Both the position numbers and the translations under genes were made by a program. From Butyricimonas faecihominis (GTDB lineage: Bacteria; Bacteroidota; Bacteroidia; Bacteroidales; Marinifilaceae): 64,000 nucleotides of DNA. The notes beneath the pieces were generated by a model. The model did no database searches. It was given only the letters and a program-made list of their open reading frames with translations, and was not told the DNA's origin. The stretch is taken from contig NZ_AP028155.1 of the NCBI RefSeq assembly GCF_033096445.1, positions 3,415,880 to 3,479,879 of the forward strand. Reading direction: 5' to 3'. Below are positions 1 to 64,000 of the stretch, piece after piece; within the stretch, counting starts at the first letter, position 1, and the number at the start of each line of letters is the position of its first letter.

Positions 1-679
1 TCTCTTTCGAGAAATCAATTCCTGGCTCTCCTTCCCCCGGGATTAAGAAATAATAATCTCGCCCAAAATCAATTTCCCCAAACAAAGACAACCGTAATCC
101 CATATGCTCTTTGATATTCCAAGTATGCTGTTCTCCATCACTACCCCAGTACACAAGATTCATCTCACTTATATTCTCATTTACATCATCTAATATCACG
201 GCTAATCTACCATTCAACGGATAGAAATTAATAATCCCGCGAGTAAAAGTTTGTAAATCCTCATGACTTTCAGTGTATGGACGAGCATAAGCAGATTCCA
301 CAATAGATTCCGTACTATCAACAGAAATATTACTCACAGTCACAGTATAAACTGCATTTGCGAGATTCTCCAGATAACAAGAATCTACTAAATTATTATT
401 TTCGACAACATCCTTCGGTCGTAAAAAGAGTACATGCGATTCTGAATCTGATTCTGCCTTCCAAGTTACTTTGACATGATCTATATTTGCATCCAGATTT
501 CCTTTCCATTTCACTTTTAGCCGTTTCCAACCCGGTAGAACTTCTAGATTCGAACATTTTCCCACATAATGAATTCTACCATTACCGGCATATTCATCGT
601 AAGTATCCTCAAGATCCTCACATCCCACGATAAAAAGTACCGCAAATAGCCATACAATATAATATAATTTTTTCTTCAT
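1..679 (-). CDS. DUF4998-like lipoprotein, 3' end outside window
   Basis: An open frame reads on the minus strand from an ATG at 677-679 to the window edge without a stop, so the C-terminus is missing. The product starts with a lipoprotein signal peptide (MKKKLYYIV..., a hydrophobic run, then the lipobox Cys in IVGCED). The next residues, with the EDTYDEYAGNGRIHYVGK pattern, resemble DUF4998 proteins of SusC/SusD loci, which are predicted surface lipoproteins of unknown ligand. It lies 24 bp downstream of the DUF4959/DUF5000-type lipoprotein and is probably the fourth gene of the susC-susD operon. The family call is from memory of the pattern; the frame and the signal peptide are seen directly. 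Confidence 0.75.
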   Translation of the reverse strand, partial: MKKKLYYIVWLFAVLFIVGCEDLEDTYDEYAGNGRIHYVGKCSNLEVLPGWKRLKVKWKGNLDANIDHVKVTWKAESDSESHVLFLRPKDVVENNNLVDSCYLENLANAVYTVTVSNISVDSTESIVESAYARPYTESHEDLQTFTRGIINFYPLNGRLAVILDDVNENISEMNLVYWGSDGEQHTWNIKEHMGLRLSLFGEIDFGRDYYFLIPGEGEPGIDFSKE

Positions 680-703
680 AATTTGAATGATTGTTCATTT
701 ACA

Positions 704-2068
704 CTATTCAGCCTTCACACTTACTTCCAATTCATTAAAGGTCACGTATTCCAAAGGATTTTCTTCCCTTAAAACACCCCACCGAGGATAATTGAATGTG
801 TCCTCGATCACAAAAATCAAGTATCGATAACTATCTCCTGTGTAATTGCAACGCATATCCAAACACACTGGATCTGTAGCAGCAATATCCTCAATAGTTG
901 AAATAATTTTACCCCCATCCACAAAACCATAATTCATGTCATCCGTAAATTTTGCCCAAGAAGATTCCCAAGAGTTAGGATTATAGTCAAGCCGAAAGAG
1001 CCGCACACAAGAACTCAAATTTACCGTTTCCGGATTTTCATTAGTGCCGTAAAGAGCAACTTTACAAGGAAGTCTTGTACGATAAGCACCATTCCAAAGT
1101 TCCTTCAATAATGCAGGAGCACTTCCAGATGTTGTTGGCCAAACAGTATAATAATTCAAGTAAGCATACAGCCGTACCGCAGCCGGAACTTTTTCCTTAC
1201 GTAAATCTATAATGAAACGTTCCCCAAATGCACCTGGTCCAGCCGCAAAAGTTGCATATTTATATTTTGCATTAGTATTCTTATTACGATAAAATACCTC
1301 TCCTTTCCGATCCCCATCAAACAAATACTTCTCTCCCAGTGCATATTCTTCTCGTTCTATTATTTTTCCTGTAAATTTGAAATCGAAATCGCCATATTTT
1401 AAAGTATCCATATACAAAGCGGGTAGTCCTTCAAAAATTTGTTGTTTGACACGATACCCCCGGTAATCCTCCGTCCGAACGACAACCGTATTATTTTCAG
1501 AAGTTTGTTTCAAAACAAAATTGAGCGTATCACCTCCCTCTACAATAGGACTAGTCATCACCAAAATCGTATCGGGTCGTTGGGTTAAGGGATTCGTTCC
1601 AAGATAAAACACATGTACCAAACCACTTACCACCTCTGGAGAGGAATACATCATCGAAAAACCACCCCAAAATGAATTCACCTTTAAATTATCAAAAAAA
1701 GATACTGGGGCCGAATCCTCCGTGTCGAACGTAAACTCCATTGGACTAGACTCTTCACCTCTATCGTTAAAAAAAGTAACCAATGCCGGTACATTCTCCC
1801 GTTTTTCATTAAAACCAAGTAACAAGAGTGAGTCGCTCAAATAAGTCCCCGATAAAACCATCTCCATCCCTCGAACATCATTATACCGTACTCGTATTCC
1901 AGCTACTTCAGGATTACGAGGTAAATAATAATTCATGACAGCACCTCCCGGAACTGGTCGGAAGCTAAGGTCTTTCCGAAATTCGACAGGTACATCGAAT
2001 CCGATATTCTCATCACTATTACAAGCAAATAAACCGAATATCAAAAACAATAATATTGCATTTTTCAT
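704..2068 (-). CDS. DUF4959/DUF5000-type surface lipoprotein
   Basis: Third gene of the minus-strand uptake locus, directly after susD. I chose the ATG at 2068 because it gives a compact lipoprotein signal (MKNAILLF..., lipobox LFAC). An ATG at 2095, 9 codons upstream and 4 bp after the susD stop, is also possible. The N-terminal part (DVPVEFRKDLSFRPVPGGAV) looks like DUF4959. The middle and C-terminal beta-rich parts match the usual DUF4959-DUF5126-DUF5000 layout of about 450 residues; DUF5000 resembles discoidin-type binding folds. It is probably exposed on the cell surface and helps SusD-like proteins bind ligand. No catalytic motif is visible. The substrate cannot be told from the sequence. 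Confidence 0.8.
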   Translation of the reverse strand: MKNAILLFLIFGLFACNSDENIGFDVPVEFRKDLSFRPVPGGAVMNYYLPRNPEVAGIRVRYNDVRGMEMVLSGTYLSDSLLLLGFNEKRENVPALVTFFNDRGEESSPMEFTFDTEDSAPVSFFDNLKVNSFWGGFSMMYSSPEVVSGLVHVFYLGTNPLTQRPDTILVMTSPIVEGGDTLNFVLKQTSENNTVVVRTEDYRGYRVKQQIFEGLPALYMDTLKYGDFDFKFTGKIIEREEYALGEKYLFDGDRKGEVFYRNKNTNAKYKYATFAAGPGAFGERFIIDLRKEKVPAAVRLYAYLNYYTVWPTTSGSAPALLKELWNGAYRTRLPCKVALYGTNENPETVNLSSCVRLFRLDYNPNSWESSWAKFTDDMNYGFVDGGKIISTIEDIAATDPVCLDMRCNYTGDSYRYLIFVIEDTFNYPRWGVLREENPLEYVTFNELEVSVKAE

Positions 2069-2099
2069 CATTCTAAATTTTAAAGTCATAACCATATAC

Positions 2100-4040
2100 T
2101 TACCAACCCGGATTTTGCACGCAACCGGATATCAGAATCTCTTCGCTACGTATAGGATATAAATAATCTCGAGGAGCTACAAATTTATTCTTCGAATTAA
2201 CAATCACTGGCCTACTGTTATTATAAAATTTTTCTCGTGTATCTCCCAACACGTTCCACCCGTATTGATTCTCATTCATCTCTAAATGTGCCGTTTTCCA
2301 TCGACGTAAGTTCCAATAACGACGACCTTCGAAAGCAAACTCTATATTCCACTCCTGACGAATAATTTCACGCATACCAACTTGACTATTTACCTTATTT
2401 TTATCTCGCGCCATTGCCCAAGATTCTTGCACTGTAGGAATTCCGGCACGTTTACGTATCTCGTTCAAATTATCGTATACCCTATTATCCGGTGTTGTCA
2501 AATATTCATTCCAAGCTTCCGCAGCAATTAAATACAATTCAGCTATCCGAATTACGGGATAAGGATAATCTCCCATTCCTTTTACGTTATTCACGTAATT
2601 AAAAAGAGGTATATCCGAACTCGTCCATTTTTTAATCCAATAACCACTTAAATTCTGAGGAGCAGTAGAATTAATTCGTTTTTCTTTTAATCCAAAAGTT
2701 TCTCCACGATAAGCTTCTACTTTATAAAGATTATCTATATTCTTTCCTAGCCTCCAATAACAGCGATCAGCAGCAATAGTAGCATAAAAACGAGGTTCAC
2801 GACGAGTATGCAATACAGGAATATCCTCTCGCATAACAACCACATCAGTATAATAAGGATCTGTTTCTTGAGTCATAGCATAGATATTCCCTCCTCCAAA
2901 ACTTGGATCTTGATCTATAGGAAGTCCATTTACTGTGTAGAACATCTCAACCATTTTTAAACTCGGACTCATGCTCGTACCAGTTAAATAATGATTAGGG
3001 TCAATTGTGATATCAGGAAGCGTATAGAAGAAAAAATCATCTCCTCCCTCAGTTCCCTTTCCCTTGATCATCAATAAAGCCTCATCACTTAAGAAGCCCC
3101 ATGTCTGAATAGATCTCTCAATATTAAGCATATACGTTTGTAATGTTGTAGAAGCATATTGGTCATTCACCAGATGTTTCCCGTTTTCCAAACACACTTG
3201 AATAGCCTCTTCTGCAGCTTCTGCAGCACGTTTCCACTTTTCTTTATCCTTCGTAGAACTAAAAAGTGGCTCTCCATTCTTATTTACAAAATTAATATAA
3301 TCTAGATTCCCATTAAAAAGATCAGAAGCTTGATAAAGCAAAGCTATTGCTTTTAGAGCTAAAGCACTTTCTTTACTAAAATAAGCTCTTCGAGAGGATT
3401 CTTTCAAATCAAGCGAAGTTAAATCAGCTGCAGCTTCATCGCAAAGACGAACGATGGCATTAAAACAAGTATCCACATGGCTACGAGGAACTTGCATATC
3501 ATGAATATCTAAATTCGGATCAAGGTTTTCTGGAACTAAAATGATCGGTCCATAATGACGTACCAATTCAAAATACATATAAGCTTTCAATGCCTTTATT
3601 TCAGCCTTCCATTCCCGCTTCTCATAAGCCTCCATGTTGTATACTTGATCGATTTTGTCAATAAACACATTACACAAATTTATTCCCGCATAATAATCTC
3701 TTTTACCATAAGAACCGTATCTTTTTGACCAAATATCACCATACGGATCCAATGCATTTTGTAAACCTGCTCCGATATTCAATCCTATCCAACCACGATT
3801 CCGTTGATAATCACCCGTAACCACTTCATCCGCACCCAAGAAAGCCTCATTCCCGGAAAGACAAGGAGTTGAATTTTGCAAAAATGTATAACAACTTTGG
3901 AGCCAAAGCAAAGCATCATCCCTTGTTTCAAAAACCGAATTTAATGTTGTCATGTCCTCTTCCGGTACGATATCAAGAAAGCTATCACATCCTAACAATA
4001 AAAACAAAGGAATCAATAAAACTAGTAATAAACGTTTCAT
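2100..4040 (-). CDS. SusD/RagB-family nutrient-binding lipoprotein
   Basis: A 646-residue SusD-like outer-membrane lipoprotein. It has a signal peptide ending in a lipobox (LLLGCDSFLD) and the typical N-terminal 'SFLDIVPEEDMTTLNSVFET' opening. It carries TPR-like helices (ALKAYMYFELVRHYGPIILV near residue 170) and a C-terminal part with NEIRKRAGIP, REIIRQEWNIEFAFEGRRYW and the YPIRSEEI ending of the RagB/SusD family. SusD proteins sit as a lid on the SusC pore and capture the ligand. The gene is 17 bp downstream of susC and 4 bp or 31 bp upstream of the next lipoprotein, depending on its start, so they are clearly one operon. The ligand is unknown; no glycoside hydrolase or peptidase is visible in this part of the locus. 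Confidence 0.95.
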   Translation of the reverse strand: MKRLLLVLLIPLFLLLGCDSFLDIVPEEDMTTLNSVFETRDDALLWLQSCYTFLQNSTPCLSGNEAFLGADEVVTGDYQRNRGWIGLNIGAGLQNALDPYGDIWSKRYGSYGKRDYYAGINLCNVFIDKIDQVYNMEAYEKREWKAEIKALKAYMYFELVRHYGPIILVPENLDPNLDIHDMQVPRSHVDTCFNAIVRLCDEAAADLTSLDLKESSRRAYFSKESALALKAIALLYQASDLFNGNLDYINFVNKNGEPLFSSTKDKEKWKRAAEAAEEAIQVCLENGKHLVNDQYASTTLQTYMLNIERSIQTWGFLSDEALLMIKGKGTEGGDDFFFYTLPDITIDPNHYLTGTSMSPSLKMVEMFYTVNGLPIDQDPSFGGGNIYAMTQETDPYYTDVVVMREDIPVLHTRREPRFYATIAADRCYWRLGKNIDNLYKVEAYRGETFGLKEKRINSTAPQNLSGYWIKKWTSSDIPLFNYVNNVKGMGDYPYPVIRIAELYLIAAEAWNEYLTTPDNRVYDNLNEIRKRAGIPTVQESWAMARDKNKVNSQVGMREIIRQEWNIEFAFEGRRYWNLRRWKTAHLEMNENQYGWNVLGDTREKFYNNSRPVIVNSKNKFVAPRDYLYPIRSEEILISGCVQNPGW

Positions 4041-4057
4041 ATTCTCTGTCTGTTAAA

Positions 4058-7000
4058 TTAAAAACTAATATTAATACCTACCGCATAGGTCTTTTGTATC
4101 GGGTAATTAAACCCATTCTCACCTAATTCCACATCCCATAACTTGAAATTCGTAATCATAAAAGGATTATTTGCCCGAGCAAAAAACTTTACATTTTGCA
4201 TCCGAATTTTCTTTTTCAAATTTGCTGGCAAATTATAAGCCAATTCCAAGGAAGTACAACGCAAGAAACGACATTCCCGCATAAAATAAGTACTTTTACG
4301 AGTTTCTGTAGCATCTACCGAATACCAATCTTCCTGAGGATTATAAACTGTCATACTTTGTGTAGAAAGACGAGGCCAGAACGGACGGTCAACAACATTA
4401 TCCTCACTCCAATGGTCTTCGTAAATCGCTTTCAACATTGCGTGATCACCCACGAATGGAGAAAGTGCCTTCGGATTAAGAAAAAAACCACGATTACCCG
4501 ACCCTTGGAAAGAAAAATTGAATTCCCAATTCTTGTAATTGATAAAACCACTAAAACCATATATAATTCGTGGAGTTTCCGGAAATCCTATATGTACGGC
4601 GTCCTCAGTATCAATAATCCCATCCCTATTCACATCACGATAACGGATATCTCCGGGCATAGCTGAGGGTTGATCGGGCGCATTGTCAATTTCCGCCTGA
4701 TCACGGAACAATCCTTCGGCAATATAACCTACTTGTTGTGATATCTCATGTCCTACTTTTCGTTGCCAATTAGGTTTATCAGTTGCCTCTTCCAATTCTT
4801 TATAAACAGCCTTATTGTATGTGAAAGTCCCGTTCAAAATAATCCAAAAATCCGGAGAAAAAGCATGCTGAATTTTTCCCGCCAAATCGATACCCCGGGA
4901 ACGCACCTTACCGATATTATCCAAAGGAGGAATTTCCACACCCATATTAGCAGGAATTACCGTACGATTCCCGATAATATTGTGACGAATTTCCTGATAA
5001 ATATCAGCATTCAATTCCAAAATACCCTTGAAAAAGCGAGTTTCTAACCCAAGATTCACTTGTTCTGAAATTTCCCACTCTATATCGGGATCACCATAAT
5101 TCTGTATTTGATAACGAGATAACCTGTCATCTTTTCCCGGTTCTGGATGATATGCTCCTATATCCGTCGGTTCAACCTGCGGCATATACACGAAACGAGG
5201 AGTTTCAATTATACCGTCATTACCAACTTTTCCGTAAGATGCTCTAACCTTGCAAAAAGGCATCCAATTGGCTACTCTCCGCATGAAATTTTCTTTTGAA
5301 ACAATCCAAGCTCCTCCAACAGATGGAAAAAATCCCATCCGATTTTTTTTAGCAAAACGCTCCGAACCGTTATAACCGAAACTAGCCTCCAAAAAATAAC
5401 GATCCATATATCCATAAGTACCACGCATGGAAAAACTCAGATTACGATGCTCTATACTCTCGAATAAACTCTGATTCGGATTAGAATTAGCTTGTTGGGC
5501 TTGAAATACAGCCGTCAGCGAAGTTTGATGATTACCCCAAGCCGCCGTATGCAGCAAACGCCCTTCATATACCCACTGGGTGGACGATGTCAACATATTA
5601 TTCATTCTATTTAATTCCAAAGTACGACGTCCATTCCGTACTAAAGTTAAGGTATGTTCACCTGTTTCAAAATCATACCCTCCACTCTCTGCATTTAAAT
5701 AATAGTAAAATGGTGAAGTACTGTAAGTACTCTGCTCATATCCTTGTTTTGAAAGCGAAACACTAGCACGAAGTTCCAAACCTTTTAATAAAGATGAAAG
5801 ATTATGAATATACTCGGCACGACTAGTTACAGAATAACGCCCCCGTTCCATATATCCCACATGAAGCTGTGCGTAAGGATTTGCCGCTTCTCCATCCAAT
5901 CGATTTCCAAAACGCAAATGAGGCCAACTATATTTCTTATCTCCCGGATAGGTTGGAGCAAAATCTACCGGTGAAGCATTAAAAGCCAAAGAATAAGCTG
6001 CAGTAACATTCTGCTGTGGCCCATGATATTTATCAATAGAAAATGAAGTATTTACTAACAAACGAATACCGGCACTCAAATCCACGTTTAAGTTTACACG
6101 AGAAGAAACAGTAGAGTTTGTAATATTGACATCAAACTGATTTAAACGATCTGTTTTTAACATACCTTGATCTCTCACGTAATTCACGGAGGCATAATAC
6201 TGTATTACACGAAATCCGCCACGTACATTCACGCCTAAACGATGATTGACAGAATAATCTTTGAACATAATATCATACCAATCATTGGCAGGATATACCC
6301 AAGAAGGATAGTTCGAACTTCCCGTACGTTCAATCCGTTCAATTGAATATGCCGGAGTTGCAGAGGAATTACGAGCCAACAAAGCCTGATTATACATCCT
6401 CATATAAGTTTTCGGGTCAACCACTTCTATCTCGCGGGTTGGCATAGAGGCCACTGCCTCGTAACGTACTGAAGTATAAACGCTTCCCTCTTCTCCTTTC
6501 TTCGTTGTCACCAATATAACCCCGTTAGCTCCCCGTGCACCATACATTGCCGTGGCAGAAGCATCTTTTAATACACTAAAACTTTCTATATCCTCAGGCG
6601 CCATACGAGCTAAATCCAATCGGGAAGATTCAACTCCATCGATTAACACCAACGGCTCGGAAGAACCTTGAGAAGAACTAATACCCCGAATATAGAACTT
6701 CGTGTTCATTTCTTCCTCTGTCAATGCCCCGGGAATACCTCCTGTCTGCCAACCTATAATACCTGCAATTTTTCCTGCAAAACTAGAAGTTAAATCACTA
6801 CTAGAAGATTTCAAATCCATTGGGCGAACGGTAGTAATAGCCGAAACCACACTTTCTTTTTTCTGTTCTCCGAACGCTACTACAGTTACCTCTTCAATAT
6901 TTTCCGCAGTTGGATTCAAACGAATATTTAGTCTTTCTTTTCCTTTAATATCAACAGTCTCTGTCTTATACCCGATAAAAGAAACTCGCAACACATCGTC

Positions 7001-7495
7001 AGGCTTAGCAGCAATTGTGTAACGTCCTTCCACATCGGAAGCAACCCCTTGTGTTGTTCCCACGATCACGATCGTGGCTCCAGGAATAGGATTTCCCTTC
7101 TCATCAACAATACGACCGCTTACTTTTAAAAGATTTACTTCAAGCTTTTTTTCTTGACGGATAATAGCAATATTATCACCTGTGATTTTATACGTGAAAC
7201 CAGTATCTTTAAGAATTGTTTTTAAAACATCCTCTACCGTCGCATTTTTCACATTAATAGTCACCGGTTTTAACTGTTCCACTTGTATCTTTTCATAAGC
7301 GAAATTAACTCCAGTTTGTTTTTGAATTTCTAATAATACATCAATTAAGGGTACATTTTTAAAATCAAGAGAGACCTTCTTACTTACAGCATTCTGTGCG
7401 TTAAGATTCGTAAATCCCATCGCCAGTAAACATACCAAAAGGTATATTTTGCAAAAAGAGCCGCCTCCATTGCGAAATAATAAACTTTTTTTCAT
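4058..7495 (-). CDS. SusC/RagA-family TonB-dependent outer-membrane receptor
   Basis: A 1145-residue TonB-dependent transporter. After the signal peptide comes an STN domain (about residues 40-115, VSLDFKNVPLIDVLLEIQ), which in this family contacts a FecR anti-sigma factor. Then come a carboxypeptidase-regulatory-like domain (about 125-200, GRIVDEKGNPIPGATI), the plug domain with the SusC hallmark 'GVILVTTKKG' (about residue 330), and a C-terminal 22-strand barrel. It imports ligand captured by SusD, using TonB energy. The STN domain and the neighbouring fecR and sigma genes show that this is a trans-envelope signalling receptor. It is 120 bp downstream of fecR and leads the susC-susD-lipoprotein operon. 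Confidence 0.96.
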   Translation of the reverse strand: MKKSLLFRNGGGSFCKIYLLVCLLAMGFTNLNAQNAVSKKVSLDFKNVPLIDVLLEIQKQTGVNFAYEKIQVEQLKPVTINVKNATVEDVLKTILKDTGFTYKITGDNIAIIRQEKKLEVNLLKVSGRIVDEKGNPIPGATIVIVGTTQGVASDVEGRYTIAAKPDDVLRVSFIGYKTETVDIKGKERLNIRLNPTAENIEEVTVVAFGEQKKESVVSAITTVRPMDLKSSSSDLTSSFAGKIAGIIGWQTGGIPGALTEEEMNTKFYIRGISSSQGSSEPLVLIDGVESSRLDLARMAPEDIESFSVLKDASATAMYGARGANGVILVTTKKGEEGSVYTSVRYEAVASMPTREIEVVDPKTYMRMYNQALLARNSSATPAYSIERIERTGSSNYPSWVYPANDWYDIMFKDYSVNHRLGVNVRGGFRVIQYYASVNYVRDQGMLKTDRLNQFDVNITNSTVSSRVNLNVDLSAGIRLLVNTSFSIDKYHGPQQNVTAAYSLAFNASPVDFAPTYPGDKKYSWPHLRFGNRLDGEAANPYAQLHVGYMERGRYSVTSRAEYIHNLSSLLKGLELRASVSLSKQGYEQSTYSTSPFYYYLNAESGGYDFETGEHTLTLVRNGRRTLELNRMNNMLTSSTQWVYEGRLLHTAAWGNHQTSLTAVFQAQQANSNPNQSLFESIEHRNLSFSMRGTYGYMDRYFLEASFGYNGSERFAKKNRMGFFPSVGGAWIVSKENFMRRVANWMPFCKVRASYGKVGNDGIIETPRFVYMPQVEPTDIGAYHPEPGKDDRLSRYQIQNYGDPDIEWEISEQVNLGLETRFFKGILELNADIYQEIRHNIIGNRTVIPANMGVEIPPLDNIGKVRSRGIDLAGKIQHAFSPDFWIILNGTFTYNKAVYKELEEATDKPNWQRKVGHEISQQVGYIAEGLFRDQAEIDNAPDQPSAMPGDIRYRDVNRDGIIDTEDAVHIGFPETPRIIYGFSGFINYKNWEFNFSFQGSGNRGFFLNPKALSPFVGDHAMLKAIYEDHWSEDNVVDRPFWPRLSTQSMTVYNPQEDWYSVDATETRKSTYFMRECRFLRCTSLELAYNLPANLKKKIRMQNVKFFARANNPFMITNFKLWDVELGENGFNYPIQKTYAVGINISF

Positions 7496-7615
7496 AACTT
7501 TGTTTTTAATATTTATCGATAATTAATCGGTTCCCATTTCTCACCGAGGAATCATTAATTTATTACACAGGATGTTCTAGGCAAAAGGGCATCCTGTTAA
7601 TTTTTTCAGGACATC

Positions 7616-8779
7616 TTATTCTACAATCTTCACCTCCTTCCCTTCGATTAAGAATTTAACATCCGAAACAAATTCTATCACGTCCAAAGCTTCTCGGAGT
7701 GATGCGTGTTGTTTTATAGAAAATACGTATTCTTCCTTTTCCAAAGCAACCTCGTTTTTAACCGAGAAATGAACATCGTAGAACAATTCAAGACTGGGAA
7801 TTATCTGTTTTATCGTTTTCCCGTTAAAGAGAATATAACCATTCCGTTTAGCGGTGTATTCTGCCAGATTTGTTTGTGTAACTGTCAACTGTCCTAATTT
7901 ATCCACGAATGATTTGTCACCGGGATGAAGTACAGTTTCCTTTCCATCTGATGAATTTTTCGGGGTAATACTGACAACACCCTCTACCAACACGGCCTCA
8001 TCCGGCAAATTGTCCCGTGAAATAACATTAAACGTTGTCCCATACACCTGCAATTTCATATTATCCGTGTTTACCACGAAACGATTCGAAGATTTTGTCA
8101 CCTCAAAATATCCTTCCCCACGAAGAGTCACTTCTCGGGTAGAAGTTGAATCAAATTTCACCGGGTAAGTTAATTCACTCTGCGGGTTAAGCAACACGAA
8201 AGTTCCATCCGATAATACAAGTTCAAAGGTTTTTCCTCTTGGAACAACAACGGTATGCGTCGGGATAATTTCTTTTTCTTTCACCGTATCCACTCGATAA
8301 ATACTATCGGATTTGGTGTAATTCAACTGGTTATTATTAGTTTGCTGATCCATTTTCGAATTTAATTCCTCGGCAGTCAGTTTATCCCCGGTTTCCGTGA
8401 TTATAAAAACCGATTCTCCCGCATTCTCGCTTTTCATGGCAATCTGCATCCCGTCCATCTTATCCTGATTCATGTCATAATACCACCAAGTTCCCAGCGA
8501 GAGCAATAAAATAACAGATGCCGCCACGGTCATTCGTTGCCACAATACCCGTTGATGTTTCCGTCTTCTCGTCTTTTGCAATTTTGAATAGAACTGATCC
8601 AGCTTTTCTTCAGAAAAAGATTCGTTACGAGTCGGCTGATTTGCATAGTAATCAGATGCCCGTTGATAAAATTCTTCATTCCGGGGATCTTCTTTCCGCC
8701 AAAATTCTACCTCTTCGACCGTTTTTTTATCAGTCTGTCCATTGATATATGAAAATATTTTACCCCAATCAATCTGCAT
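7616..8779 (-). CDS. FecR-family anti-sigma factor
   Basis: A 387-residue inner-membrane regulator. It has a cytoplasmic N-terminal sigma-binding region (about 1-80), one transmembrane segment (about 83-101, TVAASVILLLSLGTWW), a periplasmic FecR domain (about 175-275, with VVPRGKTFELVLSDGT and GEGYFEV) and a C-terminal DUF4974-like domain (about 310-385). In Bacteroidetes such proteins hold an ECF sigma factor until a ligand-bound SusC signals through its STN domain. It lies between the divergent sigma gene (9054) and susC (7495), which fits that role. The start at 8779 gives the usual short N-terminus. Confidence 0.93.
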   Translation of the reverse strand: MQIDWGKIFSYINGQTDKKTVEEVEFWRKEDPRNEEFYQRASDYYANQPTRNESFSEEKLDQFYSKLQKTRRRKHQRVLWQRMTVAASVILLLSLGTWWYYDMNQDKMDGMQIAMKSENAGESVFIITETGDKLTAEELNSKMDQQTNNNQLNYTKSDSIYRVDTVKEKEIIPTHTVVVPRGKTFELVLSDGTFVLLNPQSELTYPVKFDSTSTREVTLRGEGYFEVTKSSNRFVVNTDNMKLQVYGTTFNVISRDNLPDEAVLVEGVVSITPKNSSDGKETVLHPGDKSFVDKLGQLTVTQTNLAEYTAKRNGYILFNGKTIKQIIPSLELFYDVHFSVKNEVALEKEEYVFSIKQHASLREALDVIEFVSDVKFLIEGKEVKIVE

Positions 8780-8873
8780 AAATTTTCAATCTTTTATACA
8801 ATAAACGCACAATGAAAAAAATGGGACCCCCATTTCCAATATTTTTTTTGAAAAAAATTTCATTGATCCAACC

Positions 8874-8931
8874 TGTAGTTTCCTAAAATTGGTTTACTAA
8901 GTTTACGGTAAACTTTTTTCAGGACAATACA
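8874..8931. repeat. 58-bp end-to-end remnant of the IS3-family element
   Basis: This segment begins with the same 27 bases as the left end of the IS at 47030 (TGTAGTTTCCTAAAATTGG and on to ...TTTACTA) and ends with the same bases as its right end (...TTTTTTCAGGACAATACA at 48499), with one base different. The two parts meet at ATTGGTTTACTA, a 12-bp direct repeat found near both ends of the full IS. It therefore looks like an IS copy whose whole interior was removed between these repeats, or a MITE-like derivative. It contains the palindrome AAGTTTAC-G-GTAAACTT. No target duplication is visible (ACC before, TAG after). It lies between fecR and the sigma gene. Confidence 0.75.
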
Positions 8932-8998
8932 TAGAAAAAGGATAGAGAAAAGATAGGGAAAGGCGGGATCAAATCAAAAAATAAAACGAGTTTTAATA

Positions 8999-9029
8999 CT
9001 TGTAATAAAAATTTTATCTTATATATTTG
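8999..9029 (+). promoter_or_regulatory. Promoter of the ECF sigma gene
   Basis: CTTG at 8999-9002 and TATATTTG at 9022-9029 are separated by 19 bp. This matches the Bacteroidetes primary-sigma promoter form (TTTG, 19-21 bp, TAnnTTTG) with one mismatch in the -33 box. It ends 24 bp before the ATG of the sigma gene. Confidence 0.7.
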
Positions 9030-9053
9030 TGAGATATATCTTTAATCCTTACT

Positions 9054-9593
9054 ATGCAAGAGAAAGAATTTGAACATATTTTCAAATGCTATTATAGTGA
9101 TATATATAATTTTATCTATCACTATATCATGGATGGAGATGATGCAGAAGATCTAGCACAGGATGTTTTTATTTGTTTTTTTGAAAAATATAAATCACTG
9201 CCGGAAAGGATCAATTCGAAACAATACCTTTTATCTATCGCCAAAAATCGATGTATTAGTTTCCTACGCCACAAGAATGTCATTGACCGGAATAACCTCA
9301 AATACTTTGAAACCCTGTTATTCAGTGCCACCTCAGAGTACGACACCACGTATGATGATTTATTTTTAAAATTAAATATTGCCATGGACAAACTTTCCGA
9401 CCTGCAAAAACAAATCGTGCAAATGAAATTAGCCGGGAAAGATTACTCGGAAATGTCGGAAGAACTAGGCGTAACCCACTCCCAAATCCATAAAAACATC
9501 AAAAAAGCTTACGATAAGATCAGACATTATGTTGAAAAAAGTGAGGCTATCATGCTTATTCTATCACCTCTATTTTCACTTTTACATCATTAA
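9054..9593 (+). CDS. ECF-type RNA polymerase sigma factor
   Basis: A 179-residue sigma-70 family protein with region 2 (about residues 8-75: FKCYYSDIYNFIYHYIMDGDDAEDLAQDVFI) and region 4 (about 115-165: LSDLQKQIVQMKLAGKDYSEMSEEL and a helix-turn-helix). Regions 1 and 3 are absent, as in ECF factors. It is divergent from fecR and is probably the sigma factor released by that FecR to transcribe the susC/susD locus. The reading frame overlaps by 38 bp the 3' end of the convergent gene at 9556-9963, so the two transcripts overlap tail to tail. Confidence 0.94.
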   Translation: MQEKEFEHIFKCYYSDIYNFIYHYIMDGDDAEDLAQDVFICFFEKYKSLPERINSKQYLLSIAKNRCISFLRHKNVIDRNNLKYFETLLFSATSEYDTTYDDLFLKLNIAMDKLSDLQKQIVQMKLAGKDYSEMSEELGVTHSQIHKNIKKAYDKIRHYVEKSEAIMLILSPLFSLLHH

Positions 9594-9963
9594 CGGTACA
9601 TCCATCCGTCTTGAATTCTATGATCATCCCGGTATGAGTCCACATCGTCTGGAAATCCCGATCTTTCAGTTCTCCTGCTTTTAAAGGAAACGAGCGACGG
9701 GAACGAATTCCACTAGTCTCTCCGTCCTCTCTTATGGTCAAAATAGCATCACAATCCAAGGTACCTTTCACCGTGATATGTAACCTTTGGGGAGTTTCTG
9801 TTTCAGTGTTATAGACAAAAGTGGCCAATTGCTTATTATTAATAGTAAACGTCTGTTCCTCAACAACTCCACCAGATGATTGCATCCACACGACGATTCC
9901 CAGTATCAACATGATTAAAACCGCAAAAACATATAGAATTCTTTTCAATTTCTTACTCGTCAT
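9556..9963 (-). CDS. Small membrane-anchored protein of unknown function
   Basis: A 135-residue protein with one N-terminal membrane segment (about residues 9-27, ILYVFAVLIMLILGIVVWM) and a beta-rich region outside (FTINNKQLATFVYNTETE, IEFKTDGCTVNDVKVKIEVIE). I do not recognise a family. Two Cys residues (DCDAIL, DGCTV) could form a disulphide. It is transcribed alone, toward the sigma gene, and its last 38 bp overlap that gene's 3' end. The coding character is good (one clean frame, membrane anchor, charged ends), but the function is unknown. Confidence 0.7.
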   Translation of the reverse strand: MTSKKLKRILYVFAVLIMLILGIVVWMQSSGGVVEEQTFTINNKQLATFVYNTETETPQRLHITVKGTLDCDAILTIREDGETSGIRSRRSFPLKAGELKDRDFQTMWTHTGMIIEFKTDGCTVNDVKVKIEVIE

Positions 9964-10042
9964 AAGTACCTATTTTTGTTATAATGATTATTACAAAGCT
10001 AGCAATTTAAGGTCAAATACCCAAAAAATTATTATCATCCCG

Positions 10043-10072
10043 TAAAACTGCAAGATGTATCTTGCAGTTTTA
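10043..10072. terminator. Perfect 14-bp hairpin, possible bidirectional terminator
   Basis: TAAAACTGCAAGAT (10043-10056), a 2-base loop, and its exact complement (10059-10072). A-rich and T-rich ends allow termination in either direction. It lies between the carB end and the start of the small membrane-protein gene. Confidence 0.55.
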
Positions 10073-10108
10073 TTAAATTATTGCTGGTTACATCCTGCAA
10101 AATATAAA

Positions 10109-10143
10109 AAAGGGGCTGTCCAAAAAAATGAACAGCCCCTTTC
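10109..10143 (-). terminator. Terminator after carB
   Basis: AAAGGGGCTGT and its complement ACAGCCCCTTT flank a short A-rich loop 35 bp downstream of the carB stop. The stem carries A and T runs on its two sides, so it could work in both directions. It is the only strong GC stem after the car operon. Confidence 0.8.
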
Positions 10144-10177
10144 AACTTTTATCTTTTAGTTTTTATCTTTTACCTTT

Positions 10178-13100
10178 CTAGTATTCGTCCCAACTCTTAA
10201 TCGCGATCTCGGAAGGATCTACCTTACAAATAGCATAGATGAAGGCACTGGCCAAACGGGCATTCGTGATCAACGGAATGTTGTAATCCACGGCTGCACG
10301 TCGGATTTTATAGCCATTATCCAGCTCTCGTTTCGTGTGATTTTTCGGGATATTGATTACCAAGTCTATCCTTCGATCATGCAAGTACTCCATAATATTC
10401 GGCTCCTTATCTTCATCCGGCCAATAAAGAATTTGAGTATCAATTCCATTCTCCTTAAAGAATTTAGCCGTTCCTGCCGTACTGTAAATATTATACCCTT
10501 TTTCGATCAACATCCGGGTAGAATTCAGTAACTCCACCTTGGAACGAGTCGGACCGGAAGAGATCAGTATATTTTTCTTCGGAATACGATGCCCAACAGA
10601 AAGCATACTTTTCAATATTGCCTCGTAGTAATTCTCACCGATACACCCCACCTCTCCCGTGGATGCCATATCCACTCCCAACACGGGATCGGCCTTTAAA
10701 AGCCGGGCAAAAGAGAATTGTGAGGCTTTCACTCCCACGTAATCCAGATCGAATACCGATTTATTCAAGGATTCAACCTTCTCTCCCAACATGATCCGGG
10801 TGGCCATATCGATAAAGTTATATTTCAATACTTTCGACACGAAGGGGAAACTTCTCGATGCCCGCAAATTACACTCGATGACCTTTATATCATTATCCTT
10901 TGCCAAAAACTGCATGTTAAACGGACCGGATATGTTCAGTTCTTTAGCAATGGAACGGGCAATCTTTTTGATTCGACGGATTGTCTCCACGTAAAGTTTC
11001 TGTGCCGGGAAAACGATAGTCGCATCACCGGAATGTACTCCGGCAAATTCAACATGTTCACTGATAGCGTAAGCCTTTACCTCTCCTTCCTGCGCCACGG
11101 CGTCAATCTCGACTTCTTTCGCCTGTTCGATAAACTCAGATACCACGACAGGATGGTCTTTCGATACCTCTGCTGCTAACTCCAAGAAATGTAATAACTC
11201 ATCTTTATTCGACACCACGTTCATAGCGGCCCCGGATAGCACGTAAGAAGGACGAATCAACACGGGGAAACCCACTTTATCCACGAAATGATAAATGTCC
11301 TCTATACTCGTTAATTCGCTCCACCGGGGCTGGTCAATACCCAACTCGTCACACATGGTAGAGAATTTCTGACGATCTTCTGCCCGGTCGATAGATTCGG
11401 GAGAAGTTCCCAAAATCTTCACGTGTTGACCATGCAATCGCATAGCCAAGTTATTCGGAATCTGGCCACCCGTGGAAACAATCACGCCTTTCGGTTCTTC
11501 CAATTCGATAATATCCATCACCCGTTCGAATGACAACTCGTCGAAATAGAGACGATCACAGGTATCGTAATCCGTGCTGACTGTCTCCGGGTTATAATTA
11601 ATCATCACCGAACGATAGCCGGCTTTCCGTATTGTATTCAAAGCACTCACACCACACCAATCGAATTCCACGCTACTACCGATACGATAAGCTCCCGATC
11701 CCAACACGATCACGGAACGCCCGTCATGCTCGTATTTCACGTCATTTTCGGACCCGTTGTAGGTGACATACAAGTAATTTGTCATTGCCGGATATTCACC
11801 CGCCAGCGTGTCAATCTGTTTCACACAGGGTAATACTCCCAATTTCTTCCGGTAATCCCGAACCTTCAACATTTTCTCGTGGTGAGATAACGAGGTATTC
11901 TTCACGGTCAATCGCCCGATCTGGAAATCAGAGAAACCGTATTGTTTTGCCTTTCGCAACAGACCTTCACGAATATCCGTTTCCTTATCAAGTTTGCTTA
12001 ACTTTTCTTTTAGCAAGTGAATGTTTTCCAAACGTTGTAAAAACCAGTGATCGATTTTCGTCAATTCATGAATTTTCTCTACGCTATATCCCTTGTCGAA
12101 AGCCCCGGCAATGGCAAATATCCGAGAATCTGTCGGGTTCACTAACTCTTCATCAATATCTTTCGCTTTCAACACGTTACCGACAAAACCATGCATTCCC
12201 TGCCCGATCATCCGGATTCCTTTTTGAATTGCCTCTTCGAAAGATCGTCCAATAGCCATGATTTCTCCCACGCTTTTCATGGAAGAACCGATCACTTTGG
12301 AAACTCCCTCGAATTTATTCAAGTCCCAGCGAGGTATTTTACAAACCACGTAATCCAATGCCGGCTCGAAACATGCCGTGGTGACTTTGGTTATCGAGTT
12401 TTTGATCTCGTGTAACCCGTATCCCATACCCAATTTCGCGGCAACAAAAGCCAAAGGGTACCCGGTTGCCTTGGATGCCAATGCACTGGACCGTGAAAGA
12501 CGAGCGTTTACCTCGATTACCCGATAATCTTCCGAGTTCGGATCAAGGGCATACTGCACGTTACATTCACCCACGATGCCTATATGCCGGATTATTTTTA
12601 TAGCTATCGATCTCAATTTGTGATATTCGCTATTACTTAAAGTCTGTGATGGAGCAACTACTATACTCTCTCCGGTATGAATTCCCAGCGGATCGAAGTT
12701 TTCCATGTTACAGACCGTGATACAATTATCATATTTATCACGTACCACTTCGTATTCTACTTCTTTCCATCCCTTCAAAGATTCTTCCACTAAAACCTGA
12801 GGAGAATAAGAAAAAGCACTGGCAGCCAAACGTTCCAACTCTTCTTTATTCGAACAAAAACCGGAACCCAATCCCCCCAGCGTGTAAGCTGCCCGGATAA
12901 TCACCGGAAAACCTAATTTATCCACCGCGGCAAACGCCTCTTCCATATTACTGGCAGCAATACTTTTCGGTGTTTTCACGTTAATTTCTGCCAATTTTCC
13001 GGCAAAGATTTCCCGGTCTTCGGTATCTATGATGGCTTGTACAGGCGTTCCGAGTACTTGCACGTTATACTTTTCTAAAACACCCGATTTATAAAGAGCC

Positions 13101-13387
13101 ACTCCGCAATTCAATGCAGTTTGTCCCCCGAAAGAGAGAAGAATACCATCCGGACGTTCCTTCTCGATCACCTGTTCCACGAATTCCGGTGTCACGGGTA
13201 AATAGTATATTTTGTCGGCCACACCTTCCGATGTCTGTACCGTGGCTATATTCGGATTTATCAACACGCTGTAAATACCTTCTTCCCGAAGTGCTTTCAA
13301 AGCCTGTGATCCGGAATAATCAAACTCTCCGGCCTCTCCTATTTTCAACGCTCCCGATCCCAGAAGCAATACCTTTGCTATACCCAT
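10178..13387 (-). CDS. carB: Carbamoyl-phosphate synthase large subunit
   Basis: At 1069 residues this has the usual length of CarB. Two homologous ATP-grasp halves are visible: the first starts with VLLLGSGALKIGEAGEFDYS and the second with VIVLGSGAYRIGSSVEFDWC near residue 560. A C-terminal MGS-like allosteric domain follows (about 940-1069, ILISSGPTRSK). It makes carbamoyl phosphate from bicarbonate, two ATP and ammonia channelled from CarA, for arginine and pyrimidine synthesis. It lies 35 bp downstream of carA in one operon. No key motif is missing. Confidence 0.97.
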   Translation of the reverse strand: MGIAKVLLLGSGALKIGEAGEFDYSGSQALKALREEGIYSVLINPNIATVQTSEGVADKIYYLPVTPEFVEQVIEKERPDGILLSFGGQTALNCGVALYKSGVLEKYNVQVLGTPVQAIIDTEDREIFAGKLAEINVKTPKSIAASNMEEAFAAVDKLGFPVIIRAAYTLGGLGSGFCSNKEELERLAASAFSYSPQVLVEESLKGWKEVEYEVVRDKYDNCITVCNMENFDPLGIHTGESIVVAPSQTLSNSEYHKLRSIAIKIIRHIGIVGECNVQYALDPNSEDYRVIEVNARLSRSSALASKATGYPLAFVAAKLGMGYGLHEIKNSITKVTTACFEPALDYVVCKIPRWDLNKFEGVSKVIGSSMKSVGEIMAIGRSFEEAIQKGIRMIGQGMHGFVGNVLKAKDIDEELVNPTDSRIFAIAGAFDKGYSVEKIHELTKIDHWFLQRLENIHLLKEKLSKLDKETDIREGLLRKAKQYGFSDFQIGRLTVKNTSLSHHEKMLKVRDYRKKLGVLPCVKQIDTLAGEYPAMTNYLYVTYNGSENDVKYEHDGRSVIVLGSGAYRIGSSVEFDWCGVSALNTIRKAGYRSVMINYNPETVSTDYDTCDRLYFDELSFERVMDIIELEEPKGVIVSTGGQIPNNLAMRLHGQHVKILGTSPESIDRAEDRQKFSTMCDELGIDQPRWSELTSIEDIYHFVDKVGFPVLIRPSYVLSGAAMNVVSNKDELLHFLELAAEVSKDHPVVVSEFIEQAKEVEIDAVAQEGEVKAYAISEHVEFAGVHSGDATIVFPAQKLYVETIRRIKKIARSIAKELNISGPFNMQFLAKDNDIKVIECNLRASRSFPFVSKVLKYNFIDMATRIMLGEKVESLNKSVFDLDYVGVKASQFSFARLLKADPVLGVDMASTGEVGCIGENYYEAILKSMLSVGHRIPKKNILISSGPTRSKVELLNSTRMLIEKGYNIYSTAGTAKFFKENGIDTQILYWPDEDKEPNIMEYLHDRRIDLVINIPKNHTKRELDNGYKIRRAAVDYNIPLITNARLASAFIYAICKVDPSEIAIKSWDEY

Positions 13388-13422
13388 TCTTATTTTAGTG
13401 TTATCATTAACATTCCTTTCAA

Positions 13423-14505
13423 TTATTTCTTCGATGTTTTCATTGCAGCAATGAAATTGTCAAAAAGAAACTCCGTGTCCACGGGGCCACTTGATGCCTC
13501 CGGATGGAATTGAGCCGAGAAAAAAGGTTTTTTCTTGTGCTGAATTCCCTCGTTTGTACCGTCATTTACGTTCACGAACAACGGTTCCCAGTCAGCGGGA
13601 AGTGTTGTCTCATCTATCGCGAACCCATGATTCTGGGAAGTAATATAACAACGGGTTCCACCGGGGTTCATGACCGGTTGATTGTGACTTCTATGTCCAT
13701 ATTTTAATTTATAGGTAGAGGCCCCGGCAGCCCTTGCCATGAGTTGATTTCCCAGACAAATACCCATGATAGGGGTATTTCCTTTCAATGCTTTCCGTAT
13801 ATGCTCTATCGTTTCCTCGCAACGAGAGGGGTCTCCCGGCCCGTTAGAAAGAAAGATACCATCGAATTTTTCCTTCGTGAAATCATAATTCCACGGAACT
13901 CGTTTCACCGTAACATCCCGTTTTAACAAGCATCGCAATATATTGTTTTTTACCCCGCAATCCACCAGAACCACTTTATATTTCCCGTTTCCGTATTCCA
14001 TGATCTTTTTCGTGGAAACCTCGGCAACGATGTTATCTTTATTCGGATCATAATAGGGTATGTCTTCATTGTCAAACAGTATTTTACCCAACATTGCTCC
14101 ATGATCCCTTAACTTTTGAGTCAATGCCCGGGTATCTATACCAAAAAGCCCCGGAATCTGTTGTTCTTTTAACCAATCTCCGAGACTTTTTTGTGAATTC
14201 CAATGACTATACCGGGAAGAGTAATCCGAAATGACCAGTGCCTTACAATGGATTTTGTCCGACTCGAAGAACTTGGATATTCCGTCTCGCTCGTCATCGA
14301 CCGGAACCCCGTAATTTCCGATCATGGGATAAGTCGGAACCAGAATTTGCCCCTTATAAGAAGGGTCTGTTAAGCTCTCCGGATACCCGGTCATTGCCGT
14401 ATAAAAAACAACTTCCCCGGACACCGATTTCTCGTAACCAAAGGAAGTTCCCTCATAAACTGTCCCGTCTTCTAAAACGAGACGGGCTTTCTTTAATTCA
14501 TGCAT
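13423..14505 (-). CDS. carA: Carbamoyl-phosphate synthase small (glutaminase) subunit
   Basis: A 360-residue class-I glutamine amidotransferase. It has an N-terminal CarA domain (LVLEDGTVYEGTSFGYEKS) and a C-terminal glutaminase domain with the nucleophile Cys250 (GICLGNQ) and His334 with Glu336 (FHPEAS). It hydrolyses glutamine and passes ammonia to CarB. It is the first gene of carA-carB on the minus strand, and its promoter lies 38 bp upstream. The divergent neighbour is argR, which makes arginine control plausible. Confidence 0.97.
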   Translation of the reverse strand: MHELKKARLVLEDGTVYEGTSFGYEKSVSGEVVFYTAMTGYPESLTDPSYKGQILVPTYPMIGNYGVPVDDERDGISKFFESDKIHCKALVISDYSSRYSHWNSQKSLGDWLKEQQIPGLFGIDTRALTQKLRDHGAMLGKILFDNEDIPYYDPNKDNIVAEVSTKKIMEYGNGKYKVVLVDCGVKNNILRCLLKRDVTVKRVPWNYDFTKEKFDGIFLSNGPGDPSRCEETIEHIRKALKGNTPIMGICLGNQLMARAAGASTYKLKYGHRSHNQPVMNPGGTRCYITSQNHGFAIDETTLPADWEPLFVNVNDGTNEGIQHKKKPFFSAQFHPEASSGPVDTEFLFDNFIAAMKTSKK

Positions 14506-14542
14506 ATTTATTCAATCAATCAACTATAAATTAAATTTTATG

Positions 14543-14573
14543 CAAAAATATGGTGAATATATGAATTTACAAA
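14543..14573 (-). promoter_or_regulatory. carAB promoter
   Basis: Read on the minus strand, TTTG (14573-14570) and TATTTTTG (14550-14543) are exactly 19 bp apart, a perfect Bacteroidetes promoter. The spacer holds two TGAAT-type half sites on the plus strand (TGAATATATGAATT), which might form part of an ArgR site, but they are direct rather than inverted. Confidence 0.75.
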
Positions 14574-14702
14574 GCATATTTATGAAAATAAATATTTTTA
14601 AGATTATAGGGACATCAACACACCGTATTCTAAAACTTATCAAACCATTATACTCCCCAGATAAGTGCAAATACCCTCTCTTTATTTTATATCCCCGTAT
14701 TG

Positions 14703-14729
14703 AATATAAAACAAATTTCCCTAACTTTG
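14703..14729 (+). promoter_or_regulatory. argR promoter
   Basis: TAACTTTG at 14722-14729 is a perfect TAnnTTTG box 21 bp before the ATG. A weak ATTG-like -33 box lies about 20 bp upstream of it. Confidence 0.55.
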
Positions 14730-14750
14730 TGAGGCGTAATATAAACACCT

Positions 14751-15230
14751 ATGAGAAATAAAACGAAACGCCTGTTGGCCATTCGAAAGCTTATTGAGAA
14801 CGAACAGATCTGCTCGCAGGAAGAATTATTGTTCAGACTGAAAGAGCTAAACGTAGAGGCAACGCAAAGTACATTATCACGCGATCTTAAATTCATGAGA
14901 GTAGCTAAAATACCTCATAAAGATAAAGGTTACATATATATTATCCCGGACAGTATTCAGAATGAACAAGCCGATGAAAAAGCCTCCGCCATCGTGACGG
15001 ATTCTATTTCAAGCATTGATTTTTCAGGAAATATTGCCGTGATGAAAACTCTTCCCGGATATGCGAAAGCCGTGACCGTTCTGATTGATAATGAAAATTA
15101 TTTTGAGGTACTGGGAACTATCGGTGGTGACGATACAGTTCTTATTGTCATGCGGGAAGGCGTTACCCATAACGAGTTGCTGGATGCTCTCTCGTCTATA
15201 CACGCTAATATTCATTCACTATTTAAATAA
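14751..15230 (+). CDS. argR: Arginine repressor ArgR/AhrC
   Basis: A 159-residue protein with an N-terminal winged helix-turn-helix (about 1-70: RLLAIRKLIENEQICSQEEL, TQSTLSRDLKFMRV) and a C-terminal arginine-binding and hexamer domain (about 80-155) with the hallmark GTIGGDDTVLIV. It senses arginine and regulates its synthesis and breakdown. It is encoded divergently from carAB, which suggests autoregulation and control of carAB from the shared 245-bp gap. panC follows but has its own promoter. Confidence 0.95.
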   Translation: MRNKTKRLLAIRKLIENEQICSQEELLFRLKELNVEATQSTLSRDLKFMRVAKIPHKDKGYIYIIPDSIQNEQADEKASAIVTDSISSIDFSGNIAVMKTLPGYAKAVTVLIDNENYFEVLGTIGGDDTVLIVMREGVTHNELLDALSSIHANIHSLFK

Positions 15231-15255
15231 TCATTTTGAATTTTCAACTTTCAAT

Positions 15256-15288
15256 TTTGCATTATATCGAAAATAGTTTGTAAACTTG
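15256..15288 (+). promoter_or_regulatory. panC promoter
   Basis: TTTG at 15256-15259 and TAAACTTG at 15281-15288 are 21 bp apart; one base of the -7 box departs from TAnnTTTG. It ends 26 bp before the panC ATG and probably drives panC-panD-rfaE2. Confidence 0.6.
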
Positions 15289-15314
15289 CACCCCGTATTT
15301 TCAAGAATATAAGC

Positions 15315-16154
15315 ATGAATATTATAACTAAGAAAACGGAATTAAGCACCGTTATCGAGAAGTTGAAAAGTGAAGGGAAAACGGTGGGTTTAGTACCAAC
15401 GATGGGTGCACTTCATGAAGGTCACATATCCCTCGTGAAAGCATGTAAAAAAGGAAATGATATTGCCGTGGTCAGCGTGTTCGTGAACCCGACGCAGTTT
15501 AATGATAAAGAAGATCTGAAACGTTATCCCCGTACTTTGGACAAAGATGTCACTTTATTGGAAAAGAACGGATGTGATTACGTGTTCGCTCCCAGCGTGG
15601 AAGAGATGTACCCGGAAGAAGATACCCGTGTATTTAACTTCGGATACGTGGAAAGCGTCATGGAAGGAGCAAGACGTCCGGGACATTTTAACGGCGTGGG
15701 ACAAATTGTAAGCAAGTTATTTGACATCGTGCGACCACACCGGGCATATTTCGGGATGAAGGATTTCCAACAAATTGCGGTGATCAAAAACATGGTGAAA
15801 CAATTACATTATGATTTGGAAATTGTTCCATGCCCTATCATCCGGGAAACAGACGGGCTGGCCATGAGTTCCAGAAATACTTTATTGGAACCGGAATACA
15901 GGAAAAATGCCCCGCATATTCACAAAGTACTCGAAGAGGCCACTCATTTAACTTCTCAAATGAACGTGGAAGAATTAAAAAAATGGGTAGTGGACGAAAT
16001 TAATAAAAACCCTTATCTTAAAACTGAATATTTTGAAATAGTGGACGACACGGAACTAAAACCTATTCAGGACTGGAAAGAAAACAATGTAAAAGTTGGA
16101 TGTATAGCGGTTTATGCCGGTAAAATCCGATTAATTGATAATATTGTATTTTAA
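15315..16154 (+). CDS. panC: Pantothenate synthetase
   Basis: A 279-residue class-I-aaRS-like ligase that joins pantoate and beta-alanine using ATP. The HIGH-like motif (PTMGALHEGH, residues 29-38) and the KMSKS-like region (MSSRN near residue 184) are present, as is the NPTQF substrate motif. The length is usual. It is followed after 12 bp by panD, which makes the beta-alanine this enzyme uses, so the two form a pathway operon. Confidence 0.97.
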   Translation: MNIITKKTELSTVIEKLKSEGKTVGLVPTMGALHEGHISLVKACKKGNDIAVVSVFVNPTQFNDKEDLKRYPRTLDKDVTLLEKNGCDYVFAPSVEEMYPEEDTRVFNFGYVESVMEGARRPGHFNGVGQIVSKLFDIVRPHRAYFGMKDFQQIAVIKNMVKQLHYDLEIVPCPIIRETDGLAMSSRNTLLEPEYRKNAPHIHKVLEEATHLTSQMNVEELKKWVVDEINKNPYLKTEYFEIVDDTELKPIQDWKENNVKVGCIAVYAGKIRLIDNIVF

Positions 16155-16166
16155 ACTAACACGAAG

Positions 16167-16517
16167 ATGTTTATAGAAGTAGTAAAATCTAAACTTCATA
16201 AGGTTACCGTTACTGATGCTAACCTTCAGTACGTGGGCAGTATCACTATTGATGAAGCTCTGTTAGAGGCAGCTAACATGATCGAAAATGAAAAAGTTCA
16301 GATCGTGAATATTAACAATGGTGAAAGATTCGATACCTATATCATCAAAGGAGAACGCGATTCGGGTATTATTTGCCTAAATGGCCCGGCAGCACGTAAA
16401 TGTGCCGTGGGTGACGTGATCATTATAATCTCATACGCTTCAATGGATTTTGAAGAGGCTAAATCACACAAACCTACATTGGTTTTCCCGGACACCGCAA
16501 CAAATAAACTTATTTGA
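16167..16517 (+). CDS. panD: Aspartate 1-decarboxylase
   Basis: A 116-residue pyruvoyl enzyme precursor. The self-cleavage site is visible as [10 protein letters not shown]: cleavage between Gly and Ser yields the pyruvoyl group. NGPAAR later in the chain is the conserved segment lining the active site. It makes beta-alanine for PanC. The stop is followed after one base by the ATG of the next gene, which implies co-translation. Confidence 0.96.
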
Positions 16518-16518
16518 C

Positions 16519-17016
16519 ATGATCATGGATTATTTACCACTTATCGAGAAAAAAATCGCACACACGGCGAAAGAGGCTGAAAATATATTGAGTCTGTGGA
16601 GATTCAAAGATGACAAGATCGTTTTCACAAACGGTTGTTTTGATATTCTCCATAAAGGACATATAGAATATCTAGCCAAAGCGGCCTCTCTGGGAACTAA
16701 ATTAGTGATTGGATTGAACACGGATGATTCTGTAAAACGGTTAAAAGGTGATTCCAGACCCGTAAACGACGAGAATGCCCGGGCATTATTATTAGCTTCC
16801 CTCACATTCGTTGATAAAGTGATATTTTTCGATACAGATACACCCCGTGATCTAATTGATTTCGTTCAACCGGACGTGTTAGTAAAAGGAGGAGACTATA
16901 AACCTGAAGAGATTGTAGGTTACGATATAGTAAAGGCCAAAGGGGGAGAAGTGATTACTATTGATTTTATCGAAGGATATTCAACTACCGCTACAATCGA
17001 AAAGATGAACAAATAA
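16519..17016 (+). CDS. rfaE2: D-glycero-beta-D-manno-heptose 1-phosphate adenylyltransferase
   Basis: A cytidylyltransferase-like nucleotidyltransferase of about 165 residues, with the HxGH motif (FTNGCFDILHKGH), VKGGDYKPEEIVG and the C-terminal EGYSTTATIEK of the RfaE domain II family. It activates heptose 1-phosphate for LPS core synthesis. I chose the ATG at 16519, one base after the panD stop; the frame also runs 23 codons further upstream, but inside panD. An ATG at 16525 is also possible. It is a stand-alone domain II, not fused to the kinase. Confidence 0.92.
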   Translation: MIMDYLPLIEKKIAHTAKEAENILSLWRFKDDKIVFTNGCFDILHKGHIEYLAKAASLGTKLVIGLNTDDSVKRLKGDSRPVNDENARALLLASLTFVDKVIFFDTDTPRDLIDFVQPDVLVKGGDYKPEEIVGYDIVKAKGGEVITIDFIEGYSTTATIEKMNK

Positions 17017-17055
17017 TCGTGTATTTCTCTTATAGGAAGTAACACGTTCTGTCAT

Positions 17056-17104
17056 AAAAAATTGGAAATAGAATATAATGAATTTCTATTTCCAATTTTT
17101 TTTA
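17056..17104 (+). terminator. Terminator of the panC-panD-rfaE2 operon
   Basis: ATTGGAAATAGAA (17061-17073) and its exact complement (17084-17096) form a 13-bp stem, extended by five A-T pairs and followed by a long T run. Confidence 0.9.
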
Positions 17105-17584
17105 TATTCTACCTGTTAGTAACTGTTAGTATCTCGTGTATTGATGGTGGAATAAAAAAGAACTAAAAAGAATAACTTTATTTTGATTTCTCGATTTCGA
17201 ATTCAAGTAATAATAGAATTAAAAAATGCAAGAATAGTTATTCAAATTATTCCAATTCCTTTCTACAAAATACTAACATCAATTCACGGGAATTTCATCG
17301 AATACTTTTCCAAAGCCTGTTTTACTAACAATTGTGGATAACTCAAAAATAAATCTCATTATCAATGATTAATAAAATTATAACCTGTGAATAACTCTTC
17401 ACTCCATAAATAATAACGATTAAAACAAAAGAATCGCTTATTTTTTATACCAAAAACTCACAGCCTATCATAATACTCATATTTCTTTTTAAAAAAAATA
17501 AAAGATAATATATATATATGATATTGTTGTTGGGAACTTGTTACTTTTGTCTGTTGAATCATATTTGATAAAGACAAAGTTATT
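17105..17584. other. AT-rich gene-free region, candidate oriC
   Basis: No gene is visible in these 480 bp. They hold TGTGGATAA (17333-17341, an exact DnaA box on the minus strand), TGTGAATAA (17386-17394, one base off) and a very AT-rich tract with alternating TA (about 17485-17525) that could unwind. Gene direction changes near here: genes to the left are mostly minus, those to the right almost all plus. By eye the plus strand is C-rich to the left and G-rich to the right. A TACTTTTG box at 17542-17549 is probably the -7 element of the flippase gene. That this is an origin is an inference. Confidence 0.5.
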
Positions 17585-19066
17585 ATGAATCCTTTAAAGA
17601 AACTAATGGGGGAAACTGTGATTTATGGTTTCTCGACAATACTCGGACGGTTTATAAATTGGTTGCTGGTTCCACTATATACTAGGGTACTTTCTCCGGT
17701 TGATAATGGTATATTCACGAATTTGATGGGGTATGTTGCTTTGTTAGTTGTATTGTTGACTTATGGCACAGAAACAGGGTTCTTCCGCTTTGCAACTAAA
17801 GACAATAAAGACCGGGTGTTTTCGACTTTGTTGACCTCTTTACTCTTTACTTCGACTTTGTTTTTATTACTCTGTTTTTCGTTTCTCCCGCAAATTGTTA
17901 GTTTTCTTGAGGTGGGGAATCATCCGATTTACTTCGTTTTATTGATTGTAACGATCGCAATTGATGTGGTGAGTACTTTGCCTTTCGCTCTATTGAGAAT
18001 GGAAGGGAAAGCCCTTCGTTTCGGGGTTATTAAATTCGTGAATATACTCATTAACGTGGGGTTGAACTTGTTTTTCTATTTGCTCTGTCCGTTTTTGGAG
18101 AAGAAAGGGATTTCTGTTCCTTTCTATCAAGCTGATGGTGGGGTAGTTTATATTTTCATTTCCTATTTGGTTTCTTCTGTTTGCACGCTGGTAATGTTGT
18201 TTCCTTATATTTTCCGGTTCAAATTTGTTTTCTCGTTCTCTTTGCTGAAAGATATTTTGAAATATTCATACCCGATCTTGATCGTGAGTGTTGCCGGGAT
18301 GATTAATTTACAGGGAGATAAGATTTTGATGCCTAAAATTTTAGGAGATGGGGAAGAGGCTTTGGCTATAACCGGGATATACGGGGCAAGTTATAAATTG
18401 GCTTTAGTGATGTATATTTTCACGCAAGGTTTCCGTTTCGCTTTCGAACCTTTCTTTTTCAATTACGCCAAGCATAACGATTCCAAGAAAATATATCAGG
18501 ATGTATTGCTCTATTTTACCGGATTCGGTTTAATGATCTTTTTAGGGGTTATGTACTTTTTGGATGTATTAAAATATTTCTTGGGATCAGAATATTTCAG
18601 CGGGTTGACGATATTACCTTGGGTATTGATGGCTAATTTGTTCCAAGGAATTTACTATTCGTTGTCATTGTGGTATAAATTGACGGATAAAACGATATAC
18701 GGGGCTTACATGGCGATTATCGGTTGCGTGATCACGATAGGAGGAAACGTGATTTTCTTGCCGAAAATAGGTTTTATGGCTTCTGCCTATTCCGTTTTCA
18801 CGTGTTTTTTGGTTATGACGATTTTATCATTTATCCTAGGAAGACATTTTTACAAGATCAATTATGATATACCTAAGATTATTTTCTATTTTGCGATTTG
18901 TTTATTGTTCTATTTTGTCGGTGGATATATAAAATTTGACAATAACTTGGTAACTTGTTTGGCTCGTTTACCGTTATTCGTACTCTTCGTATATATTTTT
19001 ATAAAAAAAGAGATGAGTTTTTTGCTGACAAAAGATTTTATGTACAAGTTAATTCATAAAAAATAG
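17585..19066 (+). CDS. Polysaccharide flippase (Wzx/MATE-like)
   Basis: A 493-residue, very hydrophobic protein with about 14 predicted membrane segments and the opening 'GETVIYGFSTILGRFINWLL' typical of oligosaccharide flippases of the MOP superfamily. It probably moves lipid-linked sugar units across the inner membrane. No glycosyltransferases adjoin it, so it is not part of a visible capsule cluster. dut follows after 63 bp. The substrate is unknown. Confidence 0.88.
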   Translation: MNPLKKLMGETVIYGFSTILGRFINWLLVPLYTRVLSPVDNGIFTNLMGYVALLVVLLTYGTETGFFRFATKDNKDRVFSTLLTSLLFTSTLFLLLCFSFLPQIVSFLEVGNHPIYFVLLIVTIAIDVVSTLPFALLRMEGKALRFGVIKFVNILINVGLNLFFYLLCPFLEKKGISVPFYQADGGVVYIFISYLVSSVCTLVMLFPYIFRFKFVFSFSLLKDILKYSYPILIVSVAGMINLQGDKILMPKILGDGEEALAITGIYGASYKLALVMYIFTQGFRFAFEPFFFNYAKHNDSKKIYQDVLLYFTGFGLMIFLGVMYFLDVLKYFLGSEYFSGLTILPWVLMANLFQGIYYSLSLWYKLTDKTIYGAYMAIIGCVITIGGNVIFLPKIGFMASAYSVFTCFLVMTILSFILGRHFYKINYDIPKIIFYFAICLLFYFVGGYIKFDNNLVTCLARLPLFVLFVYIFIKKEMSFLLTKDFMYKLIHKK

Positions 19067-19129
19067 CTATCTTAGCGCAATTTATGGGAGTAGTTAAAAA
19101 TGTGATTAACATTCAAAGTTACAGAGAGA

Positions 19130-19564
19130 ATGAAGATTAAAATAGTGAATAAATCGAAGCATCCGCTTCCGGAATACAAGACAAAATCATCTGCCGGTTT
19201 AGATATACGGGCTAATATTGATGAACCTATCATGTTGAAATCGTTGGAAAGGAAACTTGTTCCGACGGGTTTGTTTATCGAATTACCTGATGGCTACGAG
19301 GCTCAGATGCGTCCAAGGAGTGGATTGGCTTTAAACGAAGGAATCACTTTACTGAATACCCCGGGAACGATTGACGCTGATTATAGAGGGGAAATCGGAG
19401 TTATTTTAGTGAATTTGTCTCATGAAGTAACACAGATTAATGACGGGGACAGAATTTGCCAGATGGTGATTAATAAGGTTGAACAGGCTGAATTAATTGA
19501 AGTGGAGGAATTGGGCGAGACGGAGAGAGGGAGAGGAGGTTTCGGTCACACGGGTAAACAATAA
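19130..19564 (+). CDS. dut: dUTP diphosphatase
   Basis: A 144-residue trimeric dUTPase that converts dUTP to dUMP. All five motifs are visible: SSAGLDIRA (1), RPRSGLA (2), [13 protein letters not shown] (3), DRICQMVI (4) and [11 protein letters not shown] (5, the C-terminal loop that closes the site). It keeps uracil out of DNA and supplies dUMP. The TPR gene starts 10 bp downstream. Confidence 0.97.
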
Positions 19565-19574
19565 ATCATTTATA

Positions 19575-21311
19575 ATGACTAAACTAGGTCGATTATTATT
19601 TGTTTTTTTATTGCTTTTGTGTACTACTCAGCTTTTTGCTGATAAAAAGAAAGTGGTAGAACCTACTTTAGAAGGTGAGGCTAAAGTACAGTTCGATTAT
19701 GCTTTCATGGAAGGGGTACGTTGTAAGGTTTTAGGTGACTTGAAATCTGCTATTGCCTATTTCGATCAGTGTATGAAAATTTATAACAAAAGTGCTGCGG
19801 TACGTTATGAATTATCCAGTATATTGGTATTAGGAGAGGATTATACGTTGCCTTTACAACTGATGCGGGAGGCCGTGGAATTGGAGCCGACAAATATTTG
19901 GTATAATTTGTTGTTGGCTAATATTTTGCAGAGAAAATCAATGATTGAAGAGGCGTGTAAGGTATATGATAAATTGATATTATTACATCCCGAGAGAGAG
20001 GATTTTTACATCGTGGAGACTGATTTGTATTCTTCTGTTGAGAAGTGGGATAAGGCTATAAACGTGTTGGACCGTTACGAGAAACAGTTTGGAATAAGTG
20101 AGCCGGCTATTATTGAAAAGGCTAAATTATATTCCAAGATGGATGATGTAAAGAATGCTTCGGCGGAAATCATGAAGTTGGTGAAAAAATATCCTGAAAA
20201 AACAGATTATTTGGGTTTATTAGCCGAACTGTATTTGTCACATGATCAAGAGAAGAAAGGTCTTCAGTTATTGAATAAAATCGTAAAAAATGATCCGGAT
20301 AATGGTTTTGTGCGGCTTTATCTAGCTGATTATTATCGTACAAAGAATGATACTTTAAACACGGAAAAATATATTCGTTCGGCCTTATTGAATGATAAGG
20401 TTGAAAATGGATTGAAGGTTCAATATTTGCTGAAGTTATTAGTTAACCAAAACGATGCGAATATTTCTTTGGATCATATCTATTCCTACGTGCAATTATT
20501 GTTAGAGAAATATCCTGAAGATATAGCCGTTAGGACTTTGAATGCTGATTTTCTGAAACGGTATAATAAACTGGAGGAATGTAAGGGTGAACTGGAATTT
20601 CTTATTTCTAAGGAAAAGAATAATTATTTGGTTTGGGAAGAGTTGTTGATGTTATATAATCAATTGGAAGACACGGCTGCCATGTATCGTGGAGGGTTGG
20701 AATGTTTGAAATATTTCCCGAATGAGCCGTTACCCTACGTGATGATCAGTTTGCCTTTACTGATTCGGAAAGATTTAGAGCGAGCAAAGGGATATTTGGA
20801 ACAAGGACTTGCCTTGTCTCCGGATAATTCTCCTATTAAGGCTCAGTTTTTTGCCTATCTTGGTGAGGTATATTATAAACAGGATCGTGTTGAACAGGCT
20901 TTTGCCATGTTTGACAGTACTTTGTTGATAAATCCGGGTGATATAATGACATTAAATAATTACAGCTATTATCTTTCATTACGAAATGAGCATTTGGATA
21001 AAGCTGAAAAAATGATTTCAACGGCATTGAGTGCTGATCCGAATAATTCGACTTTTTTGGATACTTATGCATGGGTTTTGTTTAAAAGTAAAAATTATTC
21101 TTTGGCTAAATTTTATATGCGTTCAGCTATTGAGAACGAGAAGAACCCAAGTGGAGTTTTATACGAACACTATGGAGATATTTTATTCATGAACGGAGAA
21201 AAGGAGGAGGCTGTGAAAATGTGGCAGAAAGCATTGGAATTTAGAGATGAAGAATGTGGTGATTTAAAATATAAGATAGAGAATGGTTTACCGGTAGATC
21301 ATGAGAAGTAG
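19575..21311 (+). CDS. Periplasmic TPR-repeat protein
   Basis: From the ATG at 19575 the product has about 578 residues and a clear signal peptide (LGRLLFVFLLLLCTTQLFA). The frame also runs 26 codons upstream into dut, but that gives no signal peptide at the start. Most of the chain is tandem TPR helices (for example YFDQCMKIYNKSAAVRYELS and the C-terminal ALEFRDEECGDLKYKIENGL). TPR proteins serve as scaffolds; here it may assist outer-membrane or lipoprotein assembly, since a DUF4292 lipoprotein and an EnvC-like protein follow. Its last codons overlap the start of the next gene by 11 bp. Confidence 0.88.
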   Translation: MTKLGRLLFVFLLLLCTTQLFADKKKVVEPTLEGEAKVQFDYAFMEGVRCKVLGDLKSAIAYFDQCMKIYNKSAAVRYELSSILVLGEDYTLPLQLMREAVELEPTNIWYNLLLANILQRKSMIEEACKVYDKLILLHPEREDFYIVETDLYSSVEKWDKAINVLDRYEKQFGISEPAIIEKAKLYSKMDDVKNASAEIMKLVKKYPEKTDYLGLLAELYLSHDQEKKGLQLLNKIVKNDPDNGFVRLYLADYYRTKNDTLNTEKYIRSALLNDKVENGLKVQYLLKLLVNQNDANISLDHIYSYVQLLLEKYPEDIAVRTLNADFLKRYNKLEECKGELEFLISKEKNNYLVWEELLMLYNQLEDTAAMYRGGLECLKYFPNEPLPYVMISLPLLIRKDLERAKGYLEQGLALSPDNSPIKAQFFAYLGEVYYKQDRVEQAFAMFDSTLLINPGDIMTLNNYSYYLSLRNEHLDKAEKMISTALSADPNNSTFLDTYAWVLFKSKNYSLAKFYMRSAIENEKNPSGVLYEHYGDILFMNGEKEEAVKMWQKALEFRDEECGDLKYKIENGLPVDHEK

Positions 21312-22155
21312 TTGTGTTTTATTATTGATTTTGTTGTGTTTCGTGTCGTGTAGATCCGTGAAGGAGATTACGGAAAGTCGTAGAGATTTACCGAATATTA
21401 CCGAAGGAAAATTGTTTAAAAATATTATTTCTAACGAGTTAGATTATAATACGATATATGCGAAAAAGGTTGATTTATCTTTGAAAGATAACAAGAATTC
21501 CCATAGTCTTAAAGCTATTTTAAGAATACAAAGAGATAGTTTTATATGGGTTTCAGTTAGTGCCTCTTTAGGAGTTGATGTGGCTAGACTACTATTAACC
21601 CCGGACAGCGTGAAATTTATCAGCCCTAGAGAGAAAAAATATTTTGTTTCTGATTATAGTTATTTCGCAGAACGTTTTGACGTGGGTTTGACATTTGATT
21701 GTTTTCAACGGATACTGACAAATCAATTCTTTGATTTTGAATCTTGTACCACGGAGGCTGTACGGGGAAAGCGTTATAAATTTGATAAGTCGGGTAACGA
21801 TTATGTATTGTATAGTTTGGAAGAGAAAGCATTGGGGAGAAAATTGAAGAAATTATACAAGAAGAGGAGAAAGAATAAAGAATTTTCTTTAGTGTTACAG
21901 AAAATACATATTGATCCGGATTGTTTCAGACCTAATGCTGTTTCTATCGAGGATTTGGAAGAGGGTGTCGGAATGAGCGTGAAATACAAGTATATAAAGG
22001 ATTTTGGTGGGAAATTGTTTCCCGGAAAAATAACTTTTAATGTATTTTCGGATAATGATAATTGGGAAGTTATATTGAATTTTGACCGGTTGGAATTTGA
22101 CGTGGAAGTGTCACCTAATTTTAAAATACCTAGTAAGTATAAAAGAATGTATTAG
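21301..22155 (+). CDS. DUF4292 lipoprotein
   Basis: A 284-residue lipoprotein with a signal peptide ending in the lipobox CFVSCRS. The body (ISNELDYNTIYAKKVDLSLK, IRVQ-type strands, FIWVSVSASLGVDVARLLLT) matches DUF4292, a LolA/LolB-like beta sheet family of Bacteroidetes. A role in outer-membrane lipoprotein or LPS handling is often assumed but is not shown here. It overlaps the TPR gene by 11 bp and is followed after one base by the EnvC-like gene, so the three are probably translated together. Confidence 0.85.
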   Translation: MRSSCVLLLILLCFVSCRSVKEITESRRDLPNITEGKLFKNIISNELDYNTIYAKKVDLSLKDNKNSHSLKAILRIQRDSFIWVSVSASLGVDVARLLLTPDSVKFISPREKKYFVSDYSYFAERFDVGLTFDCFQRILTNQFFDFESCTTEAVRGKRYKFDKSGNDYVLYSLEEKALGRKLKKLYKKRRKNKEFSLVLQKIHIDPDCFRPNAVSIEDLEEGVGMSVKYKYIKDFGGKLFPGKITFNVFSDNDNWEVILNFDRLEFDVEVSPNFKIPSKYKRMY

Positions 22156-22156
22156 C

Positions 22157-23347
22157 ATGGATATTTGTCGTAACATATTAATCGTGATTTTCTTGTTTTC
22201 TTTCACTTTTTCTTACTCGCAGTCGATTGACGCGATTAAAAAGAAAAATGAAAAGACGGAGAAGGAAATTGCGTATTTGAATAAGTTACTGGAAAATGCC
22301 CGTAAAGATAAATCTTCCACTATACAGAAAGTATCGATCATCAACCAAAAAATCAGTAAGGGAAAAGAGATGATTCAATCTCTCACGAACGAGGTGAATT
22401 ACCTTGATGGTCAGATTAAAAAGAATGAGTCTGTTAAATCTGGTTTGGAATCCGATAAACAACGGATGCTGGAATTCTATTCTAAGATGGTGTACGAGAC
22501 TTGGAAGAAGAGGAATGAATCGGATAAATTAATTTATATATTTTCTTCTTCGAGTTTTGCCCAGGCTTATGCCCGGTATAAATATTTTGAACAGGTTCAG
22601 GATTATTCCAAGCGGCAGATTCAGTTAATTGAACAGACAAACGACTCATTGACCGCTATTAATAAAGAATTGAGTAAATTGATGACTCTGAAAAGTGAAA
22701 CACAGTTTAAAATTACCTCTCAAAATAATCAATTGATCCGGGAACAAAATGAGGCGAACACGTATATAGCGGATTTGAAGAAAAAGGAAAAAGAACTCCT
22801 TCGAAAGTTGAATATTGAGATTAAGAACAGAGAACGTTTTAAAAAAGAATTGGAGAAACTCATTGCTGTTCAGGCTAAAAAGTCGGGAAGTAAAAATTCT
22901 ACATATAAATTAACACCAGAAGAGAAACTTATTTCCGACGATTTCGCTAAAAATAGAGGAAAGTTACCTTGGCCTGTTGAACAGGGATTTGTGTCGGAGA
23001 AATTCGGGGTGAATGTACACCCTGTTTTTAAACAGGTGAAGTTAAATAATGCAGGAATTACTATTACGACATCCCGGAATGCTGATGTTAGAGCGGTATT
23101 TAAGGGTGTGGTGACGGAAATAATGTTTATCCCGGGGGATAATAACGTTGTGATTGTGCGGCATGGAAATTATCTGACGGTGTATTCGAACTTGGTGGAG
23201 ATATTTATTAAGAAGGGGGACACCGTCAATGTGAAACAAAAAATTGGCAAGCTGGCTGTGAGTAGTGGTAATAACAGTACGTTAAATTTTCAAGTTTGGA
23301 GAGATAAAGACAATTTAGATCCACAATTATGGTTAACGCCTTGGTAG
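22157..23347 (+). CDS. EnvC-like murein hydrolase activator (degenerate M23)
   Basis: About 396 residues from the ATG at 22157, which follows the previous stop by one base and gives a signal peptide. A long coiled coil (about 20-265, KKKNEKTEKEIAYLNKLLEN) is followed by a LytM/M23 domain (about 280-396, LPWPVEQGFVSEKFGVNVHP). The zinc ligands of active M23 enzymes are missing: the HxGiD position reads NNAGITI, and the last HxH reads LNFQVW. It is therefore probably an activator of amidases in cell separation, like EnvC, rather than an endopeptidase itself. Confidence 0.88.
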   Translation: MDICRNILIVIFLFSFTFSYSQSIDAIKKKNEKTEKEIAYLNKLLENARKDKSSTIQKVSIINQKISKGKEMIQSLTNEVNYLDGQIKKNESVKSGLESDKQRMLEFYSKMVYETWKKRNESDKLIYIFSSSSFAQAYARYKYFEQVQDYSKRQIQLIEQTNDSLTAINKELSKLMTLKSETQFKITSQNNQLIREQNEANTYIADLKKKEKELLRKLNIEIKNRERFKKELEKLIAVQAKKSGSKNSTYKLTPEEKLISDDFAKNRGKLPWPVEQGFVSEKFGVNVHPVFKQVKLNNAGITITTSRNADVRAVFKGVVTEIMFIPGDNNVVIVRHGNYLTVYSNLVEIFIKKGDTVNVKQKIGKLAVSSGNNSTLNFQVWRDKDNLDPQLWLTPW

Positions 23348-23467
23348 AGTAGGAGTATGTTTGAAAGATTAATAATATACTTTATTGGTGGTTGGTATTT
23401 AAAAATATTTTACTTACATTCGCTAGACGGTAGATAGTGAGAATACTGCTTTTTATAGCTGCGGAAT

Positions 23468-23551
23468 ATGAGTAAAATGGTGAGTAAAAAAGGCTTGGTT
23501 ATGATTGCGATGATCGTTATTAATTATTTGAAATTGCGATGGACAAATTAG
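23468..23551 (+). CDS. Possible 27-residue membrane peptide
   Basis: In the 190-bp gap after the EnvC-like gene an ATG at 23468 opens a 27-codon frame with a hydrophobic centre (GLVMIAMIVINYL). Its last 13 bp overlap the start of the next gene. Such an overlap suggests translational coupling, but the frame is short enough to arise by chance. Confidence 0.2.
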   Translation: MSKMVSKKGLVMIAMIVINYLKLRWTN

Positions 23552-23937
23552 AGTTTTCGATTGCCTCTGAAATTGGTAATATCGTTAAAGTTGAGAACTT
23601 TATCGATTATTTCTCGGATGTTTATAATGTCGAACCGGATGTGTTCGGCAAGATAAGTTTGTGTGTTATTGAAGCTGTTAATAATGCAATTCTTTACGGA
23701 AATAAACTGGATTCTTCAAAGTATGTTAAGTTTTTGGTTTATGAAGAAGAAAAGCGTTTATTCGTGGCCGTGAAAGACGAGGGAGAAGGTTTTGATTATT
23801 CTTATATCCCGGACCCTACTTTACCGGATAATATAGAAAAAGATGCAGGACGTGGTCTTTACCTGATGAAAACGCTTTCTGATGATTTGATTTTTGAAGA
23901 TGGTGGATCAAAGGTGACCATGGTTTTCAATTTATAA
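23539..23937 (+). CDS. RsbW-like ATP-binding protein (anti-sigma/HATPase)
   Basis: A 132-residue GHKL ATPase domain with the N box (EAVNNAILYGNK), G1 (VKDEGEGFDYSYIPDP) and G2 (DAGRGLYLMKTLSDDL) motifs. It resembles the single-domain kinase RsbW/SpoIIAB. Such proteins phosphorylate anti-anti-sigma factors or bind partners, but no STAS-domain partner lies nearby, so its target is unknown. ybeY follows after 7 bp in the same operon. Confidence 0.88.
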   Translation: MDKLEFSIASEIGNIVKVENFIDYFSDVYNVEPDVFGKISLCVIEAVNNAILYGNKLDSSKYVKFLVYEEEKRLFVAVKDEGEGFDYSYIPDPTLPDNIEKDAGRGLYLMKTLSDDLIFEDGGSKVTMVFNL

Positions 23938-23944
23938 TATATAG

Positions 23945-24373
23945 ATGAGCGAACTTCTTTTTTTTAATGAGGAATGTGATATTCCTTCTTTTTTTAATGA
24001 AGAGAGAGTGAAACAATGGCTACAAGCTGTTGCTGATGATTATTCGTTTCAATTAGGAACGATCTCTTTTATTTTTTGTAATGATGATTATATCCTAGAT
24101 GTAAACAGGAAATATTTGAATCATGATTATTACACCGACGTTATTACTTTTGACTACTCCGAGAGAAAAATATTGTCAGGTGATGTTTTTATCAGTCTTG
24201 ATACAGTTCAATCCAATGCTTTAGAATTCAATACAACTTATGAAGATGAATTACATAGGGTTGTCGTACACTCTGTACTTCATTTAATAGGTTTTAAAGA
24301 TAAATCAGATGCTGACGCGAAAGAGATGCGTCAAAATGAAAATCATTGCTTAGAATTGCTTAAAATGATATAA
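23945..24373 (+). CDS. ybeY: Endoribonuclease YbeY
   Basis: A 142-residue UPF0054 metalloprotein for 16S rRNA maturation and ribosome quality control. The metal motif starts normally (HRVVVHSVLHLIGF), but the usual third His (GYDH) is replaced by Lys (GFKDKS), as I recall being common in Bacteroidetes. The YYTDVITFDY segment is also present. It sits 2 bp before mnmG, a pairing that suggests a translation/RNA operon. Confidence 0.93.
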   Translation: MSELLFFNEECDIPSFFNEERVKQWLQAVADDYSFQLGTISFIFCNDDYILDVNRKYLNHDYYTDVITFDYSERKILSGDVFISLDTVQSNALEFNTTYEDELHRVVVHSVLHLIGFKDKSDADAKEMRQNENHCLELLKMI

Positions 24374-24375
24374 TT

Positions 24376-26259
24376 ATGTCACAATTACTGCCCGTATATG
24401 ATGTTATTGTAGTAGGGGCCGGACACGCTGGTTGTGAGGCAGCTTGTGCTGCAGCTAATTTAGGATCAAAGACACTACTTATTACGTTGGATATGAATAA
24501 GATAGCGCAAATGTCTTGTAATCCGGCTATGGGTGGTATTGCTAAAGGTCAGATTGTTAGAGAGATAGACGCTTTAGGTGGTGGATCTGGCATTGTAACA
24601 GATAAAAGTACAATCCAATTTCGTATGCTGAACCTGTCTAAGGGACCTGCTATGTGGAGTCCAAGGGCTCAGTGTGATCGAATGATTTTTTCTGCCGAAT
24701 GGAGAGATAGGGTAGAGCATACTGATAATCTGGATTTGTGGCAGGATGACGTGATCGAACTTCTTTTGGATAAAGGGCAGGTTACCGGGGTCAAAACTAG
24801 ATTAGGGATTTCTTTTAGTTCCCGTCGAGTGATTTTGACTAATGGTACCTTTTTAAACGGTCTGATGCATATCGGACGGGTTAGCTTTCCCGGTGGTCGA
24901 ATTTCAGAACCGGCTACTTATGGTTTATCCGATCAGTTGAAAGAATATGGTTTTGCAGTCGGGCGGATGAAAACGGGTACTCCGGTTCGTATAGATGGTC
25001 GAAGTATTGATTTTTCTAAATTAACCCGTCAAGATGGAGATAATGATTTCCATAAATTCTCTTTTCTGAGTTTCGCGTATACGAATTCACTTGAGAAGAG
25101 ACCTTGCTATATTGCCTATACGAATAAAGTCGTACATGATATTTTACGGGAAGGATTTGATGATAGTCCTTTATTTAATGGTACGATAAAAAGTATAGGT
25201 CCTCGTTATTGTCCGAGTATAGAAACTAAATTAGATACTTTTTCAGATCGAGATAGTCATCATTTGTTTTTGGAGCCGGAAGGGGAGAAGACAACCGAAT
25301 ATTATTTGAATGGATTTTCTTCTTCTTTACCTTGGGATATTCAATTGCGGGCATTGAGAAATGTGGAGGGTTTTGAGAATGTAAAAATTTTCAGACCGGG
25401 TTATGCTATCGAGTATGATTTTTTCCAACCTACTCAATTGTATCCGACTTTAGAAACAAAATTAATCAAGGGACTTTATTTTGCCGGACAAATAAACGGG
25501 ACTACCGGATATGAGGAGGCAGCGGCTCAAGGATTGATGGCCGGAATAAATGCCCATCTTTCACTTCATGAAAATAGAGATTTCGTACTGAATCGAGATC
25601 AGGCTTACATTGGGGTACTGATTGATGATTTAGTTACAAAAGGGGTAGATGAACCTTACCGTATGTTTACTTCTCGTGCGGAATATAGAATTTTATTGAG
25701 GCAGGATGATGCGGATGCCCGGTTGACTCCTTTAGGATATTCTTTAGGTCTTGTGAAAGAAGATCGTTTTGCCGTGTTTGAAGATAAAATTTTGAAACGT
25801 GATCGGTTGATGGATTTTGTTACTAATTTTAGTATTTCACCCGAAGAAATTAATCCGACTTTAGAAAGTTTAAAATCTTCGCCTATCCGCCAAAAAATAA
25901 AATTGATTGATATTATTTCGAGACCGCAGGTAACCATTCCTAAAATTGTAGATTCAATTCCTTCTTTGAAAGAATTTATTTTTGATAATAATTTGCGGGA
26001 AGAAATCATAGAAGCTGCCGAAGTTTTAATTAAATATTCGGGATATATCGAGAGAGAAAAATTAATAGCTGATAAATTGAATCGGTTAGAAAATTTAGTT
26101 ATTGCGAATAAATTTAATTATATGGAGATAACTTCTCTCTCTTATGAAGCTCGTCAAAAATTGACAAAGATTAATCCGAAAACTATTGGACAGGCATCAC
26201 GTATTACAGGAGTATCACCTTCTGACATCAATGTTTTATTGATTTTATTGGGAAGATAA
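24376..26259 (+). CDS. mnmG: tRNA uridine-34 carboxymethylaminomethyl enzyme MnmG (GidA)
   Basis: A 627-residue FAD protein. The FAD-binding motif GAGHAGCEAACAAA (about residues 14-27), the CNPAMGGIAKGQ motif, the NGTFLNGLMHIG segment and the C-terminal helical domain (YSGYIEREK) are all present. With MnmE it modifies U34 of several tRNAs. gidA often lies near the origin in bacteria; here a parS-like site starts 7 bp after the stop. Confidence 0.98.
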   Translation: MSQLLPVYDVIVVGAGHAGCEAACAAANLGSKTLLITLDMNKIAQMSCNPAMGGIAKGQIVREIDALGGGSGIVTDKSTIQFRMLNLSKGPAMWSPRAQCDRMIFSAEWRDRVEHTDNLDLWQDDVIELLLDKGQVTGVKTRLGISFSSRRVILTNGTFLNGLMHIGRVSFPGGRISEPATYGLSDQLKEYGFAVGRMKTGTPVRIDGRSIDFSKLTRQDGDNDFHKFSFLSFAYTNSLEKRPCYIAYTNKVVHDILREGFDDSPLFNGTIKSIGPRYCPSIETKLDTFSDRDSHHLFLEPEGEKTTEYYLNGFSSSLPWDIQLRALRNVEGFENVKIFRPGYAIEYDFFQPTQLYPTLETKLIKGLYFAGQINGTTGYEEAAAQGLMAGINAHLSLHENRDFVLNRDQAYIGVLIDDLVTKGVDEPYRMFTSRAEYRILLRQDDADARLTPLGYSLGLVKEDRFAVFEDKILKRDRLMDFVTNFSISPEEINPTLESLKSSPIRQKIKLIDIISRPQVTIPKIVDSIPSLKEFIFDNNLREEIIEAAEVLIKYSGYIEREKLIADKLNRLENLVIANKFNYMEITSLSYEARQKLTKINPKTIGQASRITGVSPSDINVLLILLGR

Positions 26260-26265
26260 AAGAAA

Positions 26266-26281
26266 TGTTTCACGTGGAACA
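26266..26281. promoter_or_regulatory. parS-like centromere site
   Basis: TGTTTCACGTGGAACA is a 16-bp site with one mismatch to the well-known ParB-binding sequence TGTTTCACGTGAAACA, and is almost a perfect palindrome. It is intergenic, between mnmG and ade, about 9 kb from the candidate origin. ParB/ParA are not in this window. Confidence 0.8.
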
Positions 26282-26304
26282 TTGAAAATAGTGCGAAGGG
26301 TACT

Positions 26305-26336
26305 ATTGAATAAATTCGGGTAAAAAGGTATATTTG
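26305..26336 (+). promoter_or_regulatory. ade promoter
   Basis: TATATTTG at 26329-26336 is a perfect -7 box. An ATTG-like -33 box lies about 20 bp upstream. The ade ATG is 36 bp downstream. The parS-like site is just before the promoter. Confidence 0.6.
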
Positions 26337-26372
26337 TAGGATAAAAATTACAAACAAAAACCGAGGTATAAA

Positions 26373-27989
26373 ATGGAAATTATTGAAGGGAATTTAATTG
26401 ATGTAGAAAACAGGGAATTTTATCCTTGCGCTATATCTATATCTGAAGGAAAGATCATAAATATAGAAAGGAATTCTAATTCGTATGATCAATATATTTC
26501 GCCGGGATTTATAGATGCGCATGTCCATGTGGAAAGTTCCATGTTAATGCCTGTCGAGTTTTCCAAATTAGTAATTCCGAATGGAACAGTGGGAGTGGTT
26601 GCCGATCCGCATGAAATTGCCAATGTTTTAGGGGTAGAAGGGGTCGAATTGATGGTGAATAATGGAGAAAAGGCACCTTTAAAATTCTTTTGGGGTATTC
26701 CTTCATGTGTTCCCGCAACTTCATTCGATAAACCGGGGTCCATTTTATCTATAGAAGATACGAATAAATTAGCAAAAACCGGAAAGTTTACGATGCTTTC
26801 TGAAGTCATGAATGTACTTGGGGTTATAAATAATGACCCGGATGTCATTGGAAAAATAGAAATAGCCAAAAAATACCGATTAAAAATAGATGGTCATGCA
26901 CCGGAACTCGTGGGTGATCTATTGAGTTCATATATTACTCATGGTATAGAAACCGATCATGAATCTTCGACCATAGAAGAGGCAGAAGAGAAAATTTCGA
27001 AAGGAATGCACATTATGATCAGGGAGGGAAGTGCTGCTAAAAACTATGATGCGTTAAAATCATTGATTGCTACACGTACGGATAGCGTCATGTTTTGCAC
27101 GGATGATTCACATGCTGACGACTTATTAAATGAAGGTCATATTAATAAAATTGTCAAAAAAGCATTGGCTGATGGCTTTGGTATTTTTGATATTTTGCAG
27201 ATTGCATGTCTTAATCCGGTACGTTTTTATAATCTAAATATAGGAACTTTGCATGTTGGGGATAGTGCGGATTTCATTATTCTGGATGATATAGAATCTT
27301 TGAATATACGTTCTACTTATATTCGTGGGGAGGTAGTCTATGGTGAAAACTGTTCTAAAAATAATCCGGTTTGTGATGTACCTTTATTAAATAAGTTTCA
27401 TCATGATGAAATAAGTTTATCTGATCTCCATACTAATGTTTTTGGAGATGTTACCTGTATTCAAGTAAAACCTGATAGTCTTTTGACAGACCGTAAAACC
27501 CTTCATTTCGATGAAAAGATAGAAAATTTTCAATCGGATTTAGATAAAGATGTTTTGAAAATAGTTTATTTAAATCGTTACTTTAATTCTAAACCGCAGG
27601 TCGGTTTTATTTCGGGTATCGGTTTAAAGCGGGGAGCTTTTGCTTCTTCTATATCACATGACTCGCATAATATTATTGCGGTGGGTTGTACCGATCAAGA
27701 TTTAATGCTTGCTATAAATGAATTGATAAAGGAAAAAGGTGGCTTAACCGTGAATGAAGAGGGCAAATTACACTCTTTACCCCTTCCTATCGGTGGTATT
27801 ATAAGTGATAAAAGTGGGAGAGAAGTGGCAGATCGCTACATGAAATTAAATGAAATGCTTTTAAAAATGGGAACACCGCTAAAGTCTCCTTTTATGACAC
27901 TTTCATTTATGGCATTAATTGTTATACCTACTTTAAAAATAGGAGAAAAAGGTATATTTGATTTTGAGAAGTTTGATTTTGTGAAATAG
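26373..27989 (+). CDS. ade: Adenine deaminase
   Basis: A 538-residue amidohydrolase of the Ade family that converts adenine to hypoxanthine for purine salvage. Metal ligands appear in SPGFIDAHVHVESSML (residues about 43-58), DGHAPELVG, HGIETDHESS and FCTDDSHADDLL. The C-terminal adenine-deaminase domain (VGFISGIGLKRGAFASSISH, HSLPLPIGGIISD) is complete. The stop is followed after 3 bp by uvrC. Confidence 0.95.
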   Translation: MEIIEGNLIDVENREFYPCAISISEGKIINIERNSNSYDQYISPGFIDAHVHVESSMLMPVEFSKLVIPNGTVGVVADPHEIANVLGVEGVELMVNNGEKAPLKFFWGIPSCVPATSFDKPGSILSIEDTNKLAKTGKFTMLSEVMNVLGVINNDPDVIGKIEIAKKYRLKIDGHAPELVGDLLSSYITHGIETDHESSTIEEAEEKISKGMHIMIREGSAAKNYDALKSLIATRTDSVMFCTDDSHADDLLNEGHINKIVKKALADGFGIFDILQIACLNPVRFYNLNIGTLHVGDSADFIILDDIESLNIRSTYIRGEVVYGENCSKNNPVCDVPLLNKFHHDEISLSDLHTNVFGDVTCIQVKPDSLLTDRKTLHFDEKIENFQSDLDKDVLKIVYLNRYFNSKPQVGFISGIGLKRGAFASSISHDSHNIIAVGCTDQDLMLAINELIKEKGGLTVNEEGKLHSLPLPIGGIISDKSGREVADRYMKLNEMLLKMGTPLKSPFMTLSFMALIVIPTLKIGEKGIFDFEKFDFVK

Positions 27990-27992
27990 TAT

Positions 27993-29807
27993 ATGGCAGA
28001 AGATGAATTTGGATTGAAAGAGAAAGTCAGTAAATTACCTACGACTCCCGGCGTGTATCAATTTTTTGATGCAAATGGAGTAATTATATATATAGGTAAG
28101 GCTAAGAATCTGAAAAACAGAGTTTCATCTTATTTTGTAAAGACAAATCAGACATCTAAAACAATGGTCTTGGTCCGTAAAATACGGGATTTGAAGTACA
28201 TTGTAGTTAATACAGAGGAAGATGCGCTATTACTAGAGAATAATTTGATCAAAAAATACAAACCCCGGTATAATATTCTGTTGAAAGATGATAAAACGTA
28301 CCCTTGGATTTGTATTACAAAAGAGGCTTTTCCACGAGTTTTTACTACTCGGAAATTTATCCGGAACGGATCAGAATATTTTGGGCCTTATACTTCGGCT
28401 AAATATGCTAACACCTTGATTTCCTTGATAAAATCGCTGTATAAATTGAGAACTTGTAATTTATCTCTCAATAAATCAGCTATTTATAGTGGAAAGTATA
28501 AAGTATGTCTGGAATATCATATCGGAAATTGTATGGGGCCTTGTGTCGGATACGTGCAGGAAGAGGAATACATGGAATATATTGCACAGATCCGGAATAT
28601 TTTGAAAGGAAATATTTCTTCCGTGATTGATTTTATGACTCGAAAAATGAAGGAATATACTATTTCCCTTCAATTCGAAAAGGCACAGGAAATGAAGGAG
28701 GCCATAGAAGCATTGAAAACTCATCAAACAAAATCCACGATAGTAAGTACTTCGATAAACGATATAGATGTATTTTCTTACTTGGAAGATGAAAAATATG
28801 CCTATGTGAATTACTTGAGAATTGTTCATGGAGCTGTGAATCAAGTGCATACTATTGAATTAGAGAAAAAATTGGATGAATCGAAGGAGTCTTTGTTTTC
28901 TTTTGCCATTTTTGAGATCCGCCAGTTGGTAAATAGTCGCTCTAGGGAGGTTCTAGTACCTTTCTACCCGGATGTATTGATGGAAGGAATGAACTATGCT
29001 ATCCCGCAAAGAGGGGAGAAAAAACAGCTATTGGAGTTATCCGAACGGAACGTGAAATTCTTTAAAATGGATCGGGAACGTCAACGGGGATTACGTCGGC
29101 AGGATAGTAAATTAGATTTACTAAATACGATAAAAAATGATTTGAAATTGCCTCGATTACCTCACCGGATGGAATGTTTTGATAACTCTAATATACAGGG
29201 AACCAATCCTGTAGCCTCTTGTGTTGTTTTTATAGACGGTAAACCGGCAAAGCGAGAATACAGACGTTTCCACGTGAAAACTGTTATTGGGGCAAATGAT
29301 TTTGCCTCGATGGAAGAGATATTGTACCGTCGCTATCACCGGGTACTTGAAGAGGGTGGGGAGTTGCCTGATTTGATTGTGGTGGATGGTGGAAAAGGAC
29401 AATTAAGTTCAGCCGTGGCCACATTGCGTAAATTAGATTTATTGGAAAGAGTGCCTATTATCGGTTTGGCCAAGCAAATGGAAGAAATATATTATCCCGG
29501 AGATAAAGATCCTTATTTGTTGGCGAAAACTTCCGTGGCTTTAAAGACATTAATGCACATCCGGGACGAGGCTCACCGTTTTGGTATCACTTTTCATCGT
29601 AAATTGCGAGAGAAAAAACAGACAATCAGTGTATTAAGTGAAATTAAAGGTATAGGTGAGAAAACAGAAGTATCTTTATTACAATATTTTAAATCTGTAA
29701 ATGCTATAAAAGAGGCATCTCGTGAAGAGTTAGCAAAAGCCATAGGCCCGGCTAAAGGAAATGTCGTGTATGATTATTTTCATTTAAATGATGTAGATGA
29801 TAAATAA
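27993..29807 (+). CDS. uvrC: Excinuclease ABC subunit C
   Basis: A 604-residue nucleotide-excision repair nuclease. Domains in order: GIY-YIG 3' incision nuclease (about 14-95, TPGVYQFFDANGVIIYIGKA), the Cys-containing linker (CLEYHIGNCMGPC), the UVR motif that binds UvrB (about 200-235), the RNase-H-like 5' incision nuclease (ECFDNSNIQG, DLIVVDGGKGQL) and C-terminal helix-hairpin-helix (IKGIGEKTEVSLLQYF). It ends head to head against the stop of the DAHP synthase gene with no gap. Confidence 0.97.
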   Translation: MAEDEFGLKEKVSKLPTTPGVYQFFDANGVIIYIGKAKNLKNRVSSYFVKTNQTSKTMVLVRKIRDLKYIVVNTEEDALLLENNLIKKYKPRYNILLKDDKTYPWICITKEAFPRVFTTRKFIRNGSEYFGPYTSAKYANTLISLIKSLYKLRTCNLSLNKSAIYSGKYKVCLEYHIGNCMGPCVGYVQEEEYMEYIAQIRNILKGNISSVIDFMTRKMKEYTISLQFEKAQEMKEAIEALKTHQTKSTIVSTSINDIDVFSYLEDEKYAYVNYLRIVHGAVNQVHTIELEKKLDESKESLFSFAIFEIRQLVNSRSREVLVPFYPDVLMEGMNYAIPQRGEKKQLLELSERNVKFFKMDRERQRGLRRQDSKLDLLNTIKNDLKLPRLPHRMECFDNSNIQGTNPVASCVVFIDGKPAKREYRRFHVKTVIGANDFASMEEILYRRYHRVLEEGGELPDLIVVDGGKGQLSSAVATLRKLDLLERVPIIGLAKQMEEIYYPGDKDPYLLAKTSVALKTLMHIRDEAHRFGITFHRKLREKKQTISVLSEIKGIGEKTEVSLLQYFKSVNAIKEASREELAKAIGPAKGNVVYDYFHLNDVDDK

Positions 29808-30899
29808 TTATTCGTTCATAATATCCGTTTGACGATCGATAGAGGCTTGGTGAATGGCTTTGAACACGCGCTCCACGAGTTCTTCACTCAAATTATTCTT
29901 GCGGGCCTCTTCAAGGACACGGGTAAGGATTTTTTCCCAGCGATCCGGTTGGAGAATAGTAATATTATTTTGTTTTTTATACGTTCCGATCTCTTCAATA
30001 ATTTTCATCCGGTTGGTAAGGACTTCCATGATCGTGTTATCCAGAGTATCTATTTTTTCCCGGAGTTCTTCGATGATTAAGGTATTATTTGAGTTGTTAG
30101 GATGTTCTTCCCGGATGATCAGATGGGCGAGAATTTGATTTAATTGATCGGGAGTAATTTGTTGTAAAGCATCACTTAATGCACAATCCGGATTCACGTG
30201 AGACTCGATGATTAGCCCGTCGAATCCTAGGTCCATTGCTTTCTGGGATATTTCTTGGATATACTCTCTATGACCACTGATGTGGCTGGGATCACAGAAA
30301 AGCGGTAGATTCTTGATGCGTCGCTTTAATTCAATCGGTATTTGCCATTGAGGCATATTACGATAGCGAGTGCTATTATAGGACGAGAATCCGCGATGAA
30401 TAGCTCCTAATTTTGTAATACCGCATAAATAGAGACGTTCAAAAGCACCGATCCATAGTTCTATGTCCGGGTTTACCGGATTCTTGACGAGAACCGGAAT
30501 ATCAACTCCTTTTAAAGATTCCGCAATTTCCTGAACAGCAAACGGGTTTGCCGTAGAACGGGCGCCAATCCATACCATATTCATCCCGTATTTCAGTGCA
30601 GCCTCCACGTGATGGGCATTGGCGACTTCCGTGGAAATTTTCATTCCCAATTCCTTTTGGATATTTTGTAACCAAGGCAATCCTTTTACTCCGACTCCTT
30701 CAAAACAATTCGGACGGGTCCTAGGTTTCCATATTCCGGCTCGTAAAACTTCTATTCCATTGTTTTTCAGTTGAGTTGCCGTGTTAAAAAGTTGCTCTTC
30801 ACTCTCAGCACTGCAAGGACCCGCTATCATTAACGGACGTTCTTGGCGGGTGAACAGATTCCATTCGGAATAGGATTGTATTTCTAATGGCTTGGTCAT
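29808..30899 (-). CDS. Fused DAHP synthase / chorismate mutase
   Basis: About 363 residues from the ATG at 30899. A TTG at 30923 would add 8 residues, but it overlaps a -7-like box, so I prefer the ATG. The N-terminal two thirds are a KDO8P/DAHP-synthase barrel (MIAGPCSAESEEQL, GIWKPRTRPNCFEG, DPSHISGHREY). The C-terminal 90 residues are an AroQ chorismate mutase (LREKIDTLDNTIMEVLTNRM, ILQPDRWEKIL). It starts aromatic synthesis and commits chorismate to Phe/Tyr. The long upstream leader (30900-31450) with Tyr-rich peptides and terminators is probably its attenuator. Confidence 0.95.
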   Translation of the reverse strand: MTKPLEIQSYSEWNLFTRQERPLMIAGPCSAESEEQLFNTATQLKNNGIEVLRAGIWKPRTRPNCFEGVGVKGLPWLQNIQKELGMKISTEVANAHHVEAALKYGMNMVWIGARSTANPFAVQEIAESLKGVDIPVLVKNPVNPDIELWIGAFERLYLCGITKLGAIHRGFSSYNSTRYRNMPQWQIPIELKRRIKNLPLFCDPSHISGHREYIQEISQKAMDLGFDGLIIESHVNPDCALSDALQQITPDQLNQILAHLIIREEHPNNSNNTLIIEELREKIDTLDNTIMEVLTNRMKIIEEIGTYKKQNNITILQPDRWEKILTRVLEEARKNNLSEELVERVFKAIHQASIDRQTDIMNE

Positions 30900-30942
30900 T
30901 TTAACTACAAAATTAGAATTCAAAGATATTCTTTTCTTTTCT

Positions 30943-30979
30943 AAAAATGGAGCTATCCCTTTACTTTTTGGATAGCTCC
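30943..30979 (-). terminator. Third leader terminator, just before the DAHP synthase gene
   Basis: Read on the minus strand: GGAGCTATCC, an 11-base loop, GGATAGCTCC, then A and a TTTTT run. The 10-bp stem is perfect. It lies 44 bp before the ATG at 30899, so any transcript from the upstream promoter must read through it to express the gene. A CAAAGATA (TATCTTTG on minus) at 30921-30928 could be the -7 box of a second promoter below it. Confidence 0.85.
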
Positions 30980-30995
30980 CGGCGGATGATGTATT

Positions 30996-31133
30996 TCAAC
31001 AAAACGTTCCGTGTTTGAAATTGAATTTGGATACTTTTTTAGTGGAAGTCTTTTTACGTGCTTGTTTTGAAACTGATACATGACTTTGCGTGTTCTTGTT
31101 TCCTTTCTGAAGATTTGATTTCTGTGTTTTCAT
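30996..31133 (-). CDS. 45-residue basic peptide in the leader region
   Basis: A clean 45-codon frame (MKTQKSNLQKGNK..., ending ...FKHGTFC) lies between the second and third leader hairpins. It is very basic, with 11 or more Lys and no acidic residue, and rich in Ser/Thr, so it is unlike the two Tyr-rich peptides upstream. It could be a third leader peptide, a small nucleic-acid-binding protein, or noise. I recognise no family. It is on the same strand and in the same transcript as the leaders. Confidence 0.45.
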   Translation of the reverse strand: MKTQKSNLQKGNKNTQSHVSVSKQARKKTSTKKVSKFNFKHGTFC

Positions 31134-31156
31134 GATTTTTAGATTTTAAGTAAGAC

Positions 31157-31185
31157 TAAAAAACCCGGCTGGGATCAGCCGGGTT
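31157..31185 (-). terminator. Attenuator hairpin 2
   Basis: Read on the minus strand: AACCCGGCTG, loop ATCC, CAGCCGGGTT and then more T. It is a perfect 10-bp stem of a rho-independent terminator, 23 bp after the stop of leader peptide 2. The bases ATCCCAGC (31175-31168: loop plus 3' arm) are the exact complement of GCTGGGAT (31242-31235) inside leader peptide 2, an obvious antiterminator partner. Confidence 0.88.
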
Positions 31186-31207
31186 GAATGAATATAATAC
31201 GTGTTAC

Positions 31208-31306
31208 TTACATTTTTACAGGTAATACAAGGTCATCCCAGCTGTTGTTGAGGTAATAATAATAGTAGTAATAATAACGACCTGTATGTGAAAAAATAGT
31301 ATTCAT
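31208..31306 (-). CDS. Tyr-rich leader peptide 2 (32 aa)
   Basis: An ATG at 31306 opens a 32-codon frame ending in TAA at 31208-31210. Residues 11-18 are eight Tyr codons in a row (TAT and TAC mixed), preceded by GR and followed by LNNSWDD. The codons for S22-W23-D24 contain GCTGGGAT, complementary to the next terminator. A ribosome waiting for Tyr-tRNA would leave those bases free; a ribosome reading to the stop would cover them. This is the classical layout of an amino-acid leader peptide, upstream of the first enzyme of aromatic synthesis. Confidence 0.82.
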   Translation of the reverse strand: MNTIFSHTGRYYYYYYYYLNNSWDDLVLPVKM

Positions 31307-31321
31307 GTCTATGGTTTTAAA

Positions 31322-31348
31322 TAAAAAAAGACCCCGAAATTCGGGGCC
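31322..31348 (-). terminator. Attenuator hairpin 1
   Basis: Read on the minus strand: GCCCCGAATTTCGGGGT followed by CTTTTTTT. A short GC stem with a seven-T run is a typical terminator. It lies about 30 bp after the stop of leader peptide 1 and before leader peptide 2. A GGGG at 31378-31375 could pair with its CCCC arm, but only over 4 bp. Confidence 0.85.
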
Positions 31349-31379
31349 TGTATATTTTATATGATCACAATATTCCCCT

Positions 31380-31436
31380 TTACTTTTCCGGAAAGTAATA
31401 ATAGAAATAGTAATATGAGGTGTACATCGTGTTCAT
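31380..31436 (-). CDS. Tyr/Phe-rich leader peptide 1 (18 aa)
   Basis: An ATG at 31436 opens an 18-codon frame, MNTMYTSYYYFYYYFPEK: seven Tyr and two Phe among 18 residues. It begins about 14 bp after the predicted transcription start. A mini-frame of four codons from 31447 ends on its start (ATGA overlap). A 6-bp hairpin (TACTTT/AAAGTA) overlaps its last codons and stop, like the pause hairpin of classical attenuators. Hairpin 1 follows. Confidence 0.8.
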   Translation of the reverse strand: MNTMYTSYYYFYYYFPEK

Positions 31437-31456
31437 TTTCTTTTCATTGTTCGGGA

Positions 31457-31487
31457 CAAATATAGGTATTCTGAAATATAAAACAAA
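31457..31487 (-). promoter_or_regulatory. Promoter of the aromatic leader transcript
   Basis: On the minus strand TTTG (31487-31484) and TATATTTG (31464-31457) are exactly 19 bp apart, a perfect match to the Bacteroidetes promoter form. The start of transcription would be near 31450, giving a leader of about 550 nt before the DAHP synthase ATG. Confidence 0.85.
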
Positions 31488-31518
31488 TAAGTAAGCGGAA
31501 AAGTTAGGAGAAAAAGTC

Positions 31519-31526
31519 TAACTTTG
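31519..31526 (+). promoter_or_regulatory. -7 box of the polA promoter
   Basis: TAACTTTG, a perfect TAnnTTTG box, 24 bp before the polA ATG. No good TTTG lies 19-21 bp upstream. AGTTAG and CTAACT form a 6-bp inverted repeat overlapping the box, a possible operator. Confidence 0.5.
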
Positions 31527-31550
31527 TGTGGATTAATTTGAAAAGGAAAG

Positions 31551-34253
31551 ATGATGACTAACGAGGAGAAAAAATTGTACTTGCTGGATGCTTATGCGTT
31601 GATTTACCGTTCATATTACGCGTTTATCAATAATCCCCGGATCACGACGACGGGAATAAATACATCGGCCACTTTCGGTTTTTTTAATTTTTTACTGGAA
31701 TTGCTTGAATTGGAAAAACCGACTCATCTGGCAGTAGTTTTTGACCCGGAAGGTCCTACTTTCCGTCATGAAATGTACCCGCCCTACAAGGCCCAGCGTC
31801 CCCCGATGCCGGAGGACCTGAGAAAGTCGGTTCCTTATATTAAAAGTATTATTGAAGGATTAGGCATTAAATCAATTGTTGTCAGCGGGTTTGAGGCGGA
31901 CGACGTAATCGGAACGCTGGCTAAGCGGGGAGAGAAAGAAGGGTTTCAGGTATATATGATCACGCCGGATAAAGATTACGCCCAGTTGGTCAGCGAACGA
32001 GTGTTCATGTATAAACCGGGGCGTGCCGGAAATAAGTCTGAAGTGTGGGGTATTCCGGAAGTATTGGATCATTTCGGGATCGAGCGGGTGGAACAGGTGA
32101 TCGATATTCTTGGTTTGATGGGTGACACGGCGGATAACGTGCCGGGATGTGATGGTGTCGGACCGAAAAGTGCTGCCACATTGATTTATAAATATGGAAG
32201 TATAGAAGGGGTATATCAACATATAGATGAGCTGAAAGGCAAACAAAAAGAGCGCTTGTTGTGTTGTCAGGATACTGTCTTTTTATCAAAGGAACTGGTG
32301 ACTATCAACACGGAAGTACCCACAGAAGTGAATGCTGAAGATTTGGCATTGGGTGAGATTCAAGACGATGTGTTAAAGCCGATCTTCAACGAATTGGAGC
32401 TTTTCTCTCTGGCAAAGCGAGTGTTCATGATAGAACACGAGGAAAATTTGGTAGAGACCATTCACCCGGAAGAAGTTGATTACCGGGAAATCACTACTGT
32501 GGCGGAACGGGATGAATTACTTCAAAAGTTGAAGGAGGCCCCGGAATACGTGCTGAACGTGATCTTTGGAGATGGCACGATTTACAACTCTTATCCGGAC
32601 TATCTCTGTTTTTCAACAGCCGTTAATACTGCCTGTTATCTGCGGTTACCTTCAGCAAAGGATAAGGCCGAGGACGTGATTCGTTTATTTAAACCTATTC
32701 TTGAAGATCAAAACAAAGTTTTGATCTCGAATGACGTGAAGGACGATATTATTTGGTTAAGAAGAGCCGGAGTAGAGATTCTAAATAAAATATTTGATGT
32801 CAAGATTGCACATTACGTTCTACAACCGGATAGTTCCCACGAACTGGAACGTGTTGCTTTGGAAATGCTGAATTATCGCTTGATAAAAGGAGATAATACA
32901 GAGAATCCTCAATTATCCTTATTTCCCGATGAAGGAGCTAAGAAAGACAAGGATTTCGCCGAACGTACGGATATATTATTCCGTTTGAAAGAAAAGTTGG
33001 AAGAGGCTTTACAGGAAGTCGGGCTTTATAAGTTGTACGAAGAAATTGAAATGCCCTTGGTATCTGTTTTGGCTGATATGGAATACGAGGGTGTGTCCAT
33101 TGATAAGGTGGCACTGGATGAGCTATCCGAGGATTTGAAAATAAGAATCGCGGAGACAGAGAAAATTATATATGAAATGGCCGGTAAAGAATTCAATATT
33201 AGCTCTCCCAAGCAGTTGGGCGAGATATTATTCGACCAGATGAATATTGATCCCGGCAACAAGAAAACCAAAACAGGCCAATACAGTACTTCCGAACAGG
33301 TGTTGTCAAAATTAGAAGATGCTCACCCGATTGTAGGACATATACTTAATTACCGGGGATTAAAGAAATTGTTGACCACGTATGCGGAGGCTTTACCCAC
33401 GTATATTGATCCGGCAACCGGAAAGATTCACACGCATTTTAACCAAGCGGAGGCGGCAACCGGAAGATTGAGTAGCTTGAATCCGAACTTGCAAAATATA
33501 CCTATCCGGACAGCCGAAGGTCGGAACATTCGGAAAGCTTTTATCACGGGAGATCCGGATTATGGGTTCTTCTCGGCCGACTATTCACAGGTAGAGTTAA
33601 GATTGATGGCACATTTAAGTGGTACGCCGGAGCTGATCAATGCTTTCTTGAAAGGGGAAGACGTCCATGCTGCAACGGCATCTAAAATTTATCATGTGCC
33701 TTTGGACGAGGTGACCCCGGAGATGAGACGACGGGCGAAAACGGCTAATTTCGGGATTATTTACGGCATTTCGGCTTGGGGATTGGCGGAACGGCTGAAA
33801 ATTTCCCGGAAAGAGGGTAAGGAACTGATTGAAGGCTATTTTGCCCTTTATCCCGGAGTGAAACGTTACATGGAAGAATCCGTGGAGAAAGCCCGGAAAA
33901 AAGGGTACGTGGAGACGATCATGGGCCGCCGTCGTTATCTGAGAGATATAAATTCCCGGAATGCGGTTGTACGGGGTGTTGCCGAGCGGAACGCGGTGAA
34001 CGCTCCTATACAGGGATCGGCAGCCGATATTATTAAGAAAGCGATGATATGTATTCATCAGAAATTAAAAGAACGGGGATTACGTTCCAAGATGATTTTG
34101 CAGGTGCATGACGAGTTGAACTTCAAATGTCATCACGAGGAAATCGAGGAATTGAAGAATCTTGTGGTGGATTGCATGGAACACGTTGTGAGATTAGCGG
34201 TGCCTTTAACCGTGGGTACGGGCTACGGGAAAAGCTGGTACGAGGCACATTAA
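31551..34253 (+). CDS. polA: DNA polymerase I
   Basis: A 900-residue family A polymerase. Domains: 5' flap nuclease (about 1-290: LYLLDAYALIYRSYYAF, DKDYAQLV, GDTADNVPGCDGVGPKSA), a 3'-5' exonuclease-like segment (about 310-480) and the polymerase (about 500-900) with motif A (DYSQVELRL, near 677), motif B (RRAKTANFGIIYG, near 727) and motif C (QVHDEL, near 850). The exonuclease segment lacks the DxE of motif I (it reads YVLNVIFGDG), so proofreading is probably lost. The enzyme works in repair and Okazaki-fragment processing. A second ATG is the next codon. Confidence 0.97.
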   Translation: MMTNEEKKLYLLDAYALIYRSYYAFINNPRITTTGINTSATFGFFNFLLELLELEKPTHLAVVFDPEGPTFRHEMYPPYKAQRPPMPEDLRKSVPYIKSIIEGLGIKSIVVSGFEADDVIGTLAKRGEKEGFQVYMITPDKDYAQLVSERVFMYKPGRAGNKSEVWGIPEVLDHFGIERVEQVIDILGLMGDTADNVPGCDGVGPKSAATLIYKYGSIEGVYQHIDELKGKQKERLLCCQDTVFLSKELVTINTEVPTEVNAEDLALGEIQDDVLKPIFNELELFSLAKRVFMIEHEENLVETIHPEEVDYREITTVAERDELLQKLKEAPEYVLNVIFGDGTIYNSYPDYLCFSTAVNTACYLRLPSAKDKAEDVIRLFKPILEDQNKVLISNDVKDDIIWLRRAGVEILNKIFDVKIAHYVLQPDSSHELERVALEMLNYRLIKGDNTENPQLSLFPDEGAKKDKDFAERTDILFRLKEKLEEALQEVGLYKLYEEIEMPLVSVLADMEYEGVSIDKVALDELSEDLKIRIAETEKIIYEMAGKEFNISSPKQLGEILFDQMNIDPGNKKTKTGQYSTSEQVLSKLEDAHPIVGHILNYRGLKKLLTTYAEALPTYIDPATGKIHTHFNQAEAATGRLSSLNPNLQNIPIRTAEGRNIRKAFITGDPDYGFFSADYSQVELRLMAHLSGTPELINAFLKGEDVHAATASKIYHVPLDEVTPEMRRRAKTANFGIIYGISAWGLAERLKISRKEGKELIEGYFALYPGVKRYMEESVEKARKKGYVETIMGRRRYLRDINSRNAVVRGVAERNAVNAPIQGSAADIIKKAMICIHQKLKERGLRSKMILQVHDELNFKCHHEEIEELKNLVVDCMEHVVRLAVPLTVGTGYGKSWYEAH

Positions 34254-34268
34254 TGTTAGAATATAAAG

Positions 34269-35081
34269 ATGTTGTTGGGAATGTTGGACAAGCAAATAGA
34301 TTCAGTTATAACGGATAGTATCGTGCCGGTGTCGGATTCTGTGGTGTTTCCGGCCTCTTTGTTAAGAGAAACGGTCTCTTGGAAACCTTTCTTACCGTTT
34401 GACACGCTGACGAATCAGGTGGAATTAGTAGACGGAATTCCTTTGAGCGGGGAGAAAATGAATATTGAATTTATTTCCAGTATTCTGATTTACACGGTCG
34501 TGTATCTCGTTTTTATCGCTTTGTTGCGCCTGCGAGGAAGAGGTTTTCTCCCAACGGTGTACACCTATTTTTTCAACCGGAAAAGAGGAGCTAGCTTGCA
34601 ATCGGAAGGCGGGATGCCAAACTATTTCTTCGTTTTCTTGTCGGTTTGCCTTTCCTTCTCGATCTTGTCCATGTTGATGGCTTTTTTGATCGATCCTCCC
34701 TTTGTATTCTTTAATGCCTTAATCTATTTTCTGATCATCTTCGGTTACTATTTTTTAGTCTTGGGACTTGTGCGGCTTTTCGGGTGGGCATTTAATAGAA
34801 GGCATTGTGCATCGGAGATCATCTTGAATTTGCGCACAAGCGCGATCGTGTTGGGATTATCCATATCCCCGTTCGTGCTGGCCTTGTTTTACGTGCAAAC
34901 TTCGGCAATAAATATGTTATTATATGTCATTTCAGGAATTGGTATCATTATTCTGGTTTTCAGATTTATAAGATTGATTAAAATATTATATGGATATAGA
35001 GTTTCAATTTTGTATATGATTTTGTACCTTTGTGGGCTTGAAATATTGCCGATTCTTGTCTTGTACAAGCTATTGGAATAA
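34269..35081 (+). CDS. DUF4271 membrane protein
   Basis: A 270-residue protein with an N-terminal extracytoplasmic or cytoplasmic stretch of about 70 residues and five to six membrane segments (about 75-95, 120-140, 145-170, 190-210, 215-235, 245-265). The layout and the FSILSMLMAFL and FWA-type segments fit DUF4271, a Bacteroidetes family of unknown function. It starts 15 bp after polA and is followed after 36 bp by hemD, the order in which DUF4271 often occurs. The function is unknown. Confidence 0.82.
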   Translation: MLLGMLDKQIDSVITDSIVPVSDSVVFPASLLRETVSWKPFLPFDTLTNQVELVDGIPLSGEKMNIEFISSILIYTVVYLVFIALLRLRGRGFLPTVYTYFFNRKRGASLQSEGGMPNYFFVFLSVCLSFSILSMLMAFLIDPPFVFFNALIYFLIIFGYYFLVLGLVRLFGWAFNRRHCASEIILNLRTSAIVLGLSISPFVLALFYVQTSAINMLLYVISGIGIIILVFRFIRLIKILYGYRVSILYMILYLCGLEILPILVLYKLLE

Positions 35082-35117
35082 GTTAGAGAAGTTAGTGTAA
35101 TTTTAAAACAGAAGAAG

Positions 35118-35882
35118 TTGAAAATAAAGAAGATACTAGTTTCGCAGCCAAAGCCGACAACCGAGAAATCTCCGTATTTTGATTTGGCAGAAGAATTTGG
35201 ATTGAAATTAGAATTCAAATCATTTATAAAGGTAGAAGGTGTCACGGCAAAAGAATTTCGTCAAGAAAGGATAAATATTCTTGATTTTACCGGGATCGTT
35301 TTCACCAGTCGTACGGCTATCGACCATTTCTTCCGGATCTGTACCGAAATGAGGGTAACCGTTCCCGACACGATGAAGTATTTCTGTATATCAGAGGCTA
35401 TTGCTTTCTATCTTCAGAAATATATCGTGTACCGTAAGAGAAAAATTTTCTACGGGGACAAGAAAGTCGAGGATATGACGAAAATTCTGTTAAAGCACAA
35501 GACCGAAAACTTCCTAGTTCCGGTTTCCGACGTGCATAAAGAAAATATCCCCGCTTTGATGGATGAACTACACCTGAAGTACACGAAATCCGTATTCTAT
35601 AAAACCGTGTCCAGTGATGTAGCCTCTGAAATTCCGGATTTGAAAGAGTATGATATCTTGGCGTTCTACACTCCGGCCGGTATCAAGTCATTGTTCCACA
35701 ACTACCCGAATTTTGAGCAGGGTTCGACAATTATCGCGGCCTTCGGGGAGGCGACAGCCGAGGCGGTTGAGGAGGCCGGGTTGAGGCTTGATATAAAAGC
35801 TCCCACGGAAAAAGCCCCTTCGATGACCATGGCGCTGGAACAGTTCATTAAGGCTTACAACAAAGAAAATAAATCAAAATAG
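35118..35882 (+). CDS. hemD: Uroporphyrinogen-III synthase
   Basis: A 254-residue HemD-like protein with two Rossmann-like lobes. Recognisable parts are ILVSQPKPTTEKSPYFDLAE, IVFTSRTAIDHFF, LVPVSDVHKENIPALMDEL and YDILAFYTPAGIKSLF. It closes hydroxymethylbilane to uroporphyrinogen III. The start is a TTG (35118). The family is poorly conserved, but the pattern fits Bacteroidetes HemD next to a DUF4271 gene and rnpA. A strong terminator follows the stop. Confidence 0.85.
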   Translation: MKIKKILVSQPKPTTEKSPYFDLAEEFGLKLEFKSFIKVEGVTAKEFRQERINILDFTGIVFTSRTAIDHFFRICTEMRVTVPDTMKYFCISEAIAFYLQKYIVYRKRKIFYGDKKVEDMTKILLKHKTENFLVPVSDVHKENIPALMDELHLKYTKSVFYKTVSSDVASEIPDLKEYDILAFYTPAGIKSLFHNYPNFEQGSTIIAAFGEATAEAVEEAGLRLDIKAPTEKAPSMTMALEQFIKAYNKENKSK

Positions 35883-35883
35883 G

Positions 35884-35913
35884 AAAATGGACATCAAACG
35901 ATGTCCATTTTTT
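35884..35913 (+). terminator. Terminator after hemD
   Basis: AAAATGGACATC, loop AAAC, GATGTCCATTTT and more T: a 12-bp perfect stem beginning 2 bp after the hemD stop. It contains the ATG at 35887, which argues against that ATG as the rnpA start. Confidence 0.9.
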
Positions 35914-35931
35914 GTATGTTTGCACTCGTAT

Positions 35932-36357
35932 ATGGATGAAACGATAAAATACACGTTTTGCAAGGAAGAACGGCTATGCCGGAAGGGGGGATTCGAGGAA
36001 CTTCTGTCCTCGGGCTATAGTTTCGTGTCTTATCCGTTACGAGTGGTAATCCGGTTATACCCGAGGGAAGAGAAAGATTTCCCGGCCCGGATAGCCGTGA
36101 GCGTTTCTAAAAGGCGTTTCAAGCGAGCCGTGAAACGTAACCGGGTAAAACGTTTGATTCGGGAGACCTACCGTCTGAATAAAAATACATTGTACTCTTC
36201 TATCCCGGAGGATAAAACGATGGATATATTGTTCATATATTTGCATGACGAAATTTTTGAATATGGTAAAATCGAAAAAGCGATAACCGGTGCTATTAAA
36301 AAAATTAGGAGCTATATTGAAAAAGATAGTGGTGGGGATATTGCTGATACCCATTAA
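35932..36357 (+). CDS. rnpA: Ribonuclease P protein component
   Basis: About 141 residues from the ATG at 35932. An in-frame ATG at 35887 lies inside the upstream terminator and would add residues not usual for RnpA. The RNR signature is clear ([20 protein letters not shown], then KRLIRETYR), and the chain is basic. It assists the RNase P RNA in trimming tRNA 5' ends. Its last 68 bp overlap yidD, a common arrangement. Confidence 0.95.
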
Positions 36358-36538
36358 ATTTTATCAGTTATGCATTTCCCCTTGGACACCCCCGAGTTGC
36401 CGCTATACCCCGACCTGTTCACAATATGCGGTGGAGGCGTTACGGAAACACGGTCCGGTAAAAGGATTATTCCTTGCGATAAAACGGATATGTTCTTGCC
36501 ATCCATGGGGAGGTTCGGGCTACGATCCGGTGCCGTGA
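36290..36538 (+). CDS. yidD: Membrane protein insertion efficiency factor YidD
   Basis: An 82-residue UPF0161 protein starting at a GTG. It has an amphipathic N-terminus ([15 protein letters not shown]) and the signature [16 protein letters not shown], with Cys pairs and GGSGYDPVP at the end. It is thought to assist YidC-dependent membrane insertion. It overlaps rnpA by 68 bp in another frame. rpmH, dnaA and yidC, the usual neighbours, are not present. Confidence 0.94.
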
Positions 36539-36596
36539 AATTTGTTATTTTGTTGGATATATACTATTTTCGCTAGATTGTTATTAAAATAAGATT

Positions 36597-38246
36597 ATGA
36601 GAAAAAATACACGTGTAATTATCTTCATTTCGGGAGTCTTGTTACTGGCTTTCGGGATGCTTGGCTTGAAGGAAGACGATAAAAGATTCCAGATTAGTAA
36701 GGGATTGGATATTTTTGCCACGCTTTTCCGGGACGTGAATCTTTTTTACGTGGATGACGTGCAGCCGGAGAAAATGGTGCAGGACGGGATTGACGCCATG
36801 TTGAAGAAACTGGACCCCTACACGGTTTATTACCCGGAAACTAAGTTGGACGAGTTCAAGATGATGACGACGGGCGAATACGCCGGGATCGGTTCCGTGA
36901 TCGGTATGAAGGATGATTACGTGGTGATCCGCGAACCCTACAAGGGGTCTCCTTCTTACAAGGCCGGGTTACTTCCGGGTGATTTGATTCTGGCTGTTGA
37001 CGGGGAAAATATGAAGGGAAAGAATGTCGAGTACGTGAGTTCCCGTCTGAAAGGACAACCCGGTAAAGAGGTGGTGCTTAAATTGCAACGTGTCGGGGAA
37101 GAAAAGCCTTTGGAGAAGCGGGTTCTTCGGGAAGTCGTACAGGTTCCCAGTGTTCCTTACTACGGGATGCTGAATAACGAGATTGGGTACATCTATTTTA
37201 CCGGTTTCACGGATAAGGCTGCCGACGACGTGAGAAGTGCGATCATGGATTTGAAAAACCGGGGAGCGCAGTCCCTTGTTCTCGATCTTCGGGGTAACGG
37301 GGGTGGATTGCTGGATCAGGCAGTGGAGATTGCCAATTTCTTCCTGCCTAAAGGTTTCTTGATTGTAAGCACGAAAGGAAAGATGAAACAATGGGATAAG
37401 GAATATCGCACGACGAGAAATCCCTTGTTGCCGGATATGAAACTGGCCGTGCTGATCGATCGGGCATCTGCCTCAGCCTCGGAGATTCTTTCCGGTTCAT
37501 TGCAGGATTACGATCGGGCGGTTGTAATTGGTGAACGTTCATTCGGCAAGGGATTGGTGCAGACTACCCGTGATCTGGTCTATAACACGAAATTAAAGGT
37601 AACCACGGCGAAATATTATATTCCTAGCGGACGCTGTATTCAAGCGGTAGATTATTCCCACCGTAATCCGGATGGTAGCGTGGGTACGATTCCCGATTCT
37701 TTAATGAAACCCTTTAAAACGAAAGCTGGGAGAACGGTGTATGACGGTGGTGGTATCACGCCGGACGTGAAGATTGAACCGGAGAAATACGCTAAAGTAA
37801 CCCAAGAACTGGTGTTGCAGGATATGATCTTTGATTTTGTTAATGAATATGCGGCAACTCATCCCACGATTGCAGCTCCTTCTGAATTTGTTTTGTCGGA
37901 TGAATTGTTCAACGAGTTCAAGGAATACTTGAAAAAGCGTGAATTTGAATACGAGACAGCCTCCCAGCTTGTTCTGGAAAGATTGGTAAAGGCAACTCAA
38001 GACGAGAAATACTATGATCAGGTGTCCAGTCAGGTAGAGCAATTGAAGAATAGTCTCGGACACTCTATTGATCGGGATTTGGATGTTTTCAAGAAAGAGA
38101 TTTCCGATATATTGTCCGACCAGTTGATGGAACGTTATTACATGCAAGAGGGTGTGATAGAGTATCATATCCGTAATGACAAGGATATAGCTAAGGCGCT
38201 GGAGGTTTTGTCGAACAATGAAGAGTATCAAAAAATATTGAAGTAG
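36597..38246 (+). CDS. S41 C-terminal processing protease
   Basis: A 549-residue CtpA-like protease. It has an N-terminal membrane anchor (residues 6-24), a PDZ domain (about 85-180, GEYAGIGSVIGMKDDYVV, PGDLILAVDGENM) and a tail-specific protease domain with the catalytic Ser near 292 (DRASASASEIL) and Lys near 315 (SFGKGLVQ). The C-terminal 150 residues are helical, as in Bacteroidetes members. It cleaves periplasmic proteins at their C-termini. A hairpin follows the stop, then tRNA-Gln. Confidence 0.95.
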   Translation: MRKNTRVIIFISGVLLLAFGMLGLKEDDKRFQISKGLDIFATLFRDVNLFYVDDVQPEKMVQDGIDAMLKKLDPYTVYYPETKLDEFKMMTTGEYAGIGSVIGMKDDYVVIREPYKGSPSYKAGLLPGDLILAVDGENMKGKNVEYVSSRLKGQPGKEVVLKLQRVGEEKPLEKRVLREVVQVPSVPYYGMLNNEIGYIYFTGFTDKAADDVRSAIMDLKNRGAQSLVLDLRGNGGGLLDQAVEIANFFLPKGFLIVSTKGKMKQWDKEYRTTRNPLLPDMKLAVLIDRASASASEILSGSLQDYDRAVVIGERSFGKGLVQTTRDLVYNTKLKVTTAKYYIPSGRCIQAVDYSHRNPDGSVGTIPDSLMKPFKTKAGRTVYDGGGITPDVKIEPEKYAKVTQELVLQDMIFDFVNEYAATHPTIAAPSEFVLSDELFNEFKEYLKKREFEYETASQLVLERLVKATQDEKYYDQVSSQVEQLKNSLGHSIDRDLDVFKKEISDILSDQLMERYYMQEGVIEYHIRNDKDIAKALEVLSNNEEYQKILK

Positions 38247-38259
38247 CATGAAAAAATAG

Positions 38260-38293
38260 ATAGTAGTTTTTTGAAATCCCAAAAAACTACTAT
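38260..38293 (+). terminator. Hairpin after the S41 gene, overlapping the tRNA promoter
   Basis: ATAGTAGTTTTTT (38260-38272) and its exact complement (38281-38293) form a 13-bp stem with an 8-base loop. The 3' arm runs into TATCTTTG (38291-38298), a perfect -7 box for the tRNA gene, so terminator and promoter overlap. Confidence 0.65.
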
Positions 38294-38315
38294 CTTTGCA
38301 CCGCAATAAAACAAT

Positions 38316-38386
38316 TGCCCTATTGTGTAATGGTAGCACTACAGATTCTGGTTCTGTCTGTCTGGGTTCGAATCCTAGTGGGGCAA
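38316..38386 (+). tRNA. tRNA-Gln (anticodon CTG)
   Basis: A 71-nt cloverleaf without encoded CCA: acceptor TGCCCTA/TGGGGCA, D stem GTGT/GCAC, anticodon stem ACAGA/TCTGT with loop TTCTGGT (anticodon CTG), T stem CTGGG/CCTAG with loop TTCGAAT, discriminator A. Its 3' 14 bases form part of a 17-bp direct repeat that recurs at 46296-46312, so the gene is the attachment site of the integrated element and is kept intact by it. Confidence 0.93.
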
Positions 38387-38389
38387 CAA
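38373..38389. repeat. attL (tRNA 3' end)
   Basis: TCCTAGTGGGGCAACAA, identical to 46296-46312. It covers the T-arm 3' half, the acceptor 3' strand and three further bases of tRNA-Gln. Confidence 0.88.
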
Positions 38390-38397
38390 CATGAAGA

Positions 38398-38437
38398 AAA
38401 CCCTTATAGTTGGAAAACTGTGAGGGTTTGTTTTTTT
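38398..38437 (+). terminator. tRNA-Gln terminator carried by the element
   Basis: AAACCCT and AGGGTTT (inner arms ATAGTT/AACTGT) and a seven-T run, 11 bp after the tRNA. Because it lies inside the element, it replaces the host's own terminator, which is now displaced to 46321-46351 and has the same design. Confidence 0.85.
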
Positions 38438-38534
38438 AATGAAATTTGTTGATTATCAGTGCTGTTACTTCTCTTTTCTATTTTGTCTGAATGATCTGTG
38501 ATATTAGGATTAAGGGATAATTTGATGTAGTTCT

Positions 38535-38587
38535 AGTATCATTTTAGGTATCATTTGTTGTTTTGGACAATAATTTTCAGTATCATA
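38535..38587. repeat. Arm-type repeats at the left end of the element
   Basis: AGTATCATT (38535-38543), GGTATCATT (38547-38555) and AGTATCATA (38579-38587) lie between attL and the integrase gene. Two further GGTATCATT copies lie at the other end of the element (46219, 46231). Their place and spacing fit binding sites for the integrase arm domain. Confidence 0.55.
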
Positions 38588-38625
38588 TTAGTATTCTAAT
38601 TATCAGTATTTTATAAAATATCATT

Positions 38626-39594
38626 ATGATAAAAAGAATAAATATATCATTTTTTAGGTGGAAATCCAGAGGAAATTCTAAAGGTCAAGCACCTATTTAT
38701 TGTAGGCTAAAATCAGATGTTGTTATAAAACAATTTACAACAGGGATGAGCATTTTAGAGAGGGATTGGGATAATGTAAAGCAAAGAGCCAAGCCAAGAT
38801 ATTTTGGATCAGAGAGAATAAATAATCATTTAAACATGATTGTTAAGAAATTGACTGATATAGAGGATAAATTGATATTGGAAGAAGTTGATGATATTGT
38901 TGAGATGGTTTATAATCTTTATACAGGCAAGGACACTTCAACTCATTTTTTCATTCAATTATTCCAGAAAAGATATGAAGTTGCATCTAAAATGGAGGGA
39001 ATAAAATTTGCAAAATATACTCTTTGGAAATTTAGGCACATAATGGAACAGACCCAAGAATATATCAAATGGAAGTACAAACAGGAAGATATTCCATTAC
39101 TCAAAATAGATTCTTCTTTTGTTTTGGGGTTTGAAGAGTATTTATTGTTAGAGAAAGGATTGGCTCCTATTACAGTGAATAAGGTCTTGCAGAGGGTAAA
39201 ACAGATCATCCAATATGGAATTAAATGTGATTACATGAAAGTTGATCCATTTGTTGAGTATAAGCCATTGAAAACAGAGAAAGAACTAGTTTTCTTGACA
39301 GAGGAAGAACTTGATTTGTTGGAAAATTATCAATTTGCACAAGATAGATTGGCTAGGGTGAGAGATCTATATTTGTTTAGTGTTTATACAGGATTGGCAT
39401 ACCATGAGGCATTTTCATTGAAAAAAAAGCATATTATCAAAGGATTTGATAAGGAACTTTGGATAAGTATGAAGAGGGGAAAAACAGGTAAAGATTTTGA
39501 AGTGCCATTGTTACCCAAGGCCATAGAAATTATTAAAAAATATGGTGAATTGGATAGTGATGATTCTTATGTTTTACCTAGGGTGAGTAACTAA
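38626..39594 (+). pseudogene. Tyrosine recombinase/integrase, C-terminally truncated
   Basis: A 322-residue product with the N-terminal Arm-like domain of Bacteroidetes integrases (about 1-90, KSRGNSKGQAPIYCRLKSDV), a SAM-like core-binding domain (about 105-215) and the first half of the catalytic domain (FSVYTGLAYHEAFSLK, ISMKRGKTGKDFEVPLL). It stops at YVLPRVSN, where relatives continue with about 80 residues bearing the HxxR and Tyr nucleophile. Those are missing, so it should be inactive. The open frame of the next gene begins at the same point (39587), which suggests a deletion that joined the two genes. All Arg codons are AGA/AGG. Confidence 0.85.
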
Positions 39595-39679
39595 ACCAGA
39601 ATGGATTAGCAATATAGATGAATCTCCTTACCATGTTATACAGGAGGTTAATCCAGCAAATAAAGAGGAATATAAGATT

Positions 39680-41740
39680 TTGAAATTTAATGGAGCTAAA
39701 ATTAAAAAAGATTTTGAGCTAGTTACTAGAGTGAAGAGGTTAGAAGATGATGAAAATAAAATTAAAGTTATAGAGTTTAACATGGAGGGGAAGAAGTATC
39801 TGGGAGATGTGTTGGATAGTATTCCTTTTGGTATCTTAAACAAGAATAGAACAGGAGTAGGAGCTACAACTCTAGAAATTGAGGCTAAAAGAAATTCCAT
39901 AATTGTTTGCCCTAATAAGTCACTAGCATATTCAAAATCAAAGTCAAGACCAGATGGTTTATTACAATATGTTGGTAGTCCTATTGGTGATATTACTTCT
40001 AGTACTTCCCCAAAAGATATTGAGGATTATATTGATGAGATTAATCAGAAAATATCAGATGGAGAGGATGTGTACAAGAAATTTTTAGTTGTTGCAGATA
40101 GTTTGCATAAAGTATATGAAGTAATTGCAACAAAAAAGAAATCTCTTGAATCTTATTTTCTTTTAGTGGATGAAGTGGACATGATTCAATCTGATGCCAC
40201 ATACAGGCCAAAATTAGAAGATGTTATTGATTATTATTTTAAATTTCCTCCATCTAATAGGGCTTTAGTTTCTGCAACAATCAAAGATTTTACTCATGAT
40301 CAGGTGCAAGAAGAACCAATGTTGGTTGCCAAGTATAATGATAAAGAAGAGAGACAAACCCCCTATCAAGTAATTCATACTAATAATCCTAATTTGATAG
40401 TGGCAGGGTATATTCAAGAAAGACATGGTGATGGAGAAAAAATAGTAATTGCCTATAATTCAATAACAGATATAAATGAAATCATACTCTTATTGCCAGA
40501 AGAATTAAGGAGTAGATGTGGTGTATTATGTAGTGAAGAGAGTAAAGGTAAAGTGAAAGATTATTATGTGGAACTAGTAGATAAGAAGTTGGAAAAGGAT
40601 ATTACTTTCATGACTTGTGTTTACTTTGTTGGAGTTGACATAAATGAGGGATTTCAGCTAGTTTCAGTTGTAAATGCTGATGTTCCTTATACTTTATTAT
40701 CCCTTGATAGGTTAACCCAGATAAGAGGTAGATGCAGACATAAAGAAGGGGTGATAACTGAAACTATTTACTATTCCACTAAAGATTCCAGCAAATACAA
40801 GTTTGGAAATCTTAAAATGGATGAATACAGGAGTAGGCTATTAAAGAAGGCAGACAAGATCATGCAACTTTATAGTACAATGAATGGTTTTATTGAGGAA
40901 GAAGGGGAAATGAAGGATGAATTTAAGAGTTTGTTTGATAAGGTTAAACCTGCAATCCAAAGCTATGCAACAGAAACAATGGGAAGTTTAGAAGTAAGTT
41001 TGACTAGAATAGATATAGATAAAAACTATAAAATATCCTATTTTAATATAGATGCACTTGTGGAGATGTTTGATTTGCTGAATAATTTGTATTATAAAAA
41101 GGGTAAGTTAGAGGAAGAGTGTGGAGTAGGAATTGGTGATACAATATACCTTGAATTTACAGAAGAGCAGGAGAGATGCAGAAGAATAGTACAGGGTGAT
41201 AAAAAGGAGAGAAAACATGAATTAATGGAAGTTGCTAAGGAAAAAATATTGATACTTAGCAATGAAGATAGATTGACAAAGGAAGAAATTGAGCAGTTGA
41301 AGAGAGAGAAGGGACAAAAGGATATTGAAAGATATTATGATTGGGTGATAGATCTTTATGAATATGTGGAAATAAATGAGTTGTTATCTTTCCTTGGTAA
41401 AGATCCAGAGTCAAGAGAATATAGAAATTATAAAAATGGGGTTATATTTAAGGCATTGGAAGATACTAATCTTTTTAAAGCTGCATTATTAACAAGATTT
41501 CCTGTATCTGAAACTTATTATTCAACTAATGATATAAAAGCATTTGTAGGTGAGAAGGTTGAAGAATGCTTGCATAGAAAAGTGGATAATGAAAATGTAT
41601 TAACTAAATTATTTAAATCATTCTTTACAACTAAAAAAGGTAGAGGATATAAAGTACTTAATGTAGGTAATGATAAATATCCTAATCCTATTAAAAGAAT
41701 AAGTACAAATGAAACATATAGATATTTTGATATAGAATAA
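39680..41740 (+). CDS. SF2 helicase-like ATPase, possibly lacking its N-terminus
   Basis: A 686-residue protein with helicase-like order: a degenerate P-loop (NRTGVGATTLEIEAK, no GKT), a DEAH-like box (LLVDEVDMI, near 165), SAT (VSATIKDF, near 195) and a motif VI-like TQIRGRCRH (near 350). The C-terminal half is helical and charged. I recall similar proteins in Bacteroidetes mobile elements, but the function is unproven; replication of the element is a guess. The TTG at 39680 is the first start codon, yet the frame is open and protein-like back to 39587 (TKPEWISNIDESPYHVIQEV), where it meets the truncated integrase. The true N-terminus was probably lost. Confidence 0.7.
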   Translation: MKFNGAKIKKDFELVTRVKRLEDDENKIKVIEFNMEGKKYLGDVLDSIPFGILNKNRTGVGATTLEIEAKRNSIIVCPNKSLAYSKSKSRPDGLLQYVGSPIGDITSSTSPKDIEDYIDEINQKISDGEDVYKKFLVVADSLHKVYEVIATKKKSLESYFLLVDEVDMIQSDATYRPKLEDVIDYYFKFPPSNRALVSATIKDFTHDQVQEEPMLVAKYNDKEERQTPYQVIHTNNPNLIVAGYIQERHGDGEKIVIAYNSITDINEIILLLPEELRSRCGVLCSEESKGKVKDYYVELVDKKLEKDITFMTCVYFVGVDINEGFQLVSVVNADVPYTLLSLDRLTQIRGRCRHKEGVITETIYYSTKDSSKYKFGNLKMDEYRSRLLKKADKIMQLYSTMNGFIEEEGEMKDEFKSLFDKVKPAIQSYATETMGSLEVSLTRIDIDKNYKISYFNIDALVEMFDLLNNLYYKKGKLEEECGVGIGDTIYLEFTEEQERCRRIVQGDKKERKHELMEVAKEKILILSNEDRLTKEEIEQLKREKGQKDIERYYDWVIDLYEYVEINELLSFLGKDPESREYRNYKNGVIFKALEDTNLFKAALLTRFPVSETYYSTNDIKAFVGEKVEECLHRKVDNENVLTKLFKSFFTTKKGRGYKVLNVGNDKYPNPIKRISTNETYRYFDIE

Positions 41741-41808
41741 ATTTGAATATAATAATTAAAGTATATATTTATATAAACTATATAATCTCAATAAAAAACA
41801 AACATCAT

Positions 41809-41855
41809 TTTCCATGTTTTGGTTACAAAATTTAAATATAGCTGAAACATGGAAA
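41809..41855. promoter_or_regulatory. 11-bp inverted repeat over the radC start
   Basis: TTTCCATGTTT (41809-41819) and its exact complement AAACATGGAAA (41845-41855) are 25 bp apart. The right half contains the ATG of the RadC-like gene. It could be an operator, or an RNA hairpin that hides the start codon. Confidence 0.5.
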
Positions 41856-42382
41856 CACTAGAAAAATTACTAAATGTGGCAGAAGTTGAACTGTCTTACA
41901 AGTGCCACATAAAACCAGCAGACAGGATAAAGATTTCAGATGAGAAAGATGTGTATTCACTAGCCAGAAGTCTCCTAGAAGATAGGATAGAACACCATGA
42001 AGAGATGTATATGGTGTTACTAGATCAAGCACTAAAGGTATTGGGTGTGGCTCTAGTAAGTAAAGGTGGGATTAGTAACACTGTGGTTGATCTTAGGATC
42101 ATATTTCAAGCTGCAATTCTTGCTAATGCAAGCAGGATAATTCTAGTTCACAATCATCCCTCTGGCAATCTTAAACCAAGCCTGCAGGATGACAAGATCA
42201 CCAAAAGAGTTTATCAAGTTGCATCCATCCTAGGAATAGAATTAACTGATCACCTGATCATTTCAGAAGAAAGTTATTATAGCTATGGAATTGAAGACAG
42301 GATAGATGTGATGAATCCTAGCAGGGATGATTATTCTTCACCATTTTTGAATCTGGATGAGATTGTCTTGCCAATTCATTAA
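41849..42382 (+). CDS. RadC-family JAB/MPN-domain protein
   Basis: A 177-residue protein with the JAMM metal motif HNHPSGNLKPSLQDD (residues about 101-115: HxH, then Ser and Asp) and the usual LLDQALKVLGVALVSKGG and HLIISEESYYSY segments. The N-terminal helix-hairpin-helix of chromosomal RadC is absent, as is usual in copies carried by Bacteroidetes mobile elements. The biochemical role is not settled; a metal-dependent hydrolase fold is expected. It stands alone between two gene-free stretches. Confidence 0.9.
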   Translation: METLEKLLNVAEVELSYKCHIKPADRIKISDEKDVYSLARSLLEDRIEHHEEMYMVLLDQALKVLGVALVSKGGISNTVVDLRIIFQAAILANASRIILVHNHPSGNLKPSLQDDKITKRVYQVASILGIELTDHLIISEESYYSYGIEDRIDVMNPSRDDYSSPFLNLDEIVLPIH

Positions 42383-43102
42383 AGAGTGTTAAAACATGGC
42401 AAATAAGGCCTCAAATCCTTGATTTAAGCCACTTTCTCCTCCTTTTCATAGGACTCTCTTCATCATTCATAAAAATGGCAATATAAAGCCTAATTAGCCT
42501 TATTTTAATCATGTAATTTTGGAAGAAGTGGAGGAATTGTCCCAGATATTTTTAAATGATTATTATATATAAAAATGAAAACAAGTGGGACAATGTTGCA
42601 CATAGATGTATATAATATACTAAACTAAGTGCAACAAGCATTCAAATCTTCTCCACCCTATGATGGTACAGTTCTAATTTTTACCTTTATATAGAATTAG
42701 ACCTGTACACCATCTTAAGAAAAAGAGAAGATATTTTACTCTTTAATGTGAATTAGATTTATTTTTGTAATACAACATCCCATGAGGGCATTTGTTTATA
42801 ATGCTGAATATATTTACTTTTGTATTGCTGGAGTGAGAGATCATGTCTAGCAAACATATTGAAATGTAGAAAGCATTAGCTTATCCTGACTTTAGAGAAT
42901 CTGGTAAATTTTAGAAAGGTGCAGGGATAGTGACAAATGCTCAACTTGCCATATATATAATCAATATATATAAGGTCAAGCATGGGATGTTATTATCTGT
43001 ACCTTGGGTTTACCAGAACCTTCTAAAGTGGATAATCTCAATTCCCATGCTTTCTTTGTATAATGACCTTTGGGGAATTGGAGGTACATATATTCAAATT
43101 AA
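42383..43102. other. 720-bp gene-free region with nested inverted repeats
   Basis: I see no convincing gene. It holds three inverted structures: GTTGCAC/GTGCAAC (42595-42601, 42629-42635); a long imperfect hairpin at 42662-42714 (GATGGTACAG and TCTAATT with partners AATTAGA and CTGTACACCATC); and a nested pair at 42972-43070 (AAGGTCA/TGACCTT outside, AAGCATGGGA/TCCCATGCTT inside, sharing one base on the left). The first recurs at 46075-46115. Structured RNA, an origin of transfer or replication, or regulator sites are all possible. A 64-codon frame at 42930-43124 is probably chance. Confidence 0.5.
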
Positions 43103-43714
43103 ATGGAAGATGAAACATATCTAGCAATTTATTATGATGATTCCAATCAAAAAATCAAAACTAGTATTAGTGAAATTGAGGGGTGGTTACAAAACATCAA
43201 TGTCAATAAAGAGCATCTATCTAAATTCATTTATTATAGATTATACTCTAGGTATTTGAAACCATTCCAATTTGATTGCTGTGAATATAAAAATTACTTT
43301 AAAAATGGTTTTTCCATGCTTGCCAATTACTGCCTTTTAATAGAGGCAATTCAATCATTCAAAGAAGGTTTAAAAAACAGCAATGGCAAAGGGAATAAAT
43401 TATTTGGAGATTTTTTTGAAGAAGAAGATAAGTATTTTTCTGAACTAAAGAATCTTGGAAATAAATTTTATAAAAATGTGAGGTGTGGTATATTACATCA
43501 AGGAGAAACTTTACATGGTTGGAAGGTCACAAGAAGTGAAACAGCACCTTTATTTGACAGTTCAACTAAAACTATTAATGCTACAAAATTTGGAAAACAA
43601 ATGAAAAAGGTGCTAGAAAATTACAGGCAAAAATTGGAAGAATCAGATGCAAATACTCCTATATGGGAATGTTGCAAAAGGAAATTAAATTATGTAATCA
43701 ATAATTGCAAGTAA
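43103..43714 (+). CDS. HEPN-like protein of unknown function
   Basis: A 203-residue, mostly helical protein. Around residues 126-131 it has RCGILH, which fits the Rx4H signature of HEPN domains, in a setting (FYKNVRCGILHQGETLHGWK) I recall from uncharacterised bacterial HEPN-like families. HEPN proteins are often RNases in defence or toxin systems, but no antitoxin or other defence gene is adjacent. It may be cargo of the element. It is followed after 4 bp by a lipoprotein gene. The function is inferred from one motif. Confidence 0.55.
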   Translation: MEDETYLAIYYDDSNQKIKTSISEIEGWLQNINVNKEHLSKFIYYRLYSRYLKPFQFDCCEYKNYFKNGFSMLANYCLLIEAIQSFKEGLKNSNGKGNKLFGDFFEEEDKYFSELKNLGNKFYKNVRCGILHQGETLHGWKVTRSETAPLFDSSTKTINATKFGKQMKKVLENYRQKLEESDANTPIWECCKRKLNYVINNCK

Positions 43715-43718
43715 AATT

Positions 43719-44696
43719 ATGAAGAAGTATTCAATTCTATTTATGGCTATTGCCACAATGTTATTCATCTCATGTTCAAAAGATGATAATGATTATGAAG
43801 ATGGAACATGGAGTACTGTTGAGATAGCTTTTGATGTTACTAAACCTCCCATGACAATTAAATTATCAAATTCAACAGCAGATCTTTATATCCATACCCA
43901 ATGGGGAGATGGCAGTAGCTCAGAAAATATATATGAGCACACATATACAACAGCAGGGAGGTACAATATTGTTGTAAAAGCAAGAAACATGAAAGTTTTC
44001 AATATTCACTATAATTACAGTTCAATTCATTTTAAAGATTGTCCAGATTTAATACATAACAATATCACTCTAGATGGTACAACTGACAATTCACTTACTG
44101 TTCCCAAAGTTGTAAAATTTGAAAATTGCCCCAAATTAACTACTATACTACTTGAGCTACAAAAAGTAACAAATCTTGAAATTGAAAATTGTCCCAAACT
44201 TGAAACATTGGATTGCAGTGTACATCAACTTCAGTCTCTTAATCTAGATTGTCCAGCACTCACAAAACTAGATTGTTCAATGGGACCATTAGAAGAGTTA
44301 AATTTGAAAAATTTTCCTTTATTGGAATCTTTAAATTGTTCTTATAATCAACTCAAAAATATAGATTTAAAAAATAATGATAAACTCAAAGAAGTTGATT
44401 GTTCTTGGAATCAATTCAGTAACATAACCTTCAAAGGCTTGGACAAACTAAAAGATATTAATTGCTCCAATAATCAACTAACTACATTAAATGTAGAAGA
44501 TTGCTATGAATTAAAAGAATTGAATTGCAAATTCAATAAATTGACAGAATTAGATCTTAGTGATAATACAAAATTATATTCTTTCATTTGTTTAGATAAT
44601 CCAATACAAACAATTTGGGTATGGGAAGGGTTTAGATCCATTGATGTTGAGTGGAGTATTCCTTATTATGGGGCAGAATACAAAGTAAAGCAATAA
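43719..44696 (+). CDS. Leucine-rich-repeat lipoprotein
   Basis: A 325-residue lipoprotein: signal peptide with lipobox (LFISCSKD), a PKD-like strand region (about 45-95, WGDGSSSENIYEHTYTTAGR), then seven or eight leucine-rich repeats of about 21 residues (about 110-300), with the pattern LxxLNCSxNQLxxLDL. It is probably exposed at the cell surface and binds a partner. Such proteins are frequent surface cargo in Bacteroidetes. It forms a pair with the next lipoprotein. Codon use is CG-free. Confidence 0.88.
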   Translation: MKKYSILFMAIATMLFISCSKDDNDYEDGTWSTVEIAFDVTKPPMTIKLSNSTADLYIHTQWGDGSSSENIYEHTYTTAGRYNIVVKARNMKVFNIHYNYSSIHFKDCPDLIHNNITLDGTTDNSLTVPKVVKFENCPKLTTILLELQKVTNLEIENCPKLETLDCSVHQLQSLNLDCPALTKLDCSMGPLEELNLKNFPLLESLNCSYNQLKNIDLKNNDKLKEVDCSWNQFSNITFKGLDKLKDINCSNNQLTTLNVEDCYELKELNCKFNKLTELDLSDNTKLYSFICLDNPIQTIWVWEGFRSIDVEWSIPYYGAEYKVKQ

Positions 44697-44719
44697 TATC
44701 ATATTTAAATTTTATCATA

Positions 44720-45628
44720 ATGAAAACAATTATTCCAATTATTTTAATGGTTCTTCTTTGTTCATGCAACAACTACCTACAATTAGTACAAATTCAAGGC
44801 AAAGAGGATATATCTATCAAAGATGATAGATTGGTTTATGAAGATGCCAATTGTAAGATTAGCTACAACTTTTGGTGTGAAGGGGGATATTCTGGTTTTG
44901 AATTTCATAACAAAACAGATCAGATGATTAAAATTGATTTGTCAGAATGTTTTTTTATCAAAAATGGGTATGCTAATGACTATTATCAAGACAGGACATT
45001 TATAGAACAACAAAGCTTTGGTTCTTCTATAACTTCAATGTTCATGAATAGCCAGTCAAGAGGTGAATACTCTTCTTCTACTACTTATCCAATAGGATTC
45101 ATAGGGCAGCCATACAAGACAAGTCATAAGGGCAGATCATCACAATCAAGCAGTAGTCAAGGAACAAGCTATTCCTTTTCAGCAAGTAAAAGTGTGGGAG
45201 TTGAGGTTGCAGAACAAAAAGTAATTAGTATCCCACCTCATTCAACAAAAGCAGTCAGGGGATTTGTGATTAATCCTTCCCTTTATAGGAATTGTGATTT
45301 ACTACTATACCCAGATTACAATAGCCAAAGGAGTATAAGAGCAAAGCAAAAAGTAAGTACACAAAAGTTCTCTTTCAATGAATCTCCTTTAATTTTTTCA
45401 AATCATATCAAGTACTATGTAGGAGATCAAAAAGCTGGGCATCTTGTTAAAAATGAATTCTACATGGATGAAGTCAAAAACATGAATTATAAAGATGCCA
45501 CTAGAAAGGTTTACTCTGAATGGTGTGGAGATAAACAAGCAAAAATTGAAGTAGTGAAAGATGCTAGCATTAACAAGTTTTATTTGTTATACCACAGAGC
45601 CACTAATAATGAAAAGGTAAAACATTAA
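44720..45628 (+). CDS. Uncharacterised lipoprotein
   Basis: From the ATG at 44720, 23 bp after the LRR gene, the product has about 302 residues and a lipoprotein signal (IILMVLLCSCNN). The frame also opens upstream inside the LRR gene, but that would hide the signal peptide. A Ser-rich low-complexity stretch (about 110-165, SSQSSSSQGTSYSFSASKS) divides two beta-rich parts. I recognise no family with certainty. It is probably an outer-membrane lipoprotein working with its LRR neighbour. Confidence 0.8.
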   Translation: MKTIIPIILMVLLCSCNNYLQLVQIQGKEDISIKDDRLVYEDANCKISYNFWCEGGYSGFEFHNKTDQMIKIDLSECFFIKNGYANDYYQDRTFIEQQSFGSSITSMFMNSQSRGEYSSSTTYPIGFIGQPYKTSHKGRSSQSSSSQGTSYSFSASKSVGVEVAEQKVISIPPHSTKAVRGFVINPSLYRNCDLLLYPDYNSQRSIRAKQKVSTQKFSFNESPLIFSNHIKYYVGDQKAGHLVKNEFYMDEVKNMNYKDATRKVYSEWCGDKQAKIEVVKDASINKFYLLYHRATNNEKVKH

Positions 45629-46295
45629 TAAATTTCTTTATAAGAGGGGAGTATAACATAAACACTCCCCCTCCTATTCATAGGATACCTTTCATCCCCC
45701 CTATCAACAATATAAAACAAACATCACATATTGAAACTTGGTGTTAATAGGTATTTTTTGAATCAAGATTATTGTATTCTCCTAGGAATCAGGAAGTCAA
45801 AAAATATTTAAGTTACTCCATATCCTTTAGTAGAGAGGAGGCATCAGCTTTGGCTGGTGTTTCCTTTCAAATTATAAAGTAATGATTTGAAATTGATATT
45901 AGGTTTGTCTGTTATGATATGGGGAATAAGGCCTTTTTTAAGTCATTACAGCCATTTTGGTAGTATGAATGATAAAGAATAGTTTGAAAAAAAATAAACA
46001 AGAATATGAAGATAAAAAAAGGGTATTTTAATTCATCTTGAAGATCATCCTTGTGAATTTTTAATCTGAATTGTGTTGCAGATAGATTGTATATATATTA
46101 ACAACTAAGTGCAACAAACAGGGTGTATTCTATTAAGAATCTGTGAAATGATGAAGAAAAAGCAGATTGTTTGTCTGTGTAATATATTGATTATTAATAT
46201 ATTACATAGGATTTACTAGGTATCATTAGTGGTATCATTCCATTTTTTTATTATTGTAACTTATTGAATATTAGCATGATATAAGAAAATAATTC
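45629..46295. other. Gene-free right end of the element
   Basis: No gene is visible. It holds a stem at 45646-45670 (GGGGAGT/ACTCCCC), a small stem at 45842-45859 followed by T-rich sequence (a possible terminator for the lipoproteins), a second copy of the GTTGCA...TGCAAC inverted repeat (46075-46115) and two arm-type repeats. Parts resemble 42400-42640 (CTCCT...CATAGGA and AATAAGGCCT motifs), so a duplicated regulatory block is likely. Confidence 0.5.
46219..46239. repeat. Arm-type repeats at the right end
   Basis: GGTATCATT at 46219-46227 and again at 46231-46239, the same motif as between attL and the integrase gene, about 57-77 bp inside attR. Confidence 0.55.
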
Positions 46296-46312
46296 TCCTA
46301 GTGGGGCAACAA
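46296..46312. repeat. attR
   Basis: TCCTAGTGGGGCAACAA, an exact copy of the tRNA-Gln 3' end (38373-38389), marking the right boundary of the element. Confidence 0.88.
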
Positions 46313-46320
46313 AAAGCAGA

Positions 46321-46351
46321 AATCCCTTGTAGTTTTCAACTATGAGGGATT
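46321..46351 (+). terminator. Original, displaced tRNA-Gln terminator
   Basis: AATCCCT and AGGGATT with inner arms TAGTT/AACTA, 9 bp after attR. It has the same design as the element's hairpin at 38398. Before integration it would have followed the tRNA; now it lies before a sigma gene. Confidence 0.65.
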
Positions 46352-46403
46352 GTTAGTTTCTGAATATTTTTGTAGGTTAATTAATAGTTGTTATTTTTGC
46401 CGG

Positions 46404-46955
46404 GTGAGCGAAAAGGCGATTTATACAAGAAAGTTCTCTACGGAGAGAAAACAGAAAGATTTCTTCACAGAAAATTTTCCGTTGTATCTGCAATTTGCTT
46501 TAAAGTATATAGCAGATGAGGAGGTATGTAAGGATATAGTTCAAGAGGCATTTATTAAGTATTGGAAACAGGAAAATAATTTTAAAGATGAAGTATCTTC
46601 AAAGGCTTACCTGTACAAAAGTATTCGTAATGGTTGTCTGAATCAGTTGCGACATAGAGATATCCGGAGGAAATATTACGAATCTTTACCGGAAGATTGG
46701 GAGTCCGAGGATTATTTTATGGAGAACGTGATCAAGGAAGAAGTGGCTGATATCGTGCTTAAGGAGATCAATAAACTCTCTGAAACAAGTCGGAAAATCT
46801 TGTTACGCTCTTTAGATGGCTATTCAAACGAGGAAATTGCAGAAGAATTAGGCGTTTCTGTGAACACGGTTAAAACCCACAAGGCCAGAAGTTATATTGT
46901 ACTTCGCCAGAATTTGGGACATTTGCGGTCTTTGGTATTTTTCTTATTATTTTGA
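46404..46955 (+). CDS. ECF-type sigma factor of uptake locus 2
   Basis: About 183 residues from the GTG at 46404. An upstream TTG at 46350 lies in the displaced tRNA terminator and is unlikely. Region 2 (FFTENFPLYLQFALKYIADEEVCKDIVQEAFIKYWK) and region 4 (LSETSRKILLRSLDGYSNEE, VSVNTVKTHKARSY) are clear. A TATTTTTG box at 46365-46372 may serve as its promoter. The FecR gene that should partner it (48798) is now 1.8 kb away, because an IS has been inserted between them. The integrated element ends only 91 bp upstream. Confidence 0.9.
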   Translation: MSEKAIYTRKFSTERKQKDFFTENFPLYLQFALKYIADEEVCKDIVQEAFIKYWKQENNFKDEVSSKAYLYKSIRNGCLNQLRHRDIRRKYYESLPEDWESEDYFMENVIKEEVADIVLKEINKLSETSRKILLRSLDGYSNEEIAEELGVSVNTVKTHKARSYIVLRQNLGHLRSLVFFLLF

Positions 46956-47155
46956 TTCCCGGTTAATTATATTGCAATATGAAATTGATATCGTCTAGAG
47001 TAAGCTGTCCCTAGTCTGAAGGTGGGCTATGTAGTTTCCTAAAATTGGTTTACTAGATTTGACATTCAATAAATTGTATAAAGCATTTTCAATTCTATTT
47101 TCTGTTACAAGTTTACTTCAAAAAACTGTAATTCCTGTAATAGTTTTACTTTTTT

Positions 47156-47187
47156 ATTGGCATCCCGGGAATTCCCGGGATGCCAAT
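47156..47187. repeat. 32-bp perfect palindrome inside the IS
   Basis: ATTGGCATCCCGGGAA (47156-47171) is followed without spacer by its exact complement (47172-47187). It lies 12 bp past the orfB stop. In neither direction does a T run follow the stem directly, so it is not a standard terminator. Confidence 0.8.
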
Positions 47188-47198
47188 AACACTTGGCG

Positions 47199-48035
47199 TC
47201 AATACATGACCCTGGCGAATAACTCTTTTTTATCGCGGTGTGCCTGGTCCGGAACTTTCAACCCGATAGCCATGTGTGGTCTTCTGGTGTTGTATATCCC
47301 GATGATTCTCTCCACTTGCATTCTCGCCTGGTCAATATCTCTCAAGACCATATCGTTTAACCATTCCCGTTTCAAAATCCCGTTCACTCTCTCGGCGATA
47401 CCGTTATCGTAAGGGGAGCCATCTTGTGTCACGCTGACTTGAATACCGTGTTCTTTCAATATCCCGGTGTACAGCGAGGAGCAGTATTGCCCACCCCGAT
47501 CCGAGTGATGAACAAGCTTATCGCTAAAGTTGGGAGGTAGCGTTGCCAACGCCCGGCACAACGCCTTCACGGGACCGGACGAGTCCAGGGTGGGGTGAAC
47601 TTCCCACCCCGTGATCCGCCGGGAATAAGCGTCGGTTACCAGCGAGAGATACACGAAACCGGCACTCGTTGACAGGTACGTGATATCACTGACCCATACC
47701 TGGTTGGGGCGGGTAACTCGAAGCCCTTTCACCAGGTTCGGGTACTGGCGATGCCACGCCCGGGAATCCGTCGTGATGACCCGGTACTTCTTCTGTTTTA
47801 TCATTAAATCGTGAAGGTGAAGTAAACGATAAAGCCAATCCCGACCGACGGGAAGCCCGTTAGACCCCAGCATGTTCCACAATTTATTAACCCCGAGGTT
47901 AGGCATGTCACGGCGAATATCCTGGACGATGGAAAGAACGTAACGCTCGCGTTCCTCGCCTCCACGATCGGCACGGAGGCTCTTGTAATAAGCCTGCTTG
48001 CTGTAGCCAAGGGAATTGCAAAGGTGTTCCGTCAC
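47199..48035 (-). CDS. IS3-family transposase OrfB (DDE integrase core)
   Basis: A 278-residue product with an HTH_21-like N-terminus (DIRRDMPNLGVNKLW) and an rve integrase core. DDE residues appear in VWVSDITYLS (Asp), HHSDRGGQY (Asp) and PYDNGIAERVNGILKREW (Glu). It starts at a GTG overlapping the orfA stop by 4 bp. Its frame is also open further upstream into orfA as far as a run of nine A (48096-48104 on the minus strand), so an OrfAB fusion by -1 frameshift is likely, as in other IS3 elements. Confidence 0.93.
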   Translation of the reverse strand: MTEHLCNSLGYSKQAYYKSLRADRGGEERERYVLSIVQDIRRDMPNLGVNKLWNMLGSNGLPVGRDWLYRLLHLHDLMIKQKKYRVITTDSRAWHRQYPNLVKGLRVTRPNQVWVSDITYLSTSAGFVYLSLVTDAYSRRITGWEVHPTLDSSGPVKALCRALATLPPNFSDKLVHHSDRGGQYCSSLYTGILKEHGIQVSVTQDGSPYDNGIAERVNGILKREWLNDMVLRDIDQARMQVERIIGIYNTRRPHMAIGLKVPDQAHRDKKELFARVMY

Positions 48036-48457
48036 GGCTTTACCTCCCCGCTCTTTTTGTCTCTCGACAATCCCGCTAATAGCATCTCCTCGTAGTTTTT
48101 TTTTACATCAACATGCAGGCGTTCCCTGGCTAACTCTAGCATTAACTCGTAAGCTTCCACTAGTATTTTCTGTTTCTCTACTTCCTGACGTAAAGACTCC
48201 AGCTCGGCGCGTTCTTGATCGGTCATCGGGTATAACATTTTGTAATTACGCGAAGATAAACGTTTGTGTTGTTCTTCCGATAAAACGCGAGATTTATACT
48301 TGTGTAGCCAAACGTGAAAAGTCGAGGGTTTGACCTCGTACTTGGCTAGAACTTCCGCGTAACCCATTTCATTGATTATTCGATCTCGTACCGCTGATAA
48401 TTTCGTCTTCACGGCGTAATAACGACGACGAACAGGGGGAAAATTTAATTCTGACAT
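48032..48457 (-). CDS. IS3-family OrfA (helix-turn-helix)
   Basis: A 141-residue DNA-binding protein: an N-terminal helix-turn-helix (RDRIINEMGYAEVLAKYEVK, STFHVWLHKYK) and a leucine-zipper-like coiled coil (ELESLRQEVEKQKILVEAYE). It contains the slippery A9 run that could shift ribosomes into orfB. It begins 42 bp inside the right end of the IS. Confidence 0.9.
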   Translation of the reverse strand: MSELNFPPVRRRYYAVKTKLSAVRDRIINEMGYAEVLAKYEVKPSTFHVWLHKYKSRVLSEEQHKRLSSRNYKMLYPMTDQERAELESLRQEVEKQKILVEAYELMLELARERLHVDVKKNYEEMLLAGLSRDKKSGEVKP

Positions 48458-48532
48458 TGGTTTACTAAGTTTACTGTAAACTTTTTTCAGGACAATACAC
48501 TATTCTTTCCCTTGACCAAGAACGTAACAGGT

Positions 48533-48590
48533 ACACAACACGAACGGAACATAAACGGCGATGAGGGTACATGTTCCGTTCGTGTTGTGT
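48533..48590. repeat. 20-bp perfect inverted repeat near the IS
   Basis: ACACAACACGAACGGAACAT (48533-48552), an 18-base loop, and the exact complement (48571-48590). No T run follows. It lies in the original sigma-fecR gap, 33 bp beyond the IS. Possible roles: terminator of another kind, regulator site, or relic of another mobile element. Confidence 0.75.
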
Positions 48591-48797
48591 CTGTATTCCC
48601 ACGGTGTCTTAGAGTAACGATTGAGTAAAGATAGCCGAAGTAGAATTTATTTCAAAGGCTATTCATGAAAACCCTAAATTTGGATGAAATTTAAATAGTT
48701 TTTTAAGTAATAAAATATTTTTTTTTAAAATACGTGCGACTGTCATTCTGTTTTCTTTCTGAAGTGTTTTATACTTAAAAGGATTAAAATATTTGAT

Positions 48798-49985
48798 ATG
48801 AAATTGGATATTCAATCATGGATAAGAATCGCACGAAGACTTGGCAAACATATACTAGAGCCATCCGATATAGATACGGATTCGGAGATTAAGATTTGGC
48901 GAGAAACATATAAGTCGAGCGAGAAAGTAATGAAAGATCTAAATGATCCTCATTTCTTTGCCCAAAAAGCTGTTTTAAAAGAAGAAATCAATAAACGACA
49001 CACGTGGGAAGATTTCATTGTTTGGCGGCGACAGCGTGATAGAAACAGGAGATTACAATTGTTACGTTATGCTGCGGTAGTGTTGATCGTTATGGCGAGT
49101 GTTCCGGTAATTTGGTTTTTAGTTGATAAGCCTGTAGAATTCCCGGTTGTTGTACAATCCGGGATAGAAGCGGGAGGAAAAAAAGCTTTTTTGAAGCTAG
49201 ATAATGGGAATGAGATATTTTTGGATAAACAACTTTTATTGAAAGAAGAGGATGGAATCGTGATCCGGAACACTCAAATAGGGGAGGTTTCTTATCAAGA
49301 TGAGGGGAGTATACCTTTGGATTCTGTGATTCGATATAATACATTGTTTATTCCCCGGGGTGGGGAATACCAAATCACGTTGGCTGATGGGACAAAAGTA
49401 TGGATGAATTCTGATTCGAAATTGATATTTCCGGTTCGATTTCCCGGTAACAAGCGGGAGGTTATTTTAGAAGGGGAGGCGTATTTCGAAGTGGCCCATG
49501 ATACGACTAGGCCTTTTTACGTGAAGGCATGTGGTATTGATATCCGGGCGACGGGAACGGCTTTCAATGTCATGGCTTATGGTAACGAACCGGAGTGTAA
49601 AGTTACTTTGGTGGAAGGAGGCGTGAATATTGAGAAAAACGAATTCTTGATAAGTCAATTGACTCCCCGAATTCAATTCTGTATAGATTTGAAAACTCAG
49701 GAATATAAAACGTGTGAGGTTGATCTTCGAGTTTCGATAGCTTGGAAAGACGGGATATTTTTTTTCGAACAAGAATCTTTCAGGTCTATCATTGCTAAAT
49801 TATCTCGTTGGTATGATATTACAATCGTTTGTAATACCCCTGATTTGTATGATTATCGTTTCTCTGGAGAAATACGAAAATACGAAAATGTGCTTAAAGT
49901 ATTGGATATGTTGAAATTAACTAATGAAATAACTTATTCGCTTCAAGCTGATCGTAGTATCATGATATATAAGGTGAATGACTAG
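48798..49985 (+). CDS. FecR-family anti-sigma factor of uptake locus 2
   Basis: A 395-residue protein with a cytoplasmic sigma-binding N-terminus (about 1-88), one membrane segment (about 90-109, YAAVVLIVMASVPVIWFLV), a FecR domain (about 175-280, FIPRGGEYQITLADGTKVWM, GEAYFEVAHDTTRPFYVKA) and a C-terminal DUF4974-like domain (about 310-390). It should control the sigma factor encoded at 46404 and be released by the STN domain of the SusC that follows. The IS upstream may change how the pair is co-expressed. Confidence 0.94.
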   Translation: MKLDIQSWIRIARRLGKHILEPSDIDTDSEIKIWRETYKSSEKVMKDLNDPHFFAQKAVLKEEINKRHTWEDFIVWRRQRDRNRRLQLLRYAAVVLIVMASVPVIWFLVDKPVEFPVVVQSGIEAGGKKAFLKLDNGNEIFLDKQLLLKEEDGIVIRNTQIGEVSYQDEGSIPLDSVIRYNTLFIPRGGEYQITLADGTKVWMNSDSKLIFPVRFPGNKREVILEGEAYFEVAHDTTRPFYVKACGIDIRATGTAFNVMAYGNEPECKVTLVEGGVNIEKNEFLISQLTPRIQFCIDLKTQEYKTCEVDLRVSIAWKDGIFFFEQESFRSIIAKLSRWYDITIVCNTPDLYDYRFSGEIRKYENVLKVLDMLKLTNEITYSLQADRSIMIYKVND

Positions 49986-50242
49986 GAATCAAGTGATTGT
50001 AAAAATCAATAAACGAACGTTTATTATTTCGTTTTTAAAATGAGCCGATAAATCTAACTTGAATAAAACAATAAAAATGGATATTACAGTATGAAACTTC
50101 TTATTTTCAAATGTTTAAATAAGAAAAATATGAAGATGTAAAAATGAAAAATCAATTATGTACTTTTTTATAGTGATTTATGCTCATATGTAAAAACTAA
50201 ATAATAAACGTTCTATTAATGAGTTAATCTAATATTGAATTT

Positions 50243-53200
50243 ATGGAAAAAAATTACGAACGACTTAGGACGAGCGCTCGGAAAAGAGTGGTTGTTTTTC
50301 TATTAACATGTTGTCTGGTATGTACTCACACAATACTTTGTGCAAGTATTTATGGGCAAAAAAGATTGGATATCGTACTGAATGATATATTATTGGTTGA
50401 TGTATTAAAATATATTGACACTCAAACGGAATATGCCGTTTTATATCGTTCTGATCAATTAAACAAGATTAAATTGAAATCGGTAAGTTTTAAGGACGCT
50501 ACTGTGGACGAAGTGCTTTCCTTTTGTTTAAGAAATACGGGTTTTTCTTATCAAATAAATGAAAACACGATTGTTATCAGTAAACGAGTCGGGCAAAAAG
50601 ATGTTTTACCACAGCAAAAAGTGATTCGTAACATACGAGGAACTGTGATGGATCAGAAACAAGATCCCTTACCAGGGGCGACAGTGATCATTAAAGGAAC
50701 TACTATCGGAACCGTTACAAATACGGATGGTAAATTTACGCTAAAAGTTCCGGAAGACATGAAAACATTGCTTGTTTCCTTTGTAGGGTATAAATCAAAG
50801 GAAGTGCAACTTGGGGTTGCAGATTCGGTTACGGTTGTTCTTGAGGAGGATGTGGTGGCTATGGAAGATGTGGTGGTTACGGGTTTCTTCGAACGGAAAA
50901 AAGAGGGATATGCGGGTACTGTAACGACAATAAAAAAAGAAGATTTGCAAAAACTTTCTACAGGTAACATTTTTACCACAATCAGCACGATTGATGCCGG
51001 GTTTAAAATCAATGAAGACAATGTCAATGGTTCGAATCCAAACAAATTACCGGATTTCACGATTCGAGGAAAGGGAAGCTTTCAGAATGGTTCGACTTCT
51101 CCCTTGTTTATTCTGGATGGGTTTGAAGTTTCTGCCGAGAAAATATTCGATATGGACGTGAACCGGATCGAGACGATAACCTTATTGAAAGATGCTTCCG
51201 CCACAATTTTGTATGGTTCCCGGGCTGCTAACGGGGTAGTGGTTATCGAAACTGTAGCTCCTAAAGCCGGACAGTTACGGGTGACTTACGATTTTAAACC
51301 GACAATTGCATTTGCTGACTTAACGGGATATGATTTGATGGATGCAAAAGAGAAATTGGAGTATGAGCGCTTGGCTGGTTTATACGATCATACTGGAGAT
51401 TTGAATGAAAATTATGAAAAGGATGTGGATTATTACAGTCGATATAAAAATATTCTTGAAGGTGTGGATACTTACTGGCTTTCTCAGCCCGTTGAGAATT
51501 CTTTCTCTCATGCACATTCATTGTATGTGGAAGGTGGTGTAGAAAATGTACGTTATGGTATTGATGCTTCATATAATCAACAAAAAGGTGTTATGAAGGA
51601 ATCTGGACGAGATCGAATGGGCTTAGGTTTTTCGTTGATATACCGGATAAAAGATAAAGTGACAATAAAAAATTATGTTTCTTACGCTTACACGAAAGCT
51701 TATAATTCTCCTTATGGTGATTTTTCTATTTATGGACGTTTAAATCCTTACGAGCGTGTGCGTGATGATAAAGGAGAACTTATTCCTCTTTTGTTGAATG
51801 GGGACTCAAATCCATTATATGATGCAGAATTGCCGGGTCGTGATTTTACGAAAACTCAAGAGTTTAATGAACAATTAAGTGTGGATTGGATCATGGGTGA
51901 CGGTTTTCGCTTGCGAGGACAATTATCTGTCAGTAAGTCAAATAGTGAAACAGAGAAATATACTTCACCTTTTGCATCTCAGTACGTATTGGAGCAACGT
52001 AATCCAGAAACAGGGACTCAGGAATATGTTCCGATCGAAAAACGGGGAGAATTAAGTTTGTCTACCGGGAATGTCATTTCAGTCGCTTCTAACGTGACGC
52101 TTAATTACAATAAACTGGTTGCAGAAAAGCATCTTTTTTATTTAGGCTTGGGAATGGAAGTTAATACGTCTAATAATCGTTCTAATGGTTATAGGTTGAC
52201 CGGATTTCCTGATGATCGTTATTCAGATCCCTCATTTGCGATTCAATACAAAGAAGATACGAGGGCTTCGAGTAGCGAGAGTGTGACGCGTGCGATCGGG
52301 TTCTTCGGAAATCTGAACTACATTTATGACAATCGCTTTTTCGTTGATGGTTCTTTACGGTATGATGGTTCTTCTCAATTTGGTGCGGATAATAAATATG
52401 CCTCTTTCTGGTCTCTTGGAGGGGGATGGAATATTCATAACGAGAGCTTTTGGTCGAAAACTTCTCTGATAAACATGTTGAAAGTAAGGTATTCTTATGG
52501 AATCACGGGTAATCAGGAATTTTCGGCTTATCAGGCAAAGACAATGTACAAGTTTCAAGTAGATCGTTTGTATGGTACGTTGATTCCTGCGACATTGATG
52601 GGATATGGTAATCCGGATTTGAAATGGCAAACACAACGTCAGTCCAATATCGGTCTTGATTTCGGGATGATGCAGGATCGGTTTAGGATGACGTTTAACT
52701 ATTATCGGAAACGAACGAAGGGAATGTTGACGTCCATTACGGTTGCTCCTTCCTTGGGATTTTCGTCAGATAGTTTCACGGCTAATCTTGGTGAAATTAA
52801 GAATGTTGGTTACGAGTTAAACTTGAATATGGTGTTTATCCGTGATCGTTCGAAAGATCTTGAATGGGCGGTATTTTTTCAGGGAGCGAATAACGAGAAT
52901 ACATTGGTAAAAATATCAAATCAATTGAAAGGTATTAATGACCAAAATAATGCGAATAAAACAACGCCGGGAGCCGTTTACGAGGAAGGGCAATCCATGA
53001 GTGCGATCAAGGCTGTGAAATCGTTGGGAATTGACCCGGTAACCGGTCAGGAGATTTTTGTAAAGAGAGACGGGACTCTTTCTTATACATGGGATGCGAA
53101 TGACAAGATTCTGTGCGGGGATTCGGAGCCGAAGTGGTTTGGAAATATTGGTACTAATTTATTCTGGAAAGGCTGGAATCTGAATATGGTATTCAAGTAT

Positions 53201-53578
53201 AGTTTTGGGGCAGATTATTATAACCAAACCCTTGCCTCGCGCGTGGAAGGAGCTAACCCTGCGGAAAACGCTGACCGACGGGTGTTAAATGATCGATGGA
53301 CGACCCCAGGAAGTCATGCTCTCTATAAAAATATCAAGGAGTACACCACTACGTTTATTTCCACACGTTTTGTACAGAAAGAAAATACGGTTCAATTGAG
53401 TAGCCTTTCCCTTTCCTATGATTTCCCGAGGGAATGGTTGAAAAAATATCGCGTGAACACGCTACGTTTGAGCTTTTTTGCTAATGATCTTTTCCGCTTA
53501 TCGACAATTAAAGAGGAGAGAGGGTTGTCTTACCCGTTCCAACGTAGTTTCGTGTTCGGTTTGAATGTCGGATTTTAA
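50243..53578 (+). CDS. SusC/RagA-family TonB-dependent receptor of uptake locus 2
   Basis: A 1111-residue transporter with signal peptide, STN domain (about 40-115, LDIVLNDILLVDVLKYIDTQ), carboxypeptidase-regulatory-like domain (about 130-205, GTVMDQKQDPLPGATVIIKG), plug (about 210-340, with the SusC hallmark ASATILYGSRAANGVVVIET) and a barrel ending in FQRSFVFGLNVGF. It imports the ligand of this locus and signals to FecR through STN. It is 257 bp downstream of fecR, probably with its own sigma-dependent promoter; that AT-rich gap shows no other feature. Confidence 0.96.
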   Translation: MEKNYERLRTSARKRVVVFLLTCCLVCTHTILCASIYGQKRLDIVLNDILLVDVLKYIDTQTEYAVLYRSDQLNKIKLKSVSFKDATVDEVLSFCLRNTGFSYQINENTIVISKRVGQKDVLPQQKVIRNIRGTVMDQKQDPLPGATVIIKGTTIGTVTNTDGKFTLKVPEDMKTLLVSFVGYKSKEVQLGVADSVTVVLEEDVVAMEDVVVTGFFERKKEGYAGTVTTIKKEDLQKLSTGNIFTTISTIDAGFKINEDNVNGSNPNKLPDFTIRGKGSFQNGSTSPLFILDGFEVSAEKIFDMDVNRIETITLLKDASATILYGSRAANGVVVIETVAPKAGQLRVTYDFKPTIAFADLTGYDLMDAKEKLEYERLAGLYDHTGDLNENYEKDVDYYSRYKNILEGVDTYWLSQPVENSFSHAHSLYVEGGVENVRYGIDASYNQQKGVMKESGRDRMGLGFSLIYRIKDKVTIKNYVSYAYTKAYNSPYGDFSIYGRLNPYERVRDDKGELIPLLLNGDSNPLYDAELPGRDFTKTQEFNEQLSVDWIMGDGFRLRGQLSVSKSNSETEKYTSPFASQYVLEQRNPETGTQEYVPIEKRGELSLSTGNVISVASNVTLNYNKLVAEKHLFYLGLGMEVNTSNNRSNGYRLTGFPDDRYSDPSFAIQYKEDTRASSSESVTRAIGFFGNLNYIYDNRFFVDGSLRYDGSSQFGADNKYASFWSLGGGWNIHNESFWSKTSLINMLKVRYSYGITGNQEFSAYQAKTMYKFQVDRLYGTLIPATLMGYGNPDLKWQTQRQSNIGLDFGMMQDRFRMTFNYYRKRTKGMLTSITVAPSLGFSSDSFTANLGEIKNVGYELNLNMVFIRDRSKDLEWAVFFQGANNENTLVKISNQLKGINDQNNANKTTPGAVYEEGQSMSAIKAVKSLGIDPVTGQEIFVKRDGTLSYTWDANDKILCGDSEPKWFGNIGTNLFWKGWNLNMVFKYSFGADYYNQTLASRVEGANPAENADRRVLNDRWTTPGSHALYKNIKEYTTTFISTRFVQKENTVQLSSLSLSYDFPREWLKKYRVNTLRLSFFANDLFRLSTIKEERGLSYPFQRSFVFGLNVGF

Positions 53579-53598
53579 TATTGATAAATGATTATATT

Positions 53599-55107
53599 AT
53601 GAAGTCAAAAATATATTATATTATTCTGTCCATTTTGCTTTCGCTGACTTCGTGTAACAGTTGGCTTGATGTGACTCCACAGGGGCAAATGGAAGCAACT
53701 GACATGCTTTCGTCTGAAAAAGGATATAACTCGGCACTCGGGGGAGTGTATTATACATTGTCAAGTTCATCCATGTATGGTAAAGAGTTGTCTTATGGGA
53801 TGATGGATTTACTGGCACAATATTGGGATATCTCTAATAATACATCACACTCTTATTACAAATTATCTCAGTATGATTATAAGGATGCGAATGCGATATC
53901 GAAATTCAATGCTATTTGGAAAGGATTTTATTCTGCTATATCTCAATGTAATCTGATTATTTCATCTATTGAGAAAAACCGTAGTAGTATTAAATACTCG
54001 GAATTGATAGAGGGTGAAGCTTATGGACTTCGGGCATTTGCACACATGGAATTATTCAGGATGTTCGGCCCGGTGATAAAAAGCGAGGCAGATCTTGATA
54101 AACCTGCAATCGCTTATCGTACAGAATTAAATACGGAGGCGCAAAAATTTGAATCGGGTAGGGAGATTTTGGCGAAAGTAAATACCGATTTGACAAAAGC
54201 TTTGGAGTTGATGAAAGATGATCCGATTAAAACGATTGGTAGAAAAGGGGATTTAAATACGTCCCGGTTAGATTATAATGAGGTGGTTAATAGACGGGGA
54301 TCTCGGATGAATTATTATGGTGTTCTCGGGTTATTAGCTCGATTGGAACAATTAAGATTAAATCAGGATCAGGCTTATATCTATGCAAAACGGGTGATAG
54401 ATGAGGTTGAAGAGACAAAAGCAATTACCCTTATTGACAAAACGAACATAGAATCGACCGTAGATTCTTGGAAAGATTTGAATTATTCTTGCGAGATGTT
54501 ATTCTCTCTTTACACGAACAATTTATATGAAATGACCAATGCTGTGTTCTATATGGATGGAGAGAGTGGAGACTCAAGAACTTCATTCGGGATTACCACA
54601 AATTTGTACACCACATTTTTGAATGAGATATATGGACGTACACCCGATGGGGCAGGTACGGACAATCGCTTGCGTTATTGGTTTAAACTTCGAGAAGGTG
54701 GGGAATATTACGAGATATTAAAATTGAAAAAAGCTCCTGAGGCGCAAGGATTGTCGGCAGCCTATGATCCAGAAGTACCTATTATGCGTTTGCCTGAAAT
54801 CTATTATATTGCTTGTGAGGCACAGATCGGGAAGGATAATGATTTAGCTCTTTCCTATTTGAATGCGGTGCGTGAAACCCGTAATCTGGTGAAACTGGAA
54901 GGATCGTTAAGTGCAGAAGAATTGCGTGAATATTTAATGCGGGACGAGCGTAAAGAGTTTATCGGGGAAGGATGTATGTTTTTGTTCTATAAACGATTAT
55001 TTGCGTCGATTTACGTGAAACAAGGGGTTGTTATTGCCCCGCTGGATGCAAATTTTGTATTTCCGATACCAGATGCCGAGTACGAGTACTCGCCTAACGA
55101 GAAGTAA
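53599..55107 (+). CDS. SusD/RagB-family lipoprotein of uptake locus 2
   Basis: About 502 residues from the ATG at 53599, which gives a normal lipoprotein signal (LSILLSLTSCNSWLDVTPQG). A TTG at 53581 is an unlikely alternative. TPR-like helices (YGLRAFAHMELFRMFGPVIK), NAVRETRNLV and DERKEFIGEGCMFLFYKRLF are family features. It should cap the neighbouring SusC. It lies 20 bp after susC. Confidence 0.94.
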   Translation: MKSKIYYIILSILLSLTSCNSWLDVTPQGQMEATDMLSSEKGYNSALGGVYYTLSSSSMYGKELSYGMMDLLAQYWDISNNTSHSYYKLSQYDYKDANAISKFNAIWKGFYSAISQCNLIISSIEKNRSSIKYSELIEGEAYGLRAFAHMELFRMFGPVIKSEADLDKPAIAYRTELNTEAQKFESGREILAKVNTDLTKALELMKDDPIKTIGRKGDLNTSRLDYNEVVNRRGSRMNYYGVLGLLARLEQLRLNQDQAYIYAKRVIDEVEETKAITLIDKTNIESTVDSWKDLNYSCEMLFSLYTNNLYEMTNAVFYMDGESGDSRTSFGITTNLYTTFLNEIYGRTPDGAGTDNRLRYWFKLREGGEYYEILKLKKAPEAQGLSAAYDPEVPIMRLPEIYYIACEAQIGKDNDLALSYLNAVRETRNLVKLEGSLSAEELREYLMRDERKEFIGEGCMFLFYKRLFASIYVKQGVVIAPLDANFVFPIPDAEYEYSPNEK

Positions 55108-55137
55108 GCGAATGACTAACTATTTAAAAATCAGAAT

Positions 55138-55932
55138 ATGAATAAAATAATGAAACTATGCACGAGTATTTTCGTGATCGTAATGTTTTACTCGTGTAAT
55201 CAAGATATCGATCGTTTCGACAATGCGGACAATTATATTTATTTTAATATGCCGTTCGTATTAAATCAATACGGGAAAGAGACATCCGTGAGACAGGATA
55301 GTTTATCTTACTCTTTTGCGCTGGATGATATTTCTGTTACCTCGTACGTGTTTAAAATTCCGATCAATACTGTGGGGCTTGCTCATTCGCAAGAAAGGAC
55401 TTACCGGGTGGAAGTCGTAGCTGACAGTAGTAACGTTACGGATGCGGATTGGGACAAGAGCTGTATTGAGAATTTGACGGTTAAACGTGATAGTTTACGT
55501 GACACTTTATATGTGAAAGTGTTTCGTTCCGAGAAGATTCGTTCACAATGGTGTCATATTGTCTTCCGGCTTCTCCCGAACGAGAATTTCCAATTGGGAG
55601 ACGAAAAGTTATTAACAGCCAAGATATCTTTTTCCGATATTTTGACTCCCCCGGATTGGTGGAATAAATGGCAAGGAGTTTTTGGAGATTTCTGTCGGGA
55701 GAAATTTGTAAAATGGCAGGAAATCTATTATCTGGGAGCCGATCCGAACGTGGAGACAATAGGCGGCCCGGGTCTTGGTAAGCCTCTGTACTGGGATAAT
55801 ATGCCTTACTATGCCATGTCTTCCTGGTATCCGTCAACGTTTATGTTTGTTCGGATTATGAAACAATATTTTATTGATAATGAAGTTTATCCGGACGGGG
55901 ATACTTCTAAACCTAGAGTTTTACTTCCATAA
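55138..55932 (+). CDS. DUF4843 lipoprotein
   Basis: A 264-residue lipoprotein: signal peptide with lipobox (VMFYSCNQD), then the DUF4843 pattern (DNADNYIYFNMPF; YVFKIPINTVGLAHSQERTY; ADSSNVTDADW; NEN-type linker; the C-terminal FGDFCREKFVKWQEIYY and WYPSTFMFVRIMKQYF). These occur regularly after SusD in Bacteroidetes uptake loci and are predicted surface proteins of unknown function. Spacing to susD is 30 bp and to the next gene 13 bp. Confidence 0.9.
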   Translation: MNKIMKLCTSIFVIVMFYSCNQDIDRFDNADNYIYFNMPFVLNQYGKETSVRQDSLSYSFALDDISVTSYVFKIPINTVGLAHSQERTYRVEVVADSSNVTDADWDKSCIENLTVKRDSLRDTLYVKVFRSEKIRSQWCHIVFRLLPNENFQLGDEKLLTAKISFSDILTPPDWWNKWQGVFGDFCREKFVKWQEIYYLGADPNVETIGGPGLGKPLYWDNMPYYAMSSWYPSTFMFVRIMKQYFIDNEVYPDGDTSKPRVLLP

Positions 55933-55945
55933 ATAAAAGATCGTT

Positions 55946-57427
55946 ATGAAAAGTATATATTTATTATGCATTATGCTAGGGGTTTTATTCTGTCGTTGTG
56001 CTGAAGATAAAGGAAATTATGATTATACGCCTGTAGATGAGCTGACAATTACGGGAATCGATGGCACTTATACCAAGATAGTGGGCGATAGTCTGAAAAT
56101 ACCCGTTACATTTGAGCATACCGTTCAGGGAGAGAATGAAAATTACGAATATCTTTGGGAGATGGATGGGAAGAAAATAGCGGATACACGTGATTTGGGT
56201 ATTCTTACCCCTTCAGACATGAGTTTCGGAAATAAAACATGTCGTTACACTGTGATTGATAAAGATAACGGGATGAAATATTATAAAAATTTTGCAGTAA
56301 ATATCGTTTCTCCTTTTAATTGGGGGTATTACTTGTTAACAGAACGAGAGGATCATTCATCTGTGATTTCCTATTTTTCTGTTATGGATGGAAATGATAA
56401 ATTTATCCAAACAACCTCAATAAGTGGTGTTGAGTTGGGTGATATGCCTCGCTCGTTAGCAGGAAAATTCGGACATATTTCTGCTTTAAAGGATTATTTC
56501 TGGACGATAACTTCCGTGACATCAGGAGGTGAGAATCCGGTTATTATAACTGAAAATGCGACTTTTATTCCCAATAATATTGTCAACACGAGTTGTTTTG
56601 TTGATCAGGAGTCTGGTTATGTTTTTGCTCCGGAATTTGCCCCTTTGAATAGGCAAGGGAATCAATTTTTTATAAGCCAGGGGAAGTTTATCAGTTATAA
56701 TAAAGGTTTGCTCTATCGTCCTGCGAAACATGGCAAAGACTATTATTGGAGTGATCCGGTTTGGAGTCAGGCTGGTTATCCACATATGTTTGTTTTTGAT
56801 AAACTTTCTCAGAAGTACTATACAATTCAATCTCAACCCAATGTGCCGGAAGAGGGTATCGTGGGGGATTCTTATGCTTATGATAAAGTTGTAGCCATTA
56901 CAGATTGTCCCAGTTTTGAGGGGCATACGATTATCGGTACGATGGCAGAGTATGCGGCTCCTTGGGATGATGCGACAATCGTGACGGCTAGTTCGAATGG
57001 GATTAGTTTGATAAAAATATCTTATGCATATTCCACCGGTGAGAGCAAATGTGGATCTCCCGTTGTATTGCCCTTAGCTGGTGTGGATAGTGATTCTAAG
57101 GCTTTATTAGTAGGTAAGGATTGGTATTTTGCCGTGGGAAACAAGATTTATACTTCTCCCGTTTTATTACCGACTTTGGCAGATTTTGTGACAATTCCAG
57201 AGGATTGCGGTAAAATTGTAAGTATGAATAGTTCGGCCATGCAATCTCTATTGGTTGTTGCTACATACAATGAAAAAAGTAGTGAAGAATTAAAAGGATC
57301 GGTTATTTTTATTGATATGCAAACAAAAAAACAAACTGTGTACAAAAACGTAATTCATAAATGTGTGTCTATCTTGAGTTGTAATGCGGATCCGTATGGC
57401 TGGGAAGGATATGGAGATGGTAAGTAA
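55946..57427 (+). CDS. PKD-like family lipoprotein
   Basis: A 493-residue lipoprotein with a short signal (LLCIMLGVLFCRCAEDKGN), an N-terminal Ig/PKD-like region (about 30-125, DELTITGIDGTYTKIVGDSL, YEYLWEMDGKKI) and a C-terminal region of repeated beta segments (about 130-490), perhaps a propeller. It is the last gene of uptake locus 2 and follows DUF4843 as in related loci. It probably binds ligand at the surface. No enzyme motif is visible. A strong terminator follows. Confidence 0.85.
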   Translation: MKSIYLLCIMLGVLFCRCAEDKGNYDYTPVDELTITGIDGTYTKIVGDSLKIPVTFEHTVQGENENYEYLWEMDGKKIADTRDLGILTPSDMSFGNKTCRYTVIDKDNGMKYYKNFAVNIVSPFNWGYYLLTEREDHSSVISYFSVMDGNDKFIQTTSISGVELGDMPRSLAGKFGHISALKDYFWTITSVTSGGENPVIITENATFIPNNIVNTSCFVDQESGYVFAPEFAPLNRQGNQFFISQGKFISYNKGLLYRPAKHGKDYYWSDPVWSQAGYPHMFVFDKLSQKYYTIQSQPNVPEEGIVGDSYAYDKVVAITDCPSFEGHTIIGTMAEYAAPWDDATIVTASSNGISLIKISYAYSTGESKCGSPVVLPLAGVDSDSKALLVGKDWYFAVGNKIYTSPVLLPTLADFVTIPEDCGKIVSMNSSAMQSLLVVATYNEKSSEELKGSVIFIDMQTKKQTVYKNVIHKCVSILSCNADPYGWEGYGDGK

Positions 57428-57496
57428 AAAAATGATTTAGCTAGTTTAAAGTTGTGTGACTATTTTGCTTGAAGAGTTTTACTTCGGCAGGTTTAA

Positions 57497-57532
57497 GAGG
57501 GGACAAGGAACAAAGACTTGTTCCCTCTTTTT
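57497..57532 (+). terminator. Terminator of uptake locus 2
   Basis: GAGGGGACAAG and CTTGTTCCCTC (one G-T pair) with a T run at 57528-57532. The group II intron begins at the next base. Confidence 0.9.
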
Positions 57533-58373
57533 GTTCGCCCAGCACGAACGTATTCTAACGGGTGTAAGTCCCTAATGCGCCCTAATAGCGGGAAGCATAC
57601 AGCTCAAGACAAGGGTGTCCGTCGTAAGTCAGAATCTGAAGGAAGTCAGCGGCAAACATCTGGCCTGACGCACAGAAACTTGATATGAAGGCTTGAGGAA
57701 GTAAGTCAGTCTGCAAAACAAGACAAAGCTTGATAGCTATTCGGAACTTTCAAAGTAAATCAAGCGGGTATAAGATAGAAAGAATACGTCCATAACTGGG
57801 GAGGTCTTACGGGCTTGGCGATGAGCCTGGCAGTAACAACGAACAGTGAGAAGTCAGCAGACGCCATAGTAGCCAGCAGGGTAAAAAATCGGCAGTTGGT
57901 GAAGGGCAGAACTTTATTTAAGCAAGTAGTAACGTAATAATTACCAAATGGAAGAATCAGTGCAGAAAACTTCGGGAGAATCTGGGGGCTGTCGCCCAAA
58001 GTCCAAGACGGAATCCGAAGGCTATGGTGGAGTGCATACTTTTATGGGGATAGTTGACGGGAAACTTGTGGAAGTGTATGTAGACAGCAGCAATTTATTG
58101 GAATACATCCTTCGTCTGGACAATCTGAACCGTGTTTATCGTCAGGTTGTTCGCAACAATGGTGTTGGGGGTGTCGATAAGATAGTTATGAGCGAACTGT
58201 TGCCATACCTGAAACTCCACAAAGACGAATTGCTGAAACAGCTAATTGACGGTAAATACCCTCCGCTGCCCGTCTTTCGGGCGGAAATCCCCAAAGACAA
58301 CGGCAAGACTCGCCCACTGGGCATTCCTACAGTCGTTGACCGCTTTGTCCAACAGGCAGTCAGCCAAGTATAG
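57533..58373 (+). mobile_element. Truncated group II intron
   Basis: It begins GTTCGCCCAGCACGAACG, close to the GTGCGCCCAGCACG start I recall for bacterial group II introns, and continues with ATTCTAACGGGTGTAAGTCC and CGCCCTAATAGCGGG, recognisable domain I pieces. The RT frame inside stops after about 140 codons. No domain V or VI hairpin is found after it. It is therefore a 5' fragment that cannot splice. Insertion directly after a terminator's T run is the target habit of group IIC introns. Confidence 0.85.
57948..58373 (+). pseudogene. Group II intron reverse transcriptase, N-terminal fragment
   Basis: 141 codons covering the RT-0/RT-1 region (LEYILRLDNLNRVYRQVVRN, GVGGVDKIVMSELLPYL, FRAEIPKDNGKTRPLGIPTV, DRFVQQAVSQV) followed at once by a stop. 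The YADD catalytic centre, maturase and any endonuclease domain are missing, so it is inactive. The break falls where another mobile-element end begins (58392 onward). Confidence 0.85.
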
Positions 58374-58391
58374 GTTGACGTGTGAGAGGTC

Positions 58392-58428
58392 GGAAAACGA
58401 AAGTAGGAAGAAAGCTACTTCGTTTTCC
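58392..58428 (+). terminator. Hairpin at the break of the intron fragment
   Basis: GGAAAACGAA...AGTAG and its partner CTACT...TCGTTTTCC form a long stem with a bulge and a loop of about 7 bases. Its place relative to the conserved block at 58504 is like that of the tRNA terminator (38398) relative to 38488, so it may be the element-borne terminator of a lost integrative element. Confidence 0.6.
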
Positions 58429-58503
58429 TCCTACTCGATTTGTGATTTTCTAAAGTGCAATATTTTGATTTTCAGTTTGTTTGTCTTCATTCCCTTTTTT
58501 GAT

Positions 58504-58540
58504 TGAATTATTTGTGATATTAGGATCAAGGAGTAGTTTA
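58504..58540. repeat. Block shared with the left end of the tRNA-Gln element
   Basis: TGAATTATTTGTGATATTAG and the following bases match 38488-38524 at most positions (common core TGTGATATTAGGAT-AAGG). A GGTATCATT arm-type repeat follows at 58551-58559, as in the tRNA-Gln element. The sequence is part of the end of a related element that has otherwise disappeared. Unlike the tRNA-Gln element, this region contains CG. Confidence 0.65.
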
Positions 58541-58714
58541 AGTCATAAGAGGTATCATTTTAATCCCTTCAAATGTTAGGTAATTAACGAGAGTTTGATA
58601 TAAAAATAATTTATTCTTTTGAATATTAATAATATAGCGATAAAGGTGTTCAACGTGTATAGTTAAATCTCGGGTTTTCTCGAACTTTTACTAAAACGAT
58701 AGAGTTATAAATCA

Positions 58715-58835
58715 GTATCACTAGCGGATCATTTCCGGGTATAAAATTTTTAGTAAGCTTTTAAAACACTTATAAAACGCTATTATATATAGCGTTTTAA
58801 TAGGGTTTTAATAGCGTTTTACACGGTAGTGATAC
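58715..58835. repeat. 11-bp iteron array enclosed by inverted repeats
   Basis: Three direct, directly abutting 11-bp units: ATAGCGTTTTA (58789-58799), ATAGGGTTTTA (58800-58810), ATAGCGTTTTA (58811-58821). Before them, in inverted orientation, are TAAAACGCTAT (58773-58783) and a weaker TAAAACACTTA (58762-58772), with TATAT between the two groups. The whole is enclosed by GTATCACTA (58715-58723) and its exact complement TAGTGATAC (58827-58835). No gene lies between 58374 and 59006. Confidence 0.8.
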
Positions 58836-59006
58836 GGATGTAATCATGAATTAATTCTCATCTTGTGTATTAAATCGGACTTAATACCAGATTATTTCCC
58901 CACGATTACCTCTTCTAATTCTTTCTGAGTCCTTGTATGCTCATTTCTTAAATTATCCTTTATCTTTGTCATGATGTGTTCAGAGAATAATTAATAACGT
59001 CAGTAT

Positions 59007-59807
59007 ATGGCAGATGATTGCGTGATCCGGGTGACCGGTCTGAAAAAGAGTTTTCCCAAGGGGAAAGAGGTTTTACACGTGTTGAAGGGTATCAATATGG
59101 AGATCCGGCCGGGAGAGGTGATCGGTTACCTTGGGAGTAACGGGGCGGGGAAGTCCACGACTGTGAAGATTATGTGCGGGTTACTGGAGGATTTTGAAGG
59201 GAAGGTGGACGTGTTGGGGTATGATGTTCGGGAAAATGATATAGAGGTAAAGAAACGGATCGGGTATATCCCGGAGAATGCCGTGATGTACGAGCATTTG
59301 ACCCCGATGGAGTATTTGGAGTTTATTGGAGCCATGTACGGGCTGGACCAGAAGGAGGTGAACCGGAAGGCTGACGAGTTGCTCTCGTTGTTCGAGATGA
59401 GGGAGAACCGGGACGAGAGAATGGTGAATTTCTCGAAGGGGATGAAACAGAAGGTGCATATTATTTCGGGATTGCTGCATAACCCGGAAGTGATTTTCAT
59501 GGATGAACCTTTGAACGGGTTGGATGCTAATGCGGTGATTATCGTGAAGGAGGTCATTGCTCGCTTGGCGAAAGAGGGGAAAACGATCTTTTATTGCTCA
59601 CATTTGATGGATGTGGTGGAGAAAATAGCCAGTCGGGTGATTTTGATTAATGAAGGTACGATTATCGCTAACGGTTCGGTTCGGGAGTTGATGGAGGAGG
59701 CCGAAACGAGTTCTTTGGAGGGATTGTTCACGAAGTTAATAGGAGCCACGGGGCAGTCGGAGAAAGCGGAACAGATTGTAAACGCTTTTGAAAACAGGGA
59801 GTCATGA
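59007..59807 (+). CDS. ABC transporter ATP-binding protein
   Basis: A 266-residue ATPase with Walker A (GSNGAGKSTT), Q loop, signature (NFSKGMKQKV), Walker B (VIFMDEPLNGLD) and the H loop (FYCSH). It resembles ABC-2 type exporter subunits (GEVIGYLGSNGAGKSTTVKI). It powers the membrane protein encoded next, with which it overlaps by 4 bp (ATGA), so the two are translationally coupled. The substrate is unknown. Confidence 0.95.
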   Translation: MADDCVIRVTGLKKSFPKGKEVLHVLKGINMEIRPGEVIGYLGSNGAGKSTTVKIMCGLLEDFEGKVDVLGYDVRENDIEVKKRIGYIPENAVMYEHLTPMEYLEFIGAMYGLDQKEVNRKADELLSLFEMRENRDERMVNFSKGMKQKVHIISGLLHNPEVIFMDEPLNGLDANAVIIVKEVIARLAKEGKTIFYCSHLMDVVEKIASRVILINEGTIIANGSVRELMEEAETSSLEGLFTKLIGATGQSEKAEQIVNAFENRES

Positions 59808-61429
59808 TTAAGGTGGTGGCACAAATTCTGCGGCTCTTTCAAGGGGTGTTTACCCGTATGGGCGTTGATTTCGACCGGATGCTGGCCATCGTGACGGTGA
59901 AACTGACGGTGGATAACCGGATTGACCGGAGTGGACGGAACAAGAAAAACGCATCGAATGCGTTGATGAGGCAGGGGATTTTACTCGGAATCTGTGGGCC
60001 GATCTTTTTCTTGACGGGAATAGCGTCGGGAGCTTTCGGGGTGTCGCTTTTGTTATTCCAGTCGTACCTGTTTCTGATGTTGATGATGAGTTTTATGATG
60101 GAATATTCCCGAATTCTTTTTGACGGGAACGATAATCATATATTGCAGCGTTTGCCCGTGAATTCTAAAACGATACTGGTTGCTCGTCTCGTGTCGATGC
60201 TGGTGTACATGTTTTTTCTTTCCGGTTGTATGTCGGTGATCCCACTGGTGATTGTCTGTTTTTGGAAAGGGGTGATGTCCGGGGCTTTTTTCATTATTTC
60301 CGTGTTTCTGAACACGATTTTCACGTTGCTTTTTGCTAATGTTATTTATCTTGGGGTGATGCGCTTTATTTCCGTGGAGAGGTTTCAGCGGGTGATGAGT
60401 TATGTTCAGGTAGTATTGATTGCCGGGGTGGCTTTGAGCTACCAGTTGGTCGGGCAGTTAATTCATAATATTCAATTGGATATGTTTCGGCCGGGGACTT
60501 GGATGTATTTTACGCCACCTTGTTATTTTATGTCCTTGACGGTGATGGTAAAGCAACCGACGGGACCCGCCTTGTTGCTGGCGTTGATCGGGGTAGGGCT
60601 TGTTGTCGTGCTTGGTTATATCACGGTGGCTTATCTTGCTCCTTATTTTGCGGCAAAAGCGGGGGTGTTGAATTCGTACTCACCCGTGAGCAAGAAACGT
60701 AAGGGGGGAAAGGAGGGATGGCTTTACGGTTTAGCACGGGTGTTTGGTCGGAACCCGATGCAGGTGACCGGGTTTGTCTTGGGATGGCGTATGACCCGTG
60801 ATAATTTGAAGTTCAGACAAGGCGTTTTGCCCATGATGATTTACACGATGTTCTTGGCCGTTTTCTTTTTATATCAGGGACGACAGGAGGAAGCTGGCGG
60901 CATTGCTTATTATATGCCTCTTTACATGATGGCGATGATTAGTATCGGAATCCAGATGAATATGTCAATTACGGATAAGGGGGATTTACTTTGGCTTTAT
61001 CGTTCCAAGCCGTTGGAGCGTCCGGGGGCCTTGATCCTCGGGTGTTTCAAGGCTTTGTTCGTGAAATATTATCTTCCGGTTTACGTGTTGCTCTGCGGGA
61101 TTTTTGTTACGATGCTGGACTGGGTGATTCTTCCGGACTTGTTGTTTATTCTGGTCGTGAGTACGTTGGTGAGTTACATTTATCTATGGTTTTCTGGGAT
61201 GCTTTTTCCATTCTCGAAAGAGAAAAGTTCCATGGATTCCGGGCGGAATATGTTGCGGGTTATTGTACTGATGTTTATGCTGGTTCTTGTCGGGGGAGCG
61301 CATACGCTGGCTATGCGGTTGTCGTGGTTTGGAATCTGGGGAGCTATCGTGGTGATGTCGTTTCTCGTTTTCTTGATGGAATTCGTGATATGCCGCGTTT
61401 CTTGGCGGAAGGTGATTTCTAACTATTAA
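59804..61429 (+). CDS. ABC exporter membrane protein
   Basis: A 541-residue protein with about 12 membrane segments (for example GILLGICGPIFFLTGIASG, VLLCGIFVTMLDWVILPDLL, VIVLMFMLVLVGGAHTLAM). It is longer than the usual six-segment ABC-2 permease, so two halves may be fused. It is the partner of the ATPase it overlaps. No substrate-binding protein or regulator is near. The substrate cannot be inferred. Confidence 0.88.
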   Translation: MIKVVAQILRLFQGVFTRMGVDFDRMLAIVTVKLTVDNRIDRSGRNKKNASNALMRQGILLGICGPIFFLTGIASGAFGVSLLLFQSYLFLMLMMSFMMEYSRILFDGNDNHILQRLPVNSKTILVARLVSMLVYMFFLSGCMSVIPLVIVCFWKGVMSGAFFIISVFLNTIFTLLFANVIYLGVMRFISVERFQRVMSYVQVVLIAGVALSYQLVGQLIHNIQLDMFRPGTWMYFTPPCYFMSLTVMVKQPTGPALLLALIGVGLVVVLGYITVAYLAPYFAAKAGVLNSYSPVSKKRKGGKEGWLYGLARVFGRNPMQVTGFVLGWRMTRDNLKFRQGVLPMMIYTMFLAVFFLYQGRQEEAGGIAYYMPLYMMAMISIGIQMNMSITDKGDLLWLYRSKPLERPGALILGCFKALFVKYYLPVYVLLCGIFVTMLDWVILPDLLFILVVSTLVSYIYLWFSGMLFPFSKEKSSMDSGRNMLRVIVLMFMLVLVGGAHTLAMRLSWFGIWGAIVVMSFLVFLMEFVICRVSWRKVISNY

Positions 61430-61575
61430 TATGTTTGAGGGTAATCGTTCCTGAATAGAAACCGTAAAAGTGGTAATCTTTACGGTAATTTGTATACAAC
61501 TTGTACGGCTTGAATCTCATACCTTTACATCATAAAATTAGAAGTAATGGGTATGACATTTAAAATTGAAATAGT

Positions 61576-62643
61576 ATGAGTATAAAGACAATTGTAGTAA
61601 CAGGAATGTTGCTCCTTGCCGGAACAATCGTAAGCGGCCAAACAAGTACAAATCAAGTAAAAGAGAAGAATATGGAAAAGTTAGAATTAGTGAAAGAATG
61701 GGATAAGGTATTTCCACAGAGCAGCAAGGTAGTTCACGAGAAAGTGACATTCCGTAATCGGTACGGTATCACGCTTGCCGCGGATATGTATATCCCCCAA
61801 AATGTGGAGGGGAAATTGGCAGCCATTGCGGTGAGCGGTCCTTTCGGGGCTGTCAAGGAACAATCGTCCGGGCTTTACGCGCAAACGCTGGCGGAACGTG
61901 GTTTTCTGACGATCGCTTTCGATCCTTCTTACACGGGTGAAAGTGGAGGCCAACCCCGGTACGTGGCCTCGCCGGACATTAACACGGAAGACTTCAGTGC
62001 TGCCGTTGATTTTCTTTCGACTCGCGATGATGTTGATCCTGAACGTATTGGAATTTTAGGTATTTGCGGGTGGGGTGGTATGGCTCTTAACGCTGCCGCG
62101 ATGGATACGCGTATTAAAGCTACGGTTACTTCCACGATGTATGACATGAGTCGCGTGAATGCCAACGGGTATTTTGACGCGATGGATGCCGACCAACGGT
62201 ATGAGCTTCGTCGGCAACTCAATGCCCAGCGTACACTTGATGCCAAGAATGGCACGTATGAACTAGCCGGGGGAGTGGTCGATCCATTACCGGATGATGC
62301 CCCGCAGTTCGTGAAGGATTATTACGCTTACTACAAAACGCCGCGTGGTTACCACAAACGTTCACTTAATTCCAATAATGGCTGGAATAAGACATCGTCA
62401 CTTTCATTTATTAATATGCCCTTGTTGGCTTACAGCGATGAAATACGGAATGCCGTGCTTATGATTCATGGTGAAAAGGCTCATTCTCGCTATTTTAGTG
62501 AAGATGCATTCAAAAAATTGAAAGGTGACAACAAGGAACTTTTGATTATTCCCGGTGCAAGCCACGTGGATTTGTACGATAATCAGGCAAATGTTATTCC
62601 TTTTGACAAGATAGAATCTTTCTTTCGTGAATATTTGAAATAA
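61576..62643 (+). CDS. Secreted alpha/beta hydrolase, dienelactone-hydrolase-like
   Basis: A 355-residue protein with a signal peptide (TIVVTGMLLLAGTIVSGQ). The nucleophile elbow reads GICGWGG (near residue 163), giving Cys instead of Ser, as in dienelactone hydrolase. The acid and base are likely in the C-terminal part (VLMIHGEKAHSRYF; IPGASHVDLYD with His). The VTFRNRYGITLAADMYIPQN opening is that of the family of Bacteroidetes exported hydrolases. The substrate is unknown. It is transcribed alone, 146 bp after the ABC genes. Confidence 0.88.
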   Translation: MSIKTIVVTGMLLLAGTIVSGQTSTNQVKEKNMEKLELVKEWDKVFPQSSKVVHEKVTFRNRYGITLAADMYIPQNVEGKLAAIAVSGPFGAVKEQSSGLYAQTLAERGFLTIAFDPSYTGESGGQPRYVASPDINTEDFSAAVDFLSTRDDVDPERIGILGICGWGGMALNAAAMDTRIKATVTSTMYDMSRVNANGYFDAMDADQRYELRRQLNAQRTLDAKNGTYELAGGVVDPLPDDAPQFVKDYYAYYKTPRGYHKRSLNSNNGWNKTSSLSFINMPLLAYSDEIRNAVLMIHGEKAHSRYFSEDAFKKLKGDNKELLIIPGASHVDLYDNQANVIPFDKIESFFREYLK

Positions 62644-62645
62644 TA

Positions 62646-62686
62646 AAAATACCCAAGTTCATGTTGATTTTGAACTTGGGTATTTT
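62646..62686. terminator. Bidirectional terminator
   Basis: AAAATACCCAAGTTCA and its exact complement form a 16-bp stem between the convergent hydrolase and peptidase genes. The A and T ends allow it to work in both directions. Confidence 0.93.
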
Positions 62687-62704
62687 GTATAATATCATTC
62701 CGGA

Positions 62705-64000
62705 TTATAACCCTAGAACTTTGGTTCCTTGTTTGAAGAAAATATCCTTCGGGATGTTAGCTCCCGCGATACGATCTAAGTCTTTCTGTAAGGTCGGGGG
62801 AACGATACCCTTTTCTGCAACCAATTTAGTCGCTTTTTGGATGTCTCCGTCTCCTTCGATCGTGATATATTCTCCGGCAATCACTTCGATGTCTTTTTTC
62901 ATCTTTTCGAAATCTACGGTGTAGTATCCCGTGGTTTCATCTTTGCTGATAGCTCCGCTTTCCATGAAATGGGCGAATTGCATCATGTTAGCTTTTCCGT
63001 GGGCGCTGGCAGCACCGAAACGAACGGAACGGAAGATTCCGGCGATAAAAGTCACGTAATTATCCATGAGGTCTTTGTTTTCCAATACACCCCATTCTGC
63101 AAGTTTGGTCACGCAGAATAACCCAAGGATGTCCGCTTTACCTTCCTCGATAGAGGTGTAGTAGTTTTGCAGGGCGGAACGAACGTCTTGTTTGCCATTC
63201 AGCGTGTATTTAATTCCTAGCCCGTGAGCGACTTCGTGGAACATCACGTTTTCGAAGAAAGCATCAAAACTAATATGTTTTTGTTGATCGGGCGTAATTA
63301 ACAATTTGGAAATCGGCACAACCATTTTCTCGAATTTGGCCTGCATGGAGTTTTTCAATTGTAGTTTACGACTTCCTTTCGCCGCGTGTACTCTCGGGTC
63401 GTTCGGCAGGTTGATAGCGATATTTTTACTTCCGGCATTGCAATCTCCGGCGTAATAAATCACGTCGTAAGCGTTCATGTCTGGGTTAGCATTTGCTTTT
63501 TCCTTTTTGTATTTGGCAGGAACCGGTAAATTTTCCTGTAATTTGGGCAAGTATTGAGCGTATTCAGACAAGCGTTTACTCCACTCTTTATCTTTCACGA
63601 GGATTTGTCCGGAGTGAGAAGCTTTATACCCGTAGAGTTGATCTTCGTAAGTCTCGATGGGACCAACCACGAAATCCAACGTGTTGTTCTGCATGTCCAT
63701 CCATGCTAAATCACTGGCTAGGTAATCATCATCCAGAAGGGCTTTTGCTCTTAATGCCAAGTAGTTTTTCAATCCCGGGTCTTCAGCTAGTGCGGCAGCT
63801 TCTTCCAGTAATTTGGATGCTTTTGCCACTTCTTCCGGGTAAGCTTCGTGGAATGAAAGCACGATAAGCTTTCCGACTGCATCCCGACGGATAACGCTAT
63901 ACCAGTCCGTTTTGCGAGGATCATCCAGCGCGTCGAATTCTTCTTTCGTCATGTCAGCCGGGTAGAAGTTTGCTCCAAGAGGTTTTGCTCCCACGCCGTC
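62705..64000 (-). CDS. M49-like zinc peptidase (dipeptidyl-peptidase III type), 5' end outside window
   Basis: The frame reads from the window edge to the stop at 62705, giving at least 431 residues. The GTG at 63992-63994 is in frame, but the frame is open to the edge, so the start lies outside. Zinc ligands are seen in MFHEVAHGLGIK (HExxH) and, about 35 residues on, in SIEEGKADILGL (Glu), the order of M49 peptidases, though M49 typically has HExxGH. It probably cleaves dipeptides from oligopeptides. It converges on the hydrolase gene. Confidence 0.85.
   Translation of the reverse strand, partial: DGVGAKPLGANFYPADMTKEEFDALDDPRKTDWYSVIRRDAVGKLIVLSFHEAYPEEVAKASKLLEEAAALAEDPGLKNYLALRAKALLDDDYLASDLAWMDMQNNTLDFVVGPIETYEDQLYGYKASHSGQILVKDKEWSKRLSEYAQYLPKLQENLPVPAKYKKEKANANPDMNAYDVIYYAGDCNAGSKNIAINLPNDPRVHAAKGSRKLQLKNSMQAKFEKMVVPISKLLITPDQQKHISFDAFFENVMFHEVAHGLGIKYTLNGKQDVRSALQNYYTSIEEGKADILGLFCVTKLAEWGVLENKDLMDNYVTFIAGIFRSVRFGAASAHGKANMMQFAHFMESGAISKDETTGYYTVDFEKMKKDIEVIAGEYITIEGDGDIQKATKLVAEKGIVPPTLQKDLDRIAGANIPKDIFFKQGTKVLGL

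Follow-up and report, generated by a model that had tools for sequence, protein, structure and literature searches.

How can a mobile element come to lack a dinucleotide altogether while the host DNA on both sides of it does not? This question is raised by an integrated element in the window, the 64-kb stretch of Butyricimonas faecihominis DNA analysed here.

A tRNA-integrated element without CG

Our recount agrees with the original prediction that CG is missing from one long run (30.7% G+C; Table 1): its CG count is 0, and the flanking CGs are C38369/G38370 and C46401/G46402. By comparison, the second-longest CG-free gap within the window is 215, and the observed/expected ratio (o/e) of CG outside the run is normal, at 1.18 on the left and 1.20 on the right. 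In 1,000 shuffles of 38373–46312 the mean is 181 CGs (range 143–215), in keeping with the 150–200 originally estimated; as no shuffle comes near 0, chance is rejected as the cause. The GC dinucleotide is retained, as claimed, at a near-normal 0.93.

CG is absent from intergenic DNA, within codons and over codon boundaries, as had also been predicted. Among NNY codons preceding G, 0 end in C and 232 in T, whereas among those not preceding G, 198 end in C and 553 in T; all 75 arginine codons counted are AGA or AGG. As in restriction-site avoidance, a word in mobile DNA is depleted beyond composition, and codon use does not explain it. Assembly error is rejected because independent isolates and MAGs show the same trait, and AT-rich composition alone because hosts and other AT-rich integrase loci retain CG.

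The window element belongs to a helicase-based family of small Bacteroidales mobile elements that integrate at tRNA genes (Table 1). The expected coincidence of the gap with the att-bounded element holds for the element proper but not for the last 88 bases of the run, which lie beyond attR in host DNA and are probably CG-free by chance. At the other end, the T-loop CG of tRNA-Gln, C38369/G38370, lies just beyond the element edge. An excised circle, att core included, would carry 0 CG.

Table 1. Features of the window element and its integration site (positions in the window)
Feature	Position	Strand	Basis or remark
tRNA-Gln (ctg), integration target	38316..38387	+	ARAGORN, Rfam tRNA
CG-free run, 8,030 bases (element proper, 38373-46312)	38371..46400	.	
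attL core, 17-bp direct repeat TCCTAGTGGGGCAACAA, without CG	38373..38389	+	
Tyrosine integrase, truncated	38626..39594	+	Pfam PF17293, PF13102, PF00589 below cut-off
Predicted SF2 helicase, unnamed family	39587..41740	+	Open frame; weak Pfam DEAD
Segment: RadC plus ~700 bp non-coding	41789..43084	.	90% identity to the second element of the same genome
RadC-like JAB domain protein	41849..42382	+	Pfam PF04002, E 5.6e-37
203-aa protein, unknown family, cargo	43103..43714	+	No Pfam over cut-off
LRR lipoprotein-like cargo	43719..44696	+	Pfam LRR_4; lipoprotein by eye
Lipoprotein-like cargo (by eye)	44720..45628	+	No Pfam match; start placed by eye, ORF list begins at 44651
Non-coding segment	45639..45875	.	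~71-94% identity in L009, L056, L057, L060
attR core, second 17-bp repeat copy	46296..46312	+	

The window integrase has 322 aa, compared with 408 aa in L058, a relative whose tRNA-Gln site is of the same kind. The element is CG-free although its own integrase is truncated. The helicase has no PHROG, NCBIfam or PADLOC match at E 0.01; its AlphaFold model (pLDDT 78) has Foldseek matches to RecQ/DEAD helicases and to the HSV-1 origin-binding protein (9hgi), and the product, as modelled, folds as an SF2 helicase. The RadC segment has 89% identity in L056, the LRR lipoprotein-like cargo has relatives in L057 and L060, and the 203-aa ORF has no phage match. A known RNA family inside the element was rejected, Rfam having given the tRNA alone.

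The element resembles phage satellites and integrative mobilisable elements in being small and tRNA-integrated, with its own integrase, a replication-like helicase and variable cargo. It differs in that no packaging, capsid-remodelling or relaxase gene is recognised in those of its ORFs that were scanned. Its att sites, integrase (truncated here), small size and lack of a full virion set fit a satellite; Pfam searches with its ORFs brought up no capsid gene and no relaxase that would mark an integrative mobilisable element, and no Crassvirales major capsid protein, portal or terminase was recognised among them.

Relatives and crAss-like phages

According to the original prediction, relatives with normal CG would reduce the element to a one-copy oddity. 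This applies to distant relatives, in which CG is graded up to normal (graded set, 0.2–0.7), but close relatives and some in other families are near or at zero. CG is 0 in three whole elements, namely the window element, L009 of the same genome and L104 of another Bacteroidales family; eight further relatives carry 1–26 CGs. L056 has 1 CG in 6.1 kb and L074 has 2 in 10.2 kb. The CG and tRNA profile served to place the ends of several elements by eye, which biases their o/e downwards, and L057–L060 are contig pieces. CG loss stops at CG-free att repeats in the window element, L009, L056 and L074; L104 has only short broken repeats at its ends, and no att repeats were found in L077. Eight near-free elements retain 82 CGs between them, in which all 10 CG contexts are represented; an escape route confined to certain contexts, for example palindromic CG sites, is thereby rejected.

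The integrase and the SF2 helicase are the only genes recognised in all of the window element, L009, L104 and L074, the L104 ORFs having been read by eye outside the family clustering and its helicase placed separately, in a comparison that skipped 12 loci with short frames and from which four (one duplicate, two broken, one short) were removed by hand. A scan of viral contigs with the window helicase alone gave no relative, and a scan with the helicase alignment gave one contig. Among four IMG/VR contigs with DUF3871, L220 is nearly CG-free and the others have 0.25, 0.82 and 0.85 around the gene.

Other words are depleted as well. GATC is 0 versus 25–38 expected in L074, L104, L075 and L077, and CCWGG is 0 versus 13 expected in L077; GATC is present in the Butyricimonas members, with 23 in the window element. 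Some of the CG-poor elements and phages are short of GATC, CCWGG or CTAG too.

Near-total CG loss is also seen in public genomes of crAss-like phages. crAss001 has 87 CGs in the 99.7 kb read (99,680 of 102,679 bases; o/e 0.03) and 1 GATC versus ~323 expected, and DAC15 has an o/e of 0.01 in the stretch read. Seven of seven Steigviridae records sampled (record taxonomy) have 0.01–0.38, compared with 0.53–1.06 in five of five records of other Crassvirales; apart from crAss001 and MT839478 (whole, 4.3 kb), these phage values come from 12–50-kb stretches, and the sample was picked after the crAss001 signature had been noticed. DAC22, which is not annotated as crAss-like, is CG-poor too (0.09 in the 12 kb read); an agent specific to crAss-like phages would therefore be insufficient. 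The claim that no such prokaryotic loss had been described agrees with literature searches at the level of titles and abstract openings, where no report of CG-free elements or crAss-like CG loss was found; the phage genomes themselves, already public, qualify it.

Steigviridae (crAss001, DAC15) are like the elements in CG loss and in two small protein families common with related elements. The listed phage matches of these 90-aa and 152-aa proteins (30 of 36 and 30 of 42, respectively) are crAss-like, by name or capsid match, plus MT839478, a faecal 'bacteriophage' fragment that is element-like and of the element family. The window element itself yielded neither protein family, no phage match was obtained for an L009 cargo protein or two L011 cargo proteins, and ten elements blasted against the phage stretches gave short matches only. 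Steigviridae differ in being 100-kb phages with capsid genes; in the element, an integrase but no virion gene is recognised.

Selection, mutation and other explanations

Together, the data suggest that host cells contain an agent directed against CG in DNA, which the elements and viruses escaped through near-complete CG loss. In a 21-pair substitution test, CG in the second sequence lies under expectation in 21 of 21 pairs. No CG is found among 891 substitutions between the window element and L009 (62.6 expected), 467 between the window element and L056 (40.1 expected) or 314 between L009 and L056 (24.8 expected), and one among 378 between the window element and L058 (19.6 expected). The persistence of the loss over hundreds of substitutions favours selection to lack CG, one of the two options originally offered, which is also the better supported because other restriction-type words, GATC and CCWGG, have been purged in some members.

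In our preferred reading, to which we give a probability of roughly 55%, a CG-targeting agent selects, and the elements are satellites or hitchhikers of CG-less phages in a setting shared with Steigviridae. CG would be a two-base DNA target, lost by purifying selection as in restriction-site avoidance. The selecting nuclease, or a CG modification followed by cleavage, would hit the extrachromosomal form and spare the resident chromosome, and it might be encountered in the growth setting of particular Bacteroidales phages, chiefly Steigviridae. The CG depletion of Steigviridae and the genes they share with the element family point to crAss-like phages as the most likely partners of the elements. 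The nuclease could come from the phage, destroying a CG-bearing host genome, or from a Bacteroidales defence; the analysis revealed neither such a nuclease nor any CG-specific enzyme. Partly depleted relatives (0.2–0.7) need past or partial exposure. More tentatively, CG may be a two-base self/non-self mark in gut Bacteroidales or crAss-like phages, with a nuclease killing CG-bearing DNA and with Steigviridae and satellites, attachment sites included, purged of it.

The element family or a helper might instead encode a CG-cutting weapon and be spared by its own lack of CG, much as PLE, a Vibrio satellite, reportedly carries no copy of the motif for its nickase, NixI. The trait does track element class and not host, but the shared genes show no recognisable nuclease domain, the helicase being modelled as SF2, and a phage-borne nuclease would fit equally well; we regard such self-exemption as unlikely.

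The other option originally offered, in which methylation and deamination, or other hypermutation, strip the extrachromosomal form of its CGs, is poorly supported and improbable. It would agree with the equal depletion of coding and non-coding DNA, the gradation among relatives and the rank of TG as the commonest single replacement (104 of 428). However, TG and CA together make up 151 of the 428 replacements and AG and CT 136, in rows from overlapping pairs that are not independent. The predicted sign of deamination, TG/CA excess in place of CG, was not found: raw CA/TG is up (1.20 in the element versus 0.92 in the host), yet CT/AG is up equally (1.09 versus 0.81). The A share of non-G bases after C is 1.02 versus 0.97 in the host; this measure is below the host in L104, L074 and L077 and near it in the window element and L009. 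NCA over NCT versus control is 0.57/0.48 in the window element, 0.56/0.52 in L009 and 0.51/0.46 in L074, a slight excess that hints at CG to CA in these three of four elements and is absent in L104 and crAss001. Furthermore, arginine is kept as AGR (3.7–4.0% in elements versus 4.4% in host genes), zero CG would need decay more than hundredfold faster than formation, and GATC loss is unlinked to CG mutation.

If host cells restricted CG on all incoming DNA, every newcomer would lose it. C5 methyltransferases were found in 10 of 11 hosts scanned, with one in the B. faecihominis genome followed by a restriction-like ORF (by eye), but the closest match of the Butyricimonas methyltransferase is M.HaeIII, and PDB 4dkj, which we take to be the CG enzyme M.MpeI, is matched only weakly. 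In these genomes, CG is retained at most of the other integrase loci. In the B. faecihominis genome, 13 of 19 are at normal o/e (0.93–1.22, match plus 1.5 kb each side); four of the other six belong to elements of this class (L142, L156, L146, L147), one is L150 (0.68), and one is L152 (0.76), possibly the integrase of L011, whose stretch follows after ~1 kb. In four other hosts, 28 of the 30 loci fetched (90 found) are at 0.65–1.13, and the remaining two, L177 (by position) and L180 (as inferred from position), are elements of the class. The phages ARB14 and SJC17 of B. thetaiotaomicron (1.41–1.42) and B124-14 and B40-8 of B. fragilis likewise keep CG at 1.20–1.42 in the stretches read, and general host restriction is quite improbable.

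Least likely of all, CG might be sensed in RNA, as by the vertebrate zinc-finger antiviral protein, so that element and phage transcripts avoid it, which fits the near-total depletion of coding sequence, alike in crAss001 with its annotated RNA-polymerase subunits, but intergenic DNA and att cores are just as CG-free, the avoidance of GATC and CCWGG points to DNA as the target level, and we know of no bacterial CG-in-RNA sensor.

A two-base word in gut mobile DNA

Selection by a CG-targeting agent would resemble restriction-site avoidance in that words are purged, replacement is synonymous and the effect is mostly absent from the host. Known restriction avoidance removes words of about 4–6 bases, whereas the target here is only two bases long, and 8–9 kb contain none; we know of no two-base restriction enzyme. 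CG is also the dinucleotide missing in vertebrate CpG depletion, from which the element differs by complete loss, no clear TG/CA signature and undepleted host flanks.

A two-base word is missing from whole elements and nearly missing from some phages, and low CG in a normal-CG host gives a search rule, applicable to bare sequence, that marks such phages and their satellites. The model is testable in one host species with two phage kinds, DAC15 being nearly CG-free and ARB14 and SJC17 CG-normal. A CG-targeting agent, should there be one, would be, to our knowledge, the shortest-target DNA discrimination known, would act on abundant human gut viruses, the crAss-like phages, and would tie an unnamed integrating element family to them.

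The CG-free element and its genes

As the original prediction claimed, the window holds no CG in the interval listed in the table; 1,000 shuffles of the element sequence yielded 143–215 CG, as compared with 0 in the actual element. By comparison, the flanking host DNA has a CG observed/expected ratio (o/e) of ~1.2. The element is inserted at tRNA-Gln and bounded by 17-bp repeats. It is one of a group of helicase-encoding elements, many of which also carry RadC or DUF3871; no name for this family was found in the protein-family libraries searched. Its helicase is similar to helicases that act in DNA replication and repair, among them (at low similarity) the HSV-1 origin-binding protein; a role in initiating replication of the excised element is more likely than one in DNA cleavage. 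Because its integrase is truncated, the copy in the window appears to have lost mobility; since CG is still absent despite the truncation, it was probably trapped recently. Short imperfect repeats, together with conserved non-coding sequence, bracket the cargo genes on both sides, reminiscent of a cassette that can be swapped.

Features of the window, its genome and the relative L104 (C1, contig of the genome holding the window)
Feature	Location	Remark
CG-free interval	window 38371–46400	
Element	window 38373–46312	
Truncated tyrosine integrase		window element
SF2 helicase without family name		window element
RadC-like protein		window element
Cargo genes		window element; include LRR protein
Imperfect short repeat pair	window 42438–42464, 45670–45696	
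Imperfect short repeat pair	window 41789–41807, 45708–45726	
Insertion-sequence ORFs	window 47199–48457	just right of element; transposase-like (by eye, translations)
L065	C1:150000–169999	apparently one class element in two copies, with L066
L066	C1:2600000–2619999	see L065
L011	C1:4329000–4348000	DUF3871-bearing element
L126	C1:852906–854120	C5-cytosine methyltransferase
L104 protein	L104 7923–8873	PD-(D/E)XK-like ending (by eye); weak PHROG match only

Relatives and the spread of CG loss

That the window element might be a one-copy oddity is excluded by two further CG-free elements, L009 and L104, and by other relatives that are nearly CG-free. L009 resides at tRNA-Thr elsewhere in the window's genome, a single contig of 4.85 Mb, within an 8,531-base CG-free run; its integrase and helicase differ from those of the window element (helicase identity 33%), and the RadC segment is 90% identical. 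L104 lies inside an 8,909-base run in G423, one of the 18 of 393 Bacteroidales genomes, including that of the window, with helicase matches at 1e-20. The L104 protein listed in the table could be a nuclease. Within the genus Butyricimonas, relatives contain 1 CG per 6.1 kb (L056, tRNA-Asn), 12 per 7.1 kb (L057), 1 per 4.0 kb (L058, tRNA-Gln) and 9 per 9.6 kb (L060). L074 of Dysgonomonas sp. 520 contains 2 CG per 10.2 kb, with a CG-free run of 8,860 bases, and the o/e is 0.08–0.11 in L076 (Dysgonomonas Marseille-P4361), L077 (Bacteroides congonensis) and L075 (Bacteroides MAG). The remaining 17 stretches fetched from the helicase search range from ~0.3 in the element up to normal. A DUF3871 search over 295 genomes located 12 sites in 10 of them, none above 0.87. 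In a quick helicase tree (26 rows; three open forks, some long branches), the CG-free members are scattered among depleted members, so complete loss of CG has probably occurred on more than one occasion.

CG loss tracks the element class, the small tRNA-integrated elements with this helicase, and not the host. In the window's genome, 13 of 19 PF13102 integrase loci are at 0.93–1.22; the six others include the two CG-free elements and the two copies of the duplicated class element. Four other hosts gave 90 such loci, of which 30 were fetched: 28 are at 0.65–1.13, and the other two are class members (L180 by inference).

Further observations concern the window's genome. L065 and L066 adjoin tRNA-Gly and tRNA-Tyr, with an o/e of ~0.35 and identical helicases. 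The right half of L011 is mostly CG-poorer than the left, as if its modules had different histories, and its cargo shows an endolysin-like match as well as motifs resembling HExxH (by eye). L126 is followed by a restriction-like ORF (by eye); a methyltransferase of this type (418–424 aa) was read in five Butyricimonas genomes, with a same-length match in a sixth (G003, match only).

Selection, mutation and other purged words

Of the two causes originally offered, methylation followed by deamination left no clear signature, whereas selection against CG is supported. The value for A among non-G bases after C is 1.02 in the window element versus 0.97 in the host, and shows no enrichment over host in L104, L074 and L077. 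Opposite a relative's CG, CG-free elements carry TG/CA at 151 of 428 positions and AG/CT at 136. A slight excess of NCA codons in three of four elements counts against the absence of a deamination signature. In all 21 aligned pairs of relatives, the CG count falls under expectation; the window element and L009 differ by 891 substitutions, with 0 CG versus 62.6 expected. The loss probably results from selection rather than mutation. Proteins are spared, as Arg is kept near host level with every codon AGA/AGG. Residual CGs (n = 82, eight near-free elements) represent all ten flanking contexts, pointing to CG itself as the target. The att repeats lack CG in the window element, L009, L056 and L074 and contain it in L062 and L107, two relatives richer in CG.

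Loss of further words of restriction type likewise speaks for selection: GATC is purged from L074, L104, L075 and L077 (0 versus 25–38 expected) and CCWGG from L077 (0 versus 13). GATC is still present in Butyricimonas elements. Short host flanks are normal for GATC at L074 (11 versus 12.1 expected) and L104 (22 versus 22.3). The flanks in B. congonensis, the Bacteroides MAG and Dysgonomonas Marseille-P4361 avoid GATC too, so its loss may reflect restriction in such hosts.

A probable link to crAss-like phages

All seven Steigviridae records sampled are CG-poor (o/e 0.01–0.38), as is a related faecal phage (0.06), as compared with 0.53–1.06 in other Crassvirales (n = 5) and 1.20–1.42 in four of five further Bacteroides phages (ARB14, SJC17, B124-14 and B40-8; the fifth, DAC22, is described below). 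In crAss001, one of the Steigviridae, the 99.7 kb read contain 87 CG, of which 19 fall within annotated tRNA genes; GATC occurs once versus ~323 expected, and codon-boundary C before G is absent in two genes tested. DAC15 has 8 CG over 30 kb. Across the stretches read, the Steigviridae crAss-like phages L202/L215 (MH675552), L206 (MT074136), L223 and L224, as well as their relative L226, retain almost no CG, and several of them show marked shortages of GATC and CTAG.

Two element proteins, one of 90 aa from L074 and an aspartyl-protease-like one of 152 aa from L077, match 36 and 42 of 50,697 phage records, respectively; among the 30 matches listed for each, all are crAss-like phages as judged from name or capsid, except MT839478, a faecal fragment of 4.3 kb belonging to the element family (CG 0.09; GATC 0 versus 13). 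One more shared protein, an AAA ATPase of phage type that we take to be Sak4-like, is uninformative here because its 409 matching records come from many phages. The 90-aa and 152-aa genes were not found in the window element, so its phage link rests on kinship. Among four IMG/VR contigs with DUF3871, L220 is at 0.04 and the others at 0.76–0.91 overall.

We propose as the agent a nuclease targeting CG, or CG modification then cleavage, that would encounter the excised element inside cells supporting the growth of such phages. It might be carried by a phage, breaking down the CG-bearing chromosome of the host but leaving the phage and its satellites intact, or might be a Bacteroidales antiviral defence that some phage lineages answered by purging CG and others, such as ARB14, in another way. 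Neither a phage-borne nor a Bacteroidales CG-targeting enzyme was found. DAC22 (L217, MT074141), a 179-kb B. thetaiotaomicron phage lacking crAss-like annotation, is also CG-poor (0.09; G+C 21%; 12 kb read), which suggests an agent whose reach extends beyond crAss; ARB14 and SJC17, two further phages of this host species, are at ~1.4. In agreement with the original prediction, a literature search showed, among the papers listed, no report of such composition in elements of this kind or in crAss-like phages, although absence from the library searched is no proof. The behaviour of the window element and its relatives resembles restriction-site avoidance.
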